The notes under the pieces: generated by a model
The model's input: only the letters and a program-made list of their open reading frames with translations
What the model was told of the DNA's origin: nothing
Databases searched by the model: none
NCBI GenBank assembly: GCA_024280375.1
Contig: JAJRQF010000089.1
Location: 1-64,000, forward strand
Direction: 5' to 3'
Length of the DNA stretch: 64,000 nucleotides
Source of the DNA: Alphaproteobacteria bacterium
Lineage (GTDB): Bacteria; Pseudomonadota; Alphaproteobacteria; Rhizobiales; Rhizobiaceae
In this document: in pieces, positions 1 through 64,000 of the stretch
Numbering within the stretch: the first letter of the stretch is position 1
Layout of the letters: every line of letters starts with the position of its first letter
Made by a program: the position numbers and the translations under genes

Positions 1-45
1 ATCGATCTGGCGCACCTGATCGATGGTTTCTTGTACCGCAGCCAT
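1..45 (-). CDS. sufB: SufB, Fe-S cluster assembly scaffold (N-terminal 15 residues only)
   Basis: Read on the minus strand, an ATG at 45 opens a frame beginning MAAVQETIDQVRQID that runs off the window edge. This matches my recollection of how rhizobial SufB proteins begin (SufBCD scaffold, cytoplasmic Fe-S cluster assembly). A GGAG motif lies about seven bases upstream. The gene follows the cysteine desulfurase in the same direction, 66 bases after its stop, which is the usual order at the start of the suf operon in this group. Only the first 15 codons are visible, so the call rests on this short match plus context. Confidence 0.8.
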   Translation of the reverse strand, partial: MAAVQETIDQVRQID

Positions 46-111
46 ACTGCTCTCCATCCTATGCGGGTTCAAGGCCCGCCAGTCGAGATTATGTTAATGT
101 CTGCCCCTTAT

Positions 112-1281
112 TTAGGTCAGACGCTTCAAATAGGAAGACCAAGCTTCCAAAAATCTTTTTGTGTCAGCCTCGCTGGTGTTCCAGCCAATGCTCACACGAA
201 TTGCCGACTTGGCAATGTCTTTGTCCAGTCCCATCGCCATCAATACATGCGATGTTTCAACCCTGCCCGAAGAACAGGCGGAGCCGCTTGAGACTGATAT
301 GCCATCCAGATCAAGCGAGATCAATGCCGTTTCAGCATTTATTCCTGCGACTGCAAAACATGTCGTATTGGCAAGTCGCTCAGAATTTTCGCCGATGATC
401 ACCAGCGGGCCGCGCTTATTGCCAATTAGTTTACAGGTGGTTTTCAATTCTTCCTCAAACCTGTCACGAACATATACTATTTTTTGCATATGATCAAGCT
501 GGCCTGTGCAAAGATTGGCGGCCACACCAAAGCCCGCAATCGCGGCCACGTTTTCCGTACCGGCACGCAATTGAAACTCCTGCCCGCCACCGCGTATTAT
601 TGGCCTCGGTTTAATTTCCTTATTGCCCAGCACCAACGCCCCCGCCCCTTGCGGGCCGCCAATTTTGTGGCTGGAAAGAATAAGAAAGTCGGCTCCGAGC
701 TCGCCCATATCAACGGCAATGCGCCCGGCCGCCTGCACCGCATCAACCAACAAATAACCGCCCGCATTGTGGATGATATTTGCCGCCTCTTTGACGGGTT
801 GAATGATACCGGTTTCATTATTGGCCAACATCAGCGCCACCATAAATGGTGCATCGGAAGCCCGATTCGCAATTATCCGCTGAAATTCAGGCAAATCGAG
901 TGCACCGTCATCGGTTACGGGCAGAATTGTGCGTATGCTTTCATCAAACCGACTGCTGCTCAATACGCAGGGATGTTCAATGGCGCTGATATAAAGATGG
1001 TCAAGCAACACATCTTTGCCCCGCACCTGTAAAATGGGCGAAAGCCCCAATTGGGCAGCTTCCGTTGCGCCGCTTGTGAAGACCACCTGTGCTGCAGATG
1101 CGCCAACCAAATCACCCACCTTTGTACGGGCAGCTTCAATCAGAGCGCGGGCTTTGCGGCCATTGGCATGCACGGAAGAAGCATTTCCACCAGCCTCGAT
1201 TGCCGCAAGCATCGCCTCATGCGCTTCTGGTAACAGGGGTGCGCTGGCATTATAGTCCAGATAGGTTCGCTTAACGCTCAT
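112..1281 (-). CDS. Cysteine desulfurase (class V aminotransferase, IscS/NifS type)
   Basis: A PLP enzyme of 389 residues that removes sulfur from cysteine for Fe-S cluster assembly. The PLP lysine is K206 in the motif LSSHKIGGPQGAG. The sulfur-accepting cysteine is C336 in VSSGSACSSG, a loop typical of IscS/NifS rather than SufS proteins. An N-terminal NASSVHANGRKAR motif and RGGGQEFQLRAGTENV near 230-245 complete the fold. It precedes sufB on the same strand, so it probably supplies sulfur to the SufBCD scaffold as the first gene of the operon. The length is normal and no lesion is visible. A divergent promoter region of about 190 bases separates it from the hydrolase gene. Confidence 0.93.
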   Translation of the reverse strand: MSVKRTYLDYNASAPLLPEAHEAMLAAIEAGGNASSVHANGRKARALIEAARTKVGDLVGASAAQVVFTSGATEAAQLGLSPILQVRGKDVLLDHLYISAIEHPCVLSSSRFDESIRTILPVTDDGALDLPEFQRIIANRASDAPFMVALMLANNETGIIQPVKEAANIIHNAGGYLLVDAVQAAGRIAVDMGELGADFLILSSHKIGGPQGAGALVLGNKEIKPRPIIRGGGQEFQLRAGTENVAAIAGFGVAANLCTGQLDHMQKIVYVRDRFEEELKTTCKLIGNKRGPLVIIGENSERLANTTCFAVAGINAETALISLDLDGISVSSGSACSSGRVETSHVLMAMGLDKDIAKSAIRVSIGWNTSEADTKRFLEAWSSYLKRLT

Positions 1282-1469
1282 TCGTTGATCATTCCCTCAT
1301 AAATTTGCCCGGCAATTTACCAGTATCGAAGTAATTTCACCCGCATTTACCCTATATCTCAATCGGATGCGCAATTTTCTTGAATTTTGCAATCAAAATA
1401 GCCTATGAAGACCGCTGAATTGATAGATAACTGGTCTGTCAAATAGATATTTGTTTCCGGAGCGCATGA

Positions 1470-2153
1470 ATGCCCGAAGTACTCTTCAATGGACCTGCTG
1501 GTCGCCTTGAGGGCCGTTATCAACCGGCCGCCGACAAAAATGCCCCAATCGCCATCGTTTTGCATCCACATCCGCATCCGAAATTTGGCGGCACCATGAA
1601 CAACCCTTTGGTGCACGAATTGTTTTATATGTTCGTCAATAGCGGGTTCACAACCCTGCGGTTTAATTTTCGCGGTGTCGGTAATTCGCAGGGCGATTTC
1701 GACCACGGTCACGGCGAACTTTCTGATGCAGCAGCAGCGCTCGACTGGGTTCAGACACTTCACCCGGATTCCACTGGTTGCTGGATTGCCGGATTTTCCT
1801 TTGGTTCCTGGATTGGCATGCAACTATTGATGCGCCGTCCGGAAATTGAAGGCTTTATGTCGATTGCGCCGCAGCCGAATATATATGACTTTGCGTTCCT
1901 TGCCCCCTGCCCCTCATCGGGCTTGATCATACATGGCGAAGATGACCGGGTTTCCACGCCTGAAGATGTTCAAGTGCTGGTCGATAAGCTGCACACTCAA
2001 AAAGGCATCACCATTACGCAGAATATCATTCCCGGCGCCAACCACTTCTTCACCAATCATACGGATGAATTGGTCGATTTGTGCCAGCTTTATCTGGACA
2101 AGCGTATGGGGTTGATTGAAGGCGGCATCGAAGAGACCAAGCTTCTCAGGTAA
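1470..2153 (+). CDS. Alpha/beta hydrolase (COG2945-like)
   Basis: A 227-residue cytoplasmic alpha/beta hydrolase. The nucleophile elbow is GFSFG with S110. Candidate acid residues are D158/D159 in HGEDDRVSTPED and the histidine is H192 in PGANHFF. The N-terminal HPHPHPKFGGTMNN segment is characteristic of a small conserved bacterial family next to the cysteine desulfurase in Rhizobiales; its substrate is unknown. The start is ATG at 1470 with GGAG about ten bases upstream. It is divergent from the desulfurase, which suggests a shared promoter region but not necessarily a shared function. Confidence 0.85.
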   Translation: MPEVLFNGPAGRLEGRYQPAADKNAPIAIVLHPHPHPKFGGTMNNPLVHELFYMFVNSGFTTLRFNFRGVGNSQGDFDHGHGELSDAAAALDWVQTLHPDSTGCWIAGFSFGSWIGMQLLMRRPEIEGFMSIAPQPNIYDFAFLAPCPSSGLIIHGEDDRVSTPEDVQVLVDKLHTQKGITITQNIIPGANHFFTNHTDELVDLCQLYLDKRMGLIEGGIEETKLLR

Positions 2154-2167
2154 TCACAGTGGGTTTC

Positions 2168-2189
2168 AACAAGCCCCATTTGGCTTGTT
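2168..2189 (+). terminator. Hairpin downstream of the hydrolase gene
   Basis: A perfect 8-bp stem (AACAAGCC / GGCTTGTT) with a 6-base loop starts 15 bases after the hydrolase stop. There is no T run behind it, so it is a weak candidate for an intrinsic terminator. Confidence 0.4.
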
Positions 2190-2220
2190 AGCAGATTTGA
2201 ACAAGGAAGCGCGGATGTGG

Positions 2221-2240
2221 AGCGCCCAATTTCGGGCGCT
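2221..2240. terminator. GC-rich hairpin between convergent genes
   Basis: A perfect 7-bp stem (AGCGCCC / GGGCGCT) with loop AATTTC sits five bases beyond the stop codon of the minus-strand kinase gene. It could end kinase transcription or act in both directions. Neither side has a T tract directly after the stem; on the plus strand a T6 run follows only about 15 bases later. Confidence 0.45.
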
Positions 2241-2244
2241 AATT

Positions 2245-4746
2245 CTAACCCGCCTTTTTTGCCGTGGTTATAGTATCAGCAATCCATTTGGTGATTTTTT
2301 CATCCAGTGCATTTGGGGATACGGGTTTGGAAAGATAATCATCCATGCCTGCCTCAAAACACTTTTCCATATCGCCTTTAATCACATGCGCGGTAACGCC
2401 GATAATTGGAACATGAACACCGGAACTTTGCTCAAGCTCTCTAATTGCCCGTGTCGCATCATGGCCGTTCATAATCGGCATGGATACATCCATGCAGATA
2501 ACTTTTGGGCAATGACGCTGGTAAAACTCTACAGCTTCCTGGCCGTTCTTGGCGATTTTGAACGTATAGCCAGTTTCATTTAATATCTGGGTAAACACAA
2601 TTTGGTTCACCTCGTTATCCTCGGCAATCAACACATCAATTGATTCTTCCGGGACGCTTTTAACTAGTGGAATTTCGGCGATAATAACATCATCACGTTG
2701 GTTGACAGGATTATTATCAATTTCGATCTCTGTGGCTGGTGCCGCAATGTCTGAAACCATATCCGACATCACTGTTTTGCCAGATTTCGCACGGGATTCA
2801 TGCAACACTTCGATCAGGGTTTCCAAAAGCAATGAAGATCGAGCTGGCTTGGTTAAATGCGCTTGAATTCCCAAAGAAGAGAATAGCGATCCATCACCCA
2901 TCTGGTCGACGGAGGTCAGCATAATCAATGGAATTTCCGCCATGACCGGATCAGAGCGCATAACCCTTGCCACATCACCGCCATCCATATCCGGCATTTG
3001 GTAATCCAGTATAACCGCATCCCATTGGCGATCTTCTTCGTTTGCACTACGCATTTCAGTCAGGGCATCCAAACCATTGGCACAGGTAAACGGACTGAAA
3101 CGCCAGGCGGTCAACTGCTCTAAAAGAATAGAACGGTTAATCGCATTATCATCCACCACAAGAATTCGCGCTCCGGTCACATCAACCGGTAACGGTTTTT
3201 GCGCCCTGGCTTCCTTGTGAATTTGCAATACAATTGTAAACCAGAACGTGGAACCTTCTCCAACGACGCTTTCCACTCCAATTTCGCCGTCCATCAGGCG
3301 CGCAAGTGAACCGGCAATTGCAAGTCCAAGACCTGTGCCTTCATGCTTGCGTGTTGCACTCTCATCAACTTGCGAGAATTTCTCAAATATTTTGGCCTGT
3401 TGATCTTCAGGGATACCGATGCCGGTATCCCTGATTTTAAACAGTAATTTGGATGCGGCATTTCCTTCGCTATCCGTACAAATTTCAGTGGATACATCTA
3501 AATAAACTTCACCAATTTCTGTGAATTTTACCGCATTACCCATCAGGTTTGTTACAATTTGACGAATACGCCCAACGTCGCCAATATGCTGTTCTGCCAA
3601 TTTTGGATCTATACGGACAATCAATTCGAGGTTCTTTTCGGCAATTGCTGTGGACAATAACGTCGCCACATCTTCAATCGCCTCACGCAATGAAAAGGGT
3701 GCAGGGTCTAATTCCATCTGACCTGCATCAATTTTTGAGAAATCCAATATATCATTGATAATCGTCAACAGGGCGGCGCCTGATTTTACGATCACATCAG
3801 TGAACATTTTTTGTTTTGCATCAAGCTCAGTGTTTGCCAATAATTCGGACATACCCATTACGCCATTCATGGGAGTGCGAATTTCGTGGGACATATTGGC
3901 CAGAAATTCTGATTTGGCCCGATCAGCAGTTTTTGCATGAACAAGTGCTTTGCGCGATAATTTTGTTTGTGTCGCAAGCGAACCGATAATCTTGTGAATA
4001 AAAATATCCAGCGGTGCAAATACAACAACCGCCAGAAGCACCAGAGCACCCATTGTGAACAACAGAAAATTCTCGAGTAGTGCACCCTGTTCAGATGACA
4101 AAACAAACAAATCTTTTTGCAGCAACCGAAATGCATCACGGTTCGAATGTTTAACAATACCATCGTATTTGCCAAACATTTCGCGGGTCAGCCAATATAC
4201 ATCAGACTTGGTGCGCGCTTTTGTTACTCTTGTCAGGTCAACGAGTTCATTGTGATCTTTAAACGGAATATCGGCTTTCATGAACCTGGAAGACTTGATG
4301 ATCTTGCTTTTGATATATGCGGGCGTGGCATCCCACGCAATTTGCAGCTTTGTCAGCTCACTGGCGGCTGTTTCTTGCAGAAAAACTAGAGATTTTTTGA
4401 GTGAAATTATATCGGGATCAACCGGAAGGGACGCCAAATATGCCTTTTTTTCTTTAAATGACATTCCAGCTGTTGCGGCTCCGATTCTTGACTGGTCGAT
4501 GGACCGGGGCATCGTTAAGCTAATTTTTTCGGCGCGTTCTGCAATCGCCAACATCGCGTGATCTGTAGAAGACAGCTGGCTCTCCAACGCCCGGATAGAA
4601 TTGAACTTGGAATTTTGTTCACTTTGCTCAGCGTAAAATAATTGGCAAATCACCCCAATTACCAATAATGCCGTCAAATAAGCGACGCGAATTGCCCAGG
4701 TTGCAAATTGCCAACGTTTCAGACCGGTTTCACTCATTTTCGCCAC
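2245..4746 (-). CDS. Membrane hybrid histidine kinase with two receiver domains
   Basis: An 833-residue sensor kinase. Membrane segments at about 18-37 and 226-248 enclose a periplasmic region of about 190 residues with no recognisable sensor domain. The HisKA box FLANMSHEIRTPMNG places the phosphorylated histidine at H287. The ATPase domain shows N403 in NLMGNAVKFTE, DTGIGIP at 440-446 and GTGLGLA near 470. Receiver 1 (about 525-650) has D581 in ILDYQMPDMDG, and receiver 2 (about 703-820) has D753 in CMDVSMPIMNG with K808. There is no Hpt domain of its own, so an external Hpt protein would be needed to pass the phosphate on; one is encoded at 29124-29489, but a link between them is only inference. 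No partner regulator is adjacent. Confidence 0.9.
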   Translation of the reverse strand: MAKMSETGLKRWQFATWAIRVAYLTALLVIGVICQLFYAEQSEQNSKFNSIRALESQLSSTDHAMLAIAERAEKISLTMPRSIDQSRIGAATAGMSFKEKKAYLASLPVDPDIISLKKSLVFLQETAASELTKLQIAWDATPAYIKSKIIKSSRFMKADIPFKDHNELVDLTRVTKARTKSDVYWLTREMFGKYDGIVKHSNRDAFRLLQKDLFVLSSEQGALLENFLLFTMGALVLLAVVVFAPLDIFIHKIIGSLATQTKLSRKALVHAKTADRAKSEFLANMSHEIRTPMNGVMGMSELLANTELDAKQKMFTDVIVKSGAALLTIINDILDFSKIDAGQMELDPAPFSLREAIEDVATLLSTAIAEKNLELIVRIDPKLAEQHIGDVGRIRQIVTNLMGNAVKFTEIGEVYLDVSTEICTDSEGNAASKLLFKIRDTGIGIPEDQQAKIFEKFSQVDESATRKHEGTGLGLAIAGSLARLMDGEIGVESVVGEGSTFWFTIVLQIHKEARAQKPLPVDVTGARILVVDDNAINRSILLEQLTAWRFSPFTCANGLDALTEMRSANEEDRQWDAVILDYQMPDMDGGDVARVMRSDPVMAEIPLIMLTSVDQMGDGSLFSSLGIQAHLTKPARSSLLLETLIEVLHESRAKSGKTVMSDMVSDIAAPATEIEIDNNPVNQRDDVIIAEIPLVKSVPEESIDVLIAEDNEVNQIVFTQILNETGYTFKIAKNGQEAVEFYQRHCPKVICMDVSMPIMNGHDATRAIRELEQSSGVHVPIIGVTAHVIKGDMEKCFEAGMDDYLSKPVSPNALDEKITKWIADTITTAKKAG

Positions 4747-4816
4747 CTTCTCCCAACAATCAGGAGAAAATACACGTATATGGTTAAGATAGGTTGAAAC
4801 TTAAATAAATACTCTT

Positions 4817-5947
4817 TTATGTGGGGCGGACCAGAATTCCACCGGAAACAGGCTGCCGACAACCTGTGGTGCGAGGGAATGTAAGGGGCATATTTTTGCT
4901 TGCCCGGATTGCCAGATAGGCGAAAGCCTCTGCCTCCATTGCCCCGCCGTCAAACCCCGCCTCTTCTGCGCTCATTACTAGGCTATTTTGCGCTTTTGCC
5001 AATTGATTGAGGTCCCCCATTATCACCTCGTTCTTTCGACCGCCACCGCAAATAATCCATTGCTGTGGCGCTTCTGGCAAGTGATCGCATGCAAGGAAAA
5101 TTGATTTTGCGGTAAGTCTGGCAAGCGTCCGGGCGCCATCCGAAAGCTCCATCTCTGCCAGGTCTGGTAGTTTGAAGTCATTTCGGTCGAGGGATTTTGG
5201 CAATGCCTGCTCAAAATATGGCGATGCCAAATATCGTTCAAGAACCGTTTTGTTAATTCCACCTTCGCTGGCAATTTTGCCTCCCTGATCCATGGGCACG
5301 CCGGCTGCAGATTGCACCCATTGATCAATTAATGCATTGCCGGGGCCGGTATCAAAGGCCACCAATTCACCAACGAATGGCACATAGGTTATATTTGAAA
5401 TGCCGCCGATGTTGACGAATGCGATAGGCCAATCTATCTGCAATTCGAGTGGCAATGACTTGCTTAATGCCCGGTGGTAGATTGGCACTAATGGGGCGCC
5501 CTGCCCGCCGGTGCGCATATCATTTGCGCGCATATCGTAGACCACGGAAATTCCCGTTGCGTCTGCCAATTCCTGGCCATTTCCCAATTGCACTGTTAAG
5601 CCAGTTTGTGGCCGGTGCAGCACGGTTTGGCCGTGAAACCCAATGAGATCAATATCAGCAGTATTCAAGTCGTTAAGTGTGAGAAACCGGGCAACGGCAT
5701 CCGCATGCAAGTTGGTTATTAAACCCTCTAACTCTTCAAGTTTACCGGGTCTTGCATCACGTTCCTCACCAATCAGGTGAGCATCGATCAGCCCTTGCTC
5801 GATCTTACCGCGCGTATCGGGATCGTATTCGATTTCCAGCGATGGACCGCGTTCAACAATGTTCTCGCCATCGGAGCGAACTAAAGCCACATCAATGCCA
5901 TCCATTGATGTGCCGCTCATCAGCCCTATGGATGTCATCATGGTCAA
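4817..5947 (-). CDS. anmK: Anhydro-N-acetylmuramic acid kinase
   Basis: A 376-residue kinase that converts anhydro-MurNAc from peptidoglycan turnover into MurNAc-6-phosphate. The N-terminal phosphate loop is IGLMSGTSMDGIDVAL. Further family motifs are FVNIGGISNITY, AFDTGPGNALID (about 200-210) and the C-terminal ICGGGRKN. The length is standard for AnmK. The annotated start gives MTMMTS; one of the inner methionines is also possible. It is divergent from tyrS, an arrangement I believe is common in Rhizobiales. Confidence 0.95.
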   Translation of the reverse strand: MTMMTSIGLMSGTSMDGIDVALVRSDGENIVERGPSLEIEYDPDTRGKIEQGLIDAHLIGEERDARPGKLEELEGLITNLHADAVARFLTLNDLNTADIDLIGFHGQTVLHRPQTGLTVQLGNGQELADATGISVVYDMRANDMRTGGQGAPLVPIYHRALSKSLPLELQIDWPIAFVNIGGISNITYVPFVGELVAFDTGPGNALIDQWVQSAAGVPMDQGGKIASEGGINKTVLERYLASPYFEQALPKSLDRNDFKLPDLAEMELSDGARTLARLTAKSIFLACDHLPEAPQQWIICGGGRKNEVIMGDLNQLAKAQNSLVMSAEEAGFDGGAMEAEAFAYLAIRASKNMPLTFPRTTGCRQPVSGGILVRPT

Positions 5948-6058
5948 ACGGGTTACTCCTTATTATTTGCGCGGTGGATACATAATTTACGTGAATTTTA
6001 ACAGTGAAGCTGTTAGAGGGTGCGCCAATTGAACAATTTATAACTTGCGGAAAGAACC

Positions 6059-7309
6059 ATGACCAGCTTCAAATCTGATTTCCTTCATACAATGCAAGAA
6101 CGGGGCTTTATCCATCAGACATCTGATGATGCCGGCCTTGATGCGCTTTTTCAGAAGGAAATTGTTTCCGCCTATATAGGATTTGATTGCACGGCTGCGA
6201 GCCTGCATGCGGGTTCAATGGTTCAAATCATGATGTTGCACTGGCTGCAAAAAACCGGCCATCGCCCGGTCCCATTGATGGGGGGCGGCACCTCTATGAT
6301 TGGCGACCCGTCGGGCAAGGATGAAAGCCGCCAGATGCTGACGGTTGAAAAAATTGAGGAAAACAAGGCTGGAATTCGCAGGATATTTGAGAGTTTCCTC
6401 GAATTTGGCGATGGCCCGAGTGATGCGGTTATGCCGGACAACGCTGATTGGCTGTTGAAAATCAACTATGTTGAGTTCCTGCGCGATTACGGCAAAAATT
6501 TCTCGGTCAACGCAATGCTTGCACGCGATTCGGTAAAATTGAGGCTGGAGAGACAGCAGCACTTGTCGTTCCTTGAGTTCAACTACATGATCTTGCAGGC
6601 CTATGATTTCGTTGAGCTTAATCGCCAATATGGGTGCCGGTTGCAAATGGGTGGCTCTGACCAGTGGGGCAATATTGTTTCTGGTGTTGATTTGGGCCGA
6701 CGCAGCGGCGCACAAGAGCTTTTTGCGCTGACAACACCGCTGCTTGCCACATCATCGGGTGCCAAAATGGGAAAGACTGCGGATGGCGCCGTATGGCTTA
6801 ACCCGGACATGCTTTCGCCCTACGACTTTTGGCAATATTGGCGCAATAGCGAAGATGCGGATGTTGAGCGGTTCCTAAAACTGTTCACCACCATGCCAAT
6901 GGATGAGGTTGCAAAACTCGCCGCACTTGATGGCGCTGAAATCAACGAAGCCAAGAAGATTTTGGCGACCGAGGTTACCGCCCTTGTGCACGGTCGCGAT
7001 AAGGCTGATCAGGCAAATGAAACCGCACGCAAAACCTTTGAAGAGGGTACGGTTTCAAGGGATCTGCCGACCATTAATATCGAAGCGGCCGCATTAAATG
7101 ATGGACAAGGCATTCTGTCGTTGCTGGTTGCAGCAGGGCTTGCCACATCAAACGGAGAAGCACGCCGTCATATCAAGGGCGGCGCAGTGCGGATCAATGA
7201 TGAACCTTGCGGAGACGAGCGCGCTATAGTCAGTTCAGAGCAATTGAAAGACGGTGCCATCAAGCTTTCAATCGGCAAAAAGCGCCATGTTTTGGTGCGA
7301 GCGGATTAG
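6059..7309 (+). CDS. tyrS: Tyrosyl-tRNA synthetase
   Basis: A class I aminoacyl-tRNA synthetase of 416 residues that charges tRNA-Tyr. The HIGH-type signature is HAGS at 50-53 and the KMSKS-type loop is KMGKT at 236-240, an accepted variant in bacterial Tyr[12 protein letters not shown] (82-91) and [10 protein letters not shown] (196-205) form the tyrosine and ATP pocket. A C-terminal S4 RNA-binding domain is visible around 345-410 ([21 protein letters not shown]). The start is ATG at 6059, preceded by a GGAAAG ribosome site. It converges on the AsmA-like gene with only 19 bases between the stops. Confidence 0.97.
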
Positions 7310-7328
7310 ATAATTTCCGAATTTGTGT

Positions 7329-10300
7329 CTATTTGCGGAATTCGAAAATTTTCCGGAATACTCCAGGTGCAATAACCGAAATCGGGTTAACTGTAATAAT
7401 CGGATTTCGTGCCTTGCCGCGCAGGCGGTAGGTAATGCCTAAAAACCCGCGCTTGGTTCCATCACCAAATGCCAGATTTACAATCGGAATTTTCGATGCA
7501 AACCTGTTCAGCCCATAGCCGGGTAAATAGGTCCCTCTTAAGTCCATAACACCTTCGGCATTATAAACGGTACCGGCAAAATTTGACCCGACATCAGAGG
7601 CGCGCAGCAATCCATTCTTGATAACCAGTGAATTTTTGTCTTTGATAATATCTGCTGTGGCGACATTTATTTTAACGTCATTTGGATCAATACCCAGTTT
7701 GACCACCTCATTGGGTTGATCGCGGTTTTGCTTTTTGGCTTTAGAGGCTTTTTGCGACAAAAGGCGCTTAAGACGTGGTTCGTTCTTCAAACGGAATTTC
7801 GCAACCTTCACCTTGCCCTTATGTGGCCCATTGCCTTTTTGCTTAAATGTTGCGGAGAGTTGTCCTCCGGTCATTCGGCTGTAAATATTCAGGAACCGAA
7901 GCGCCTGCCCGGCATTGGAGCTCACCAGCTTGGTGGTCGTTACACCATTTTCAGGAATTATGGACATGGTTGTTTTTAGATTTACATTTGTGTTGCCAAT
8001 CATCGTAGCACGAGACAATTGACCATTTCTTTGTGCATAATTAATTGACACATCTGAGAACACCACATCACCGAACCCGCGAACCCGTGAAATCTTGGCC
8101 GTTAGGGCAATACGTCCTGACTTGGCCAGCTTAGTTTTTGGCGCACCTTGATTTATAATCTGGTTGATGACTGCGCGAGCGTCAAAGGCGGAGCCGTTCG
8201 CAACAATATTGTAGCCCGCTTTGGTGCGATTTACGGTGACTTTGAAATTATCACCTTTGTTCAGCACCAGTTTTGAAAAGCTGGCTTTTTTCACACCGCG
8301 CTTGTCCAGATCAATATTTCCAACAACGGAAAATCCGGCACCAAACAGCTTGAAATTTGTGATCTTGGTGTTATTCCCAGTGGTCCTCATGGTAAATTCT
8401 GCTTTCCCGCGTATCCCACTGCCTTTTGACCAGCTAATCCAGGGAAAAGACAGCACCGACTTGGTCAGATCAACAGAGACCTTGCTTACCCCTTCTTCTC
8501 CAGTTGCGGTCAATAGAACCGTAACCTTGCCTTTCAGAACTGTATCAAGATCCAGACCAAGCTTTCTTCTCGCTTTGCGGTCCAGTGTAAGTTTGACAAT
8601 CTGTTTTGAAGCGCCGCTTTGATTTTCACCAAATGGCTGTGACATATCAATTGTGCTTGGAATACCATCAATACTGACCTTGCCCTTGATTGTTGCAATT
8701 CCAGATTTGGCAAAAATAGAAACATTGGCATTGCTTAATTTGCGGCCCTGGAGAGGTTTTGCCAATGTTACTCCACTCAACTTCATGTTGGCGGACCAAT
8801 CCACATTGGAAATATCCAGCTCTTTCAACAACGGAAAGCTCAAATCAAGCGCAATTTTTGCATCTCCAGAAACCTCCTCCGGGCGAATTTTAATCACTTC
8901 CACCAGATTCAAGGGGTTTTGAGATCCAATTTCCAATATATCAGCGGCTTTACCTTTCAAATCGAGTTTTAACGATGCCCGCGTGGGTTTGTCTTGAAAA
9001 TCACCAATGCTGATTACACCGTTTGTGGCATCGACCGAACGGCCGTTTTCCAACTCTATCAATCCGGCGGTGAGATCAATGCGGGTTTTCATGCCCTGGA
9101 ACAATACGGTTCCGCTTGCTTTCGAGATAGGTGGCATGTCGCCAATGGTTTTGATAGTCACGCCACTAACGTTCAGATGGATACTTAACTGCTCTGGGGT
9201 AAACTTTTTGCCTTCGCGCACTTTGCCTAATATTCCGGCGGGCACCGCTGCATCTATTCTGGCGTTGGTTATCTCACCGTTGCTCACGTGATCAATTATC
9301 CAGCGTCTGGCTTTTGTTGCGATGAATATCGGCCAGATTTGTTTAACCGCCTCCACCGACATTCTGGGAATTGTAAGCGCCATTGCCAAGGATGGTGTTT
9401 CACCGGCAAAGCCAAAGCTTCCAGCGCCACGAATATTCCCTTTCGGGCTCCAAAGACTGATTTCTTCCATCTCAATAACTTTATTGACCGGATCAAGATT
9501 TCCAGAAACCTTAAATGTCGCATCGACCGATTGTCCCGGCGCATCGCCCGGCTTTGCAACGATGTCATTGGCTATCAGTTCAAAAATCGGCTTACGCAAA
9601 TTGGCGGCGTCAATACTGTCGCCACTGGCAGTAGAGGCTATTGCGGGATTGTTGGACAATGGAAAACGAATTCCACCGGTCAACACCGCGCCTGATTTGG
9701 AAAAATAGACCGGCGACTTTTCCAATTCAATTTGGTTTTTACCGGGCAATAGGCGAAGGTTGAATTGCCCACCGGAAAAAGCAACAATATCCTCGTGGCC
9801 AAAACGCGCAAGCCCGCGCGAAACATCAATTTTAATGGTTGATTGGCCGGAGTTCATATCCTGATCGTAGGGATGGTGATAGGTCAGCTTGAGTGGTGCA
9901 TTCAGACCAATTGCGCCCTTGGTGCTGCTGACGGCATTTTCGAGAAAATCATTGGCATCCAGCCCGTCTATGTTGAGATTTAAGGCAAAACTGCCATCGG
10001 ATTTTTCCCAGTTTCCATTCAACCGTACTTCCCGCAATCCGAAATTAGCCACGGCATTGATGCTTAGTTTGCCAGTTTTGTCCTGAACCCGGACGGTCAT
10101 ATCGCGAATGAGAATATTTTTCGACAACCCGCCAGATGCACCAAGTCCCTTAATCTGCAAATTTTTCCAGGTAACTTTCTCCAGCCCGGCAAAACCCATT
10201 GATTGGGATAGATAAAACAGGCGTTCAGCTGGAATTCGCATAATCTTTTCCAGCTGCAAAGCATCCGGCCAATCACCATCCCAACTTCGGTCGGTTAGTC

Positions 10301-10675
10301 CAATCTGGCGCAGGTCGATCTGGGATTCTTCGATAAATATGTTTTTTACCTTGAATTCACCACGCAGCATCGGCAATAATTTTACACCAATATGGATCTC
10401 TTTTGCATCGCCATATTGTCCACTGTCGCCACTTTTAATAATTTTGACATCGTCGGCAACGACCGACAAAATTCCACTTTCGCCGAAGGAAATTCGCGCC
10501 TCATTTATCTCGGCTGATAATGTGGGGCCAAGGATCGTTGACAAAGCGGAAGCGATCTCCACCCTTAACCGGTCATTGGAAACAGGTCCGCGTGAGAGGA
10601 AGTAAATCAAGCCGGCTGCAAAATCACAGTCAGAACCGTGAGCATAAACAGGACCCTGAACAGGCGCTTGATCAT
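7329..10675 (-). CDS. AsmA/YhdP-like (DUF3971) envelope protein, with a probable frameshift near its start
   Basis: The main frame (7329-10610) encodes about 1093 residues of beta-rich, repetitive sequence typical of DUF3971/AsmA-like proteins, thought to sit in the periplasm and help move lipids to the outer membrane. This frame has no ATG at its beginning, only a TTG at 10610, and lacks the expected membrane anchor. On the same strand an ATG at 10675, with AGAGGAA seven bases upstream, starts MIKRLFRVLFMLTVLTVILQ, an ideal anchor, but meets a TGA at 10607-10609. Restoring one base near 10610-10614 joins the anchor to LIYFLSRGPVS. I therefore give the gene the upstream start and flag a one-base frameshift, either real or a sequencing error. 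If the lesion is real, the protein would be unanchored or not made. Confidence 0.75.
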
Positions 10676-10852
10676 GCTATTTCCTCTCGGCATGTTCACA
10701 GGGTTTGTCTCCTGTGCCATGGCCGATGGAAAATGTGCTAACGGCTTTGGTTTACTTGTATGAGGCATTGCACCGTTGTTTAACTCTTGGGCGAATCGAT
10801 GGGGTAAACTGCACTTTATTCATTCGTTATAGACTAAAATTTGGGCCTATGA

Positions 10853-11124
10853 CCTCGGGTCAGGACCCAATAATTTCATCCATTCTGCGCTGGGTAACTT
10901 GATTGCTGAATACGTCGTAATATCGCAGACAATATCAATATTCTCAAGATATTACGACGTATTCAGCGATTAAATTACCCGCCCACAGGGCTTGAAAGGA
11001 AGCACACGTCTGAAAGCAATAAATGCTCGAAAAGGTACCAACCTGTCCTTGCGCTTTAATTTCTGTCATTCGAATACTTCTTTTCAAACAGAATTGTATT
11101 AAATTAGTGAGTCCTGACCCTAGG
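10853..11124. mobile_element. MITE-like element with terminal and internal inverted repeats
   Basis: Ends at 10857-10876 and 11101-11120 are inverted copies matching at 18 of 20 positions, beginning GGGTCAGGAC. The match continues weakly outwards to 10853 and 11124. The 272-bp unit holds a second large inverted repeat (10892-10980) and no convincing gene. Short length, terminal repeats and lack of a transposase suggest a non-autonomous miniature element. No clear target-site duplication is seen. It fills most of the 565-base gap between the AsmA-like gene and bcp; the remainder (10676-10852 and 11125-11240) shows nothing I can name. Confidence 0.55.
10892..10980. repeat. 33-bp inverted repeat with 23-base spacer
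   Basis: Arms 10892-10924 and 10948-10980 are reverse complements at 30 of 33 positions. The inner 19 bases (CTGAATACGTCGTAATATC) match perfectly. Read in one frame, both arms encode GNLIAEYVVIS, and all three differences fall at silent third codon positions. It would form a very stable hairpin. Confidence 0.8.
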
Positions 11125-11240
11125 GAGCATGCTGGACGGTGACATGTCCAGTGGATGAAGTATATTTCTGCTGGCATTTAGCACCTGATATCGCATAATT
11201 TCGGCAAAATTTTGTCACATTTCACCCGGAGCCCTAACGC

Positions 11241-11705
11241 ATGAACAAACCAGATATAGGTGATTTAGCACCTCAATTCAAATTACCAACGGACAGCGAA
11301 GGCGAATTTGAACTGTCGGTAAATAATGACGGCAAAATAATAATATTCTTTTACCCAAAAGACGATACACCCGGCTGCACTACTGAGGCCATTGACTTTA
11401 CAGCCGCCAAACAAAAATTTGCCGATATTGGCGTCCGAATTTTTGGCATGTCCCCTGACCCGGTTAAAAAACATGACAAATTTAAATCCAAGCATGATCT
11501 TGATGTGACCCTAATTTCTGATGAGGAAAAAACCACGCTGGAGGCTTATGGCGTTTGGGTGGAAAAAAGCATGTATGGACGCAAATATATGGGCGTCGAA
11601 CGCTCCACATTTTTAATAGGCGAAGATGGAGTGATCATAAAAGCATGGCGAAAAGTCAAAGTTCCGGGCCATGTGGATGAGGTGCTTGCAGCCGCAAGCA
11701 TTTAA
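11241..11705 (+). CDS. bcp: Peroxiredoxin Q / bacterioferritin comigratory protein
   Basis: A 154-residue thiol peroxidase that reduces hydrogen peroxide and organic peroxides in the cytoplasm. The peroxidatic cysteine is C46 in the motif YPKDDTPGCTTEA. In many Bcp proteins a resolving cysteine follows five residues later; here that position is I51, so this is a one-cysteine form that would need an external thiol. The C-terminal part (GVERSTFLIGEDGVI) fits the family, and the length is normal. It stands alone between a mobile-element remnant and the M23 peptidase gene. Confidence 0.93.
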   Translation: MNKPDIGDLAPQFKLPTDSEGEFELSVNNDGKIIIFFYPKDDTPGCTTEAIDFTAAKQKFADIGVRIFGMSPDPVKKHDKFKSKHDLDVTLISDEEKTTLEAYGVWVEKSMYGRKYMGVERSTFLIGEDGVIIKAWRKVKVPGHVDEVLAAASI

Positions 11706-11901
11706 AATCATGGGCTGAATTCCTCCCACCTTTCGTCCGCCTGCATCATGCTGAACTAATTTGCGGCCACCGATTACTCATTGGGATTTGACATTAATTG
11801 AATACTTTTTGGCTCTGGCAAAACTTTGTTAACCATAACCGGTAACACTCTACCCACGAACTTACCGACAAAGTGTTTAATCGAAGTGAGTAACCAGTAG
11901 T

Positions 11902-13233
11902 ATGAGTTATCAACCAGTTCAAAAAAAGAATACCAGTTTTGGCAAGCGGTCAGAGCCTCACACAATTACGATTACCAAAGGCAAGAGCACCCGGAAATTC
12001 ACGGTACAACCGGTCATGTTTGCCAGCATATGCGGTGTTGTCAGCCTGTTTATGCTTGGCTATCTGGGTGCGACGGCCTATCTGGTATTGCGCGATGACC
12101 TTATCGGCGCCTCCCTTGCTCGCCAGGCTCGAATTCAACACGGTTATGAGGACCGAATTGCGGCGCTGCGTTCCAGAATTGACCTGATAACCAGCCAGCA
12201 GCTCTTAGAGCAGCAAGCCGTTGAAACTCGCGTTCAAGAATTGGTGAACAGGCAAAATGAGCTGGGCACCCGAACCAATGTATTCGGCTCGGTACTCAAA
12301 AAGGCTGCAAGCAATGGGCTTGCTCCGGCCAAAATTATCACGCCAAAAACGCGTCCAAATGACAAAACCGCTAAAAATTCAATTGGCATTAATTCAAATA
12401 CTACAGCTACTGCAAACCCAAAGAGCTTGAAGCTTGGTTCTCTGCTTAGTACCGCCAACCCGTTTGCAAACTCGATCCAGGAAATCAAAGTTGCGCAGGT
12501 TGCCTCATCTGGATATTCCTCTTCATTTGTGTCGCTGCGCGACCCGAACGGCGTTTTTGCAAGTGTCGAAAATTCACTTCAGGATGTGGAGCTACAACAA
12601 TTATCTACCTTGAAAAACCTGCGCAGCAAGGCAATCAATAAAACCAAAAGAATCGCAGGTATTCTGCGCAAGATCGGGGTATCAATCCCCTCTTCTGTAA
12701 CCAAAAACATTGGTGGACCATTGGTTGAGCTGGATGGTGATCAACGATTTAACAATCGGGTTACAGCACTTGATGTGGCACTTGGCGATTTAACCAAAGC
12801 ACGCAAAATTGCATCGAGCCTGCCAATTGGCAGCCCTGCTCCTGGCCGCCCTACCTCCAGCAGGTTTGGACGTCGGATTGATCCTATTTTACGTCGGGCA
12901 GCCTTGCATTCAGGCATGGATATCAAAGCACCAATGGGATTTCCAGTTCATGCAACCGGTTCAGGCAAAGTTACCAAAGCCGGTTGGAATGGTGGCTATG
13001 GCAAAATGGTGGAGATTTCACACGGTAACGGATTAATCACCCGCTATGCCCATATGAGCCGGGTCAAAGTAAAAATTGGTCAATGGGTAACTTCAGGAAC
13101 AATTGTTGGCAAGGTCGGCAGCACGGGTAGATCAACCGGGCCGCACCTGCATTATGAAGTGCGCCATCGCGGCAAGCCACAAAACCCTGCCCGCTATGTG
13201 CGCGCTGGTGCCAAAATTAAATCCTTGTTGTAA
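11902..13233 (+). CDS. Membrane-anchored M23 (LytM) peptidase
   Basis: A 443-residue protein with a short basic cytoplasmic end, one membrane segment at about 38-62, a helical stretch at about 70-130 that looks coiled coil, a Ser/Thr/Asn-rich linker, and a C-terminal LytM domain. The zinc ligands are present: H336 and D340 in HSGMD, and H415 and H417 in HLHYE. Such proteins cut peptidoglycan cross-links or regulate amidases at division or growth sites. GTG and GGYGKMVEISHGNG motifs fit M23. The start is ATG at 11902 in a 196-base gap after bcp. All metal ligands are intact, so it is probably active. Confidence 0.92.
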   Translation: MSYQPVQKKNTSFGKRSEPHTITITKGKSTRKFTVQPVMFASICGVVSLFMLGYLGATAYLVLRDDLIGASLARQARIQHGYEDRIAALRSRIDLITSQQLLEQQAVETRVQELVNRQNELGTRTNVFGSVLKKAASNGLAPAKIITPKTRPNDKTAKNSIGINSNTTATANPKSLKLGSLLSTANPFANSIQEIKVAQVASSGYSSSFVSLRDPNGVFASVENSLQDVELQQLSTLKNLRSKAINKTKRIAGILRKIGVSIPSSVTKNIGGPLVELDGDQRFNNRVTALDVALGDLTKARKIASSLPIGSPAPGRPTSSRFGRRIDPILRRAALHSGMDIKAPMGFPVHATGSGKVTKAGWNGGYGKMVEISHGNGLITRYAHMSRVKVKIGQWVTSGTIVGKVGSTGRSTGPHLHYEVRHRGKPQNPARYVRAGAKIKSLL

Positions 13234-13258
13234 TTCTTGATGTGTTTTGCGATTATTT

Positions 13259-13367
13259 CGCTCACGGCAATTCTTCGCTTCGCTCAGGCCTAAAGTATAT
13301 CGCGTTCATTGGCGCTATTTTGATGACTCAAGTTTTGCGCTTCGCATAGCTCAACGTGCAACTTGAG
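13259..13367 (+). repeat. Dispersed palindromic repeat, copy A
   Basis: Shares blocks with 35031-35114: a near-identical CGCTCACGGC-ATTC start, the core TTGCGCTTCGC-TAG, and CTCAACGTGCAACTTGAG. CTCAAGT (13327-13333) and ACTTGAG (13361-13367) can pair into a hairpin. Both copies lie directly behind plus-strand genes, so a role in 3-prime mRNA ends is possible. Confidence 0.6.
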
Positions 13368-13417
13368 TTTACCCCATAAAGCGGAATGCCGAATATATGG
13401 CATGCTGACAACAAGCT

Positions 13418-15109
13418 TTACGCCCGGATTTCAGGAAATGCGTAGTCCAGAATACCTTTAGCATTATAGCGCCCATCCAGCATTCCGTAGGTCGCACGCC
13501 ATGTGCCGCCCAGACGGGATTCGGAAAATGCATCGGATAGTTCTCCACCGAAGGATTTGGTCAGTTCAGCCGATGCAGCCGAAAGCGCCATTTGCTCGGT
13601 GAACAATCTGGCGGAGCCTTCATCATTCATCGCAACTTTAGCGGCGGCTCGCAGCACGTTTAGTGTCCCACGTGTATCGCCACCCATATCTTTCTCAAAC
13701 CCTTCCAAAACCGAATCCAGCAATTTTGGCCCGCGCCTCATCACCCGCAATACATCCAGGCACATCACATTGCCGGAACCTTCCCAGATGGCGTTAACGG
13801 GAGATTCGCGGTAAAAGCGTGCAAGATTTCCCTCTTCCACATAGCCATTACCGCCAAGACATTCCATCGCCTCGCCAATCAGCGGGGATGCAATTTTGCA
13901 GACCCAATATTTCACAATCGGGGTCATGAGCCTGGCATAGGCGGCTTCTGATTTATCCGACGACGCACGATCGAACGCCTGCGCAAGTCGTAATGTCAGG
14001 GCGGTAGCGGCAATAACATCAAGCGCCATATCGGCTAAAACCCGCGTCATAATCGGTTGGTCGATCAAATGTTTGCCAAAGACCTGCCGATTTCGGCAAT
14101 GGTGCACGGCCTCTGACAGGGCGGCGCGCATCAAACCAGCCGACGAGGTAGCGCAATCAAGCCGGGTTAAGGTGACCATCTCAAGAATAACCCGAAGGCC
14201 GTTGTCCAGATCACCAATCAGATAGCCAAAGGAATTGTTAAACTCGACTTCGGAAGAAGCATTGGAGCGATTGCCAAGCTTGTCTTTCAAGCGCTGAAAC
14301 GCCAGTCCGTTGGGGGTGCCGTCGGGCAGAATGCGCGGGATGAGAAAACAGCTCGGCTGGCCCGGCATGGTGTTTTCGTGTGTAGCCTGTGCCAGCACCA
14401 GAAAAGCATCGCACATGGGGGCCGACATAAACCATTTATGGCCATTAATCCGCCAAAGGCCTGCACCTGCATCATGTGCCGATGTTATATTGGCGCGCAC
14501 ATCGGTGCCGCCCTGCTTTTCGGTCATACCCATGCCGATGGTAACGCCGGTTTTCAAATGTGGGGCGCGATGGCTGGAATCATATTGCCGCGATTTAATC
14601 TGCGGCAACCACTGGTTCAGCACTTCAGGCTTGGACATCAGGGCTGCAACCGACGCATTTGTCATGGTGACCGGGCAAAGATGACCGCATTCAGACTCGG
14701 CGCTTAAAATATAGCGAACCGAACGAATGAAATTTCGCTCGCCTTTTTCTTCCTCATTATCATCCCAGATAGAACAATGAAGCCCATTGGAAACACTGCG
14801 CCGCATGAGCGCGTGCCAGGCAGGGTGAAACTCTACCTGATCGAGACGATTGCCTTTTGCATCATGGGTTTTTAGTTTTGGCGGCTCTGTATTGGCAAGC
14901 CGGGCAAGCTCATTGGCCTCGGGCGAACCGATCCATTGGCCAAGATGATGAAAGGACAAAATGACATTATGCGGCAGGTGCTCACTCAACCGCACAAGGG
15001 CTGGGTCGCATTCATAGGCATTAAAGCCATGAAATTCCGGCGACTGGTTGAACGGTTCGCTTGAAACGCCACCAGTGTCTGGAATAATATCTTTGCCAGT
15101 CACATTCAT
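13418..15109 (-). CDS. aidB: AidB-like acyl-CoA dehydrogenase
   Basis: A 563-residue flavoprotein of the acyl-CoA dehydrogenase superfamily. The N-terminal extension (PFNQSPEFHGFNAYECDPAL), the FHPAWHALMRRSV segment and the C-terminal ECLGGNGYVEEGNLARFYRE are diagnostic for the AidB branch (E. coli AidB, about 540 residues). GMGMTEKQGGTDVRAN forms part of the FAD/substrate site. In E. coli AidB binds DNA and is induced by alkylating agents; its substrate is uncertain. No Ada-type neighbour is present here. The start at 15109 is followed directly upstream by the second MITE-like element. Confidence 0.92.
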   Translation of the reverse strand: MNVTGKDIIPDTGGVSSEPFNQSPEFHGFNAYECDPALVRLSEHLPHNVILSFHHLGQWIGSPEANELARLANTEPPKLKTHDAKGNRLDQVEFHPAWHALMRRSVSNGLHCSIWDDNEEEKGERNFIRSVRYILSAESECGHLCPVTMTNASVAALMSKPEVLNQWLPQIKSRQYDSSHRAPHLKTGVTIGMGMTEKQGGTDVRANITSAHDAGAGLWRINGHKWFMSAPMCDAFLVLAQATHENTMPGQPSCFLIPRILPDGTPNGLAFQRLKDKLGNRSNASSEVEFNNSFGYLIGDLDNGLRVILEMVTLTRLDCATSSAGLMRAALSEAVHHCRNRQVFGKHLIDQPIMTRVLADMALDVIAATALTLRLAQAFDRASSDKSEAAYARLMTPIVKYWVCKIASPLIGEAMECLGGNGYVEEGNLARFYRESPVNAIWEGSGNVMCLDVLRVMRRGPKLLDSVLEGFEKDMGGDTRGTLNVLRAAAKVAMNDEGSARLFTEQMALSAASAELTKSFGGELSDAFSESRLGGTWRATYGMLDGRYNAKGILDYAFPEIRA

Positions 15110-15119
15110 ATTGCCCGCT

Positions 15120-15387
15120 TAGGACCTGTTGACAAACTGGTTTCGGACGCGGCGCGAGTGCAATATTAAGCCTGAACAGGCGGAAACTGCGCCGCGGTGT
15201 CGCCCACCACAAGCTTTTTCCAACGCATACAGGCTTAATATTGCTTGCGTCCAAAGGATATGAGTAAAATCACTCATAATTTCGTCGAAAAACATTGAAA
15301 GGGATTGCCCTGCCTGCTGTTTTTCTCCTCGTTCTGAATGATTTTTCTTCATACCGCGTTCCAAATCCAGTTTGTCAACAGGTCCTA
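15120..15387. mobile_element. MITE-like element with TA target duplication
   Basis: Perfect 19-bp terminal repeats GGACCTGTTGACAAACTGG start at 15122 and end at 15385, flanked on both sides by TA. The repeat relation continues inward (TTCGGACGCGG against TTTGGAACGCGG). An internal pair, GCAATATTAAGCCTG (15160-15174) and CAGGCTTAATATTGC (15230-15244), is also perfect. Size, terminal repeats, TA duplication and absence of a transposase fit a miniature element mobilised by an IS630/Tc1-type enzyme. It occupies most of the aidB-pyrB gap; 15388-15547 shows only the likely pyrB leader. Confidence 0.72.
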
Positions 15388-15547
15388 GGCTCCTCGCTGC
15401 CTCTAACCACTGGTGTACCGGATAACAGAACCATGTAAAGTGGGGAAGTAACAAGGCCACAGATTGGTATCAATTTTTAAATAACATAGTGAAGAACTGA
15501 TATCTTTGCTTGCCCACTGCTGCATTTACTCCTATAGCAAATTTTTA

Positions 15548-16528
15548 ATGGCAAATTTCAAAAACACCTCGCTGGTATTTCCGCATCGTCACCTTTTAGG
15601 TATCGAGACCCTTTCGCCTTCAGATATTGAAACCCTGCTTGATCTGGCTGACAAGTCGGTCGCTGTTTCACGTCAGGTCAAGAAGAAGAAGAACACGTTG
15701 CGCGGGCGCACGCAGATTAATCTGTTTTTCGAATCCTCAACCCGCACCCAATCATCATTTGAATTGGCCGGAAAACGCCTTGGTGCCGATGTGATGAATA
15801 TGTCGGTCGGCTCCTCATCGGTAAAAAAAGGCGAGACACTCATTGATACCGCAATGACGTTGAACGCCATGAAGCCGGATATTCTGGTAGTACGCCATCA
15901 GGCGGCGGGTGCAGCCGAATTGCTGGCACAAAAGGTCGATTGTTCAGTCATCAATGCCGGTGACGGGGCGCATGAACACCCCACGCAAGCGCTTTTGGAT
16001 GCGCTGACCATTCGCCGCGCCAAGGGAAAGATTGCCCGTTTGACCGTCGCCATTTGCGGCGATGTTCTGCATTCGCGGGTCGCACGTTCGAACATTATTC
16101 TGCTCAATGCGCTTGGTGCGCGGGTGCGGGTGATTGCCCCCAAAACGCTTTTGCCAATCGGCATTGAAGAGCTCGGGGTTGAGGTCTTTACCCGCATGGA
16201 GGTGGGCTTAAAAGATGTGGACATTGTGATGATGCTGCGTTTGCAGCGCGAACGGATGACCGGCTCCTTTGTGCCGTCAATTCGCGAGTATTTCAGATTT
16301 TTCGGCCTTGATCGAACCCGGTTAGAAATTGCCAAACCCGATGCGCTGGTCATGCATCCAGGCCCGATGAATCGCGGTGTGGAGATTTCATCGGAAATCG
16401 CTGACGGGCCGCGCAGCCTGATACAAGAGCAGGTGGAGATGGGTGTCGCCGTCAGAATGGCCGTCATCGAGGCCATCATCGACAATCATGCCGACGATCC
16501 ATCCAGCGCTAACGGGGGCACAGCATGA
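15548..16528 (+). CDS. pyrB: Aspartate carbamoyltransferase, catalytic chain
   Basis: Joins carbamoyl phosphate and aspartate in pyrimidine synthesis. The carbamoyl phosphate loop is [13 protein letters not shown], followed by HPTQALLDA and the C-terminal [13 protein letters not shown] use the ATG at 15548 (protein begins MANFKNTS, 326 residues), because the upstream in-frame codons from 15506 encode a sequence not expected for the family. It overlaps the next gene by four bases (ATGA), so the two are translationally coupled. No regulatory pyrI chain is present; the inactive PyrC encoded next probably takes the structural role. Confidence 0.95.
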
Positions 16529-17832
16529 GCAAGAACCGGGGCAAAAGCCGACTGTTTACCAATGCCCGTATCGTTGACCCCTCACAAAATATGGACGAGA
16601 TCGGCTCGATTTTGGTCGAGAAGGGAAAAATCGCGGCCTGTGGGGCGGATTTCTCTAAAATTAAGTTCAAGAAAAAAGTTGAAACCATTGATTGCAAGGG
16701 TCATTGCATCTTTCCAGGATTGGTTGACGGGCGGGTATTTATCGGAGAGCCCGGTGCTGAACATCGCGAAACCATCGCTTCTGCCAGCAGGGCCGCTGCC
16801 GCAGGTGGGGTCACCTCAATGGTGATGATGCCAGACACCGACCCGGTTATTGACGATGTGGCGCTGGTTGAATTTGTTCGCCGCACGGCAGATGAGACGG
16901 CGCAAGTGAATGTTTATCCGACCGCCGCTCTCACCCGTGGCCTAAATGGTCGCGAAATGACCGAAATCGGGTTGATGAAGCAGGCTGGAGCCGTTGCCTT
17001 TACCGATGGCCGAAAAACTATTTCCGATGCGCTTTTAATGCGCCGGGCGCTCACCTATGCGGGCGATTTTGACAGCCTGATCGTGCATTACACAGAAGAT
17101 GAAAGCCTCTCGCGGGGCGGCGTTATGAACGAAGGGCTGAATGCCAGCCGACTTGGCTTGCCGGGCATTCCGGTTGAGGCAGAAGTTATTCCGCTGGAGC
17201 GTGATCTTCGGCTGGTGGGCTTGACCGACGGGCGCTACCATGCGGCAAGCATCTCGACCGCTGAAAGCGCCAATGTTATCAAAGAAGCCAAATCAAAGGG
17301 CTTGTCGGTTACGGCGGGCGTTTCGATCAACCATCTGGCGCTGAACGAAAATGATATTGGCCGTTATCGCACATTCTTCAGACTTTCGCCGCCACTTCGC
17401 ACCGAGGATGACCGACTGGCCATGGTTGAAGCGCTTTTGGATGGAACGATTGATATTATCGTTTCCAACCATGACCCGCAGGATGTCGACACAAAACGCC
17501 ACCCCTTTGCGGAAGCAGCAGATGGCGCCGTCGGGTTGGAAACCATGTTATCGGCAGCGCTCAGGCTTTATCACAATGGCGATGTGCCGCTGCTTCGCCT
17601 GATTGAGGCAATGACCAGCGCCCCTGCCCGGCTGTTTGGCCTGCCCGGCGGATCACTGGAACCTGGCAGGCCGGCTGATCTTATCCTAGTCGATATTGAT
17701 GAGCCTTGGGTTTTGCATGAGGGTGATTTAAAATCGCGTTCAAAAAACTCACCCTTTGAAGGCGCACGTTTTCAGGGTCGCGTCTTGCAAACTTTGGTTG
17801 CAGGCCGCACAATATACGCTCACGAGAGCTGA
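16525..17832 (+). CDS. pyrC: Dihydroorotase-like protein, probably inactive (PyrX type)
   Basis: A 435-residue amidohydrolase-fold protein coupled to pyrB. In active dihydroorotases the N-terminal metal motif is DxHxH; here it reads [14 protein letters not shown] (D68, R70, F72), so both histidines are missing. Later ligands are changed too: SISTAES replaces the usual HxSTAE, and SNHDPQ replaces SDHAP. The same loss occurs in the noncatalytic PyrC homologue of Pseudomonas, which is needed to assemble the aspartate carbamoyltransferase. I infer the same scaffold role and expect a true dihydroorotase elsewhere in the genome. The fold is otherwise complete, so this is not a decaying pseudogene. 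Confidence 0.88.
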
Positions 17833-17879
17833 ACACTGCCGGGGTCAACAATTTTTACCGGTAATGTGGAAGGAAATTT

Positions 17880-18515
17880 ATGCCTGATCCAATTGTCTGG
17901 TCGCTAGCATGGCCCTATTTTCTGGCCGCATGGGTTTTTGGCTACCTTATCGGTTCCACCCCGTTTGGCCTGATGCTCACCCGCATGGCCGGGCTCGGCG
18001 ATATTCGTGACATTGGTTCGCAAAGCATCGGCGCGACCAATGTGCTGCGAACCGGAAATAAAAAAATTGCCTTTCTGACACTTTTGTTCGATCTCTTAAA
18101 AGGCACGCTGCCGGTGGTCGTTGCGGCGGAATGGGGACCGGATCAGGCTATTCTTGCGGGCTTTGGCGCCTTTATCGGGCACCTGTTTCCCTTTTGGCTG
18201 ATGTTCAAAGGCGGCAAGGGTGTTGCGACTTATATCGGCGTGTTAATCGGATTTTGCTGGCTTGCGGAAACCCCGTGGCCGCTCGCAGCCTTTGCGGTAG
18301 CATGGCTTGGAACAGCTGCAATTTTCCGCATTTCATCTTTGGCTGCCATTATCGCCCTGATTGTTACCCCGCTTGTTGCCCGTTGGCTGGGTCTGGTGCA
18401 GGAAAGCGAATTGTTGGGGCTGTTGTCGCTGATTTCGATTATCAAACATCACGCAAATATCAGGCGACTGTTTTCCGGCACAGAAAGCCGTATCGGCACC
18501 AAGGATGAGGCGTAA
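17880..18515 (+). CDS. plsY: Glycerol-3-phosphate acyltransferase PlsY
   Basis: An integral membrane enzyme of 211 residues that transfers an acyl group from acyl phosphate to glycerol 3-phosphate, the first step of phospholipid synthesis. The three PlsY motifs are seen: GSTPFGLMLTRMAGLGD with the following GSQSIGATNVLRTGNKK, then GHLFPFWLMFKGGKGVAT, and the C-terminal IIKHHANIRRLFSGTE. About five hydrophobic segments are visible. AAGGAAA precedes the ATG. It overlaps dprA by one base (TAATG). Confidence 0.96.
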   Translation: MPDPIVWSLAWPYFLAAWVFGYLIGSTPFGLMLTRMAGLGDIRDIGSQSIGATNVLRTGNKKIAFLTLLFDLLKGTLPVVVAAEWGPDQAILAGFGAFIGHLFPFWLMFKGGKGVATYIGVLIGFCWLAETPWPLAAFAVAWLGTAAIFRISSLAAIIALIVTPLVARWLGLVQESELLGLLSLISIIKHHANIRRLFSGTESRIGTKDEA

Positions 18516-19651
18516 TGCTGGAGCCTCCGCAAAAAACCGGGGTTGAACTTTCTGATCAACAAAGGTTTTCTTGGCTAAGACTGATCCGCAGCGACAATAT
18601 CGGACCGATGACCTTTCGCGATCTGATCAACCGCTTTGGCACGGCTGATGCCGCCCTAGATGCCCTGCCCGAATTAGCCGCACGGGCGAAATCCCGTAAA
18701 AAGATTCAGATCGCCAGCATTGATGCGGTTGAACAAGAAATGGATGTGGCGACACGTTGTGGTGCGCGGTTTATCGGCCTTGGTGAGCCTGATTATCCGG
18801 CAGCGCTTAAAATGTCAGACGCACCACCGCCAATGATTGCTGTTTTGGGCTCGACCGACTGCCTTGCCCGGCATTCAGTTTCCATTGTCGGCTCCAGAAA
18901 TTCCTCGCTATCTGGGGCAAAAATTGCCCACCATATTTCAGAAGATTTGGGCAAAGGTGATTTCGTCATCAGCTCTGGTCTTGCACGCGGTATTGATACG
19001 GCCGCCCACAGGGCTGCGCTCAAAACCGGCACAATTGCAGTATTTGCCGGTGGGCTGAATGTTATCTATCCGCCTGAAAATGGCGAACTTTTGTCTGAAA
19101 TCATTGCCAATGGCGGGGCGGCGATCAGCGAAATGCCGTTTGGCTGGAAACCACGGGCGCAGGATTTTCCGCGCCGCAATCGCATTGTCGCAGGCCTCTC
19201 GCTGGGTCTTGTGGTGATTGAGGCGGCAACCCGCTCCGGCTCGCTGATAAGTGCGCGCATTGCCAATGAGATGGGGCGGCTGGTTTTTGCTGTCCCCGGC
19301 TCGCCGCTTGACCCGCGATGCGCAGGCACAAACTACCTGTTGAAAGACGGCGCGATTGTAACCACCGGTGCCAGGGACGTGCAGGATGCGCTGATGCCCC
19401 TCACCCGCACATTGGGTGAACAGGCTCCCTATAGCCTTGAAGAACAGGAAACGACTGACGAGATCATCCCGCCAACCGATGAAAGCGAGCGCCAGCAGAT
19501 AATGACCGCGCTTGGACCAACCCCTTGCGATGTTGATGAAATCATCCGCTTTACCGGCATATCCGCCCCGATTGTGCAATTGGTTCTGCTGGAGCTTGAT
19601 CTTGACGGGCGGATTGAGCGGCACCCCGGCGGTTTGGTATCTATGGTATAA
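18515..19651 (+). CDS. dprA: DNA processing protein DprA
   Basis: A 378-residue protein that loads RecA on single-stranded DNA during transformation. The Rossmann-type core has SIVGSRNSSLSGAKIA, SGLARGIDTAAHRAAL, VFAGGLNVIYPPEN, EMPFGWKPRAQDFPRRNRI and ATRSGSLISARIA. A winged-helix (DML1-like) domain follows at about 310-378. An N-terminal helical SAM-like region is at 15-75. Translational coupling with plsY through the one-base overlap is typical of Rhizobiales. The topA gene that, as I recall, often follows in that group is absent here. Confidence 0.95.
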   Translation: MLEPPQKTGVELSDQQRFSWLRLIRSDNIGPMTFRDLINRFGTADAALDALPELAARAKSRKKIQIASIDAVEQEMDVATRCGARFIGLGEPDYPAALKMSDAPPPMIAVLGSTDCLARHSVSIVGSRNSSLSGAKIAHHISEDLGKGDFVISSGLARGIDTAAHRAALKTGTIAVFAGGLNVIYPPENGELLSEIIANGGAAISEMPFGWKPRAQDFPRRNRIVAGLSLGLVVIEAATRSGSLISARIANEMGRLVFAVPGSPLDPRCAGTNYLLKDGAIVTTGARDVQDALMPLTRTLGEQAPYSLEEQETTDEIIPPTDESERQQIMTALGPTPCDVDEIIRFTGISAPIVQLVLLELDLDGRIERHPGGLVSMV

Positions 19652-19701
19652 ATTAAATTTGACCCTACATAACCAAAAACCAACATTTAAACAGGCACCC
19701 C

Positions 19702-21159
19702 TTGTCGAAAATTACCTCCCTCACCGATGAAGCGCTGATCGCGCTGGATGGCTTGCAGGACGCGGCCTATAATCTGGTATCGCCAAGCCTGCGCTTTGGG
19801 GTGACCGGCCTTTCGCGTGCGGGCAAAACGGTATTTATTACCTCGCTGGTGCATAATCTCATTCATGGCGGCAAGCTGCCGCTGTTTTCGGCGCAATCGT
19901 CCGGACGGTTGGCGCGGGCCTATCTGGAACCGCAGCCGGATGATAACGTGCCGCGCTTTCAATATGAGGATCATCTGAATTCATTACTGGAAGATCGCAT
20001 CTGGCCGCAATCCACCCGCGCCATATCTGAATTGCGGCTGACACTTGAATATGAATCGGCCAGTGCATGGAACCGCACATTTGGACGCGGCAAAATCTCG
20101 CTGGATATTGTCGACTATCCGGGTGAATGGCTGCTCGATCTGCCTTTGCTTGGAAAGACCTATGAGCAATGGTCGCGCGAGGCATTGGCCCTTTCGCGGC
20201 TGCCGGTTCGTGCGCCGCTGGCAAAAAAATGGCATACAAGGCTTGGCCAAATCGACCCGAGTGCAGACGAAGACGAGGCCATCGCCCGCGAGTTGGCATC
20301 CCTGTTTACCGACTATCTGCGCGAATGCCGCAAGGACAATACGGCGCTTTCAACTTTGCCGCCGGGGCGATTTCTCATGCCCGGTGATCTGGAAGGATCA
20401 CCCGCCCTTACCTTTACACCGCTTGATCTGGATGGTGAGCAAGGGGCTGAAAAACAGTCGCTGCACGCGATGATGGCACGGCGGTATGAATCCTATAAAT
20501 CCATCGTAGTGAAACCCTTCTTTCGCGAGCATTTTGCCCGCATTGACCGGCAAATTGTGCTGGTCGATGTTTTGCAGGCGCTCAATGCCGGCCCGGATGC
20601 GGTGTCTGATCTGGAAAATGCCTTGCAGGATATATTGCAGTGTTTTCGCCCCGGTGGCGGCTCATGGCTTTCGACGCTGTTTTCCACCCGCACCGACCGG
20701 ATATTGTTTGCCGCGACCAAGGCAGACCATCTGCACCACGAGAACCACGACCGACTGGAAGCCCTGCTTTCGCATCTGGTTGATGGGGCAGTTGAAAAGG
20801 CCAAATTTGCCGGGGCCAAGGTCGATGTGGTGGCTTTGGCTGCAATTCGCGCCACAAGCGAGGCGGAACTGAAAGAAGGCAATGGGGTGTTGCCATTGAT
20901 TGTCGGCACTCCGATGAAAAATGAAAAAATCGACGGCGAGACCTTTGATGGTGCAACCCAAACGGCTATTTTTCCGGGCGATCTGCCAAAAAACGCAAGA
21001 AATGCGCTTGCCGGTGATGCGGCCGCGCGGACCGATTTGAACTTTGTGCGCTTTCGGCCACCGCGGCTTGAGGAAACCAACGAGGGAATTACCCTCTCCC
21101 TGCCGCATATTCGGCTGGACCGGGCGCTTGAATTTTTGCTGGGGGACAAATTACGATGA
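19702..21159 (+). CDS. YcjX-family P-loop protein (DUF463)
   Basis: A 485-residue protein with a Walker A motif GLSRAGKT at 36-43 and a likely DIVDYPGEW Walker B region near 136-144. It belongs to the YcjX/DUF463 family of predicted GTPases whose function is uncertain; in gammaproteobacteria the gene is linked to envelope stress. The predicted start is TTG at 19702 with no good ribosome site, so initiation is unclear. The next gene overlaps it by four bases (ATGA), the same pairing as ycjX-ycjF in E. coli, which supports joint function. Confidence 0.9.
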   Translation: MSKITSLTDEALIALDGLQDAAYNLVSPSLRFGVTGLSRAGKTVFITSLVHNLIHGGKLPLFSAQSSGRLARAYLEPQPDDNVPRFQYEDHLNSLLEDRIWPQSTRAISELRLTLEYESASAWNRTFGRGKISLDIVDYPGEWLLDLPLLGKTYEQWSREALALSRLPVRAPLAKKWHTRLGQIDPSADEDEAIARELASLFTDYLRECRKDNTALSTLPPGRFLMPGDLEGSPALTFTPLDLDGEQGAEKQSLHAMMARRYESYKSIVVKPFFREHFARIDRQIVLVDVLQALNAGPDAVSDLENALQDILQCFRPGGGSWLSTLFSTRTDRILFAATKADHLHHENHDRLEALLSHLVDGAVEKAKFAGAKVDVVALAAIRATSEAELKEGNGVLPLIVGTPMKNEKIDGETFDGATQTAIFPGDLPKNARNALAGDAAARTDLNFVRFRPPRLEETNEGITLSLPHIRLDRALEFLLGDKLR

Positions 21160-22250
21160 GCGAGGATTTAAAACCGCCCAGAAAACCTCGCGCCATCCGG
21201 CTGGATGACTCGCCGCAAGCGTCTTCATCCGCAAAAGAAAAAACCCCACCAAGCCCGCGCAAACCACGGGCCGAAAAAGATATGAGCCTACTTGTCGCCG
21301 TTCCAGATGATGCGGCACAGGCACTGCCCGGCGATGAGCAGGACGCGATTGCTGACATGCTGACGCCTGCACCGGCTGCGAAAACAAAACGCGGTTTTTC
21401 ATTCGGCAAAATGCTGCTTGCCGGTCTTGCGGCCCTGATGTCGCTTGCAACCGCTCTTGCGATTGACCAGCTGGTTCGCGATCTATTTGCCCGCAATGAG
21501 TGGCTTGGCTGGGTTTCGCTTGGATTGACCATCATAGTTATTTTGGCAGCAATCGGATTGGGAGTGCGCGAATTTCGCGGGCTGATGCGGGCCAGAAAAA
21601 TAGAGAATTTTCGCCATATGGCGGCCGACACTCTTGAAACCGCATCGCGCCAATCTGCCGGAAAACTGGTAGACGGGTTGATGGATCTTTATCAATCGCG
21701 ACCGGACACGGCACGCGGGCGGGCCAAAATGGACAGCCTGCACGGTGAAATCATTGACGCGGTTGATCTGGTCAAACTTGCCGAGCGTGACCTTGTTGGG
21801 CCGCTCGACATAAAGGCGCGTGAATTGGTGATGAATGCGGCCAAGCGGGTGAGCGTGGTGACCGCGATTTCTCCACGAGCCCTGGTTGATCTGGCCTATG
21901 TGGCCTATGAAAATATGCGGCTCATTCGCCAATTATCCGAACTATATGGCGGCCGGCCAGGCACGTTGGGCATTTGGAAGCTGGCCCGAAATGTCATTGC
22001 CCATTTGGCGGTTACCGGTTCTATCGCTGTTGGCGATAGTATTATCCAGCAATTTGTTGGCCAGGGTCTTGCGGCAAAACTCTCATCGCGTTTGGGCGAA
22101 GGAGTGGTGAATGGATTGCTGACTGCCCGCGTGGGCATTTCCGCGATCGACCTATGCCGACCCTTGCCATTTATTACTCAATCCCGGCCCGGCATTGGCG
22201 ACTTTATGGGTGATCTGGTTTCAGGCACCGGTTCAAAGAAATCCAGATAA
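21156..22250 (+). CDS. YcjF-family membrane protein (DUF697)
   Basis: A 364-residue inner-membrane protein. The first 85 residues are polar and charged, two hydrophobic segments lie at about 87-105 and 118-138, and the C-terminal DUF697 region (about 225-345) contains further hydrophobic stretches. It matches the YcjF/TIGR01620 family. Coupling with the preceding P-loop gene suggests that YcjF anchors or regulates that protein. No enzymatic motif is visible. Confidence 0.88.
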   Translation: MSEDLKPPRKPRAIRLDDSPQASSSAKEKTPPSPRKPRAEKDMSLLVAVPDDAAQALPGDEQDAIADMLTPAPAAKTKRGFSFGKMLLAGLAALMSLATALAIDQLVRDLFARNEWLGWVSLGLTIIVILAAIGLGVREFRGLMRARKIENFRHMAADTLETASRQSAGKLVDGLMDLYQSRPDTARGRAKMDSLHGEIIDAVDLVKLAERDLVGPLDIKARELVMNAAKRVSVVTAISPRALVDLAYVAYENMRLIRQLSELYGGRPGTLGIWKLARNVIAHLAVTGSIAVGDSIIQQFVGQGLAAKLSSRLGEGVVNGLLTARVGISAIDLCRPLPFITQSRPGIGDFMGDLVSGTGSKKSR

Positions 22251-22406
22251 TTATTGGCAGCTGCTCTGCAATGCGACATATGCAAAATTTGCAACATATT
22301 GTGATGGTGATAAATCAAGGGCTATGCAGTAATGAAGGAATGCGTTAACCATTAAAGCGGATATTGGCTTCAATTGTACAATTGAGATTTGTGAATAGGA
22401 ATATTT

Positions 22407-22937
22407 ATGTTCGGGTTTAGACTGGCCTCCTTCAGTGTTGTCTTGTTGCTGATCAGCGGACTAACCTTGCCTTCACTTGCCAATGAACGCATTTATTTTA
22501 ATTCAATTGAGGGTAAATGGTCTGGCCCCGGCAATATTGTTGCGGGCAAGTACAAAGGCACCCGTTTTACCTGTAACTTTACTGGCAAAAAACCAAAAGC
22601 CGTAACCGGTATGAAAATTGATGGTAGCTGCCGGGTTGGCGTTTTTTCTCAACCCATGTCGTTTGAAATTATCAAAAAAGGTCGCAGCTATCGCGGCAAA
22701 TTTTTAGATGGGGCAAAAGGCAAAGGTCTCGATATTGTTTCCGGCAGGTTGCGCGGCAACAAGCTAGTTGTTGGCATTAACCGCAAAAAGCTGAATGGCG
22801 CTATGGTCGCCAAATTAAATGGCAAAAACCAGATGAATATTACAATTTCGGTGCGGGTCGATAAAAGGCTCATTCCGGTTATTGGCCTGACCCTGAACCG
22901 CAAAGCCGGTATTGTGAAAACCAGCGTTCTGGATTAA
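22407..22937 (+). CDS. Small secreted protein of unknown function
   Basis: A 176-residue protein with a clear signal peptide (hydrophobic core at about 6-22, likely cut after PSLA). The mature part is basic and rich in Gly, Lys and short beta-strand patterns (WSGPGNIVAGKYKGTRFTC), with two cysteines that could form a disulfide. It begins with ATG at 22407 behind AGGAA. Its stop overlaps the stop of the convergent folK gene by four bases. I do not recognise the family. A periplasmic beta-sandwich or lipocalin-like fold is possible but unproven. Confidence 0.75.
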   Translation: MFGFRLASFSVVLLLISGLTLPSLANERIYFNSIEGKWSGPGNIVAGKYKGTRFTCNFTGKKPKAVTGMKIDGSCRVGVFSQPMSFEIIKKGRSYRGKFLDGAKGKGLDIVSGRLRGNKLVVGINRKKLNGAMVAKLNGKNQMNITISVRVDKRLIPVIGLTLNRKAGIVKTSVLD

Positions 22938-23464
22938 ATTAAGAGTTTACCCGGCTTCCACCAGTCACCATCCTGTTCAATTTTTTCAATTCCACTGCGG
23001 TCTGCCAGATCGCGCCAATGCGTAACATTCTCACCTTCAATCATAAGGTCCGGCGCTATTTCGGCCAATGGAATTAGCACAAAAGCTCTTTGCAGCATTC
23101 GTGGATGCGGCACGGTGAGTTTAGGGTTGTTGCTCTCGTAATTGTCGATCGTCAGCACATCAATATCAATGGTGCGCGGGCCCCAGCGAATGGTTCGCAC
23201 CCGTTTGAGGTGCTTTTCTGTTTCCAGACATTCTGCCAGCAATTGCAACGGTGAAAGTGAGGTTGAAACCTCAACACAGGAATTGACAAACCAGTCCTGA
23301 TTTTTGATGCCCCAGGGCGGGGTTTTATACAGCGAGGATATTTTGGTGATTTGCAGGGCTGGGCGCCCATGCAGTTGGTCAAGTGCCTTGCGCATGGCAT
23401 CCACCACATCGCCAATATTACCACCCAACCCAAGGGTGGCCCTGTATGTTTCGCCTTTATTCAC
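22934..23464 (-). CDS. folK: Hydroxymethyldihydropterin pyrophosphokinase
   Basis: Transfers pyrophosphate to 6-hydroxymethyl-7,8-dihydropterin in folate synthesis. Motifs are GLGGNIGD near the start, the YKTPPWGIKNQDWFVNSC segment and RTIRWGPRTIDIDVL, which carries the Mg-binding aspartates. I choose the GTG at 23464 (begins NKGETYRATLGLGG, about 176 residues) because a GGAT ribosome site precedes it and it lies two bases after the folB stop. A TTG at 23494 would add ten residues overlapping folB. It is the last gene of folP-folB-folK. Confidence 0.93.
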   Translation of the reverse strand: MNKGETYRATLGLGGNIGDVVDAMRKALDQLHGRPALQITKISSLYKTPPWGIKNQDWFVNSCVEVSTSLSPLQLLAECLETEKHLKRVRTIRWGPRTIDIDVLTIDNYESNNPKLTVPHPRMLQRAFVLIPLAEIAPDLMIEGENVTHWRDLADRSGIEKIEQDGDWWKPGKLLI

Positions 23465-23466
23465 GC

Positions 23467-23844
23467 TCAATCCGGTTGGCCCTGCGGCCAGCAAACGGTA
23501 ACTTCCACATAGTCAAAAATACCTGGCACAGCCGCATTGGGTTTTCTGATGGTGATTTCGGCTTTCTTGACCAGAGGAAAATCTTTGCAGACGGCTTTTG
23601 CGACTTCCAACGCCAGCGCTTCAATCAAGTAACGTCTGGTGCCGGTGACCATTTCCTCTATCAGCGCAAATACCTCGCCATAGTGAACGGTTCCCTCGAT
23701 TTCATCATTGATCAAGGCATCGCCCGGTGCGACTTGCAAAATGGCATCAACAAAAAACCGCTGGCCTAATACCGCCTCTTCGGAGTGAACACCGTGGCGG
23801 GCAAAAAACGCGCAATTTTTCAGCACAATTTGATAGTTGCTCAA
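23467..23844 (-). CDS. folB: Dihydroneopterin aldolase
   Basis: A 125-residue enzyme that splits dihydroneopterin into hydroxymethyldihydropterin and glycolaldehyde. Key features are CAFFARHGVHSEEAVLGQRF at the N-terminus with the conserved H-G-V and E, and the later KAEITIRKPNA. The start is TTG at 23844, overlapping the folP stop (TTGA), with AGG about nine bases upstream, so translation is coupled to folP. The length is normal. Confidence 0.95.
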   Translation of the reverse strand: MSNYQIVLKNCAFFARHGVHSEEAVLGQRFFVDAILQVAPGDALINDEIEGTVHYGEVFALIEEMVTGTRRYLIEALALEVAKAVCKDFPLVKKAEITIRKPNAAVPGIFDYVEVTVCWPQGQPD

Positions 23845-24740
23845 TTCAAATCACCTTTATTTTCGACCTGATCGGCCCTTTGTGTTGTCAGCAACGCATC
23901 CGCCACTTTCAGCGCATCCACATTGGCCTCGACATTATGAACCCGGAATATCGAGGCTCCCTTCAATCGTGCGACCACGCTGGTTGCTGCGGTTGCCATA
24001 TCGCGATCGCTGGCGCTTTCGTGGCCGGTTATCGCCCCTAAAAACCTTTTTCGCGACGTACCAACTAAAAGCGGCAAGTCAAATTGGTGCAATTCTTCAA
24101 ACCTTGCCAGCAATTGCATATTTTCTTCCATGCCTTTGGCAAAGCCAATGCCCGGATCAAGCACAATGGCGGAACGCTCAACCCCGGCTTCATTGGCAAT
24201 CTTAAGCGATTGCCCCAGATAAAATTTCTGATCATCAATAACATCGTCAAGTTTTGTGCGCTCACGCCCCGAATGCATGATCACGACCCCTGCCCCGGTG
24301 CGGGCCACCACACCCGCCATGCCGTCGTCCTTTTGCAGACCCCAGACATCGTTGATGATATGGCAACCGGCATCAATAGCCGCTTCGGCAGTTTCTGCCC
24401 GATAGGTGTCGATTGATAATAACGCATCACCTTGCGCGGCCAGCGCCTGAATAACCGGCAAGACCCGGCCGATTTCAGTCTCGCCATCAACGCTTTGAGC
24501 GCCCGGGCGGGTTGATTCTCCGCCAATATCGACGACTTGCGCGCCCGCGGCGATCATTTTATTTGCGGCCGCAACCGCCAATTTCGGGTCGAAATTTATA
24601 CCGCCATCGGAAAATGAATCCGGGGTCACATTAAGAATGCCCATCAAAACCGACTTGGCGCCCAGTTCAAGAACGCGCCCATGGGCCAACGACCATTGGT
24701 GCGGTGTGACAGAAAAAGAAGCAGATGCGGGATCACTCAT
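23841..24740 (-). CDS. folP: Dihydropteroate synthase
   Basis: Condenses hydroxymethyldihydropterin pyrophosphate with p-aminobenzoate; the target of sulfonamides. Diagnostic motifs are MGILNVTPDSFSDGG, DIGGESTRPGAQ and LDPGIGFAKGMEENM, then LVGTSRKRFLG. I use the ATG at 24740 (begins MSDPASAS, 299 residues); a TTG at 24752 lies four codons upstream. It heads the folP-folB-folK operon, which reads away from the divergent MFS gene. Confidence 0.96.
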   Translation of the reverse strand: MSDPASASFSVTPHQWSLAHGRVLELGAKSVLMGILNVTPDSFSDGGINFDPKLAVAAANKMIAAGAQVVDIGGESTRPGAQSVDGETEIGRVLPVIQALAAQGDALLSIDTYRAETAEAAIDAGCHIINDVWGLQKDDGMAGVVARTGAGVVIMHSGRERTKLDDVIDDQKFYLGQSLKIANEAGVERSAIVLDPGIGFAKGMEENMQLLARFEELHQFDLPLLVGTSRKRFLGAITGHESASDRDMATAATSVVARLKGASIFRVHNVEANVDALKVADALLTTQRADQVENKGDLN

Positions 24741-24866
24741 TTCATATCTCAATTAAATCCAGGTCGTGATGACATTCAACCCGCCCTTATCACGCCCGGT
24801 TCGCCATTCCTACTAATAATCAATGGCCCAATTGCTCATTTACAGGAATACTGTTAGCGGTGAATA

Positions 24867-26096
24867 ATGGACACTTCCTCACACTCAAAATCAACGCAGA
24901 AGACCGGTAATAATTCAGGCTCGGATGATTGGCGAACGCCGGCCTTACTGCTGATGCTTATGGCGGCTGCCATGCAGCTTGCATTTGCGTCGTGGAACAG
25001 CCTGATGAACAATTTCGCGGTCAATGTGTTGAGTTTCACCGGCAAGGAAATCGGCATTCAACAATCCATTCGTGAAATACCGGGTTTTTTGTCCTTCGCG
25101 GCCGTATTCCTGTTATTTGCCATGCGCGAGCAAACATTGGCAATGATATCCCTTTTGCTGCTTGCGGCCGGTGTGGCGGCCACAGGGTATTTTCCAACGG
25201 CGATGGGATTTTATATCACGACGTTTATTGGCTCGGTGGGGTTTCATTATTATGAGACGATGCATCAGTCTTTGACATTGCAATGGCTACCGAAAAAGAC
25301 CGCTCCAATTACCATGGGAAAAATATTGAAAGTTGCGGCCTTTGCCCAATTAATGGCCTATGGTATGGTTTACTTCACCTCCAAATATTTGCAGTTATCG
25401 TTCACATCCGTATTCATGCTTTGCGGTGCCGCCACAGCGGTAATCGTTCTGGCAATGTGGATATTGTTTCCGGTTTATCCTGAAAAAGTCGTTCAACATA
25501 AGAAGCTGGTTTTTCGCAAACGCTATTGGCTCTATTATGCGCTTACCTTTATGAGCGGTGCCAGACGCCAAATATTCATTGTTTTTGCCAGTTTTATGAT
25601 GGTGCAACGCTTTGGCTATGCGGTGCATGAGATTGCATCACTTTTTATTATCAACGGTTTGATCTCCATGTGGATTGCCCCAAAAATTGGTGAAATGATT
25701 GCTAAAATTGGTGAGCGGAAAACCCTGACCATCGAATATACTGGTTTGATAATTGTATTTTCTGCCTATGCAATTGTTCAAGACCCCTGGATTGCTGCCG
25801 CCCTTTACGTTGTCGATCATGGGTTTTTTGCCATGGCCATTGCCCAGAAAACTTACTTTCAAAAGATTGCAGATCCTGCTGATATTGCGCCAACTACCGG
25901 CGTTGCCTTCACCATCAATCATATTGCGGCGGTGATTATCCCGATTACATTTGGCCTGTTATGGTTGGTGAACCCCTCGGCGGTATTTTTTGCCGGCGCT
26001 GGAATGGCGGCTATCTCGCTTGTCTTGTCGAGACTGATCCCCAGGAACCCGGCACCGTCAGTGGAAAACATTTGGGCCGAACAGCGAATAAGCTAA
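24867..26096 (+). CDS. MFS-type transporter
   Basis: A 409-residue membrane protein with about twelve hydrophobic segments, a polar N-terminus of about 25 residues and a central charged loop (about 205-225, EKVVQHKKLVFRKRYW), the usual MFS plan. The substrate cannot be told from sequence. The two HExxH protein genes follow on the same strand, 66 bases later, so they may be cotranscribed. The start is ATG at 24867. No regulator is adjacent. Confidence 0.82.
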   Translation: MDTSSHSKSTQKTGNNSGSDDWRTPALLLMLMAAAMQLAFASWNSLMNNFAVNVLSFTGKEIGIQQSIREIPGFLSFAAVFLLFAMREQTLAMISLLLLAAGVAATGYFPTAMGFYITTFIGSVGFHYYETMHQSLTLQWLPKKTAPITMGKILKVAAFAQLMAYGMVYFTSKYLQLSFTSVFMLCGAATAVIVLAMWILFPVYPEKVVQHKKLVFRKRYWLYYALTFMSGARRQIFIVFASFMMVQRFGYAVHEIASLFIINGLISMWIAPKIGEMIAKIGERKTLTIEYTGLIIVFSAYAIVQDPWIAAALYVVDHGFFAMAIAQKTYFQKIADPADIAPTTGVAFTINHIAAVIIPITFGLLWLVNPSAVFFAGAGMAAISLVLSRLIPRNPAPSVENIWAEQRIS

Positions 26097-26162
26097 ATGT
26101 TACCGAACTGCGCTTGCGAACGGGGTACAATTCGTTATCATTCCCTATTGGAGGGAACTTTT

Positions 26163-26765
26163 GTGTCAGTAAATATTGCTACCCTTATATTAAAAAAATC
26201 ATTGTTAGCCTTGGCTGTTTTTTCGGGTGCTGCTGGTTGTACAGCAACATCGAAAACGGTTGTTACACTTGATTATTATCAGGTTGGCGGCACTACTCTT
26301 GCTCAAATTGATAAAGAAATCAAAGACAAAGGGCCGACAATTAATGGATCGGTTCATGCGGTCGCGATCTCGAGAATAAAGATGATTCCAAATATATCAT
26401 TCCAGCCATTTGAGGGTGGATGTGCTGTGAAACGCGCTCAGATCAAAGTGCGGGCAACCGTATTGTTGCCAAAATGGAAAAACCGTCGACGGGCGAGCAA
26501 AAAACTGGGGCAAACCTGGGATAATCTCGACCGTTACACCCGCCTTCATGAGGCAACCCATGTTATTATTGCAGATAAACATGCCCGAAGCCTCGAACAG
26601 AAACTTGGGGCTATACGGATTGGCCGCTCGTGTGAGGAAGCCGGTAAATTGGCAAGACGCACCATTGAAAAGGCCATGAGGAAACATGAAAAAGAGCAAT
26701 TGCGGTTTGACAGTTCAGAAAAGAAACGATTCGCAAAGGCTGCAAGAAGAAGAAAACCCTCTTGA
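26163..26765 (+). CDS. DUF922-like putative zinc-dependent lipoprotein peptidase
   Basis: I place the start at GTG 26163, because GGAGGG (26150-26155) lies seven bases before it; the open frame reaches further upstream but without a ribosome site. The 200-residue product begins with an export signal ending in a possible lipobox (GAAGC, C26), so it may be a lipoprotein. It carries HEATH at 129-133, an HExxH zinc-peptidase motif, and the C-A-V-K-x-A segment about 40 residues earlier. The C-terminus is strongly basic. It resembles the DUF922 family of predicted secreted proteases. The next gene is a paralogue. Confidence 0.78.
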   Translation: MSVNIATLILKKSLLALAVFSGAAGCTATSKTVVTLDYYQVGGTTLAQIDKEIKDKGPTINGSVHAVAISRIKMIPNISFQPFEGGCAVKRAQIKVRATVLLPKWKNRRRASKKLGQTWDNLDRYTRLHEATHVIIADKHARSLEQKLGAIRIGRSCEEAGKLARRTIEKAMRKHEKEQLRFDSSEKKRFAKAARRRKPS

Positions 26766-26804
26766 TAAAACTGGCTTTATAATTTCTAACTGCCGAGTTT
26801 GAAT

Positions 26805-27419
26805 ATGTTACAATATTGCCTATTCCGATTACCCGCCATTTTGGCACTTGCCATTACATTTCTGATTGCGCATGCAAATGTGCCTGTAAATGCTATGGAC
26901 CTTTCGATTAAAACCCGTACAAAATTCTATTCATTTCGCGCCAAAAAATTTCACCAGGTATCAAGACAAATGTTACGCTATGGCCCCAGTTTTGGGCGAA
27001 ATGGTCGCCGCGTATGGGCAAAAGCCAAACGGGAATATGACTGGAAACTGACCTATTTGCGATCAAATGGAAAGTGCGCGGTCAAGCATGCGGAAGTTCG
27101 CATGAAAATTACCTACACATTGCCAAGACTGGAAAATGAACGCCAGGTTTCCCATAGATTTCGGTCGAAATGGAAACAGGTTTACAATATTCTGCACCGC
27201 CATGAGCTTAGGCATGGGCGAAATTATAAATTCCTGGCGAAAAAACTCACCCACGATCTTCAGCGGCTGAAGCCACAGCGCAATTGCTTTGCCTTAAAAC
27301 GATCGGCGAGACGATTGGATGACAAACTGCACAATCAGGATATTCGGCGAAACCGCAGGCTTGAATCAGGTGAAAGACGCCGGTTAACCCGCCTGCAACG
27401 AAGAATTGAGCGCGGGTGA
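26805..27419 (+). CDS. Second DUF922-like HExxH protein
   Basis: A 204-residue secreted protein beginning at ATG 26805; a TTG six bases earlier is a weaker option. The signal peptide covers about 1-30 (cut near NVPVNA). It shares with its upstream neighbour a GxCAVKxAE segment, a conserved LP about 15 residues later, a tryptophan and the HExxH motif (HELRH, about 133-137). The C-terminal 60 residues are very rich in Arg and Lys. The pair probably arose by duplication and may act on envelope proteins. The substrate is unknown. Confidence 0.75.
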   Translation: MLQYCLFRLPAILALAITFLIAHANVPVNAMDLSIKTRTKFYSFRAKKFHQVSRQMLRYGPSFGRNGRRVWAKAKREYDWKLTYLRSNGKCAVKHAEVRMKITYTLPRLENERQVSHRFRSKWKQVYNILHRHELRHGRNYKFLAKKLTHDLQRLKPQRNCFALKRSARRLDDKLHNQDIRRNRRLESGERRRLTRLQRRIERG

Positions 27420-27450
27420 TTGTTTAGAGTATCCGAATTTATCGATGGCA

Positions 27451-28545
<1,095 letters not shown>

Positions 28546-28569
28546 CTATATAATACCCGGTTGAAAAAC

Positions 28570-28890
28570 CTATGCCTGACGTTCCGGGACGCGCACGATC
28601 AACCCATCCAATTCTTCCGAAACCTTTATCTGGCACGAAAGTCTGGACGTTGGCTGCACATCGTATGCAAAGTCGAGCATATCCTCTTCCATGACTTCAG
28701 GTTCGCCGGTCTTTTCTTTCCATGCGTCATCAACATATACATGGCATGTTGCGCAGGCACAGGCTCCGCCGCACTCGGCTTCGATACCTGGAACTGAATT
28801 TTTTACGGCATTTTCCATGACGGTGGAGCCGACTTCCGCGTCGACTTCGAAACTCTTACCGTCAAACGTGATAAAACTAATCTTTGGCAT
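28570..28890 (-). CDS. Adrenodoxin-type 2Fe-2S ferredoxin
   Basis: A 106-residue cytoplasmic electron carrier. The cluster cysteines are C40, C46, C49 and C86 (pattern Cx5Cx2C then C), the adrenodoxin-type arrangement; C44 is an extra cysteine inside the loop. The charged MEEDMLDFA segment and the C-terminal PERQA are typical. Its transcription runs into the ferredoxin reductase gene, so the two probably form a redox pair, for example for Fe-S assembly or a P450. Confidence 0.94.
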
Positions 28891-29123
28891 AAGCAGATTG
28901 CCTCGATGCTAAATTCGTGAGGTTTGAATGGTTTAGGGTGGTGCCCTAAATAATCAGCAAATCACTTACTGCCAATTACCAAAACGGGTTTAGTGTTCTT
29001 GCATCGAGAGTCAAGCCCTGACCGATTGCTTACGCAATTTGGTCACATCTAACAGTGAGCAAAGGTGAGCATCAACGGGAGGGATTTACGGTTTCTGCGA
29101 TAAGATCTGTAAATGTTAGAGAA

Positions 29124-29489
29124 TCAGTTCATAATTTCGCGAATATAAGCATTGGCATCATCAACCGCGTTGGCAAGGCCCTTGCAATCGGTAACTTTGC
29201 TGTAATGTTCTTCAATTTTTGCAGCTTCTTCTGCTACCCGCCAGGCGCCCAAACCGCGTGCGGACCCCAAAATAGTATGAGCGACATTCTTACGTTCTTT
29301 GGCCGATTTTGCCGCCATTAACCGCTTTAAATACAATGTGGATTGATTGACAAACAGGCCCAAAACTTCCCGTTCCAGCTCTCTATCACCAAGTGTTTGC
29401 CTGGATAAATGAACCAAATCAACAGGATACACAGGATTGGCAAGAATATTCGCGTGAGCTGATACGGCCTGATTTCCCTGACTACTCAT
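29124..29489 (-). CDS. Stand-alone histidine phosphotransfer (Hpt) protein
   Basis: A 121-residue all-helical protein with an Hpt core. H71 in VAHTILGSARGLGA corresponds to the phosphorylated histidine of the HxLKGSA motif. No kinase or receiver domain is attached. It is divergent from gpr across a 384-base region that carries a CtrA-type box. It could relay phosphate from hybrid kinases such as the one at 2245-4746 and, given the context, might touch cell-cycle control, but that is inference. Confidence 0.85.
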   Translation of the reverse strand: MSSQGNQAVSAHANILANPVYPVDLVHLSRQTLGDRELEREVLGLFVNQSTLYLKRLMAAKSAKERKNVAHTILGSARGLGAWRVAEEAAKIEEHYSKVTDCKGLANAVDDANAYIREIMN

Positions 29490-29873
29490 AATCTTTCCTT
29501 ATCCACTAAATGTCGTTCTTGAATACTGGTGCAAATTCCATGATATAAGGTTAATGATGCATCGAAATCAGGGACATGGTGAACACAGGTTTAAACTTTC
29601 AATTTTAAATATGAACAGTTTAATTATTATGTTAACTTTATTTTAATATTTTTGAGGAGCGCGGTTAAAATTGGTTTCTTTATAGTGCCACAACCGCTAC
29701 GATGCGGTGCGGTAAAAAACGAATTTTGAATATATCATGGGGCAAACTACCAATTTTGCCTGTTGACAAGGAAAAGAGTAAACTGGATTTGCAAATCTCC
29801 AATCGCTGATTATTTTGATTGGCTGAGACGGAAATTTTGACCAGCGAGCGATAAGTAACGAGGGTTTCCGACT
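29490..29873. promoter_or_regulatory. AT-rich divergent promoter region of hpt and gpr
   Basis: A 384-base gap with no gene. It holds a very AT-rich block (about 29585-29655) including the CtrA-type box described separately, and a weak ACCGC/GCGGT hairpin at 29693-29708. A TTGACA occurs at 29763-29768, but no matching -10 element stands at the right distance, so I do not call a promoter precisely. Confidence 0.4.
29632..29646. promoter_or_regulatory. Candidate CtrA box (TTAA-N7-TTAA)
   Basis: The sequence TTAACTTTATTTTAA is a perfect match to the alphaproteobacterial CtrA consensus. It lies 143 bases before hpt and 228 bases before gpr. Because the area is AT-rich the match could be chance, but both neighbours have plausible cell-cycle roles. 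Confidence 0.45.
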
Positions 29874-32800
29874 ATGGCCAAACGCGCCACCAAGAAGACA
29901 AATTCAGCCGAAGAAGCATTGAATGCGGTTGAGGAAGCTTTAAAAGTTGATTTTGGAATTTCCGATGGCAGCAAATCGTCGGCCAAATCAGTTTCCGGCA
30001 GTTCTGCTGACGAATTTGAACAGAGACTTGCCACGGCCACAACGGATTTAAAAACCAGACCGCCGAGCAGCTTGACCTCCCCTATGAATGCACCGATATC
30101 GACCATCAATTCTGCAAAAAACCTTGAACAAAGAAAACCGCCCGCCAAAACCAGAGCGGCCGCTTTGCCGAAAAATCGAGCTGCCAATGATGACAGTTCA
30201 AGCGGCTCTTCCCGCTTTATCTACAGCCTTCAAAAAAAGCCTTCCCGTACAATTTATTGGGTAGCTGCGCTGTTGAGTGCGATTTGGGTTGCTGGCGGCC
30301 TGTTTGCCGGATACCAATATTTTGGTGACAACGTTGCCACCGCATCTGCCTGGCAAAATATCGTCAGAAATCCCAGCCTGATTTATTTTGTCGGTTCAAT
30401 CTTTATTCCGGTATTGCTGATTTGGGCATTTGCCGTAATGGCGCGACGTGCTCAGGAAATGCGCATTGCGGCACGATCCATGACGGAGGCCGCTTATCGT
30501 TTGATTGAGCCGGAAGCATCTGCGCGCGAGTCTGTGACGACTGTTGGACAGGCGGTTCACCGCGAAGTATCTGCCATGACGGACGGCATTGAAAAAGCCA
30601 TGGCACGGGCGGGTGAGCTCGAATCACTTGTCCACAGCGAAGTCGCCACTCTGGAACGTTCCTATTCAGATAATGAAGCTAAGATGCGGGCTCTGGTCGA
30701 GGAATTGTCAGGCGAACGACAGGCGATTGTTACCCATTCGGAAAGAGTGCGCTCTTCAATCTCCGGCGCACACGAGGCACTGAAAGAAGACCTCGATATA
30801 ACGGCGAACCAAATTGCGACTACGGTCGCCGGCGCATCAAAGCAACTGACTTCAGCCATTGGTGAACGCGGTGATGAAATTTCAGCATCACTTGGGTTTG
30901 CAGGCGAAAACCTGCTGTCAATGTTGGGCACAAAATCGGACGACCTGGTCGACCGTTTTAACATTTCAGGCACCGATCTGGTTACCAAAATCAGTGAAAG
31001 CAGCACTGCAACTGGTGATAATTTTGCTATTCAAACCGGTGAACTTGCTGACCGATTGGAAATGTTATCGGAAAACCTTCAAACAACAATCGACGACAAG
31101 TTTCGGCATATTGGCACAGAACTTTCGATGCGCGGTAATGCCCTGATTGAGGATTTAGGTTCCAAAACCGAAAACCTTGATCAAGTTCTGACCTCGCAGA
31201 TTTCAACAATCAGCGACAGTTTGGGAGAGCATTTGTCGACATTCGGACTGACCGTTTCCACCAAAATCGACGGTGTTGTTGGTCAGATTCAGGAACGTTC
31301 TGACGCGTTGGAAAAAAATGCAGGGCTTATTGATGCGGCCCTTGAAGGACGTACAAGGCAGATCAATGAAAGTCTGGTTGAGCGTACCCGCGAGATTGCC
31401 GATGCATTTAGCCTGGGCCAAAACAACATTCTCTCCAGCCTTGGTGAGCAAATCAATGCGACAACCGCCACGCTTGACGGCAAAGCACAGGAGCTTGGTC
31501 TGATTGTCGGAACGCGGGTTGACGAAATCACCGAAAACCTGAGCGCCAAAGTTAATGAGTTTACCGAGACTTTTGACCATCGCTCTGAATTTCTCAATAC
31601 TGTTATCGGCAGTCGGCTTAACGAGATCAACTCGACATTTGGCGAAAAAGCTATTCAGGTTCAGTCTTTGCTCGGTGGAACGGTAGAGCAGATCAACCAG
31701 TCGCTGGATGAAAAACTCAATGCCGTTAATGCTGTATTTGATGACCGCACAAGCATGTTTGACTCGACCTATGAGCATCACCTTGAAACACTCGATAGCA
31801 CTATTGGTCGTACCGTTAAAAAACTGGACCTGACCCTCGATGAAAAATTGAATAATGTTGGCACATTGTTCGACCAGCGCGCCAGTGAAATTGGGGCGTC
31901 ATTTGGCAGTCATATTGATAATATTAATTCGACAATCGGTGCGAATGTTGGGCAAGTTGAAAATACACTTGGATCAAAAGTCGAGCAACTGAATGCAAGT
32001 CTACAAGAAACGGCAGCCTCGATTGATTCGACAATTGGTGACAAGATTGAACAGGTTGAAAGTTCACTTGGCTCCAAAGTTGACCAGTTAAGTTCAACAT
32101 TGAGTGATACGGCCGCGACAATTGATTTAACCATCGGCGGGCGCATTGACCAAATTGAAGAAACATTGGGTAGCCAGGTTAAGCAAATCAACACCACACT
32201 TCACGGGACAGTGGAAGCGATTGAATCAACATTTGGGACCAGTGTTGATATGTTGCACCAAACACTTGAAAATCGTGTGGACGCAATTAATTCCTCATTC
32301 TCTGAACGATCTGCATCAGTTGTTGAAGCGCTGGAAGGCAGAACTGCGGCCATCAGCGGCGCACTGGAAAAAGGCGTTGGATACATCAATGAAACGCTTG
32401 GTGCGCGTGCAAAAGAAATTTCGACCAATCTGTCAGCCAATTTGACCGGCATTACCAAAGTCATGACCGAGGAGAGCGAAACTGCGCAGGGAAGATTGAC
32501 CTCTTCCGTATCCAAGCTTGAAGAACAGATTAAATCAACAATCGAGAATGCAGAAAATGCGCTGGTCTTGCGCGGTGAAAGTGTCACAACCACATTAGCG
32601 GAGCGGACTGCCGAACTGAACACGATGTTGGCTTTACGGTCTCGGGAATTGACCAACCTGCTCAACAATGAAGCAAAGCCAATGGTCGAAAACTTTGCCA
32701 AACACGGGGAAAAAGTTGCGCAACAGCTGGCTCAATCAACGCAGTCCATTACAAGTGGGTTGCTGGAAAAATCCCATGCCACGATTTCCGAGCTTAGCAA

Positions 32801-34991
32801 TGCAGGAGATTCAATTGCCAAAAAACTGGATGAGGCCACTGACTCAATTAAAGTGAATTTTGTCGAAGCCGCCCAGGACCTTGAAGGCACGCTGGGCAAT
32901 GCTACTGAAAATATAGGCCTGATGCTGCAGGAGCGCCACGGCGTTCTTGAAAAGACCAGTCAGGACATGATCAGCCGGATTGCCAATGCGGGCGACAAAA
33001 CTTCAAACGCGATGGAAGAAACGGCCGCCAAACTGGACAATGTGTTGTCCCAACAGCAATCCATGCTGGAAAATTCCGGCACTCAACTGGCAAATCAGAT
33101 TGCGGGGTTAAATGAAGCCACCAATTTAAGAATGGCTGAAACCACTGCAACACTTGAAACCGCAATTTCAGAACAAAACAATACACTGGAAAATGCTGGC
33201 AATGATCTGGTTAGCAAGATTGTAAATGTAAACAATATCACAAATAACAAGTTGAGTGAGACAACTGACCGGCTCGAAGAAGTGCTGGCCGACCAAAAAC
33301 ATTCATTGGAAAATACCGGCATCAAGATTGCAACACGATTGGCTGACGCATCACGTGCGATTAACCAGACTGTTGATGAAAAGGCCGCCGAAATACTTAC
33401 CAATGGCGAATCCCTTGCCAGCAAGATTGATTTGGCAACCCAGGCAGTTTCTGAAAAACTGAGAACTGAAAATGATGCAATGGTTTCTGCGATTGCGGAA
33501 AGAACCGGCGAGACAATCAAATCTCTAACCAGCACCAATCAGCTGTTAAGGGCCGAAGTTGGTGATCTGCTATCGCGGCTTTCCCAATCCAACGATGTGC
33601 TCAATTCTCTAATTTCGAGTGCCGGAGAAAATCTGTCCGGTATTCAAGTTGCGCTCGGCGAGCAAACAAGCTCATTCAAAAGTGCTGTAGAACAGGCCTC
33701 AGAAGATCTGCAATTGTCAAATCGTTTGATTGAAAATAATTACGTCAATCTAAAAGATGTTTCCTCCAATATCCTGGGCGAAATTTCATCCATTGCCAAC
33801 AAGTTCGAGGACCAATCCCGCTCCCTGTCTGATGTCACGCGTCTGATAGATGTTACGCAAACCAACTTTGCTGGAAATCTTGATGAACGTCGTGTCGTTA
33901 TGGAAGAAATGACCAGTGGGTTGGTTGCCCGTTCCAACGAAATTGAACAATTGATGGGATCATTTACCGATGTCGTCAACAAGTCTGTATCCATGGCTGA
34001 AGATCGTGCCAGAGATTTGGGTTCAACGCTCGCAGAGAACGTCTCGGAAGCAGCTAAAGAGGCAACCGACCGCTTTACTGTAGCGACCCAGGCAATGAGT
34101 GATGCGGCAAATTCTGTTAAAAATGAACTCGCTTCGACGCGCTTTGAACTGCAAAAAGGTGTTGTCGGATTACCGGAAGAAACCAAGGAAAGCACGGCCG
34201 CGATGCGCCGGGTTGTTTCAGAGCAGATTAGCGCTTTGAAAGAGCTTACAGAGCTGGTTACCAAATCTGGAAGATCAATGGAAGCTGCACCTGCTGCAGT
34301 TAGGTCGCGGCCAGCAGCAATTGCTGCGGTTGCTCCGGTGGCAGCGGTTGCCCCTGTTGCTGCAGTTGCCCCCGCGGCAGCAGCGGCGGTTCAGCAGTCT
34401 GCGGTAGCAACACAACAAATTGCCCAACCGGTATCACAGCCAATTGCCCAACCGGCCGCACAAGCTGTTGCACAGGGCGCGGGTTCTTTGCGCGGTTCAC
34501 TCGATTTTGACATTGGCAATACGCCAGCCGTCAGTGGCGATGATGGCTGGGTTTCCAACCTGCTGCGCCGTGCTTCTCAAGAAGAAAATACTGTGCCTGA
34601 GCCAGAATTCAGACAACCGCAGCCGGATGCAAGAACACCCGGTCATATGGTTGAATCACTCAATTCATTGTCAGTTGATATCGTCAAGGCCATTGACCAT
34701 GAAGCGTCTGTCGACCTTTGGTCCAGGTATCAACGTGGTGAGCGTGATGTGTTTACCCGCAGGCTTTATACCATTAAGGGCCAGCAAACCTTTGAAGACA
34801 TCAAATTCAAATATTCAAGAGAGCCGGATTTCAAAAAATCAGTTGATCGGTATATTGCAGATTTTGAGCGTTTGATCACTGATGTATCGAGAAATAACAA
34901 TGATGTTCAGGCAACTCAGAATTACCTGACTTCAGATACGGGTAAGGTTTATACCATGCTTGCCCATGCTTCCGGACGTTTCGACGGCTAG
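29874..34991 (+). CDS. gpr: Growth pole ring protein (GPR/RgsE-like), giant membrane-anchored helical repeat protein
   Basis: A 1705-residue protein. A polar N-terminus (1-125) precedes two membrane segments at about 126-147 and 168-190, then more than 1200 residues of alpha-helical repeats resembling apolipoprotein A1/A4/E, an Ala/Val/Pro-rich linker at about 1480-1510, and a conserved C-terminal domain (about 1560-1705, with SVDLWSRYQRGERDVFTRRL). This plan matches GPR of Agrobacterium and RgsE of Sinorhizobium, which form a ring at the growing pole and are needed for polar cell-wall growth. It is shorter than the Agrobacterium protein (about 2100 residues as I recall), which fits a changed number of repeats. 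The divergent hpt gene shares its promoter region. Confidence 0.85.
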   Translation: MAKRATKKTNSAEEALNAVEEALKVDFGISDGSKSSAKSVSGSSADEFEQRLATATTDLKTRPPSSLTSPMNAPISTINSAKNLEQRKPPAKTRAAALPKNRAANDDSSSGSSRFIYSLQKKPSRTIYWVAALLSAIWVAGGLFAGYQYFGDNVATASAWQNIVRNPSLIYFVGSIFIPVLLIWAFAVMARRAQEMRIAARSMTEAAYRLIEPEASARESVTTVGQAVHREVSAMTDGIEKAMARAGELESLVHSEVATLERSYSDNEAKMRALVEELSGERQAIVTHSERVRSSISGAHEALKEDLDITANQIATTVAGASKQLTSAIGERGDEISASLGFAGENLLSMLGTKSDDLVDRFNISGTDLVTKISESSTATGDNFAIQTGELADRLEMLSENLQTTIDDKFRHIGTELSMRGNALIEDLGSKTENLDQVLTSQISTISDSLGEHLSTFGLTVSTKIDGVVGQIQERSDALEKNAGLIDAALEGRTRQINESLVERTREIADAFSLGQNNILSSLGEQINATTATLDGKAQELGLIVGTRVDEITENLSAKVNEFTETFDHRSEFLNTVIGSRLNEINSTFGEKAIQVQSLLGGTVEQINQSLDEKLNAVNAVFDDRTSMFDSTYEHHLETLDSTIGRTVKKLDLTLDEKLNNVGTLFDQRASEIGASFGSHIDNINSTIGANVGQVENTLGSKVEQLNASLQETAASIDSTIGDKIEQVESSLGSKVDQLSSTLSDTAATIDLTIGGRIDQIEETLGSQVKQINTTLHGTVEAIESTFGTSVDMLHQTLENRVDAINSSFSERSASVVEALEGRTAAISGALEKGVGYINETLGARAKEISTNLSANLTGITKVMTEESETAQGRLTSSVSKLEEQIKSTIENAENALVLRGESVTTTLAERTAELNTMLALRSRELTNLLNNEAKPMVENFAKHGEKVAQQLAQSTQSITSGLLEKSHATISELSNAGDSIAKKLDEATDSIKVNFVEAAQDLEGTLGNATENIGLMLQERHGVLEKTSQDMISRIANAGDKTSNAMEETAAKLDNVLSQQQSMLENSGTQLANQIAGLNEATNLRMAETTATLETAISEQNNTLENAGNDLVSKIVNVNNITNNKLSETTDRLEEVLADQKHSLENTGIKIATRLADASRAINQTVDEKAAEILTNGESLASKIDLATQAVSEKLRTENDAMVSAIAERTGETIKSLTSTNQLLRAEVGDLLSRLSQSNDVLNSLISSAGENLSGIQVALGEQTSSFKSAVEQASEDLQLSNRLIENNYVNLKDVSSNILGEISSIANKFEDQSRSLSDVTRLIDVTQTNFAGNLDERRVVMEEMTSGLVARSNEIEQLMGSFTDVVNKSVSMAEDRARDLGSTLAENVSEAAKEATDRFTVATQAMSDAANSVKNELASTRFELQKGVVGLPEETKESTAAMRRVVSEQISALKELTELVTKSGRSMEAAPAAVRSRPAAIAAVAPVAAVAPVAAVAPAAAAAVQQSAVATQQIAQPVSQPIAQPAAQAVAQGAGSLRGSLDFDIGNTPAVSGDDGWVSNLLRRASQEENTVPEPEFRQPQPDARTPGHMVESLNSLSVDIVKAIDHEASVDLWSRYQRGERDVFTRRLYTIKGQQTFEDIKFKYSREPDFKKSVDRYIADFERLITDVSRNNNDVQATQNYLTSDTGKVYTMLAHASGRFDG
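31929..32324 (+). repeat. Four 99-bp in-frame repeats coding 33-residue units
   Basis: Units start at 31929, 32028, 32127 and 32226, corresponding to residues 686-817 of the GPR-like protein. Each begins S/L-T-I/F-G and has the pattern TIG-x3-I/V-x-Q-V/I-E-x-TLG-x-K/Q-V. Thirty-three residues equal three 11-residue helical turns, as in apolipoprotein-like proteins. The last unit is the most diverged. Confidence 0.85.
33006..33365 (+). repeat. Three 120-bp in-frame repeats coding 40-residue units
   Basis: Units start at 33006, 33126 and 33246 (residues 1045-1164). Each has the core ET-x3-L-E/D-x5-Q-x3-LEN-x-G and ends in a stretch like I-x5-A/N-x-x-N. They differ from the 33-residue units, so the protein holds at least two repeat families. 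Confidence 0.8.
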
Positions 34992-35030
34992 AGCGAATCA
35001 TCCATAAATGGAATCGCTCCAGATTACATT

Positions 35031-35114
35031 CGCTCACGGCCATTCGGGGCTTTTCTAATGGCTCAAGTATTGCGCTTCGCCTAGATCAGGTCCGGGCTCA
35101 ACGTGCAACTTGAG
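35031..35114 (+). repeat. Dispersed palindromic repeat, copy B
   Basis: Second copy of the element at 13259-13367, with the shared core TTGCGCTTCGC-TAG and the same pairing ends CTCAAGT (35062-35068) and ACTTGAG (35108-35114). It carries a short insertion before CTCAACGTGC and a deletion near the start relative to copy A. Confidence 0.6.
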
Positions 35115-35285
35115 CTGCGCCCCGGCCTACGCGGGTGCGGTGCTGGCACCGGTCGGTTACGCCCTCAAATTGATTTCATCAATTTGCACATCGGGCTCCA
35201 ATCGTGGCCAGCCTGCCTCCATGTAAACATGTAAGAGTCTAGGAAATTACCAAGTCAAGAAATTCATGCCGATTGGGATGACAAT

Positions 35286-35315
35286 GCACCTGACAATAAT
35301 TGTCGGGTGCTTTTT
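35286..35315 (+). terminator. Intrinsic terminator downstream of gpr
   Basis: The arms GCACCTGACAAT and ATTGTCGGGTGC pair over twelve positions, with one T-G wobble, and are followed directly by TTTTT. The orientation suits plus-strand transcription arriving from gpr. It also separates gpr from the convergent recJ gene. Confidence 0.8.
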
Positions 35316-35337
35316 AGTTTGTAAAAATGTCAGGTGG

Positions 35338-37149
35338 TTAAATACGTGGAGACAGTTCGGCCGCATCGAGCAATCTAAGCTGAACCTTTTTTTGGCCCTG
35401 CCAGTGGTTGATGTCCAGCTGACCCGCAAAATGCATGGTTTTGCCACGGCTGTTTAACAAAGCCTGCCCCAGTGGCTGATCAGCGGTTCGAAACGATATT
35501 CCCGGTAACTGCGCGCCATCAACAGAGCCAATTGTAAAGCGCACATGGTTGGCACCCACCGTATCGGCGTAGCGGATTGTATGGGCTGGAAAGGCAAATA
35601 CCGGCTGAGAGTGCCCTGCCCCGTAGGGTCCTGCACTTTCAAGCAGATCGCTCAATTTAAGGTCTGCACCGCGGGCGCTCAACGCGCCATCAATTTTCAA
35701 CACGCTTACATCACGCTGTTTGGCGACATCGTTGGCGAGCGCGTTTTCAAAATAGGAGCGCAAAGCCCCAAGGTTGCTGCGTTGCACGGTAATGCCCGCT
35801 GCCATGGCGTGGCCACCGCCTTTTTCCAAAATCCCCTCATCGACAGCGGCGCGAACAACAGCCCCCAGATCAACACCTGGAATAGAGCGACCGGAGCCTG
35901 CCCCCTTGCCATTGCCGTCAAAGGCAATTGCAAATGTCGGGCGGCGATAGCGGTCTTTCAACCGTGATGCCAAAAGCCCCACCACGCCGGGGTGCCAATT
36001 CTCGCTTTGGGTCACCAGCACGGCTGGCCCCTCACCTTCGCCGATTTCGGCCTGTGCTTCGGCGTCCGCTTGAGCCAACATGTCAACTTCCATCCGTTGA
36101 CGTTCTGTATTCAGCATATCCAACTGCTCGGCAATGTCGCGGGCCTCGGCGGCATCCTCGCAGGTGAGCAGTCTTGCCCCCAGTGCGGCATCACCAATAC
36201 GACCGCCGGCATTAATGCGCGGCCCGATGAGAAATCCCAAATGGCTGGCAATTGCCGGGCCATTCATGCGGGATACGCTGGCAAGGGCGGCCAACCCAAC
36301 ATTGGAGCGCTGATGATAGATAGACAATCCACGGCGAACAAAAGCGCGGTTAAGCCCCTTCAGCGGCACCACATCACAGATGGTGCCGGTGGCAACGAGA
36401 TCAAGCCATTGCAGCAGATCAGGCTCGCTGTATTTTGTGCCGTACCAACCACGTTTTCGAAGCACCCGATTGAGCGCCACCACGCCGAGATAAACCACGC
36501 CCGCCGCACATAAATGTCCCTGCCCTGAAAGATCATCATCGCGGTTTGGGTTAACCAGCGCCACAGATACAGGAAGATCGGTGCCGACCTGATGGTGATC
36601 AAACACCACCACATCAACGCCAAGTTTTGCCGCTTCCTCAAAGGCTTCAAAACTGGTGGAACCGCAATCAACCGCAATAATTAGCTTCACGCCGCGTGAT
36701 ACAAGTTCTCGAATTGCCGCCGGGTTGGGCCCATAACCTTCAAAAATCCGGTCTGGAATATATATCTCGGGCGTCAAGCCATTATGGGCAAGAAAGCGAT
36801 ACATGACAGCAGATGATGTGGCACCATCGACGTCATAATCACCAAATATCGCGATGTGTTCGCGGTTTTCAACAGCGTCTGCAATTCTTTCAGCCGCATC
36901 ATCCATGGCGGTCAGCGTGGATGGATCAGGCATTAGATCGCGAATTGACGGGGTTAAAAAACCCTCTGCCTCCTCAAGACTAATCCCGCGCCCGGCCAGA
37001 ACTCTTGCAACAATATCAGGAATTTCCAATTGCTGCGAAATCGCCAGCGCCACATTGGAGGTGCGTTGATCCAGCCGTTCCTGCCATCGCTGGCCGGTAA
37101 CCGATTCTGAAACTTCCAAAAATGCACGTGAATTATTATTGCTGGTCAT
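35338..37149 (-). CDS. recJ: Single-stranded-DNA exonuclease RecJ
   Basis: A 603-residue 5-prime to 3-prime exonuclease for recombination and mismatch repair. The DHH-family motifs are present: AIFGDYDVDGATSSA (motif I), AVDCGST, VVFDHHQVG (motif III), then LNTERQRMEVDM, and GRSIPGVDLGAV with GGHAMAAGITV in the DHHA1 domain. The C-terminal OB domain (about 490-600) is intact. It follows glpX on the same strand, the usual order in Rhizobiales (hom-glpX-recJ). Confidence 0.96.
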   Translation of the reverse strand: MTSNNNSRAFLEVSESVTGQRWQERLDQRTSNVALAISQQLEIPDIVARVLAGRGISLEEAEGFLTPSIRDLMPDPSTLTAMDDAAERIADAVENREHIAIFGDYDVDGATSSAVMYRFLAHNGLTPEIYIPDRIFEGYGPNPAAIRELVSRGVKLIIAVDCGSTSFEAFEEAAKLGVDVVVFDHHQVGTDLPVSVALVNPNRDDDLSGQGHLCAAGVVYLGVVALNRVLRKRGWYGTKYSEPDLLQWLDLVATGTICDVVPLKGLNRAFVRRGLSIYHQRSNVGLAALASVSRMNGPAIASHLGFLIGPRINAGGRIGDAALGARLLTCEDAAEARDIAEQLDMLNTERQRMEVDMLAQADAEAQAEIGEGEGPAVLVTQSENWHPGVVGLLASRLKDRYRRPTFAIAFDGNGKGAGSGRSIPGVDLGAVVRAAVDEGILEKGGGHAMAAGITVQRSNLGALRSYFENALANDVAKQRDVSVLKIDGALSARGADLKLSDLLESAGPYGAGHSQPVFAFPAHTIRYADTVGANHVRFTIGSVDGAQLPGISFRTADQPLGQALLNSRGKTMHFAGQLDINHWQGQKKVQLRLLDAAELSPRI

Positions 37150-37274
37150 GACGGCAAGATAAACACAACGGGATGGCGAATAAACTTAAAAATAACTCAC
37201 CCCCACAATGTGGCACCCAATAGGTGATCACTATTAGAAGGTAGCAACCAATTTTTTCCTACATTTTCAGCACT

Positions 37275-38267
37275 TTAGTCAAATTTTTCAATATTTTGAT
37301 GCCGGGCTTTAATCTCCCGCACGGTTCTGGAAGATGACCGCATGACAATGGTTTCTGTGGTAATTTCATTTTTGCCAAATTTGACACCCGCCAACATATT
37401 GCCATCCGTCACGCCGGTTGCAGCAAACAAAACATCACCCTTGGCCATGTCTTCGGCGGTGTAGACCCGGTCTGGATCTTCAACGCCCATTTTGGCTGCA
37501 CGCGCCCGCTTTTCTGCCGTATCAAGCAGCAATTTGCCCTGCATTTGCCCACCAATACAACGAAGGGCAGCGGCGGCCAACACCCCTTCGGGTGCACCAC
37601 CCGAACCCAGATAGATATCAATTCCAGTCTCCACCGGGTCAGTGGTGTGGATGATACCGGCCACATCGCCATCGCCAATTAGGCGGATTGCAGCACCGGT
37701 ATTACGCACTTCTTCAATTAGCTTTGCATGGCGTGGACGATCCAGAATACAGGTGGTCACCTGGGAAATATCAACGCCTTTGGCTTTGGCTACTGCCTCG
37801 AGATTTTCTTTCACGGTTGCTTCAATATTAATTGTGCCTGCAGGGTAGCCCGGCCCAATTGCAATTTTTTCCATATAAACATCCGGCGCGTAGAGCAGGT
37901 TTCCACGCTCGGCGATGGCGATCACCGCCAGCGAGTTTGGCAGGTTCTTGGCACAAATTGTGGTGCCTTCCAGCGGGTCGAGGGCGATGTCGACTTCCGG
38001 GCCGTTGCGGGTGCCAACCTCCTCGCCAATATAGAGCATTGGCGCTTCGTCGCGCTCGCCTTCGCCAATGACCACCCGGCCCTTGATGTCGAGTTTATTC
38101 AATTCGGTGCGCATTGCATCCACCGCAACCTGATCGGCCGCCATTTCATCGCCCTTGCCACGCAGGCGCGCGGCGGCAACGGCTGCACTTTCGGCCACCC
38201 TTACAAGCTCGAGGGTGAAAATACGATCGAGAATGCTCTCAACTGCGGGACTGTCATTTTCTGGCAT
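37275..38267 (-). CDS. glpX: Fructose-1,6-bisphosphatase class II
   Basis: A 330-residue metal-dependent phosphatase that makes fructose 6-phosphate in gluconeogenesis. GEGERDEAPMLYIGEEVG and DIALDPLEGTTICAKN hold the metal and substrate ligands; YLGSGGAPEGVLAAAALR follows. AGGAG lies six bases before the ATG at 38267. It is separated from recJ by 125 bases. In many Rhizobiales hom is directly upstream of it, whereas here hom lies about 11 kb away. Confidence 0.96.
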   Translation of the reverse strand: MPENDSPAVESILDRIFTLELVRVAESAAVAAARLRGKGDEMAADQVAVDAMRTELNKLDIKGRVVIGEGERDEAPMLYIGEEVGTRNGPEVDIALDPLEGTTICAKNLPNSLAVIAIAERGNLLYAPDVYMEKIAIGPGYPAGTINIEATVKENLEAVAKAKGVDISQVTTCILDRPRHAKLIEEVRNTGAAIRLIGDGDVAGIIHTTDPVETGIDIYLGSGGAPEGVLAAAALRCIGGQMQGKLLLDTAEKRARAAKMGVEDPDRVYTAEDMAKGDVLFAATGVTDGNMLAGVKFGKNEITTETIVMRSSSRTVREIKARHQNIEKFD

Positions 38268-38540
38268 AATGGCTCCTGAATATCTTGCGTGTCGGACTAT
38301 TCACAAAAATTTTGCAGAATTGCAAAGGAATGCGCAAGGTTTTGTGACCTTTACACGGTTTAATCGATTTTATTTTGAAGAAGGAAGATGCATATTCTTC
38401 CTTCACCCTTTTCGATCTTTCCAATCTGCAAATTGCGCTCTTGGAAACCGCTCGATAGGAATAAAACTGTTGATATGCCTTTGGGAGGGCAAATTTATCG
38501 CCTATACTTACCTGAAACTCATCGGGAGCCTGAATTGTTC

Positions 38541-39317
38541 ATGCAGATACATTTGATTACACGGGTGATTACATGGGTGATTACGCTGGCATTATTTTTG
38601 GCAATTCCAAGCGTCAATGCGGCGCAAAATACACCCAACCTACCCATTCCTACCAATCGGCCTACCAATCGGCCTGCCGAGATTTCCAAGCCGAACGCGG
38701 AGGTAAAAACACCTGCTAAACCTGATGCGAATACGGCTCCATTGAACCGACCCAGCGCGGCCAATGCCTGCCTTGCCGAATTGAAGCGGGTAAGTAATGC
38801 AAAACCCGTTGTCCAGCCAACGCCAAAGGATGCGGAATGCACAATTTCCAACCCGGTTTCAATACTCTCAATTCGATTGCAAAACGGAAAAATTGCCCTG
38901 CCCGCTGATATGCTCAACGATTGCCAATTTGCGCTGGAATTTTCCCGGTGGTTGGCAGACGTAGCCAATCCCCTGGCCGAGCAGCATCTGGGCAGTTCGA
39001 TAAAAAGGCTACATTCCGGTACTGGCTTTACCTGCCGCCGACGCAACAATCTGCCAACCGGAAAACTTTCAGAACATGCGTTTGGAAACGCTATAGATAT
39101 TGTTGGACTGACATTGAGTAATGGCGAGCGGTTTTTAGTCGATGACCCAGCCACAATGGAACCGTCCTATGCCCGATTTTTTACCGCCCTTCGCAAAACC
39201 GCCTGCGGGTATTTTACCACCGTGCTTGGCCCGGGTAGCAATGCCGCTCACGCAACCCATTTGCACCTCGACCTTGGCATTCATGGTAGAACCAGAAATT
39301 ACCGCATATGTGAATAG
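38541..39317 (+). CDS. Extensin-like secreted protein (extensin C-terminal domain)
   Basis: I start at ATG 38541, giving a signal peptide (hydrophobic core about 5-22, cut near SVNA) and a 258-residue protein; the longer open frame from 38388 adds a non-matching N-terminus. After a Pro/Thr/Asn-rich linker (about 25-75) comes the extensin-like C domain. SEHAFGNAIDI and HATHLHLDLG resemble the zinc-ligand pattern (H-x6-D and H-x-H) of LAS-type peptidoglycan peptidases. Probably periplasmic and acting on the cell wall. The proposed GGGAG site is rather far upstream. Confidence 0.85.
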   Translation: MQIHLITRVITWVITLALFLAIPSVNAAQNTPNLPIPTNRPTNRPAEISKPNAEVKTPAKPDANTAPLNRPSAANACLAELKRVSNAKPVVQPTPKDAECTISNPVSILSIRLQNGKIALPADMLNDCQFALEFSRWLADVANPLAEQHLGSSIKRLHSGTGFTCRRRNNLPTGKLSEHAFGNAIDIVGLTLSNGERFLVDDPATMEPSYARFFTALRKTACGYFTTVLGPGSNAAHATHLHLDLGIHGRTRNYRICE

Positions 39318-39384
39318 ATTTGGGTCAAGGCCCTAACCAAACAGCTCGACAAATTGTCAATTGCACCTATATCGTAAATTAACG

Positions 39385-40986
39385 ATGGAAGATTCTAATC
39401 AGATCGGACGGCAATTGACCAATTTGCAGGGCTATCAAATTGAAATCTTGCCGCAACCGGGGAATGTAACGGCTTTCAGTGGCAATGACGTTATTGCCAC
39501 GAGTAATGCGGTAAAAATCATGCACGAAACCCGATTGCAGTCCTATTACTACTTTCCACAGGATGCAATTGACCCGGATATATTAACGCGCTCCGATTTC
39601 AGAACTTTTTGCCCGTTCAAGGGCACCGCATCCTATTGGCATGTAAAAACGCCCTCGGGTAGGGTTGAAAATGGCGCATGGTCCTACGAAACACCCTTGA
39701 GGGAATCCATCGAGATTGGCGGAATGTTGTCCTTCTCAGCCAATGTGGCCGATCGTTATGACGCTGAAAACCCGCCTGTATTCGACGGTAGAAATGACGG
39801 AAATATCTCCAGCCCTCTTACCGACTGGATTTTGCGTGAGGCCATATATTGCACCTCCCGCAGGGAGTTGGTCCGATTGCTGGCTGAAAAATTTATTCAG
39901 GCCGGAATTGAAATCTCTCGGCTGAACATAACAATCTGGTCGCTCCACCCAGAAATTGCCGGTATCAATTACCGCTGGCACCGCAATACTGGCGAAGTTA
40001 CAATAAATGAACCGGGACACGAAATATTCAGCAATCCGGATTTTATAAACAGCCCGCTTAATCTGGTGACCAAGGGACTTGGCGGCGTGCGCCAACCGCT
40101 TGATGTTGATGAAGCGGAGTTTGAATTTCCCATAATGGAAGATTTAAAAGCTGAGGGTGCTACCGATTATGTGGCGATGCCCTTGCGGTTTTCCGATGGG
40201 CAATTTCATTCGATGACCATGGCCTGCGATCATCCAAATGGTTTTACCACCGAAAATCTTGGCCTGGTTTTTGAATGTTCAGGGGTTATCAGCCGCTTTT
40301 TTGAAGTGCTGACCCTCCGTAAAAATGCCACCACCCTTATGGATACTTATTTGGGAAAACGCACCGGCGAAAAGGTGTTGAATGGTGATATCCGCCGCGG
40401 CCAGGGCGAAGATATTCAAGCCGTTGTTCTGTTCAGCGACATGCGAAATTCAACCGCGATGACTGAAACCTTGCCGCGCGGAGAATATTTGGATTTGCTC
40501 AATACTTATTTTGAAGCAGTGCTTGGACCTGTACAGGAAAATGGTGGCGAGGTTTTGAAATTTATTGGCGACGCTGTATTGGCAATTTTTCCTGTTTCAG
40601 AGGAATTGTCTGACCATTCAAAACAGGCTGGTTCTGCATTAAAGGCGGCCAAATCCGCCGTGCGGGAAATTTTGAATACTAGCAATAATTCAGACGCCAA
40701 CAGTCTGGCAAAAATTGATTTAGGGATATCCCTGCATATCGGCGAAGTAACCTATGGCAATGTTGGTGGACAAAACCGGCTGGATTTTACGGTGATTGGC
40801 CCGGCGGTTAATCTCGCGAGCCGCATTGAGGGCCTGTGTAAATTGAGCGGCAAACGAATTTTGATGTCGAGCCAATTTGCTGAAGCTTTATGCGCCAGCC
40901 AATCTAACAAAGCCGCGATCAGATCAATCGGCAAGCACCGGCTCAACGGTATTAAGGGAGAGCACGAGGTGTTCGCGCTAAAATGA
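39385..40986 (+). CDS. DUF427 domain fused to a class III adenylate cyclase
   Basis: A 533-residue soluble protein starting at ATG 39385 (a TTG eight codons upstream is weaker). Residues about 25-90 look like a DUF427 domain (YYYFPQDAIDPDILTRSDFRTFCPFKGTASYWHV region). A middle part of about 230 residues follows with no family I recognise, perhaps a GAF-like sensor. The catalytic domain (about 340-530) has the two metal aspartates D352 (FSDMRNST) and D396 (FIGDAV), the ATP-selecting K392 and D467, and N476 and R480 in NLASRIE. The K-D pair predicts ATP rather than GTP. All catalytic residues are present, so it should make cAMP. Confidence 0.85.
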   Translation: MEDSNQIGRQLTNLQGYQIEILPQPGNVTAFSGNDVIATSNAVKIMHETRLQSYYYFPQDAIDPDILTRSDFRTFCPFKGTASYWHVKTPSGRVENGAWSYETPLRESIEIGGMLSFSANVADRYDAENPPVFDGRNDGNISSPLTDWILREAIYCTSRRELVRLLAEKFIQAGIEISRLNITIWSLHPEIAGINYRWHRNTGEVTINEPGHEIFSNPDFINSPLNLVTKGLGGVRQPLDVDEAEFEFPIMEDLKAEGATDYVAMPLRFSDGQFHSMTMACDHPNGFTTENLGLVFECSGVISRFFEVLTLRKNATTLMDTYLGKRTGEKVLNGDIRRGQGEDIQAVVLFSDMRNSTAMTETLPRGEYLDLLNTYFEAVLGPVQENGGEVLKFIGDAVLAIFPVSEELSDHSKQAGSALKAAKSAVREILNTSNNSDANSLAKIDLGISLHIGEVTYGNVGGQNRLDFTVIGPAVNLASRIEGLCKLSGKRILMSSQFAEALCASQSNKAAIRSIGKHRLNGIKGEHEVFALK

Positions 40987-41004
40987 GACCGGGCTGGCCA
41001 TAAA

Positions 41005-41553
41005 TCAGAACGGCATAACGCTGTTCATCATCCCCAATGGGCGCGAGATGTTGCGATTCATTATGGCCATATCCTGACGCATATAATTCACATTGCCGCC
41101 CATGACATTCATGATCTGGTTCATCTTTTTCAGTTCAATATCCATGGATCTCATATATCGAACGGACTGCATCAGTTTTGCCATATCTTTGGTCGATGCG
41201 GTCATTTCTTTGGTATTGATTGCCATTGAATGTGTATCGTTGGACATTGCCTCCACCCGATTGGTCATGACCTTGATATTATTAGACAGGGAATGCATGG
41301 CATTTGACATTGAATTCAGATTTGAAACAATTTGCGGGTCGTCAAACCGGGCAACCATGGTGCGCATGTCGTTGGTTAAATTGTAAATTAGATAAAATCC
41401 ATACGCCATGAATACCACAACAAGGATCATGCCAGGATAGATTATCATTTCCCAACGGCGGGCACTCTTTTCAAACCTATTAAAAAAACGCTCGGCCGCC
41501 ACCGAAGGAATATTCAGCGGCATTTCATTATTACTATCCGGCGATTTCGTCAT
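41005..41553 (-). CDS. Methionine-rich membrane protein of unknown function
   Basis: A 182-residue protein from ATG 41553, preceded by GGAGGG four bases upstream; a GTG six codons earlier is less likely. One membrane segment lies at about 37-59. The rest is a long periplasmic or cytoplasmic helix with repeated Met, Asn and Ser at roughly seven-residue spacing; 26 of 182 residues are methionine. It looks like a coiled coil. I do not recognise the family. It converges on the cyclase gene, 18 bases away. Methionine-rich helices sometimes bind copper or resist oxidation, but nothing here proves that. Confidence 0.7.
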   Translation of the reverse strand: MTKSPDSNNEMPLNIPSVAAERFFNRFEKSARRWEMIIYPGMILVVVFMAYGFYLIYNLTNDMRTMVARFDDPQIVSNLNSMSNAMHSLSNNIKVMTNRVEAMSNDTHSMAINTKEMTASTKDMAKLMQSVRYMRSMDIELKKMNQIMNVMGGNVNYMRQDMAIMNRNISRPLGMMNSVMPF

Positions 41554-41797
41554 AGTCCCTCCATTACACACAACTCAAAGACATAAGAAAATGCTCCCGG
41601 GGTTTCTTAAGTCAGGCAATTTATAAGTGGGTCTAACATATACAGCTTTCACTATACAACATCCTTCCACGGACTGAATTGCCGCATGGTTTATAATTGT
41701 TGCGCGGCCACAGATTGAATGCAACTCCATGGGTGACATTTTGCCGGACAGGTGACATAATTGTATAAGTGAAATCAAACTTAAAGGCCGAAGTTCA

Positions 41798-42256
41798 ATG
41801 ATGAATGATGACCTCCTAGACTATGTGTTATTTCATCAAACCGCTCATGATAAGTTCACTGAGTATTTAAAATCCATCAATATTCCGACGAAAACCAGCC
41901 ATTGCGATGGTGTGTTCGAAACCTGCATTCCTGCGGATATCGACGACATTTTGGCCGATGAGATTGAAAGTCGATATGACGAGCTATTGGATTTAAGCCG
42001 CGAATTACTGGCGGGCGAAACCCCACAGGGAAAAGGCAATTTCAGCATTGCCACGATCATCGTAAATTTGAAATCCGGCAAGGCATCAAACGCGCATATC
42101 AGGCCGGATTTGCTCTACCGGATAATGAACGTTATTGATGAAAAAGAGCTTGAGGAGTTTACTCAGGCAATTGTTGAGGCTGTGGAAAACCCGGACGATC
42201 GCAGCTTTTGCCAAAAGGTTCGTGAGGGCGAGATAGAATTTGAAAATTCAGAGTAA
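41798..42256 (+). CDS. Conserved hypothetical acidic protein
   Basis: A 152-residue soluble, acidic protein without membrane segments or signal peptide. It begins MMNDDLLDYVLFHQTAHDKF at ATG 41798, with AAAGG about eleven bases before. The first half alternates helices and acidic loops (ADIDDILADEIESRYDELLD); the second half contains NFSIATIIVNLKSGKASNAHIRP and an acidic C-terminus. Two cysteines occur but no metal motif is clear. I do not recognise a family and assign no function. It ends eight bases before the convergent EamA gene. Confidence 0.7.
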   Translation: MMNDDLLDYVLFHQTAHDKFTEYLKSINIPTKTSHCDGVFETCIPADIDDILADEIESRYDELLDLSRELLAGETPQGKGNFSIATIIVNLKSGKASNAHIRPDLLYRIMNVIDEKELEEFTQAIVEAVENPDDRSFCQKVREGEIEFENSE

Positions 42257-42264
42257 AGTTTGGC

Positions 42265-43185
42265 TCATTCTACACGGGCGCGCTGGCCTAAAATAATCAC
42301 CACCAAAACAATCAACGCGAACCCTATGGTTTCCAATGAAATTTCTTCCCCCAACAGCAATGATGCAATTGCCAGCGTTACAAATGTTTGCAGCAATTGA
42401 AGCTGGCCGACCCGTGACACGCCTCCCATTCGCAACCCGGTATTCCAGGCGAAAAATCCCAGATACATCGAAAACAGCCCCAAATACATAAAGGCCCAAA
42501 ACTCAAGGTTTGACGCTTCAAAATATATGTCGTTCCAGGTTAGCAGCGAACCCAGAATTGAAATTGGGATGGTGACGACCAGCGCCCATGATATGGCTTC
42601 CCAACCGCTCATATGGCGGCTTAGTTTGGCTAAAATCACATATCCACACGAAGCGCAGAGTGCGGCCAATAAAAGCCAGAAATCCCCAAGCGCAAAGCCG
42701 AACCCACCTGGCCCTTGCGCGCCATTGGCGCCTCCGCTGTCGCGAAGGGCAAATATGCTAACCAGAACTGTTCCAAATATACCCCAAAACCAGAACATCG
42801 GGGACGGACGCTCCCCGGCAAATAAGCTCGCAAAAACTGCTGTTGCCAATGGCAGAATGCCCAGCACAACGCCCCCATGAGCCGATGGTAATGTGAGCAT
42901 TGCAAGGCCCATAAAACCCGGAAACCCAACGACCACAAAAAACCCGGCGATCGCCAGCATAATAGCGTGTTCGCGAGGAAATCGGCGTTTTAATACCAGC
43001 AGGAACAAAATTGCCGCCAGCGAGGCAAGCAGCGCCCGGCCAAATGTTACGAACCATGGATCGAAAATACCCACTGCAATGCGGGTCGCCGGCAAGGTTC
43101 CGCCGAAAATAATAACACCGATCAGGCCATATATCAGGCCTAATTTGCGATTGGAAACTTCGGGGTCAGAATTTTTTATGCTCAA
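42265..43185 (-). CDS. EamA-family (drug/metabolite) exporter
   Basis: About ten hydrophobic segments arranged as two EamA halves (LIYGLIGVIIFGGTLPATR at the start, YLGLFSMYLGFFAWNTGLR and GEEISLETIGFALIV in the second half). Such proteins export amino acids or other metabolites. No ATG suits the start: I choose TTG at 43185 with AGGA eight bases upstream (306 residues); another TTG at 43221 would add twelve. It shares orientation with ppk2 upstream but lies 147 bases from it. Confidence 0.85.
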   Translation of the reverse strand: MSIKNSDPEVSNRKLGLIYGLIGVIIFGGTLPATRIAVGIFDPWFVTFGRALLASLAAILFLLVLKRRFPREHAIMLAIAGFFVVVGFPGFMGLAMLTLPSAHGGVVLGILPLATAVFASLFAGERPSPMFWFWGIFGTVLVSIFALRDSGGANGAQGPGGFGFALGDFWLLLAALCASCGYVILAKLSRHMSGWEAISWALVVTIPISILGSLLTWNDIYFEASNLEFWAFMYLGLFSMYLGFFAWNTGLRMGGVSRVGQLQLLQTFVTLAIASLLLGEEISLETIGFALIVLVVIILGQRARVE

Positions 43186-43331
43186 TTCGTCAATCCTAAC
43201 CAGTTGAAACAACAACAACAATACAGTGCAATTTCATCTGGCGACAAGCAAAGAGAATTGACTTTATCATCAAATATTCTGATGCGGATTTAAAAACCCA
43301 GCCCCTTCATAGCAATCCCTGAGCGATGATA

Positions 43332-44390
43332 TTATTTCTTTCGCCTTTGCTTCGGGTGCAACGTGCTGCCCAAAATATGGTTGCTGTTGCCAATTACATC
43401 GGCGCTGGAGCCGACAATCAACGGATCTGGCACAGAAACAACTTCAATGTTTTTATCCGGATAGGGAAGCGACGACAAAAAATGCCGCATCGTATTGAGG
43501 CGCGCGCGCTTTTTGTCGTTTGATTTAACAATTGTCCAGGGCGCGTCAGCGGTGTTGGTATAGAAAAACATCGCCTCTTTGGCTTCGGTATAATCGTCCC
43601 ATTTATCCAGCGATGCTCGATCAACCGGAGAGAGTTTCCATTGCTTCAGCGGGTCAATTTCCCGCGACTTAAACCGCTTGAATTGTTCGTCTCTGGTCAC
43701 CGAAAACCAATATTTGTATAGTCTGATGCCGCTGCGCGTAATCATCCGCTCAAACTCCGGACATGAGCGCATAAATTCTAGATATTCGTTTGGCGAACAA
43801 AAATTCATCACCCGCTCAACGCCGGCGCGATTATACCAGGACCGATCAAACAGGACCATTTCACCCGCAGACGGCAAATGCGAAATGTAGCGCTGAAAAA
43901 ACCACTGAGTGCGTTCACGTTCGCTTGGTTTTTCCAAGGCCACCACCCTTGCACTACGGGGATTTAGATGTTCGGTAAACCGTTTGATCGTGCCGCCCTT
44001 GCCGGCTGCATCACGTCCCTCAAAAATCATCACGATCTTTTGGCCAGATGCCTTAATCCACTCCTGGGCCTTCAATAATTCGACCTGCAAATTAGCCTTG
44101 TCGTTCTCATAGGCTTTGCTGGATAGCTTTTTGGTATAGGGATATTCACCATTTTCAAATGCCCGACGGATCGCCTCCGGATCTTGACGCATTTGCGCCA
44201 AACGCTCTTCAGCTTCCACATCAAGCTGACTTACGTCATCCAATTCGCCAATTATTTGATTGACGGTCAGATCAGCCATGTCGCTCCTGGCTTCTGGCGT
44301 TGCCTCTGGCGCAACATCCGCTGATGGGGTTTTGTTGACAACCGGCTTTGAACTGCCTTTTGGCGACGAGGATCTCGGTGTGCGAGCCAT
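43332..44390 (-). CDS. ppk2: Polyphosphate kinase 2
   Basis: A PPK2-family enzyme that transfers phosphate between polyphosphate and nucleotides. FEGRDAAGKGGTIKRFTEHL is the Walker A-type loop; VLFDRSWYNRAGVERVMNF carries the Walker B aspartate and lid residues. The first 80 residues are a Ser/Pro/Lys-rich, then acidic extension. The start is ATG 44390 with GGGAG eight bases upstream (352 residues). Class I PPK2 is likely from length and single domain, favouring ADP or GDP as acceptor; this is inference. Confidence 0.94.
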   Translation of the reverse strand: MARTPRSSSPKGSSKPVVNKTPSADVAPEATPEARSDMADLTVNQIIGELDDVSQLDVEAEERLAQMRQDPEAIRRAFENGEYPYTKKLSSKAYENDKANLQVELLKAQEWIKASGQKIVMIFEGRDAAGKGGTIKRFTEHLNPRSARVVALEKPSERERTQWFFQRYISHLPSAGEMVLFDRSWYNRAGVERVMNFCSPNEYLEFMRSCPEFERMITRSGIRLYKYWFSVTRDEQFKRFKSREIDPLKQWKLSPVDRASLDKWDDYTEAKEAMFFYTNTADAPWTIVKSNDKKRARLNTMRHFLSSLPYPDKNIEVVSVPDPLIVGSSADVIGNSNHILGSTLHPKQRRKK

Positions 44391-44635
44391 ATATTCTCCC
44401 TTTTGTAATTTGCATGCCAATTTGTCTGAAATTTATTCGCAAATATTCTTAAACTTCAGGCACAATATGTTACTGCAATCATGCTAAGCCTCCTTTGATG
44501 CAGGTCAAGGTTTGCCTGCTAATTTCTACGGCCTGCACCTATATCCGGGATAATTGCCGCCCAATTACATAAATCGGGTGGCAGATATTTGCCATTTCTG
44601 TAGTGTCGCGCAATATCAATTTGCGGACCCCCTCC

Positions 44636-45568
44636 ATGCCAGCACCTTTAAAACACATGACCCCGCATATCTGGGGACTTTTAACCCTGTTAGCCTTTAT
44701 CTGGGGCGGGTCATTTTTCTTTGTGCGCATTGCGGTATTGGAAATTCCGCCGCTAACGCTGGTTTTGGCGCGGGTATTGATTGCAGCCATTGTTCTCAAC
44801 CTGTTTTTAATCGCCCGCCCCACGGGCATGCAGCACAGACCAAAACTTTGGTTGCAATTTGCCATTATGGGCATGTTGAACAATATCATTCCGTTCTCGC
44901 TATTGTTTTACGGGCAACAGGAACTGGGCGCTGGCCTTGCCTCGATTATTAATGCCCTCACCCCGATTTGGTCGCTACTCATCGCCCATGTTGCAACCCG
45001 GGACGAGCGGCTTTCAGCATCAAAACTGTTCGGAGTTATGGCAGGATTTGCCGGTGTTGGAATTATGATTGGCGGGGCGGTATTTGCCGGACTTCATGGT
45101 GCCGTGCTGGCTCTTCTGGCCGTGATTGGCACCACCATTTCATATGGATTTGCCAGTGTATATGGTCGCATATTTTCAGATGTTCCGCCACTTGAAACAG
45201 CCCGCGGGCAATTGACCACCTCAACCATATTCATGTTGCCAATCGCATTGCTGCTCGACAAGCCGTGGCTTCTGCCAATGCCCTCAACATATGCCTTGGG
45301 TTCGATCATTTTGCTGGCAACCGTTTGCACGGCCTACGCCTATATTTTGTATTTCAGGATTTTGGCCAGCGCGGGTGCTGTGAATATTTCGCTGGTAACT
45401 CTGCTTGTGCCGGTTTCCGCCATCGCACTTGGGATGGTCTTTCTGGGCGAGATATTGCTAACCCGTCATATTATCGGACTTGGGTTTATTTTCATTGGGC
45501 TGGCCGCCATTGACGGGCGAGCGATCACTTTTTTGCAAAATCAATTGGTTCGACCGAAATCGAATTAG
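44636..45568 (+). CDS. EamA-family exporter
   Basis: A DMT-superfamily carrier with about ten membrane segments, starting LLTLLAFIWGGSFFFVRIAV in the first half and ILASAGAVNISLVTLLVPVS in the second. It is more like the RhaT/YdcZ-type amino-acid exporters than the EamA protein at 42265-43185 and is not a recent duplicate of it. I use ATG 44636 (310 residues); a GTG at 44603 is possible and neither has a good ribosome site. It ends before a hairpin-rich region. Confidence 0.85.
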   Translation: MPAPLKHMTPHIWGLLTLLAFIWGGSFFFVRIAVLEIPPLTLVLARVLIAAIVLNLFLIARPTGMQHRPKLWLQFAIMGMLNNIIPFSLLFYGQQELGAGLASIINALTPIWSLLIAHVATRDERLSASKLFGVMAGFAGVGIMIGGAVFAGLHGAVLALLAVIGTTISYGFASVYGRIFSDVPPLETARGQLTTSTIFMLPIALLLDKPWLLPMPSTYALGSIILLATVCTAYAYILYFRILASAGAVNISLVTLLVPVSAIALGMVFLGEILLTRHIIGLGFIFIGLAAIDGRAITFLQNQLVRPKSN

Positions 45569-45596
45569 ACTGCGTAATGTTTAATTTGAAGCGTCA

Positions 45597-45613
45597 GGCT
45601 GCGAAGAGCAGCC
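45597..45613 (+). terminator. Hairpin after the EamA gene
   Basis: A perfect 6-bp GC-rich stem (GGCTGC / GCAGCC, loop GAAGA) stands 28 bases beyond the stop. It is followed by a GATGCA-ATGCATC palindrome but no T run. Confidence 0.35.
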
Positions 45614-45689
45614 CGATGCAAATGCATCGCTCCCGCGAAGGCTGGGGCGCAGCCCCAAATTGCTGTGAGCGAAAGAATATTTGAGCAAT

Positions 45690-45704
45690 TCCGTCAAAGA
45701 CGGA
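45690..45704 (-). terminator. Hairpin after metF
   Basis: TCCGTC-AAA-GACGGA forms a perfect 6-bp stem seven bases after the minus-strand metF stop. There is no T tract, so a role in termination is uncertain. Confidence 0.35.
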
Positions 45705-45710
45705 CACGCT

Positions 45711-46649
45711 CTAAGCTGCCTTGGCGTTATTATTGTCTGCGCTTACCGGTTCGCCATTGTCGCCACCTGCGCGCACGCCCAGCATATGGCAAATCGCATA
45801 AACTAGATCGGCCCGGTTCATTGTATAGAAATGAAAGTCGGAAAAACCGCGATCAACCAGATCGAGCACCTGTTCTGCACCAACGGCGGCCGCTACCAGC
45901 TCTTCTGTACCGGGTTCATTTTCAAGGCCCTCAAATCGCTGTTCCAGCCATGTGGGAATATGAGTGCCGCATTTAGCAGCAAAAGCTGACAGGCTTTTGA
46001 AATTATGGATCGGTGCAATGCCCGGCACAATTGGTATATAAATTCCAGCCTTGCGCACCCGCTCCACATAGGCCTCAAACACGTCATTATCAAAGCAAAA
46101 CTGGGTGATAGCCCGGGTTGCGCCATTGTCGACCTTGCGTTTCAGCATATCCATGTCGGTGGCAAAATCCGGGCTTTCCGGGTGCTTTTCCGGATAGGCC
46201 GCAACGGTGATTTCAAAATCGGCAAAAGCCTTCATTCCGGCCACAAGCTCGGCGGCATTTTGATAGCCATCCGGATTTGGCTTGTAATGCGTACCAACCC
46301 CGCCCGTCGGGTCGCCGCGCAATGCAACAAAATGGCGAACTCCGGCATCCCAGTATTCGCGAATAACCTCGTCCACCTCTTCGCGGCTTGCATCGACGCA
46401 GGTTAAATGGGCTGCGGGCGAGATATCTGTTTCACGCGCAATATAGGATACCGTATCGTGGGTGCGCTTGCGGGTAGACCCGCCTGCCCCGTAAGTAACG
46501 GATACAAATGATGGATTAAGCGGTGCCAGCCGTTCGATAGAGTTCCACAGGGTTTTTTCCATCTTCTCGTTTTTCGGCGGGAAAAACTCAAATGAAACAT
46601 TGATATCGACATCGCGCATGGCACGGCGTGAAAGACTGGAAACACTCAT
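45711..46649 (-). CDS. metF: Methylenetetrahydrofolate reductase
   Basis: A 312-residue FAD enzyme that makes 5-methyl-THF for methionine synthesis. SFEFFPPKNEKMEKTLW and VSVTYGAGGSTRKRT are the N-terminal signatures; HFVALRGDPTGG and the FDFHFYTMNR-like SDFHFYTMNRADL at the C-terminus are typical. The start overlaps the stop of the ArsR-methyltransferase gene by four bases (ATGA), so the two form one coupled operon. It probably depends on the same upstream operator. Confidence 0.96.
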   Translation of the reverse strand: MSVSSLSRRAMRDVDINVSFEFFPPKNEKMEKTLWNSIERLAPLNPSFVSVTYGAGGSTRKRTHDTVSYIARETDISPAAHLTCVDASREEVDEVIREYWDAGVRHFVALRGDPTGGVGTHYKPNPDGYQNAAELVAGMKAFADFEITVAAYPEKHPESPDFATDMDMLKRKVDNGATRAITQFCFDNDVFEAYVERVRKAGIYIPIVPGIAPIHNFKSLSAFAAKCGTHIPTWLEQRFEGLENEPGTEELVAAAVGAEQVLDLVDRGFSDFHFYTMNRADLVYAICHMLGVRAGGDNGEPVSADNNNAKAA

Positions 46650-47674
46650 ACAACCAACTCCTGGTTATTTTTGGCGGTATTCTCCGCCATTAAAATTCTT
46701 TGATCCCTGGCAAGCCAAAGGGTAACGGTTAAATTATTCTGATCACTAATTTGAGGTGCCACATCGCGCACTTCAAGGATTTCAAGATCGGCAAGCTCCA
46801 GCCATTCCTTCATTTGATCATGGGAAAAACCAAGGCGCAGGTGCGCATGTTGCTCCCGCAAAAACTCAAGACCATGGGTGGCAAAATCGACAATTAGCAT
46901 AACACCTGAAGGTGCCAGCGCGCGGGCCGCCTCTTTGATCGCAAGTGCTGGATCATCAAGATAATGCAATACCTGATGAATGCTGACAAAATCATATGAG
47001 TTGCGCAGTGTTGGCAGCTGATAAATATCGCCGTTGCGAACCTGCGCATTGCCAATACCGGCATTTTCCAGATTAACCCGCGCATAGGAAAGCATATCGT
47101 GGCTGCCATCCAGCCCGATGGCGCGCTGGCAAATTGGCGCAAATATTTCAAGCACCCGGCCGGTGCCGGTTCCAAGGTCAAGCATCTGGCCAAATTGGCG
47201 ATCGCCGATCATCTCAAGCATGGCGGATTCCACCCGCTTTTCAGACGCATGCAGGGTTCGCAAACTGTCCCAGTCGGAGGCATTCTTGTCAAAATAAAGG
47301 GCGGCTTTTTCAGCCCGTTTGCGCTTTACGCCGTCCAGCCGTTCCGCATCGCGGGCGATCAGCGGATCATCAATATCAATGTGATCGATCATAAAGCGAT
47401 TAAAGGCCGAAGAAACGCCCTGATCTGAACTGCGGAAATAGGCCCAGGCGCCTTCCTGATAGCGCTCGGCCAAACCGGCCTCGACCAGCAGGCGCAAATG
47501 CCTGGAAATGCGTGGCTGCGATTGGCCTAGAATTTCAGTGAGATCACTCACCGTTAAATCCGATTTGCACAAAAGCGCAATCAAACGCAGTCTTGTCTGC
47601 TCTCCGGCGGCGCGCAAAAAGGCAACGCTTTCATCGAGCGACAGGTTTTGCATATTGTTGACTTGCTTTAACAT
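46646..47674 (-). CDS. ArsR-type regulator fused to a SAM methyltransferase-like domain (SahR-like)
   Basis: A 342-residue protein from ATG 47674 with GAAGG upstream. The first 90 residues are an ArsR winged helix (LSDLTEILGQSQPRISRHL-type motif). The rest is a class I methyltransferase fold with MLDLGTGTGRVLEIFA (about 163-178) for SAM/SAH binding. Known SahR regulators have this architecture and repress methyl-cycle genes until S-adenosylhomocysteine binds. Coupling to metF supports that role. Whether the domain still transfers methyl groups is unknown. Overlapping palindromes in its promoter are candidate operators. Confidence 0.87.
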   Translation of the reverse strand: MLKQVNNMQNLSLDESVAFLRAAGEQTRLRLIALLCKSDLTVSDLTEILGQSQPRISRHLRLLVEAGLAERYQEGAWAYFRSSDQGVSSAFNRFMIDHIDIDDPLIARDAERLDGVKRKRAEKAALYFDKNASDWDSLRTLHASEKRVESAMLEMIGDRQFGQMLDLGTGTGRVLEIFAPICQRAIGLDGSHDMLSYARVNLENAGIGNAQVRNGDIYQLPTLRNSYDFVSIHQVLHYLDDPALAIKEAARALAPSGVMLIVDFATHGLEFLREQHAHLRLGFSHDQMKEWLELADLEILEVRDVAPQISDQNNLTVTLWLARDQRILMAENTAKNNQELVV

Positions 47675-47690
47675 TGGCACCTTCGAAATG

Positions 47691-47711
47691 ACATAAAGAT
47701 ATGTTTATATC
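47691..47711. promoter_or_regulatory. Overlapping palindromes, candidate operator of the regulator-metF operon
   Basis: Two 5-bp inverted repeats with 4-base spacers overlap here: ACATA-AAGA-TATGT (47691-47704) and GATAT-GTTT-ATATC (47698-47711). They lie 17 bases or more before the regulator start, where autoregulation by an ArsR protein would be expected. Confidence 0.5.
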
Positions 47712-47760
47712 AATTTCGACGGGAAATCAAGGCAGGGTTTGGGATAACTCACCGGAAATT

Positions 47761-48099
47761 TTATACACTCGCATTAATGTTGAAAGTGTCAGTTGGGCCT
47801 TGGTGGATTTCGCCATTTTCGATGTTATAAAGATTGCCCCATTCAGGGTTCATTGATGATATGAGGCGCACTTTCCAGCCCCGCTGCCAATGTTTTAGCT
47901 GCTTTTCACGGCGAATAGCCTCCGGCATTGTGTGGTGAAATTCGTAGTACACCAACATTTTTACGCCGTGCTTTTTGGTAAATCCCTCGCGCAAACCCTG
48001 CTCATGCTCACTCATCCGACCATGCAAATCGCTGGTAACGCCCACATAGAGCACACCATCACGACGGTTTGCCAGAATATAGGTGCATGGATTTTTCAT
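47761..48099 (-). CDS. GIY-YIG domain protein (putative small endonuclease)
   Basis: A 112-residue protein whose first 85 residues form a GIY-YIG domain: YILANRRDGVLYVGVTSDL holds the G-x-Y and Y-x-G elements, R28 and the later E (EAIRREKQLK) complete the pattern. These short UPF0213-like proteins are common in proteobacteria, often next to palindromic repeats, and have no settled role. Here palindromes lie within 65 bases upstream. The start is ATG at 48099. Confidence 0.88.
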   Translation of the reverse strand: MKNPCTYILANRRDGVLYVGVTSDLHGRMSEHEQGLREGFTKKHGVKMLVYYEFHHTMPEAIRREKQLKHWQRGWKVRLISSMNPEWGNLYNIENGEIHQGPTDTFNINASV

Positions 48100-48160
48100 A
48101 ATTGTAGAATGTGACTTTGAGAGTTCAATGGCAATATTAGATTTTGAATGTTTCGATAGT

Positions 48161-48192
48161 CACGTGGATCCCCGCCTTCGCGGGGATGACGG
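48161..48192. repeat. REP-like palindrome 1
   Basis: CACGTGGATCCCCGCCTTCG followed by CGGGGATGACGG. The arms ATCCCCGC and GCGGGGAT pair. This is a widespread alphaproteobacterial intergenic palindrome. Confidence 0.75.
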
Positions 48193-48277
48193 TGATTGGG
48201 GTAAGGTTTTGAGAATAGAAGGCAATCAGAATGAATTGGTGAAATCATTACTTTGTTATGTGCTTACCCTCATGTTC

Positions 48278-48310
48278 CGTCATCCCCGCGAAGGCGGGGA
48301 TCCACGGGTG
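48278..48310. repeat. REP-like palindrome 2, inverted relative to palindrome 1
   Basis: CGTCATCCCCGCGAAGGCGG followed by GGATCCACGGGTG, the reverse orientation of the copy at 48161-48192. The two enclose 85 bases of unique sequence, a paired BIME-like arrangement. Confidence 0.75.
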
Positions 48311-48403
48311 TTTGTTTTCATTACGATAACATTTAGCTTTAATATCAAAGAAATACCTACGTTATTGGTTTGATAATACCTTGTTTCAGAGTACAATGCA
48401 TAA

Positions 48404-49255
48404 ATGAAATTGATCGGCAACATCAAAGTATCTACTGTCGGCAAAATGGCCTTACTCCTCATTCCTTATTTTGGGTTATTTGGAGTTCATGTCTTAGGCT
48501 TTTCAAGCTATTCAGAATATCGAATCCTGCTGCTATTTGATAGCTCTACTTATGGAAATTTACTAACAAATTTCTCGCTATATGTAATTTCTGCATTTTC
48601 TTTTGCACGAATATTATGGTATGTGATTAGAGGCAATTTAACACGATCTTTAGTTATATATGGCACAAAATCGAGCATTTTCAATCTAAAACAAAAAACC
48701 CTACGAAGAATTTCCGTCAGCATTTCTCGGTATAATACAATAAATTATTTAGTTGTGTTTTTGATTTCATGTATTATTTTTTCAAAAATGTATTTGGGAA
48801 GCATTTTTCTTGGGATTCTATTGTTGTTTATCATACCAGTTATTGTGTACATGATGTATTGGACATCAGAAAGCGCTCTGCTTATTGCTTCAAAACTTAT
48901 CCGAGGCAAACAAGAAAGGGAGTTCAGATTTAGTTGGAAATTAGGTACTATCTTGAGCAATACACCAGATGAATCGAGTGTAGAACCATTAGTTGATGCG
49001 CGTGTCCACAGGAATATAAACCGATTACTGCTCCTAATTCTAATGATTGGGACCTACGCATCTTATTCTACTGGATATATAAGGGAAAAATACTTGCGCA
49101 ATAATCCAGCATTTCGAAATGCTAAAAATATTGAGTTCGCAATCATTGCAAAAACAAGTAATGAATTTATAATCTGGAATGCCATGGAAAAAAACTATCA
49201 GTTGGTACCTCGTGATTCTGGAATAACCCTTCTAACAAAATTATCCGATGAATAG
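48404..49255 (+). CDS. AT-rich multi-span membrane protein of unknown function
   Basis: A 283-residue protein with about five hydrophobic segments (near 14-32, 57-75, 112-126, 128-150 and 207-222) and basic loops. No family is recognised. Codon use and base composition are clearly more AT-rich than in the neighbours (many ATA, TTA, AAT codons), and it sits beside palindromic repeats, which suggests recent horizontal gain. The start at ATG 48404 lacks a strong ribosome site. It converges on hom. Confidence 0.65.
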   Translation: MKLIGNIKVSTVGKMALLLIPYFGLFGVHVLGFSSYSEYRILLLFDSSTYGNLLTNFSLYVISAFSFARILWYVIRGNLTRSLVIYGTKSSIFNLKQKTLRRISVSISRYNTINYLVVFLISCIIFSKMYLGSIFLGILLLFIIPVIVYMMYWTSESALLIASKLIRGKQEREFRFSWKLGTILSNTPDESSVEPLVDARVHRNINRLLLLILMIGTYASYSTGYIREKYLRNNPAFRNAKNIEFAIIAKTSNEFIIWNAMEKNYQLVPRDSGITLLTKLSDE

Positions 49256-49335
49256 GTCCCTAATACTGGCTGATTAAGCTTGCACTTCAAAGACTAACCA
49301 ACCCTAAATTCATCATCCAAAACACTTCCCCCCCC

Positions 49336-50664
49336 TCACCCCATTTCCTCAATGCGGATCATCTGTGGTTCGGCGGCGAGGTAACCGTCCTTGGAGATTG
49401 CCTCCAGCGCAGCACGAATAGCGGATTCGTGCGTTTCGTGGGTGATCAGGATCAGCGTTTGCGCATCCAAATCGGTATTTTTGACTTCAGAACGCGGGGT
49501 ATCGCGGCGCTGCACGATGGATTCAAGCGAAATATCCTGCTCTGACATGCGGGTGGCGATTGCCGCCATAGCACCGGAGCGATCAAATACCGACATGCGG
49601 ATGAAATATCCCCCCTCGTGCTGGCGCATTTTGGCGCGCACATAAGGTTCCAGCCGTTCAGCCGGGCGACCAAGGGCCGGGCCATGCTGGTGACCCGGGC
49701 GGCTTTTAGCAATATCGGCAATATCACCCAGAGCAGCCGATGCCGTGGCACCTCCGCCGGCACCGGGGCCAGACATCATGAGACTGCCGACCACATCGGC
49801 CTCGATCGCCACCGCATTGGTGACACCGGAAATCTGCGCAATCGGCGATGCCAGTGGCACCATGGTCGGGTGGACGCGGGATTCGATGCCGCTATCGGTG
49901 CGGCAGGCAACGCCGAGCAATTTGATCCGATAACCCAAATCTTTGGCGGCGCGAATATCCTCGGTAGTAATTTTGGTTATGCCCTCGACATAGATTTCAT
50001 CGGCGGCAATTTTGGTGCCAAAAGAAAGCGAGGTGAGAATGGCCAGCTTGTGGGCCGTATCATCGCCCTCGATATCAAAGGCCGGGTCGGCCTCCGCATA
50101 ACCAAGGCGCTGGGCATCGGCCAGACATTCCTCAAATGACAGGCCATCATCTTCCATCCGGGTGAGGATGTAATTGCAGGTGCCATTCATAATACCGTAA
50201 ACGCGGGTGACATCATTGCCGGCGAGCGATTCACGCATCACCTTGATGATCGGGATACCGCCTGCAACGGCCGCCTCATAGTTTAGCAGCACACCGGAAT
50301 TTTCAGCCAGCCCGGCAAGCTCCACCCCGTGTTTGGCCAGCAATGCCTTGTTGGCGGTGACGACGTGAATGCCTGCTTTGAGGGCTGCGCGCACCGATTC
50401 CAGCGCCGGGCCTTCATCGCCGCCCATCAGTTCCACATAGACATCAATATCAGATGTGGCGAGGGCGACCGCGTCGTCAAACCATTCAACTGAATTTGGG
50501 TCGATGCCACGATCTTTTGAGCGATCGCGCACGCATACACTTTTTAGCACAAGGGCGCGGCCACATCGTTCGGCCAGCATATTGGACTTTGAATTGATAA
50601 TACGGGCAAGCTCTGCTCCGACTGTGCCAAGGCCGGCAATGCCAATTTTAAGGGGTTTATCCAT
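49336..50664 (-). CDS. hom: Homoserine dehydrogenase
   Basis: A 442-residue enzyme that reduces aspartate semialdehyde to homoserine, the branch point to threonine and methionine. KIGIAGLGTVGAELARI binds NAD(P); NYEAAVAGGIPIIK and GIMNGTCNYILTRM with AYAEADPAFDIEGDDTAHKL (catalytic Asp/Lys region) follow. An ACT domain at about 352-430 (YFIRMSVFDRSGAMAAIATR) points to feedback control by threonine. It lies downstream of an aminotransferase gene on the same strand, 46 bases apart, probably in one operon. Confidence 0.96.
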   Translation of the reverse strand: MDKPLKIGIAGLGTVGAELARIINSKSNMLAERCGRALVLKSVCVRDRSKDRGIDPNSVEWFDDAVALATSDIDVYVELMGGDEGPALESVRAALKAGIHVVTANKALLAKHGVELAGLAENSGVLLNYEAAVAGGIPIIKVMRESLAGNDVTRVYGIMNGTCNYILTRMEDDGLSFEECLADAQRLGYAEADPAFDIEGDDTAHKLAILTSLSFGTKIAADEIYVEGITKITTEDIRAAKDLGYRIKLLGVACRTDSGIESRVHPTMVPLASPIAQISGVTNAVAIEADVVGSLMMSGPGAGGGATASAALGDIADIAKSRPGHQHGPALGRPAERLEPYVRAKMRQHEGGYFIRMSVFDRSGAMAAIATRMSEQDISLESIVQRRDTPRSEVKNTDLDAQTLILITHETHESAIRAALEAISKDGYLAAEPQMIRIEEMG

Positions 50665-50710
50665 GGGTCTATCCGGTACTCATAATGATGCTCCGGCAGA
50701 TTGGGAGAGC

Positions 50711-51931
50711 TTACCGGCGCGCAGAAAATTGAACGACGTTGTGCCGTGATTCATCCTCACTTGCAAGGAACTTGCGCAGATTTCGTGCGGCCTGGCGAAT
50801 TCTTTGCTGGTTTTCCACCAGCGCGATGCGCACATAGTCATCACCATATTCGCCAAAGCCAATGCCCGGGGCAACGGCGATCTCGGTTTTCTCGATCATC
50901 AGCTTGGAAAACTCCAGCGAACCAAGATGTTTGAATTTTTCAGGAATCGGTGCCCATGCAAACATTGTCGCTGGCGGAGACGGCACATCCCACCCCGCAT
51001 TGGCAAAAGTTTCCACCATCACATCGCGGCGACGACGATAGGTTTCGCGCGCAGCCGTTATGCACTCATCAGAGCCATTAAGTGCCGCTGCCGTTGCCAC
51101 CTGAATGGGGGTAAATGCGCCATAATCCAAATATGATTTCACCCTGGTGAGCGCCGCGATCAGCCGCTCATTGCCCACGGCAAAACCCATGCGCCAGCCG
51201 GGCATGGAAAAGGTTTTCGACATCGAGGTAAATTCAACCGCAATATCAATGGCGCCCGGCACCTGCAAAATAGAAGGCGGTGGTGTTTCGTCAAAATAGA
51301 TCTCCGCATAGGCCAGATCAGACAGAATAATGATGTTGTGCTTTTTGGCGTAGGCAACGACTTCCTTGTAAAATTCAAGCGTCGCCAGTTGCGCCGTCGG
51401 GTTGGATGGATAATTGAGAATTAGAGCCGTTGGCTTGGGCGTGGAATGCTGCACCGCGCGGTCGAGATGCTCAATGAAATTATCATCCGGGTCAGCCGTG
51501 ATAGAACGCACTACGCCGCCCGACATAATAAAGCCAAATGAGTGAATGGGATAGGTTGGATTTGGCACCAAAACCACATCGCCCGGTGCGGTGATTGCCT
51601 GCGCCATATTGGCAAAACCTTCTTTGGAACCAAGCGTTGCCACAACCTGACTATCGGGATCGAGTTTCACGCCAAAACGGCGTTCATAATAGGCTGCTTG
51701 CGCCCGGCGCAGGCCCGGAATGCCCTTGGACGAGGAATAGCGATGGGTGCGCGGGTCTTGCACCGCCTCGCATAATTTATCGACGATGATTTGCGGCGTC
51801 GGCAGATCAGGATTGCCCATGCCGAGGTCAATAATGTCGCAGCCTCTGGCCCGCGCGCTGGCCTTCAACCGGTTTACCTGTTCAAAAACATACGGCGGCA
51901 ACCGACGAATCTTGTGAAATTCCTGCATCAT
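50711..51931 (-). CDS. alaC: PLP aminotransferase class I, AlaC-like
   Basis: A 406-residue aminotransferase. K239 in FTSMSKTFSMPGWRMGF binds PLP; NYPSNPTAQ (174-181) and SDLAYAEIYFD carry further cofactor residues. The sequence resembles E. coli AlaC (glutamate-pyruvate aminotransferase); rhizobial relatives are often named LL-diaminopimelate aminotransferase, so the exact substrate is open. AGGAAATA precedes two adjacent ATG codons at the start. It is followed by hom, a common pairing in this order. Confidence 0.88.
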   Translation of the reverse strand: MMQEFHKIRRLPPYVFEQVNRLKASARARGCDIIDLGMGNPDLPTPQIIVDKLCEAVQDPRTHRYSSSKGIPGLRRAQAAYYERRFGVKLDPDSQVVATLGSKEGFANMAQAITAPGDVVLVPNPTYPIHSFGFIMSGGVVRSITADPDDNFIEHLDRAVQHSTPKPTALILNYPSNPTAQLATLEFYKEVVAYAKKHNIIILSDLAYAEIYFDETPPPSILQVPGAIDIAVEFTSMSKTFSMPGWRMGFAVGNERLIAALTRVKSYLDYGAFTPIQVATAAALNGSDECITAARETYRRRRDVMVETFANAGWDVPSPPATMFAWAPIPEKFKHLGSLEFSKLMIEKTEIAVAPGIGFGEYGDDYVRIALVENQQRIRQAARNLRKFLASEDESRHNVVQFSARR

Positions 51932-52160
51932 TATTTCCTGCGCTATGGTGTGCTTTGCAACAATTACTCAAAAAATACGGTTATTTAGAGAATTATTGCA
52001 AATTTATGCCATTTGTTTATCCGTATTGCACGAAATAGCACATTTTAACATATTCACAAAGCTTTAAATGATCGGGTTTCTGCGGCAGATTGCGCAAGCC
52101 GCCTGAACTGAAGACGCTGCGGGCGAATATCAATTCAGAATTTTTGAAATGGAGGCTGGC

Positions 52161-53999
52161 CTACTTGCTTGCCAAAACGCGCTGGGCAAATTTCTCGCGG
52201 AGTGACTTTATTTGCGCTAACGCCGCATTGACCTTTAGTTGCACCATATCCGCGCCGATTTTTGCGCTGGCCTTACCCGCATTGCCGTCAAAGCCCGCAT
52301 CCTTGCCCTTAGGCAGTTGCCAATTGCGGAATTTCACCATTTCAGGCGCAATAAAAAGCATCTCGGATGTATCGCGAATGCCCGCATGGCCGCCGATATC
52401 CTGCTTCGAATATCCCTGTTTCAACAGATGGTCGAACTGTCCATTGGCCGCATAATAATCGGTAATATTGGCGACTTCCACGCCTTCAGCACGCCAGATT
52501 GCTGATAATTGTTTTGCCACTTTGTTTTGCGCCGGTTGGTTGCCACCGCTATCACCAAGGAAGTAAATATGTTTGAAGCCGTGTTGTTTCATGCTGGCGG
52601 CTGCTGCAATCAACACCCCTTCAAATACCGGATCAGGCACGGAGATGGTGCCGGGCCAGGGCATGTGAATGGTGGGCTTTGGTGAAATTTCGCCCTCCGG
52701 CACATAGTCAATAACCGGGGCAATCAACGCATTGCCAAGGCTCCGGGCTATCATTTGGCTGGTTTTGGTCACCACCATATGGTGTTTTCCAAGTGGCACG
52801 AACGGGCCATTTTGTTCAGTTCCGGCGGTTGGAATAATAATCGTGTCATAACCGTTATCGAGTGCCGCCTGCACCTCAAACCAGTTCATATTTAGCAGTG
52901 CCACATGTTCCAGATTGAACCCCGGTTTGGTGCCCTTGTAATTTTGATAAAACCACGAGTAACCAAACCCGATCATTGCAACCGAAGCCACAATGATGCC
53001 AATCCGCGGGGCACTATTTAACGCCGGCTTGATCTGTTTCCATGACCATGAAAATGGCAATAAATACATCTGAGTGACCGAGCGAAATGGATTGGGCTGC
53101 GCATCATTGATGCCAAATCTGAGTTTCTCAAAACCTTTTGGCACATAAAGCGTATTCAGCAATCCATCCCAGAAAGCAAAGATCAACCCCATATTCTTGT
53201 CATAATGTTTTGGGTCGCGGCTGTGATGAATCTGGTGCTGGGCGGGTGAAATCAATATCTTGCTCAGCCATTGGGGATAGCTCAACCAGATATGAGAATG
53301 GCGTAGATTGTAGCCGCCGATATAGAACAGGAACACGACAATATTGATGCCCAGAATACTGACCTGCTGCGGCTCTTCACCGGTTAAATAAAACAACACG
53401 CCAATGGCGGCACCGGTTACCAGCGAAACGGTCAGGCTCATCAGGATCAGATCTATCGGATGCAGGCGAAACAGCGTCATCGGGGACAGCTGGTCGGCTG
53501 AATGGTGTACCTGATGGAAATTCCACAGAATTGGTATCCGGTGCTGCAGATAATGAATTGTAAAGACGCACAGATCCATGATCAGCACGGATATGATGGT
53601 GAAGATCGCCAAATGGGTGAAAGATGTCACCAAAGGCTGCTGGTTTTCGCCAAAGATGGATACAACGCCGGTAAAGGCAAAATTGGAAAATTCATGCACA
53701 GTAAACAGGAATTGCAGAATGATGCCGTAAAAAAGCACCGCATTGACGAAGAAATAAATCACATCCTGTTTGAAGGTTTCGCCCTTATATATCTTACTGG
53801 AAAACATATATTTGAAAAACCAGAGCAACGAACGCTGCTCTTTCGGGCCATATTCCTCGTGATCATCGCGGGCCAGCATGTAGGTTAGCACCGCAAGCAC
53901 CAGCGCGCTCAACAAATAAAGCACGTAAATGCGCTCGGTCGGCAAAAACGGGCCGATCATCTTGTTAAATGCGTTGAGTTTTAAATCTTCGACAAACAT
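52161..53999 (-). CDS. Fusion of a sterol desaturase-type membrane hydroxylase and a creatininase-like domain
   Basis: One intact frame of 612 residues from ATG 53999 (GGCGGAAACC upstream). Residues about 20-320 form a fatty-acid hydroxylase/sterol desaturase domain with several membrane segments and histidine boxes HYLQH, HQVHH and HQIHH for a di-iron site. A membrane segment near 350-370 links to a creatininase-like domain (about 385-600), recognised by PTAGTEQNGPFVPLGKHH, FLGDSGGNQ and GGHAGIRDTSEM. Compared with creatininase several metal ligands differ (EQN for EQH, KHH for the usual TD, DSGGN for NGHxxN), which I believe marks a separate subfamily. The substrate is unknown; the pairing suggests a hydroxylation step coupled to amide or lactam hydrolysis. 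Confidence 0.85.
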   Translation of the reverse strand: MFVEDLKLNAFNKMIGPFLPTERIYVLYLLSALVLAVLTYMLARDDHEEYGPKEQRSLLWFFKYMFSSKIYKGETFKQDVIYFFVNAVLFYGIILQFLFTVHEFSNFAFTGVVSIFGENQQPLVTSFTHLAIFTIISVLIMDLCVFTIHYLQHRIPILWNFHQVHHSADQLSPMTLFRLHPIDLILMSLTVSLVTGAAIGVLFYLTGEEPQQVSILGINIVVFLFYIGGYNLRHSHIWLSYPQWLSKILISPAQHQIHHSRDPKHYDKNMGLIFAFWDGLLNTLYVPKGFEKLRFGINDAQPNPFRSVTQMYLLPFSWSWKQIKPALNSAPRIGIIVASVAMIGFGYSWFYQNYKGTKPGFNLEHVALLNMNWFEVQAALDNGYDTIIIPTAGTEQNGPFVPLGKHHMVVTKTSQMIARSLGNALIAPVIDYVPEGEISPKPTIHMPWPGTISVPDPVFEGVLIAAAASMKQHGFKHIYFLGDSGGNQPAQNKVAKQLSAIWRAEGVEVANITDYYAANGQFDHLLKQGYSKQDIGGHAGIRDTSEMLFIAPEMVKFRNWQLPKGKDAGFDGNAGKASAKIGADMVQLKVNAALAQIKSLREKFAQRVLASK

Positions 54000-54716
54000 G
54001 GTTTCCGCCTTGCGCAATTTTAGTTGCAGGCGGTGTACCACAATGGGTTTAAGGTTGGTTTAACGGGGAGATTTGAGTTGGTATGACAACGGAGGGGAAT
54101 GTTAAATCAGAGAATAATCGAGCAATTCGAGCACCTGTGATTTGGATTGACACCACTCACGCGACGTCATCTTCGGCCTCGAGCCGAGGACCCATACCGT
54201 TCACTAACAAGACCTTAACAGATGTATTTGATGAGAGATTTCGGAATGGATCCTCGTGTCAAGCACGAGGATGACAGAGATTGGGGTGTATTTTGCTAAA
54301 CCAACCTTCACTCCATTGCTTTTCATAAGAATGGAAGAGATGGTAAGTTCTTATCAGGCACCTTACCTCTCGGTCGTCATCCCCGTGAAGACGGGGATCC
54401 ACGGGTGATTCGGCAAATTCAGAGGATTTTATTTCGAAAATTTAGCTCATTAGCCCGTTTGCAGCCGATATTTGACAATGAACAAACCGTTAGTCACCTG
54501 GATCCCCGCCCGCCCCTTCGACAAGCTCTGGAGGGAAGACGGAAAATTGACGTACATTTTTTCACCCATACAGCTGGCTATTCGCGGAAAGAGATTGACC
54601 AGATTCTATTTCTATTTAAGATTTCATATGATGCTAAGCGCGCTTTGTAGGAGCAAACAACATGAACCTCATTCTTGAGGAAATTTTGGGCAGATCTAAA
54701 TTCAAGCGAGGAAGCA
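54000..54716. other. Gene-free repeat region
   Basis: A 717-base stretch with no credible gene. It holds four palindromic elements of the GGATCC/GATGAC type between 54165 and 54545 and unremarkable AT-rich sequence around them. Short frames crossing it are translations of the repeats. Confidence 0.6.
54165..54545. repeat. Cluster of four REP-like palindromes
   Basis: Copies at 54165-54194 (CGTCATCTTCGGCC variant), 54248-54275 (GGATCCTCGTGTCAAGCACG variant), 54375-54407 (CGTCATCCCCGTGAAGACGG type) and a truncated one from 54495 (CACCTGGATCCCCGCC). They differ in the inner stem but keep the GATCC and GTCATCC ends, so they are related, independently mutated members of one family. Confidence 0.65.
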
Positions 54717-55511
54717 ATGGCTTCAATTAATCAATTTGGAGATTTTGGGGCAACGACCAATAGTGTGCGAGCAAATATTCCAAAAGGCCGTTCGTCAAGT
54801 GTGGGAGAGATGAGTGTCGTCGTTGGGCCTGTTGATGTTTTTGGTGCGGGGGCAAGAATTGGGGCAATTGGAAAATCACTTGACCCATCTTTAAGAAGCG
54901 TAACAGACGCAAAATCGTCAAGAGGAGCTGCTGGATTCAATGTCTATTTGTCAAGAACAATGACTAAGGCGAAAAAATGCTTCCATAATTTGCTGGTGAC
55001 AGTAATTTTATTGATTAGCTTGGCGCTATTTTTCATGGTTTCGGAGGCCAACCCGTTTCAGAGATTTACCATTAGGTGTGATGCGGCATCAATTGGAAGT
55101 GGTTTTCAAAAAAGTGTAATTAGAGTAATTAAAACTTGCATCAATAGGAACTATAAAACATCATTTTATAATATGAGATGGCTCGAAGACCGGTATTTAT
55201 CCAGAATATTTGGTAATATTGAACCAGAGTTACGTGAATTAATAATAATACTAAACGGAGTAGATAGAAGATTTGTAGTAAAATCGCTAAGGGTCAATAG
55301 TGAATCCTATAATTTCCACATGAAAATTGTCAATGAGAACGTAAATAGACTGAGCCAATTGCTCAACCAGTTTGGTGTTGAAAAATTATCAGACGACTGC
55401 ATGAAATTGAAGTCTGTTGATCGTTGTTATGCACAAGCCCGGAAAAAAATTGCGCTTCCTACATTAAGAAAAATAAGGTTTAGAATCTTTTTTCTCAGGG
55501 AGTTAAAATGA
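54717..55511 (+). CDS. AT-rich protein of unknown function with one membrane segment
   Basis: A 265-residue product from ATG 54717, which follows a good GAGGAAG ribosome site. Residues 1-80 are polar and Ser/Gly-rich, a membrane segment lies at about 90-110 (LLVTVILLISLALFFMV), and the C-terminal 150 residues are basic and helical with four cysteines. An alternative start at ATG 54960 would place the membrane segment at the N-terminus as an anchor. No family is recognised. The 3-prime half is much richer in AT than the surrounding genes, suggesting foreign origin. Tandem repeats follow directly. Confidence 0.55.
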   Translation: MASINQFGDFGATTNSVRANIPKGRSSSVGEMSVVVGPVDVFGAGARIGAIGKSLDPSLRSVTDAKSSRGAAGFNVYLSRTMTKAKKCFHNLLVTVILLISLALFFMVSEANPFQRFTIRCDAASIGSGFQKSVIRVIKTCINRNYKTSFYNMRWLEDRYLSRIFGNIEPELRELIIILNGVDRRFVVKSLRVNSESYNFHMKIVNENVNRLSQLLNQFGVEKLSDDCMKLKSVDRCYAQARKKIALPTLRKIRFRIFFLRELK

Positions 55512-55519
55512 ACCGGTCA

Positions 55520-55569
55520 CTTACACGGTTTATCGGATACTACCCTTACACGGTTTATCGGATACTACC
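55520..55569. repeat. Exact 25-bp tandem duplication
   Basis: Two identical 25-base units, 55520-55544 and 55545-55569, each containing TTACACGGTTTATCGGATAC. They begin eight bases after the stop of the AT-rich gene. Confidence 0.9.
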
Positions 55570-55850
55570 ACAAAGACGTGCATTCAAACGAAAACAAACC
55601 AAACAGGCAAGAAAGAGCAGTTTCGCACATTGAATTTTGTCAATCGTCACCCATTTATTATCCGATACTAACCTCTGTATTAAAGGACATCTGTGCTCAT
55701 AATTGACTATGTCATCGACCATTTGCTTGATATGTCAAAAACCAAAATTGGTGCATTATTTGCCTAGATTTTATTTTTCTGCATTTGCGGGACAATGATT
55801 TATATCAATCCCTAGTCGACAAAAAATTCGTACTGAAATTTCCTTATCAA

Positions 55851-55910
55851 CCCCCTCCCACCTGCTGCGCAGGCACCCTCCCCCTAACAGGTGGAGGGTT
55901 AGCGGGCGGC
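55851..55910. repeat. GC-rich intergenic palindromic repeat
   Basis: A CCTGC-TGC-GCAGG hairpin (55861-55873) lies within an outer imperfect pairing of CCTCCCACCTG and CAGGTGGAGGG. Repeats of this kind are common between alphaproteobacterial genes. It could act as a terminator for the minus-strand gene that ends at 55962. Confidence 0.5.
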
Positions 55911-55961
55911 GAGTTTCGAATGTAAGTTTCATTCGATTTTGCATCGCATTAATTACGAACT

Positions 55962-56771
55962 CTACCCTTTTTTCTCATAGGCAAGGATTTCCACAAGACC
56001 GGTATTGCCGCCGCTGCTGGTGGCCGCATCAATGCGCAGGGTCTTCGTGGTGGCGTTCAGCTCAAAGCGATAGGATTTGCTGGCATCCGGCAAGGTGAAA
56101 GGCCCATGGACCTTGCCCGCATCATCGGTTGCGGTAAAGGTGGAGATTTGCGCAGTGCCATCGCTCATGGTGCGGGTCCAGATGTCTACGGCACCAATAT
56201 TGGCTTTTTTGCCGAAATCCAGCACCAGAAATGCGCCCGACCCATCGCCCGATGATGACCAAGCGGTGGACGGGTCGCCATCAAGCGCGCTGTTTGCACC
56301 CCAAGACTGATCGTTTTCAGCACCGCCATAATTGCTACTAACCATCATAACGCTGGCTGAAAGCGCCATCAGGCCCGCCGGGCCTTTTGCCTTGGCAGTA
56401 GTGGTGAATTCACGAATTTTGCCCGCATATAATTTACCGTTGGCGGCAATGCCCTGCACGCGGAAATAGTACTTTGTTTCAGGCTCCAATCCGCCCAAAA
56501 CCGGATTGTGATCAATTGTGGTGAGCGAGCCCATATTAGGATCATTGGCGATTTTGCCGAACTCTTTGGTAGTGCCATAAACAACCGTGCAAGCAAGCGG
56601 TACACTGGAGAGAAAGGTAAGGCCTGCGCTCTTTGCCCCCACATCCACCAGTTTTGGTGGTGTGCCATTGGTGGCATCGGAGAGCGGTAGCACCTGCAAT
56701 GATTGGGCGTTGGCCGGTATGGCGCTCATAGAGGTGCCAAGAATTAGAACCATGGGTAGAATATAACGCAT
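55962..56771 (-). CDS. Secreted protein with fibronectin III-like and discoidin-like domains
   Basis: A 269-residue protein starting at ATG 56771 with GGAG seven bases upstream (a GTG four codons earlier is weaker). The signal peptide covers about 1-22 (cut after IPANA). Residues about 30-125 look like an FN3/purple acid phosphatase N-domain (GLEPETKYYFRVQG). Residues about 140-265 resemble an F5/8-type C (discoidin) carbohydrate-binding domain (SALDGDPSTAWSSSGDG, LVLDFGKKANIGAVDIWTR). Probably extracellular or periplasmic binding; no catalytic domain is present. It is divergent from zntA. Confidence 0.8.
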   Translation of the reverse strand: MRYILPMVLILGTSMSAIPANAQSLQVLPLSDATNGTPPKLVDVGAKSAGLTFLSSVPLACTVVYGTTKEFGKIANDPNMGSLTTIDHNPVLGGLEPETKYYFRVQGIAANGKLYAGKIREFTTTAKAKGPAGLMALSASVMMVSSNYGGAENDQSWGANSALDGDPSTAWSSSGDGSGAFLVLDFGKKANIGAVDIWTRTMSDGTAQISTFTATDDAGKVHGPFTLPDASKSYRFELNATTKTLRIDAATSSGGNTGLVEILAYEKKG

Positions 56772-56911
56772 CAGGTGCTCCACTTAGAAAGATATCAATG
56801 TGATTATCTGATTGCCTGAAAATTGCCCGGCGCGTAATCCACAATATTTCAATTCTCTGTGAGGCATGTTTGTCGATGTCACACCATTCACCAGATTTTT
56901 GAATTTTTCGC

Positions 56912-56942
56912 TTGAAGCTCACGTTGCTAGAGGTCCTATAAG
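56912..56942 (+). promoter_or_regulatory. MerR-type promoter of the metal ATPase gene
   Basis: A TTGAAG -35 box (56912-56917) and TATAAG -10 box (56937-56942) are separated by 19 bases, the over-long spacing typical of MerR-family metal-responsive promoters. The spacer contains an imperfect dyad (AGCTC ... GAGGT). It lies 35 bases before the zntA ATG. The regulator gene is not in this window. Confidence 0.6.
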
Positions 56943-56976
56943 GGTTGAAATTACCAAAATCACGTCAGGAAATTTC

Positions 56977-59070
56977 ATGCCAAAAACCAACACACTGCTT
57001 ATTGACGGAATGGACTGCCCAAGCTGCACCAGCAAAATTGAAGGTGCCGTTTGCAAATTACCCGGCGTGGAAAATGTCAAACTCAACTACACCACCCAAA
57101 AGTTGAAATTTGACATGCCCAATGCAGAGCATGATGCGGCCATTGTCACCCGCACCATCGAAAAGCTTGGCTATAAGGTGAAAAGCGGCAAAACCCCAAA
57201 AGTTGAGCAGGCCTGGTGGCAGACGGGCAAAGGTCGGCTGGTTATTTCCGCTGGCTTATTGCTGGCATTTGCCACCGTGCTTTCCTATTGGCAGCCTCAA
57301 TATGCATCCTATGTGTTTGCTGGTGCCGGGCTTGCAGCGCTCTACCCTTTGGCCCGCAAAGCCTGGTTGAGCGCGCTTTCCGGCCAGCCTTTCACCATTG
57401 AAACACTTGTGACAATCGCCGTAATAGGCGCGATATTTATCGGCGAACAGGCGGAAGCTGCGGTGGTCGTGTTCCTGTTTCTCATTGGTGAATTATTGGA
57501 AATGATTGCAGCCGCCAAGGCGCGGCGCTCGGTGCAGGCTTTGGCTGATCTGGTGCCCAAATCTGCCCTGCTGGTGATTGAAGACGGGGTGCGCGAGGTG
57601 GATGCGGCAAGCCTTGCTATTGGCGATGTCATTGAAATCCGCCCCGGCGACCGCATTGCTGCGGATGGCGTTATTATTGAGGGACAAAGTTCGATTGATG
57701 AGGCGGCGATCACGGGCGAGTCCATGCCTGTTGGTAAAAGTATTGGCGACAGTGTATTTGCCGGATCTATCAATGCCGATGGGCTGATCCGATTGAAAAT
57801 CGAAAAAACCTCTGAAAACAATATGATCTCCCGTATTCTTCAATTGGTGGAAGAAGCGGAGGCCAGCAAAGCCCCCACTGCCCGCTTTATCGACGATTTC
57901 AGTCGCTATTATACGCCGGGCGTCATTGTCGTATCAGCCCTGATCGCCTTTATCCCGCCGCTGTTTTTCGACGCGGACATGATGACCTGGATTTATAAGG
58001 GCCTCGCCATACTGCTGATCGGTTGCCCCTGCGCGCTGGTGCTTTCAACCCCTGCGGCGATTACCTCCGGTATCTCGGCGGGTGCAAAACACGGTCTGTT
58101 AATGAAGGGCGGCGCAGTGCTGGAAGCAATTGGCAAGGTCACGCAAATTGCATTCGATAAAACCGGTACGCTGACTGAGGGCACACCCAAGGTCACGGAT
58201 ATTCATGTAATTTCAGGCACAGAAGATGAATTATTGGCCCTAGCAGGCTCGGTTGAGGCAGGCTCATCGCACCCGCTGGCTGTGGCCATTGTGGAAAAGG
58301 CCAATGAACGAGGTGTTGCGCTCAGCAAGGCAGAAGGGTTGGAGGCACTGAACGGCAGGGGTGTCAAAGCTCTCGTTGGTGGCAAAGAAGTAACCATCGC
58401 CTCGCCGCGCTATGGTCGTGAAATTGCAACGCTATCGCCTGAGGCAAGCGATCTTATTCAAAAGTTGGAAGAGGATGGAAAAACCGTCGCGGTTACCATT
58501 GTTGATGGCAAGATAATTGGGCTGTTTGCGCTTCGAGACGAGCTTCGTGATGACGCCAAAACTGCCATGGACGAGCTCAACGACATGGGCATTAAGGCAA
58601 TCATGCTGACCGGCGACAATGCGCGCACCGGGGCGGCCATTGCCAGCCAGTTGGGCATTGATGTTAAGGCAGAGCTTATGCCACAGGAGAAACTTGAAGA
58701 GATCAAGCAATTGCGCAAGATCGGTGATACGGCGATGGTTGGTGACGGTATCAATGATGCACCGGCACTGGCGCTGGCCAATGTGGGTATTGCTATGGGT
58801 GGTGGCACCGATGTGGCGCTGGAAACGGCTGATGCGGCATTGCTGCATGAACGGGTGCGCGATGTCCCGGCGCTGATTTCGCTGTCAAAGGCAACCATGC
58901 GCAATATTCATCAAAACATTTCAATCGCGCTGGGGCTAAAGGTGGTATTTCTGCTGACCACCCTGTTTGGCATCACAACTTTGTGGATGGCCATTTTGGC
59001 TGATACGGGTGCCACCGTGCTGGTGACCATCAATGCACTGCGCCTGCTCGGCTATAAGTTCAAGAGATAG
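56977..59070 (+). CDS. zntA: Heavy-metal P-type ATPase, ZntA-like
   Basis: A 697-residue efflux pump starting at ATG 56977 with AGGAAA upstream; the frame open to 56866 overlaps the promoter. An N-terminal HMA domain carries GMDCPSC (C14, C17). TGES is in ITGESMPVGKS, the membrane metal site is C350-P-C352 in GCPCALVLSTPAAI, the phosphorylated aspartate is D394 in DKTGTLTEG, and MVGDGINDAPALA is the hinge. CPC with this overall sequence favours Zn2+, Cd2+ or Pb2+ export rather than Cu+. The MerR-type promoter fits metal induction. Confidence 0.94.
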   Translation: MPKTNTLLIDGMDCPSCTSKIEGAVCKLPGVENVKLNYTTQKLKFDMPNAEHDAAIVTRTIEKLGYKVKSGKTPKVEQAWWQTGKGRLVISAGLLLAFATVLSYWQPQYASYVFAGAGLAALYPLARKAWLSALSGQPFTIETLVTIAVIGAIFIGEQAEAAVVVFLFLIGELLEMIAAAKARRSVQALADLVPKSALLVIEDGVREVDAASLAIGDVIEIRPGDRIAADGVIIEGQSSIDEAAITGESMPVGKSIGDSVFAGSINADGLIRLKIEKTSENNMISRILQLVEEAEASKAPTARFIDDFSRYYTPGVIVVSALIAFIPPLFFDADMMTWIYKGLAILLIGCPCALVLSTPAAITSGISAGAKHGLLMKGGAVLEAIGKVTQIAFDKTGTLTEGTPKVTDIHVISGTEDELLALAGSVEAGSSHPLAVAIVEKANERGVALSKAEGLEALNGRGVKALVGGKEVTIASPRYGREIATLSPEASDLIQKLEEDGKTVAVTIVDGKIIGLFALRDELRDDAKTAMDELNDMGIKAIMLTGDNARTGAAIASQLGIDVKAELMPQEKLEEIKQLRKIGDTAMVGDGINDAPALALANVGIAMGGGTDVALETADAALLHERVRDVPALISLSKATMRNIHQNISIALGLKVVFLLTTLFGITTLWMAILADTGATVLVTINALRLLGYKFKR

Positions 59071-59073
59071 TTT

Positions 59074-59535
59074 TTACTGGTTGGCTTCTTCGATCTTTTT
59101 AAGCGCATCCTTGCCGTGGGTCGCGGCCTTTTTGCGCAGCTCGGCAAGTTCATCCTGATAAGCATCCGCCGGTTTGGTTGTCGCCCGCTGGGATGAACTT
59201 TCGCTCGCATGACGCAATTCATCACGAATCGACGTCGTGTCGGTTTTGCTCAATTGCTTGGCAGCACCGTTACGTTCACGCCCGATTTTCGGATAATATC
59301 CATTCTTGGCGGCTTCGGTATTTTCGGGAATTGTTGGGGTTGCGCTGGCAAACTCACCGTTCCTTCTGGTGCTCTCGGTACGAGGCAGCGCAAGGGTTTG
59401 CGGCGAAGCCACATTAAGTGCATCAACGGAACTTGTCTGACAACCAGACAACAGCAACACCGCCAGGATGAGCACAACGCAGCATCCAACCGGTATCAAA
59501 AACAGCACCTTGTTTTGTTTCTTCTCGGTTTCCAT
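59074..59535 (-). CDS. Putative lipoprotein of unknown function
   Basis: A 153-residue protein. A short charged start (METEKKQNK) leads to a hydrophobic stretch (about 10-30) ending in LLLSGC, a clear lipobox with C32 as lipid site. The mature part is polar, with many Thr, Ser, Glu and Lys, and ends in an acidic-basic helix (DELAELRKKAATHGKDALKK). I recognise no family. The stop lies three bases from that of the convergent zntA gene. Confidence 0.72.
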   Translation of the reverse strand: METEKKQNKVLFLIPVGCCVVLILAVLLLSGCQTSSVDALNVASPQTLALPRTESTRRNGEFASATPTIPENTEAAKNGYYPKIGRERNGAAKQLSKTDTTSIRDELRHASESSSQRATTKPADAYQDELAELRKKAATHGKDALKKIEEANQ

Positions 59536-59647
59536 TATTCGCCAACAATAGCACTAAATTGGTAAACAACGAATGATTAATGTGCAGATTGACGCAAAAT
59601 TGAGATGGGGGCCTGATTATTCGATTAAGCCGCAATGCAAATTGATA

Positions 59648-59675
59648 GATCCCCGCCGCAAGGGCGAGGATGACC
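59648..59675. repeat. REP-like palindrome
   Basis: A further member of the GATCCCCGCC ... GGATGACC family, with arms CCCCGCC and GGGCGAGG that pair imperfectly. It lies between the lipoprotein gene and the end of metY. Confidence 0.6.
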
Positions 59676-59718
59676 AGACCGAGAGAACCGGGATAATTGG
59701 TTATCCCGCGCCAGACAA

Positions 59719-60999
59719 TTACCCTTCAAGCGCCTGCTCGAGATCGGCAATCAAGTCGCTTGCATCTTCAATGCCCACCGAAAGCCGCAGCACATCCGGG
59801 CCCGCACCGGCGGCGGTTTTTTGTTCATCATCCAATTGTTTATGGGTAGTGGATGCGGGATGAATGATCAGTGATCTGGTATCGCCGATATTGGCCAGAT
59901 GGGAGAATATCTCCACATTGGACACAACTGAAACACCTGCATCATAGCCGCCCTTAACGCCGAAGGTCAGCACCGCGCCACCGCCATTGGGCATATAGCG
60001 TTGTTGTAAATCGTGATAGGGATCGCTTTCCAGTGCTGCGTAGGAAACCCAGGCCACCTTGTCGTGACTTTCAAGATATTTAGCCACTTCCAGCGCGTTG
60101 TCGCAATGTCTTTGCATACGCAATGGAAGCGTTTCAATACCGGTGATAATGTTAAACGCATTGGTCGGTGAAATTGCAGGCCCAAGATCGCGCAGGCCAA
60201 GCACACGGCAGGCAATCGCGAATGCAAAATTGCCAAATGTCTCGTGCAAAACCAACCCGTTATATTCCGGCCGTGGTTCGGAAAGAATGGGGTAACGATC
60301 ATCCTGCGACCAGTTAAACGTGCCACCATCAACGATGATACCACCCATCGAATTGCCATGGCCACCAAGAAATTTGGTCAGCGAATGCACCACAATATCG
60401 GCCCCATGTTCGATCGGGCGACACAGATAGGGAGAGGCAAGCGTGTTATCAACGATCAGCGGGATTTTGTGCTTGCGGGCAACCTCAGCAATGCCGTTAA
60501 TGTCCATCACCACGCCGCCGGGATTGGCCAGACTTTCGATGAAAATCGCCTTGGTTTTATCTGTTACGGCCGCGTCAAAATCTGCAGGATCAATCCCCTC
60601 GGCCCAGTTTACCTGCCAACCGAAAGATTTAAACGAATGACCAAACTGGTTGATCGAGCCGCCATAAAGCTTTTTGGAGGAAATAAATTCATCGCCCGGC
60701 ATCATCATCGCGTGCATGACCAATAATTGCGCCGAATGGCCGGATGCGGTTGCGAGCGCTGCCGTACCACCCTCGAGCGCTGCGACACGTTCTTCCAGCA
60801 CCGCGGTAGTTGGGTTGGTAATGCGGGTATAAATATTGCCAAAGGCCTGAAGGCCAAACAAGGATGCTGCATGGTCAACATCATCGAAAACAAACGATGC
60901 GGTTTGATAAATCGGCGTAATGCGGGCACCGGTGGCCGGGTCTGGCTGGCTTCCGGCATGAACGGCTAGGGTTGCAAAACCCGGTTCCTGATTGGACAT
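59719..60999 (-). CDS. metY: O-acetylhomoserine sulfhydrylase (aminocarboxypropyltransferase)
   Basis: A PLP enzyme of the Cys/Met metabolism family that makes homocysteine from O-acetylhomoserine and sulfide. [36 protein letters not shown] and [18 protein letters not shown] (with the PLP lysine) are MetY signatures, and the length of 426 residues with the long C-terminal part fits MetY better than MetB or MetZ. ATG 60999 has GAGGGAG seven bases upstream. The CoA-binding protein gene is upstream on the same strand. Confidence 0.95.
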
Positions 61000-61177
61000 A
61001 TATTTCTCCCTCAAATTTCGGCGCTCTCAACGTGGCGCAATTGTCTTTTGAATTGTTGGCCTGACTATCCAATAAGTTGCCATCAAGGTCAAAGGCGAAA
61101 TTTGCCTATGGCTAACGGGGATGAGGATTTGATTTTCATTTATTGCATAGATAGAGAAAACCATTCGCCAAACAGGG

Positions 61178-61696
61178 CTATTTCCGCAAGCCATAATGCT
61201 GAAAGCCTTTGGCAAGTTTAGGCTTTTTCGATGAGATTGTTCGCCGGTTTACCCCGGTCCAGCCGATTTCGCCGGAAAGCCTGCCATATTCGATTTTCGG
61301 GCAACGGTTCATCACCACTTTAATACCGGCGGTTTCCAGCACACCGGCAATTTCATCATCGCGCACGCCAAGCTGCATCCAGACAACTTTTGGCTTGGGG
61401 GCAAGTTTGAGCGCCTCGCCAACAATACCCGGCACGGCGCTATTGGCGCGGAAAATATCGACCATATCAATCGGTTCAGGAATATCGGCAAGCGAAGCAT
61501 AGGTCATTGCACCGCAAATTTCTTTGCCCGCATGGCCGGGGTTTACGGGGAATACCTTGTAGCCTTTGGCGATCATATATTTGGTGACAAAATAGCTTGG
61601 ACGGACATTTTTCGGGCTCGCCCCGACAATGGCGATGGATTTTACCTCGTCCAGAATGGAACGGATATAGGTATCTAAATAGGAATCATGGTTCAT
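61178..61696 (-). CDS. CoA-binding domain protein (YccU-like)
   Basis: A 172-residue protein with a Rossmann-type CoA-binding domain (COG1832): SIAIVGASPKNVRPSYFVTK near the start, KGYKVFPVNPGHAGKEICG, then VDIFRANSAVP and the C-terminal VVMNRCPKIEYGRL. The function is not settled. Its position just upstream of metY in the same direction, which I believe is conserved in Rhizobiales, hints at a link to sulfur amino-acid metabolism. Confidence 0.9.
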   Translation of the reverse strand: MNHDSYLDTYIRSILDEVKSIAIVGASPKNVRPSYFVTKYMIAKGYKVFPVNPGHAGKEICGAMTYASLADIPEPIDMVDIFRANSAVPGIVGEALKLAPKPKVVWMQLGVRDDEIAGVLETAGIKVVMNRCPKIEYGRLSGEIGWTGVNRRTISSKKPKLAKGFQHYGLRK

Positions 61697-61857
61697 GGCG
61701 CAAATGACACCATTTTATTCGTAATTCGGCAAGTGTTGCTCTTAGAAATTTTGAAAAGCTGGTCAAATCGATTTATTGGCTTTGTGCCACAAACCATCGC
61801 GCTATTGATGAAGCGAACCCTCCCCCAAAATCACACAATATTTAATTCAGGTGCACC

Positions 61858-62796
61858 ATGGCAGACATCTCTCCTTTTTCGCTTCCCGGCAAATTTTATC
61901 GCGGTAATATTCACACTCATTCAACCCTGTCTGATGGTTTGCTTAAGCCAGTTGAGGTGGTCAATGCCTATAAGGCTGCGGGTTATGATTTTTTGATGCT
62001 GTCGGAGCATTTTATCAAAATATTCGATTGGCCAATTGCCGATACCACCCCTTACCGCCGCGAAGATTTTACCACCCTGATCGGGGTTGAACTGCATGCG
62101 CCGGAAACATCCGTGGGCGAATTATGGCATATTATTGCAGCCGGCCTACCGCTGGATTTTGCCCCTTGTGGTGAAAATGAAACCGGGCCGGAACTTGCCC
62201 GTCGCGCTGCTAGAGCCGGCGCATTTATCGGCATTGCTCACCCCGCATGGTCGCAATTGACAATCGAGGATGGCAATTCGATTGATGTGGCTCATGCGGT
62301 GGAGATTTATAATCACGGATGCGCTGTAGAAACAGATCGCGGAGACGGATTTTATATGCTTGATCAAATGCTTAATAGTGGAAAACGACTAACAGCATTT
62401 GCCACAGATGATGCGCATTTTTCAAACTTTTCCCTTGATGCCTTTGGTGGCTGGGTAAATGTAAAATCAGAAAACCTTGACCCAGATGCACTTTTGGATG
62501 CCTTAAAAAAAGGCCATTACTATTCCAGCCAGGGCCCCCAAATTCATTCGATCTCAATTGAGGAACTTTATTTGAATATTGAATGCTCGCCAGTCGATAC
62601 GATTGCAGTTGCCGGCGGCACATCGCGTACCGCGCGTGCACATGGTCGTTCAATCACCGAAGCCAGCATCGATTTAAGTCAACTGCGGCTGGGTTTTACG
62701 CTTGCAGACCCCAGCCCCTGGCTACGGGTGACCATCATCGACAATGAGGGTAAAAAAGCCTGGAGCAACCCGATCTGGCTGGATGAAATCAAGTAA
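61858..62796 (+). CDS. PHP-domain phosphoesterase
   Basis: A 312-residue soluble protein with an N-terminal PHP domain: RGNIHTHSTLSDG (metal histidines), DFLMLSEHF, then GAFIGIAHPAWSQL, EIYNHGC and TAFATDDAHF, which together supply the trinuclear metal site. Such proteins act as phosphoesterases of unknown substrate; they are not PolC or histidinol phosphatase by length. Residues about 235-312 form a separate beta-rich tail. The start is ATG 61858 with AGG upstream. Confidence 0.88.
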   Translation: MADISPFSLPGKFYRGNIHTHSTLSDGLLKPVEVVNAYKAAGYDFLMLSEHFIKIFDWPIADTTPYRREDFTTLIGVELHAPETSVGELWHIIAAGLPLDFAPCGENETGPELARRAARAGAFIGIAHPAWSQLTIEDGNSIDVAHAVEIYNHGCAVETDRGDGFYMLDQMLNSGKRLTAFATDDAHFSNFSLDAFGGWVNVKSENLDPDALLDALKKGHYYSSQGPQIHSISIEELYLNIECSPVDTIAVAGGTSRTARAHGRSITEASIDLSQLRLGFTLADPSPWLRVTIIDNEGKKAWSNPIWLDEIK

Positions 62797-62803
62797 CACT
62801 CAC

Positions 62804-63622
62804 TTACTCGTCCATCCATTCAGGTTTCCGGTCGTCCAAAAACGCGCCAATACCCTCTTCCGCGTCCTTTGCCAGCATATTTTCCACCATAACATTGGCA
62901 GTAAAATCATAGGCTTGCGCCAGTCCCATTTCCATTTGCTGATAAAAGGCCTGCTTGCCGACCTTCAACGTGTGGGATGATTTTGCCGCAATGCTTTCGG
63001 CATATTTATTGGTGACCTGCTGCAGATAGTCTTTCGGTACGACACGGTTTACCAGCCCATATTCGCGCGCCGATGATGCATCTACCGCTTCGCCAGTCAA
63101 CAGCATTTCCATGGCGTGTTTGCGGTGGATGGTGCGTGATAAAGCCACCATCGGAGTGGAGCAAAACAGGCCAATATGAACGCCCGGCGTGCAAAATGTT
63201 GCCTCATCGCTGGCAATCGCCAGATCGCAGGAGGCGACAAGCTGGCAGCCTGCGGCCGTTGCAAGGCCGTTGATCTCGGCAATTACCGGCTTGGGGTGAT
63301 TGACAATTGATTGCATAACCTTGGCGCAGCGCCCCATGATGTCGGCAAAATAAGCGCGGCCCTTGTCATCATCTTCCCGGTGCGCGGTCATTTCCTTCAC
63401 ATCATGGCCGGCGGAGAATAAATGCCCAGCGGCGGCTAGAATAATCACCCGCACATTCTTATCATCCGCCGCTTCGTCAAAAGCCAGTTGAAGCGCTTCC
63501 AGCATCGCATCTGACAATGTGTTGGCAGGCGGGTTTTCCAAGGTCAAACGCAATATGCCATTATCCTGCATGGTACGTTTTAATGGATTGCTCGCAGTTG
63601 CGGCTGTGATTTTGGCTGACAT
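62804..63622 (-). CDS. Enoyl-CoA hydratase/isomerase family protein
   Basis: A crotonase-fold enzyme of 272 residues from ATG 63622, which has GGAG nine bases upstream. AAAGHLFSAGHDVKEM forms the first oxyanion strand and GLATAAGCQLVASCDLAIAS the second; the later CTPGVHIGLFCSTPMVAL holds the usual active-site region. The typical catalytic Glu pair is not obvious, so the substrate and even the reaction (hydratase, isomerase or other) remain open. It converges on the PHP gene with seven bases between stops. Confidence 0.88.
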   Translation of the reverse strand: MSAKITAATASNPLKRTMQDNGILRLTLENPPANTLSDAMLEALQLAFDEAADDKNVRVIILAAAGHLFSAGHDVKEMTAHREDDDKGRAYFADIMGRCAKVMQSIVNHPKPVIAEINGLATAAGCQLVASCDLAIASDEATFCTPGVHIGLFCSTPMVALSRTIHRKHAMEMLLTGEAVDASSAREYGLVNRVVPKDYLQQVTNKYAESIAAKSSHTLKVGKQAFYQQMEMGLAQAYDFTANVMVENMLAKDAEEGIGAFLDDRKPEWMDE

Positions 63623-63824
63623 AATTGCTCCTGATAAAACTTTTTGTTGCATTAGCAGAATGCAGGCTTCAGAAATAGGGGAAGAATGCTTCCCGCTTTC
63701 TCTTAACGCCAATTCGATGTTACACATCGGGCCTGCGAGGCGCGCCAGGCTACTGTCGGCTCGTTGGTCAACTCGCCATCACGCCTAAATTGCTGAGTAA
63801 AGCAAATTCAAAGGTCTAAGTATT

Positions 63825-64000
63825 TTGAACTACACACCTGTTATGACGGTTGATGACATCAACCAATTCATCGAAACGCATTTTCCGCAGATCAATGATG
63901 GCGGGCAATGTTATTTTGTCGAAAGCATAGAGCCGGGTGTCACTATTATGCGCCTTGAACCGGATAATCGCCATTTGCGCCCCGGCAATACGGTTTCCGG
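63825..64000 (+). CDS. PaaI-like thioesterase, N-terminal part only
   Basis: An open frame runs off the right edge. From ATG 63843 it reads MTVDDINQFIETHFPQINDG, then GVTIMRLEPDNRHLRPGNTVSG, which matches the start of hotdog-fold PaaI/DUF4442 thioesterases that hydrolyse acyl-CoA. A TTG at 63825 has AAGG upstream and may be the true start. Only about 59 codons are visible. Confidence 0.65.
   Translation, partial: MNYTPVMTVDDINQFIETHFPQINDGGQCYFVESIEPGVTIMRLEPDNRHLRPGNTVS

What the first reader, a model, noticed from the sequence alone, without database searches (positions are those of the whole stretch)
52161..53999. Sterol desaturase-creatininase fusion
One frame joins a di-iron membrane hydroxylase with all histidine boxes to a creatininase-like domain with altered metal ligands. 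I know of no pathway using such a fusion. It may convert an unusual lipid amide, betaine lipid or hopanoid/carotenoid derivative.
Basis: partly seen in the sequence, partly recalled or inferred. Interest (0 to 1): 0.65.

Follow-up and report, generated by a model that had tools for sequence, protein, structure and literature searches.

The report
Fused lipid hydroxylase and amidohydrolase-like enzyme
One bacterial gene joins a membrane-bound iron hydroxylase to a relative of creatininase that probably faces the periplasm and whose usual metal-binding residues have been swapped; the same two parts occur as fused or neighbouring genes in other bacteria, so they probably act together, but on what is not yet known.

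Summary
One 612-aa frame (window 52161-53999, minus strand) carries FA_hydroxylase (PF04116) with three histidine boxes and Creatininase (PF02633) with altered metal ligands. It is not a read-through artefact: six further genomes carry the fusion, six carry both halves as adjacent same-strand genes (four overlapping by 4 bases), and three pair the creatininase-like gene with another hydroxylase subfamily. Both halves are under strong purifying selection. The altered ligands are a subfamily trait (41 relatives): Glu34 kept and Asp45 to His in all, His36 always lost, Gly119 to Asp in 40. His120 is Ser in all 13 rows fused or adjacent to this hydroxylase type. Stand-alone relatives start with a hydrophobic export signal or anchor (33 of 34), and the fusion has a transmembrane segment there, so the second domain should face the periplasm and the di-iron site the cytosol. 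I read it as a two-sided envelope-lipid tailoring enzyme. The substrate is unknown: hopanoids and betaine lipids are unlikely, aminolipids possible but untested, metal or ligand uptake a live rival. A sister branch is paired with a YncE-like beta-propeller. No paper on the fusion was found in the library searched. Structure prediction failed, so no metal site was seen.

The parts
52161..53999 (-). Fusion gene, 612 aa, FA_hydroxylase + TM linker + creatininase-like domain (GTG-extended frame to 54041)
53151..53597 (-). FA_hydroxylase (PF04116) domain, residues 135-283
53541..53555 (-). Histidine box 1, HYLQH, residues 149-153
53502..53516 (-). Histidine box 2, HQVHH, residues 162-166
53223..53237 (-). 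Histidine box 3, HQIHH, residues 255-259
52947..53003 (-). Sixth hydrophobic segment, residues 333-351, between the domains; takes the place of the signal peptide/anchor of stand-alone relatives
   Evidence: hydropathy; N-termini of relatives
52284..52892 (-). Creatininase (PF02633) domain, residues 370-572
52779..52817 (-). Motif EQNGPFVPLGKHH, residues 395-407: Glu34 kept, His36 to Asn, Asp45 to His
52536..52553 (-). Motif DSGGNQ, residues 483-488: Gly119 to Asp, His120 to Ser, Glu122 to Gly
52365..52388 (-). Motif HAGIRDTS, residues 538-545: His178 kept, Glu183 to Asp

Best explanation
It is a conserved two-part membrane enzyme. Shown: the two halves form a real, selected pair that occurs fused, as adjacent genes, or apart in one genome; the creatininase-like half belongs to a subfamily with a systematically changed ligand set. 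Inferred from sequence: five hydrophobic segments hold a di-iron hydroxylase whose histidine boxes face the cytosol, a sixth takes the chain across the membrane, and the creatininase-like domain stands in the periplasm. Inferred, less sure: the hydroxylase puts a hydroxyl group on a membrane lipid; the periplasmic domain then opens or removes an amide-type (or ester) bond on the same lipid or on a group attached at that position, using E395, H406 and D483 (with H538 as acid/base) in place of the usual binuclear site. Fusion would couple the two steps or fix their ratio.
For: Fused in 7 genomes: window, G1032 (=L004), G1062, G043, G083, G018, G008. Adjacent same-strand pairs in G048, G303, G889, G858, G856, G761; another hydroxylase subfamily adjacent in G274, G294, G065. 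So 16 of 41 subfamily rows are fused to or next to a hydroxylase. Co-occurrence: 26 of 39 genomes with the creatininase-like half also have the hydroxylase half, against 73 of 1055 without it; without the fused genomes 19 of 32, Fisher p about 1e-13. Within the subfamily 21 of 25 genomes of the hydroxylase-linked part have this hydroxylase type against 4 of 14 of the propeller-linked clade (p 0.0009). Selection against L004: dN 0.013/dS 0.274 (hydroxylase), 0.0087/0.423 (creatininase-like). Ligand changes conserved in 41 rows. A strongly hydrophobic segment precedes the domain in 33 of 34 stand-alone rows, and the fusion has one there too. Nearest named hydroxylase family is OlsE, an ornithine-lipid hydroxylase. 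Some relatives of the hydroxylase half sit beside acyltransferase genes, which fits lipid tailoring.
Against: No substrate, product or metal has been tested. The structure model failed (mean pLDDT 34.6), so the new metal site is only an alignment inference. The two active sites would lie on opposite faces of the membrane, so the lipid must flip. The N-terminal 23 residues carry 3 Lys/Arg but would face the periplasm in this topology, and a further weak hydrophobic stretch (452-470) lies inside the second domain. Some relatives of the hydroxylase half sit in TonB/imelysin or ABC-transport clusters, and the window copy has a heavy-metal P-type ATPase gene two genes away: not lipid tailoring. OlsE score is far below cut-off (42.9 of 475 bits). 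Both co-occurrence tests ignore shared ancestry; thresholds were set against the window protein; and 4 of the 26 co-occurring genomes (G087, G186, G264, G537) have a creatininase-like gene of the propeller-linked clade, not of the hydroxylase-linked part.
Confidence: 0.4

Rival explanations
1. The creatininase-like domain is no longer an enzyme: it lost the binuclear metal site and binds a ligand or lipid in the periplasm, sensing or handing over substrate for the hydroxylase.
For: Four of five canonical ligands are changed in the window protein; His120 is Ser in 13 of 13 rows fused or adjacent to this hydroxylase type. Another branch of the same hydroxylase family is fused to an extracellular solute-binding domain in three loci (L080; L082 and L085), i.e. 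a binding module in the same position.
Against: E395, H406 and H538 positions are invariant in 41 of 41 rows, D483 in 40; the domain has lower dN/dS than the hydroxylase half; new potential ligands (His, Asp) appear together, which is more like re-wiring than loss.
Confidence: 0.25
2. The pair serves metal or small-ligand uptake or handling: the hydroxylase and the periplasmic domain process a small amide compound (for example a metal-binding ligand) rather than a structural lipid.
For: A clade of the hydroxylase tree (99/98) contains the four TonB receptor/imelysin/DUF4856-linked genes (L074, L075, L077, L079), the three solute-binding-protein fusions with an ABC permease next door, and also the hydroxylase of the fused G008 and split G048 pairs. 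In the window and L004 a heavy-metal P-type ATPase gene (56866-59070; HMA and E1-E2 ATPase domains) lies one gene beyond the F5/8-type-C gene, and on plasmid pBN2 a heavy-metal P-type ATPase adjoins a propeller-type creatininase-like gene.
Against: The main fused clade holding the window gene lies outside that clade of the hydroxylase tree. The P-type ATPase of the window had a match in L004 only among the 61 loci compared.
Confidence: 0.2
3. It acts on a hopanoid, carotenoid or betaine lipid.
For: The FA_hydroxylase superfamily includes carotenoid and sterol hydroxylases (recalled).
Against: Hopanoid cyclase in 7 of 16 pair genomes and not found in the window's own; BtaA-type family in 6 of 16 and not found in its own. 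The only SQS_PSY match of the window's genome lies about 0.8 kb from another FA_hydroxylase match (contig C44), which may serve carotenoids instead.
Confidence: 0.08
4. Read-through or assembly artefact of unrelated neighbours.
For: Nothing beyond the unusual combination; two of the other fused loci are on short contigs (G008 3.7 kb, G018 9.8 kb).
Against: Seven genomes, including two with 51-53% identity on longer contigs (G043, 216 kb; G083, 53 kb), selection on both halves, and adjacent split pairs.
Confidence: 0.02

Closest known systems
OlsE, ornithine lipid hydroxylase (NCBIfam NF052566; FA_hydroxylase superfamily PF04116)
   Same: Membrane di-iron hydroxylase type with histidine boxes; nearest named NCBIfam model of the first half
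   Different: 42.9 bits against a cut-off of 475; different subfamily, with an extra TM segment and a second domain
Creatininase / creatinine amidohydrolase (TIGR04448; PDB 1j2t, 1v7z, 1q3k)
   Same: Same family by sequence profile (PDB E about 1e-18); Glu34 and His178 kept
   Different: Four of five metal ligands changed; 54.4 bits against cut-off 235; preceded by a TM segment, whereas creatininase is a soluble cytosolic enzyme (recalled)
MftE, mycofactocin peptidase (TIGR03964)
   Same: Best-scoring NCBIfam creatininase-type model for this domain (59 bits)
   Different: Below cut-off 172; membrane-anchored and paired with a hydroxylase
Exported creatininase-like genes paired with a YncE-like beta-propeller
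   Same: Same EQ[N/S]G...GKH...GD[H/S]G motif set; hydrophobic N-terminus
   Different: Next gene is a beta-propeller in 14 of 14 rows of that clade (PF21783 scanned in L065 and L069, the rest by clustering); His120 kept
FA_hydroxylase fused to a solute-binding protein (L080, L082, L085)
   Same: Related hydroxylase half followed by a hydrophobic segment and a second domain
   Different: Second domain is SBP_bac with an ABC permease next door

Membership tests
FA_hydroxylase superfamily (PF04116) | Pfam score over curated cut-off | tested here: met
   80.2 bits against 31
FA_hydroxylase superfamily (PF04116) | Histidine boxes HX3H, HX2HH, HX2HH | tested here: met
   H149, H162, H255 boxes, invariant in the alignment of the window and 9 relatives
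OlsE ornithine lipid hydroxylase | NCBIfam NF052566 score over cut-off | tested here: not met
   42.9 bits against 475
OlsE ornithine lipid hydroxylase | Hydroxylates ornithine lipid headgroup | not testable with these tools
   OlsB-like family present in 15 of 16 pair genomes but also 134 of 150 genomes of the order
Creatininase family (PF02633) | Pfam score over curated cut-off | tested here: met
   110.4 bits against 31.3
Creatininase, creatinine amidohydrolase (TIGR04448) | NCBIfam equivalog score over cut-off | tested here: not met
   54.4 bits against 235
Creatininase, creatinine amidohydrolase (TIGR04448) | Binuclear ligands Glu34, His36, Asp45, His120, Glu122 (recalled list) | tested here: not met
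   E395 kept; N397, H406, S484, G486 in the other places
MftE mycofactocin peptidase | NCBIfam TIGR03964 score over cut-off | tested here: not met
   59 bits against 172
MftE mycofactocin peptidase | Lies with mftA/B/C genes | not tested
   The genome was not searched for mft genes
IolN 3-dehydro-scyllo-inosose hydrolase | NCBIfam NF041098 score over cut-off | tested here: not met
   46.8 bits against 245

The most novel reading that the evidence does not exclude
A new kind of trans-bilayer lipid-tailoring enzyme: a cytosol-facing di-iron hydroxylase physically coupled to a periplasmic hydrolase of the creatininase fold with a new, re-wired metal site and new chemistry, assembled more than once from different hydroxylase lineages by turning a signal peptide into a transmembrane linker.
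Probability: 0.3. Interest if true: 0.68.

Novelty: new variant of a known kind. Interest (0 to 1): 0.5.

Why it matters
It marks a recurring protein partnership in Alphaproteobacteria for which no paper was found in the searches named, and gives a testable route to the function of two poorly known groups at once: a branch of bacterial 'sterol desaturase' proteins and an exported creatininase-like subfamily whose active site has been systematically changed. If the lipid reading is right, a new envelope lipid and a new metal-site chemistry in an old fold would follow.

Tried and rejected
It failed (mean pLDDT 34.6, pTM 0.22), so no fold search was run and nothing is claimed from it.

Two viral-contig scans for relatives found none.

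Hopanoid and betaine-lipid substrates were tested by co-occurrence and set aside. The ornithine-lipid test was uninformative, as was SQS_PSY.

Neighbour genes of the window copy (aminotransferase and homoserine-dehydrogenase-like ORF on one side, an F5/8-type-C protein and a heavy-metal P-type ATPase on the other) gave no conserved lead. Compared with the called genes of 61 loci, the immediate neighbours matched L004, apart from a 27% match of the aminotransferase in L052. Some genes next to the other fused copies that I scanned are ATP synthase subunits and a methyltransferase (L046), an aminotransferase (L047), a pyridine nucleotide oxidoreductase (L048), a DUF2161 protein and a sugar kinase (L108); not every neighbour was scanned. 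In L004 the F5/8-type-C gene is 90 bp upstream of the fusion gene; it had no match in the other loci compared.

Paper searches for creatininase with sterol desaturase, fatty acid hydroxylase or beta-propeller, for creatininase family with periplasmic, and for imelysin with sterol desaturase gave no paper on the fusion (search listings only). Searches gave nothing on the ligand change. These cover open PMC papers only.

Two scripts failed and were corrected. The home-made gene caller missed or shortened some of the target genes (L047, L049, L050, L066, L119 among them), so open frames were used for the two domains.

It also said the G858 pair overlaps (there is a gap of 4 bases to the likely start) and that no transport gene is near the window copy (one search shows a P-type ATPase).

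Full report
Check of the observation. The frame 52161-53999 on the minus strand is one open frame of 612 aa. Pfam finds FA_hydroxylase at 135-283 and Creatininase at 370-572, both well over cut-off. The three histidine boxes are intact. The window lies in a 3.9 Mb genome of 133 contigs with four FA_hydroxylase and four creatininase matches. A close relative (97%) sits on a contig titled Rhizobiaceae bacterium MAG (L004); the same coordinates appear as G1032, same genus, and I count it once.

The fusion is real and recurrent. Searches with the whole protein over 297 genomes of the order, 398 of the phylum, 385 of the class and 101 of the family (overlapping draws) gave full-length fused relatives in G1032 (97%), G043 (53%), G083 (51%), G018 (48%) and G1062 (48%). 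G008 is fused with a more distant hydroxylase half (33%). Split halves are adjacent and on the same strand in G303, G889, G856 and G761, each with a 4-base overlap of the genes as called; in G858, where the likely start lies 4 bases after the stop of the first gene; and in G048, where one stop codon parts two open frames in the same frame at a contig end. In G274 (4-base overlap), G294 and G065 (divergent) the creatininase-like gene adjoins a different hydroxylase subfamily (27-29% identity, 101-110 bits to OlsE).

I fetched every genome with a creatininase-half match of at least 140 bits in those listings (39 genomes) plus G555 (136.7 bits), which gave 41 rows because G302 has two. Of these, 7 are fused, 6 adjoin the same hydroxylase type and 3 adjoin the other type: 16 of 41. 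The two neighbours of a gene would include one of some five hydroxylases among about 4000 genes roughly 0.25% of the time (my estimate, not a call), so this is not chance.

Co-occurrence. Counting genomes with the creatininase-like half (at least 140 bits) and this hydroxylase half (at least 100 bits), 26 of 39 with the former have the latter, against 73 of 1055 without it; with the fused genomes removed it is 19 of 32, Fisher p about 1e-13. The total of 1094 assumes that every handle up to G1093 was searched. Split by clade, the hydroxylase type is present in 21 of 25 genomes of the hydroxylase-linked part of the subfamily and in 4 of 14 of the propeller-linked clade (G087, G186, G264, G537; p 0.0009); G302, which falls in neither, has it too. 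Both tests ignore shared ancestry, only 3 to 7 or so candidates per genome were scored, and thresholds are set against the window protein, so I lean on adjacency more than on these p-values.

Trees. In the creatininase-domain tree (44 rows) six fused rows, including the window, form one clade (100/97). They lie within a clade (96/90) that also holds G008 (fused) and the split G048, G303 and G889. The 14 propeller-linked rows form a separate clade (94/95). In the hydroxylase tree (40 rows) the same six fused rows form a clade (100/100). The hydroxylase halves of G008 and G048, however, fall in another clade (99/98) with solute-binding-protein fusions and TonB/imelysin-linked genes, and starred branches force at least two changes of the fused label there (in the creatininase tree they force only one). 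So either the fusion arose twice or the hydroxylase half was replaced once. With the other hydroxylase type next to the gene in three genomes, the creatininase-like subfamily has been paired with at least three hydroxylase lineages, the strongest sign of a functional link.

Altered ligands are a subfamily trait. In the profile alignment to creatininase chains, and across 41 rows: Glu34 is Glu in 41 of 41; His36 is never His (Asn 26, Ser 11, Gly 3, Lys 1); Asp45 is His in 41 of 41; Gly119 is Asp in 40 of 41; His178 is His in 41 of 41; Glu183 is Asp in 37 of 41. His120 is Ser in all 13 rows fused or adjacent to this hydroxylase type and in 7 of 7 near rows whose genomes have it elsewhere (L051-L054, L113-L115). 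It is His in the three rows beside the other hydroxylase type and in the 14 propeller-linked rows, including the four whose genomes also have this hydroxylase; of the other four rows (L060, L061, two in L068) one has His, two Ser, one Asn. Three canonical creatininases of the same genome, aligned as outgroup, keep His36, Asp45 and His120. The change is conserved rather than decay. A replacement site of E395, H406 and D483 beside H538 is my inference; no structure supports it, because the prediction failed.

Selection. Against L004 (NG86) dN/dS is 0.013/0.274 for the hydroxylase half and 0.0087/0.423 for the creatininase-like half. Both are strongly constrained, the second more so.

Topology. 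Hydropathy gives segments near 24-42, 80-98, 130-148, 176-202, 212-230 and 333-351, and a weak one at 452-470 inside the second domain. Loops 43-79 and 231-326 are rich in Lys/Arg (7 and 11), while loops 99-129 and 203-211 have none. By the positive-inside rule the histidine boxes face the cytosol and residues after 351 the periplasm; the N-terminus, with 3 Lys/Arg, would then lie outside. Stand-alone relatives have a hydrophobic stretch just before the domain (15-residue mean over 1.6) in 33 of 34 rows, L114 being the exception; by eye they look like signal peptides or N-terminal anchors (no signal-peptide predictor was at hand). The sixth segment of the fusion takes that place. The fusions of a related hydroxylase to a solute-binding domain also have such a segment. 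This is sequence inference only.

What it may act on. The nearest named hydroxylase family is OlsE at 42.9 bits, far below its cut-off of 475. OlsE hydroxylates the ornithine-lipid headgroup (two passages of PMC11631085 seen, one of them the title of its reference 46). Some relatives of the hydroxylase half lie next to MBOAT or Acyl_transf_3 genes or a GNAT-annotated gene, which suits lipid tailoring. Others lie in TonB receptor/imelysin/DUF4856 clusters or are fused to a solute-binding domain, which points to uptake; several more have neighbours that suggest neither. The window copy has a heavy-metal P-type ATPase two genes away, matched in L004 only. Across 16 pair-carrying genomes: hopanoid cyclase 7, BtaA-type 6, OlsB-like 15 (134 of 150 in the order), SQS_PSY 16. 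These argue against hopanoids and betaine lipids and leave aminolipids open.

Verdict. The fusion is genuine and the altered site is a subfamily property. Whether the second domain hydrolyses anything is unknown. I rate it a new variant built from known families, with no paper found in the searches named (open PMC only). Domain-architecture databases were not available, so the fusion may already be listed there.

Noticed in passing
L080 7345-9357, L082 7034-9043, L085 2980-4986: A related hydroxylase fused to an extracellular solute-binding domain, with an ABC permease gene on one side and a DUF4856 gene on the other (Pfam run on L080, the other two by gene clustering); a second, unrelated fusion of the same hydroxylase type.
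   Followed up: partly
L074, L075, L077, L079: Relatives of the hydroxylase half lie with a TonB receptor, an imelysin (Peptidase_M75) and a DUF4856 protein (Pfam run on L075; the others by gene clustering), which looks like an iron-uptake cluster.
   Followed up: partly
L058, L062-L067, L069, L070, L122-L126, L128: A sister clade of creatininase-like genes has a YncE-like beta-propeller gene next door in 14 of 14 rows (PF21783 scanned in L065 and L069); on plasmid pBN2 (L128) the pair is annotated creatininase family protein and YncE family protein.
   Followed up: partly
L072 9121-10545, L073 9488-10606, L127 9121-10293, L131 7873-9012: Hydroxylase relatives next to membrane acyltransferase or GNAT genes, three of the four overlapping by 1-4 bases.
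   Followed up: no
window 54067-55963: A stretch of about 1.9 kb (41% GC against 49% for the window) between the F5/8-type-C gene and the fusion gene is absent from the near relative L004; its ORF 54675-55511 has no Pfam match.
   Followed up: partly
window 56866-59070; L128 3106-5511: A heavy-metal P-type ATPase lies near the window's fusion gene, and one also adjoins a propeller-type creatininase-like gene on plasmid pBN2; may be coincidence.
   Followed up: partly
window 13309-13367, 35010-35127, 45651-45714: Short dispersed sequences matching L004 7092-7216, probably an intergenic repeat family.
   Followed up: no
window 46646-47680: ArsR-type DNA-binding domain joined to a SAM methyltransferase in one ORF, next to a methylenetetrahydrofolate reductase ORF at 45711-46649.
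   Followed up: no
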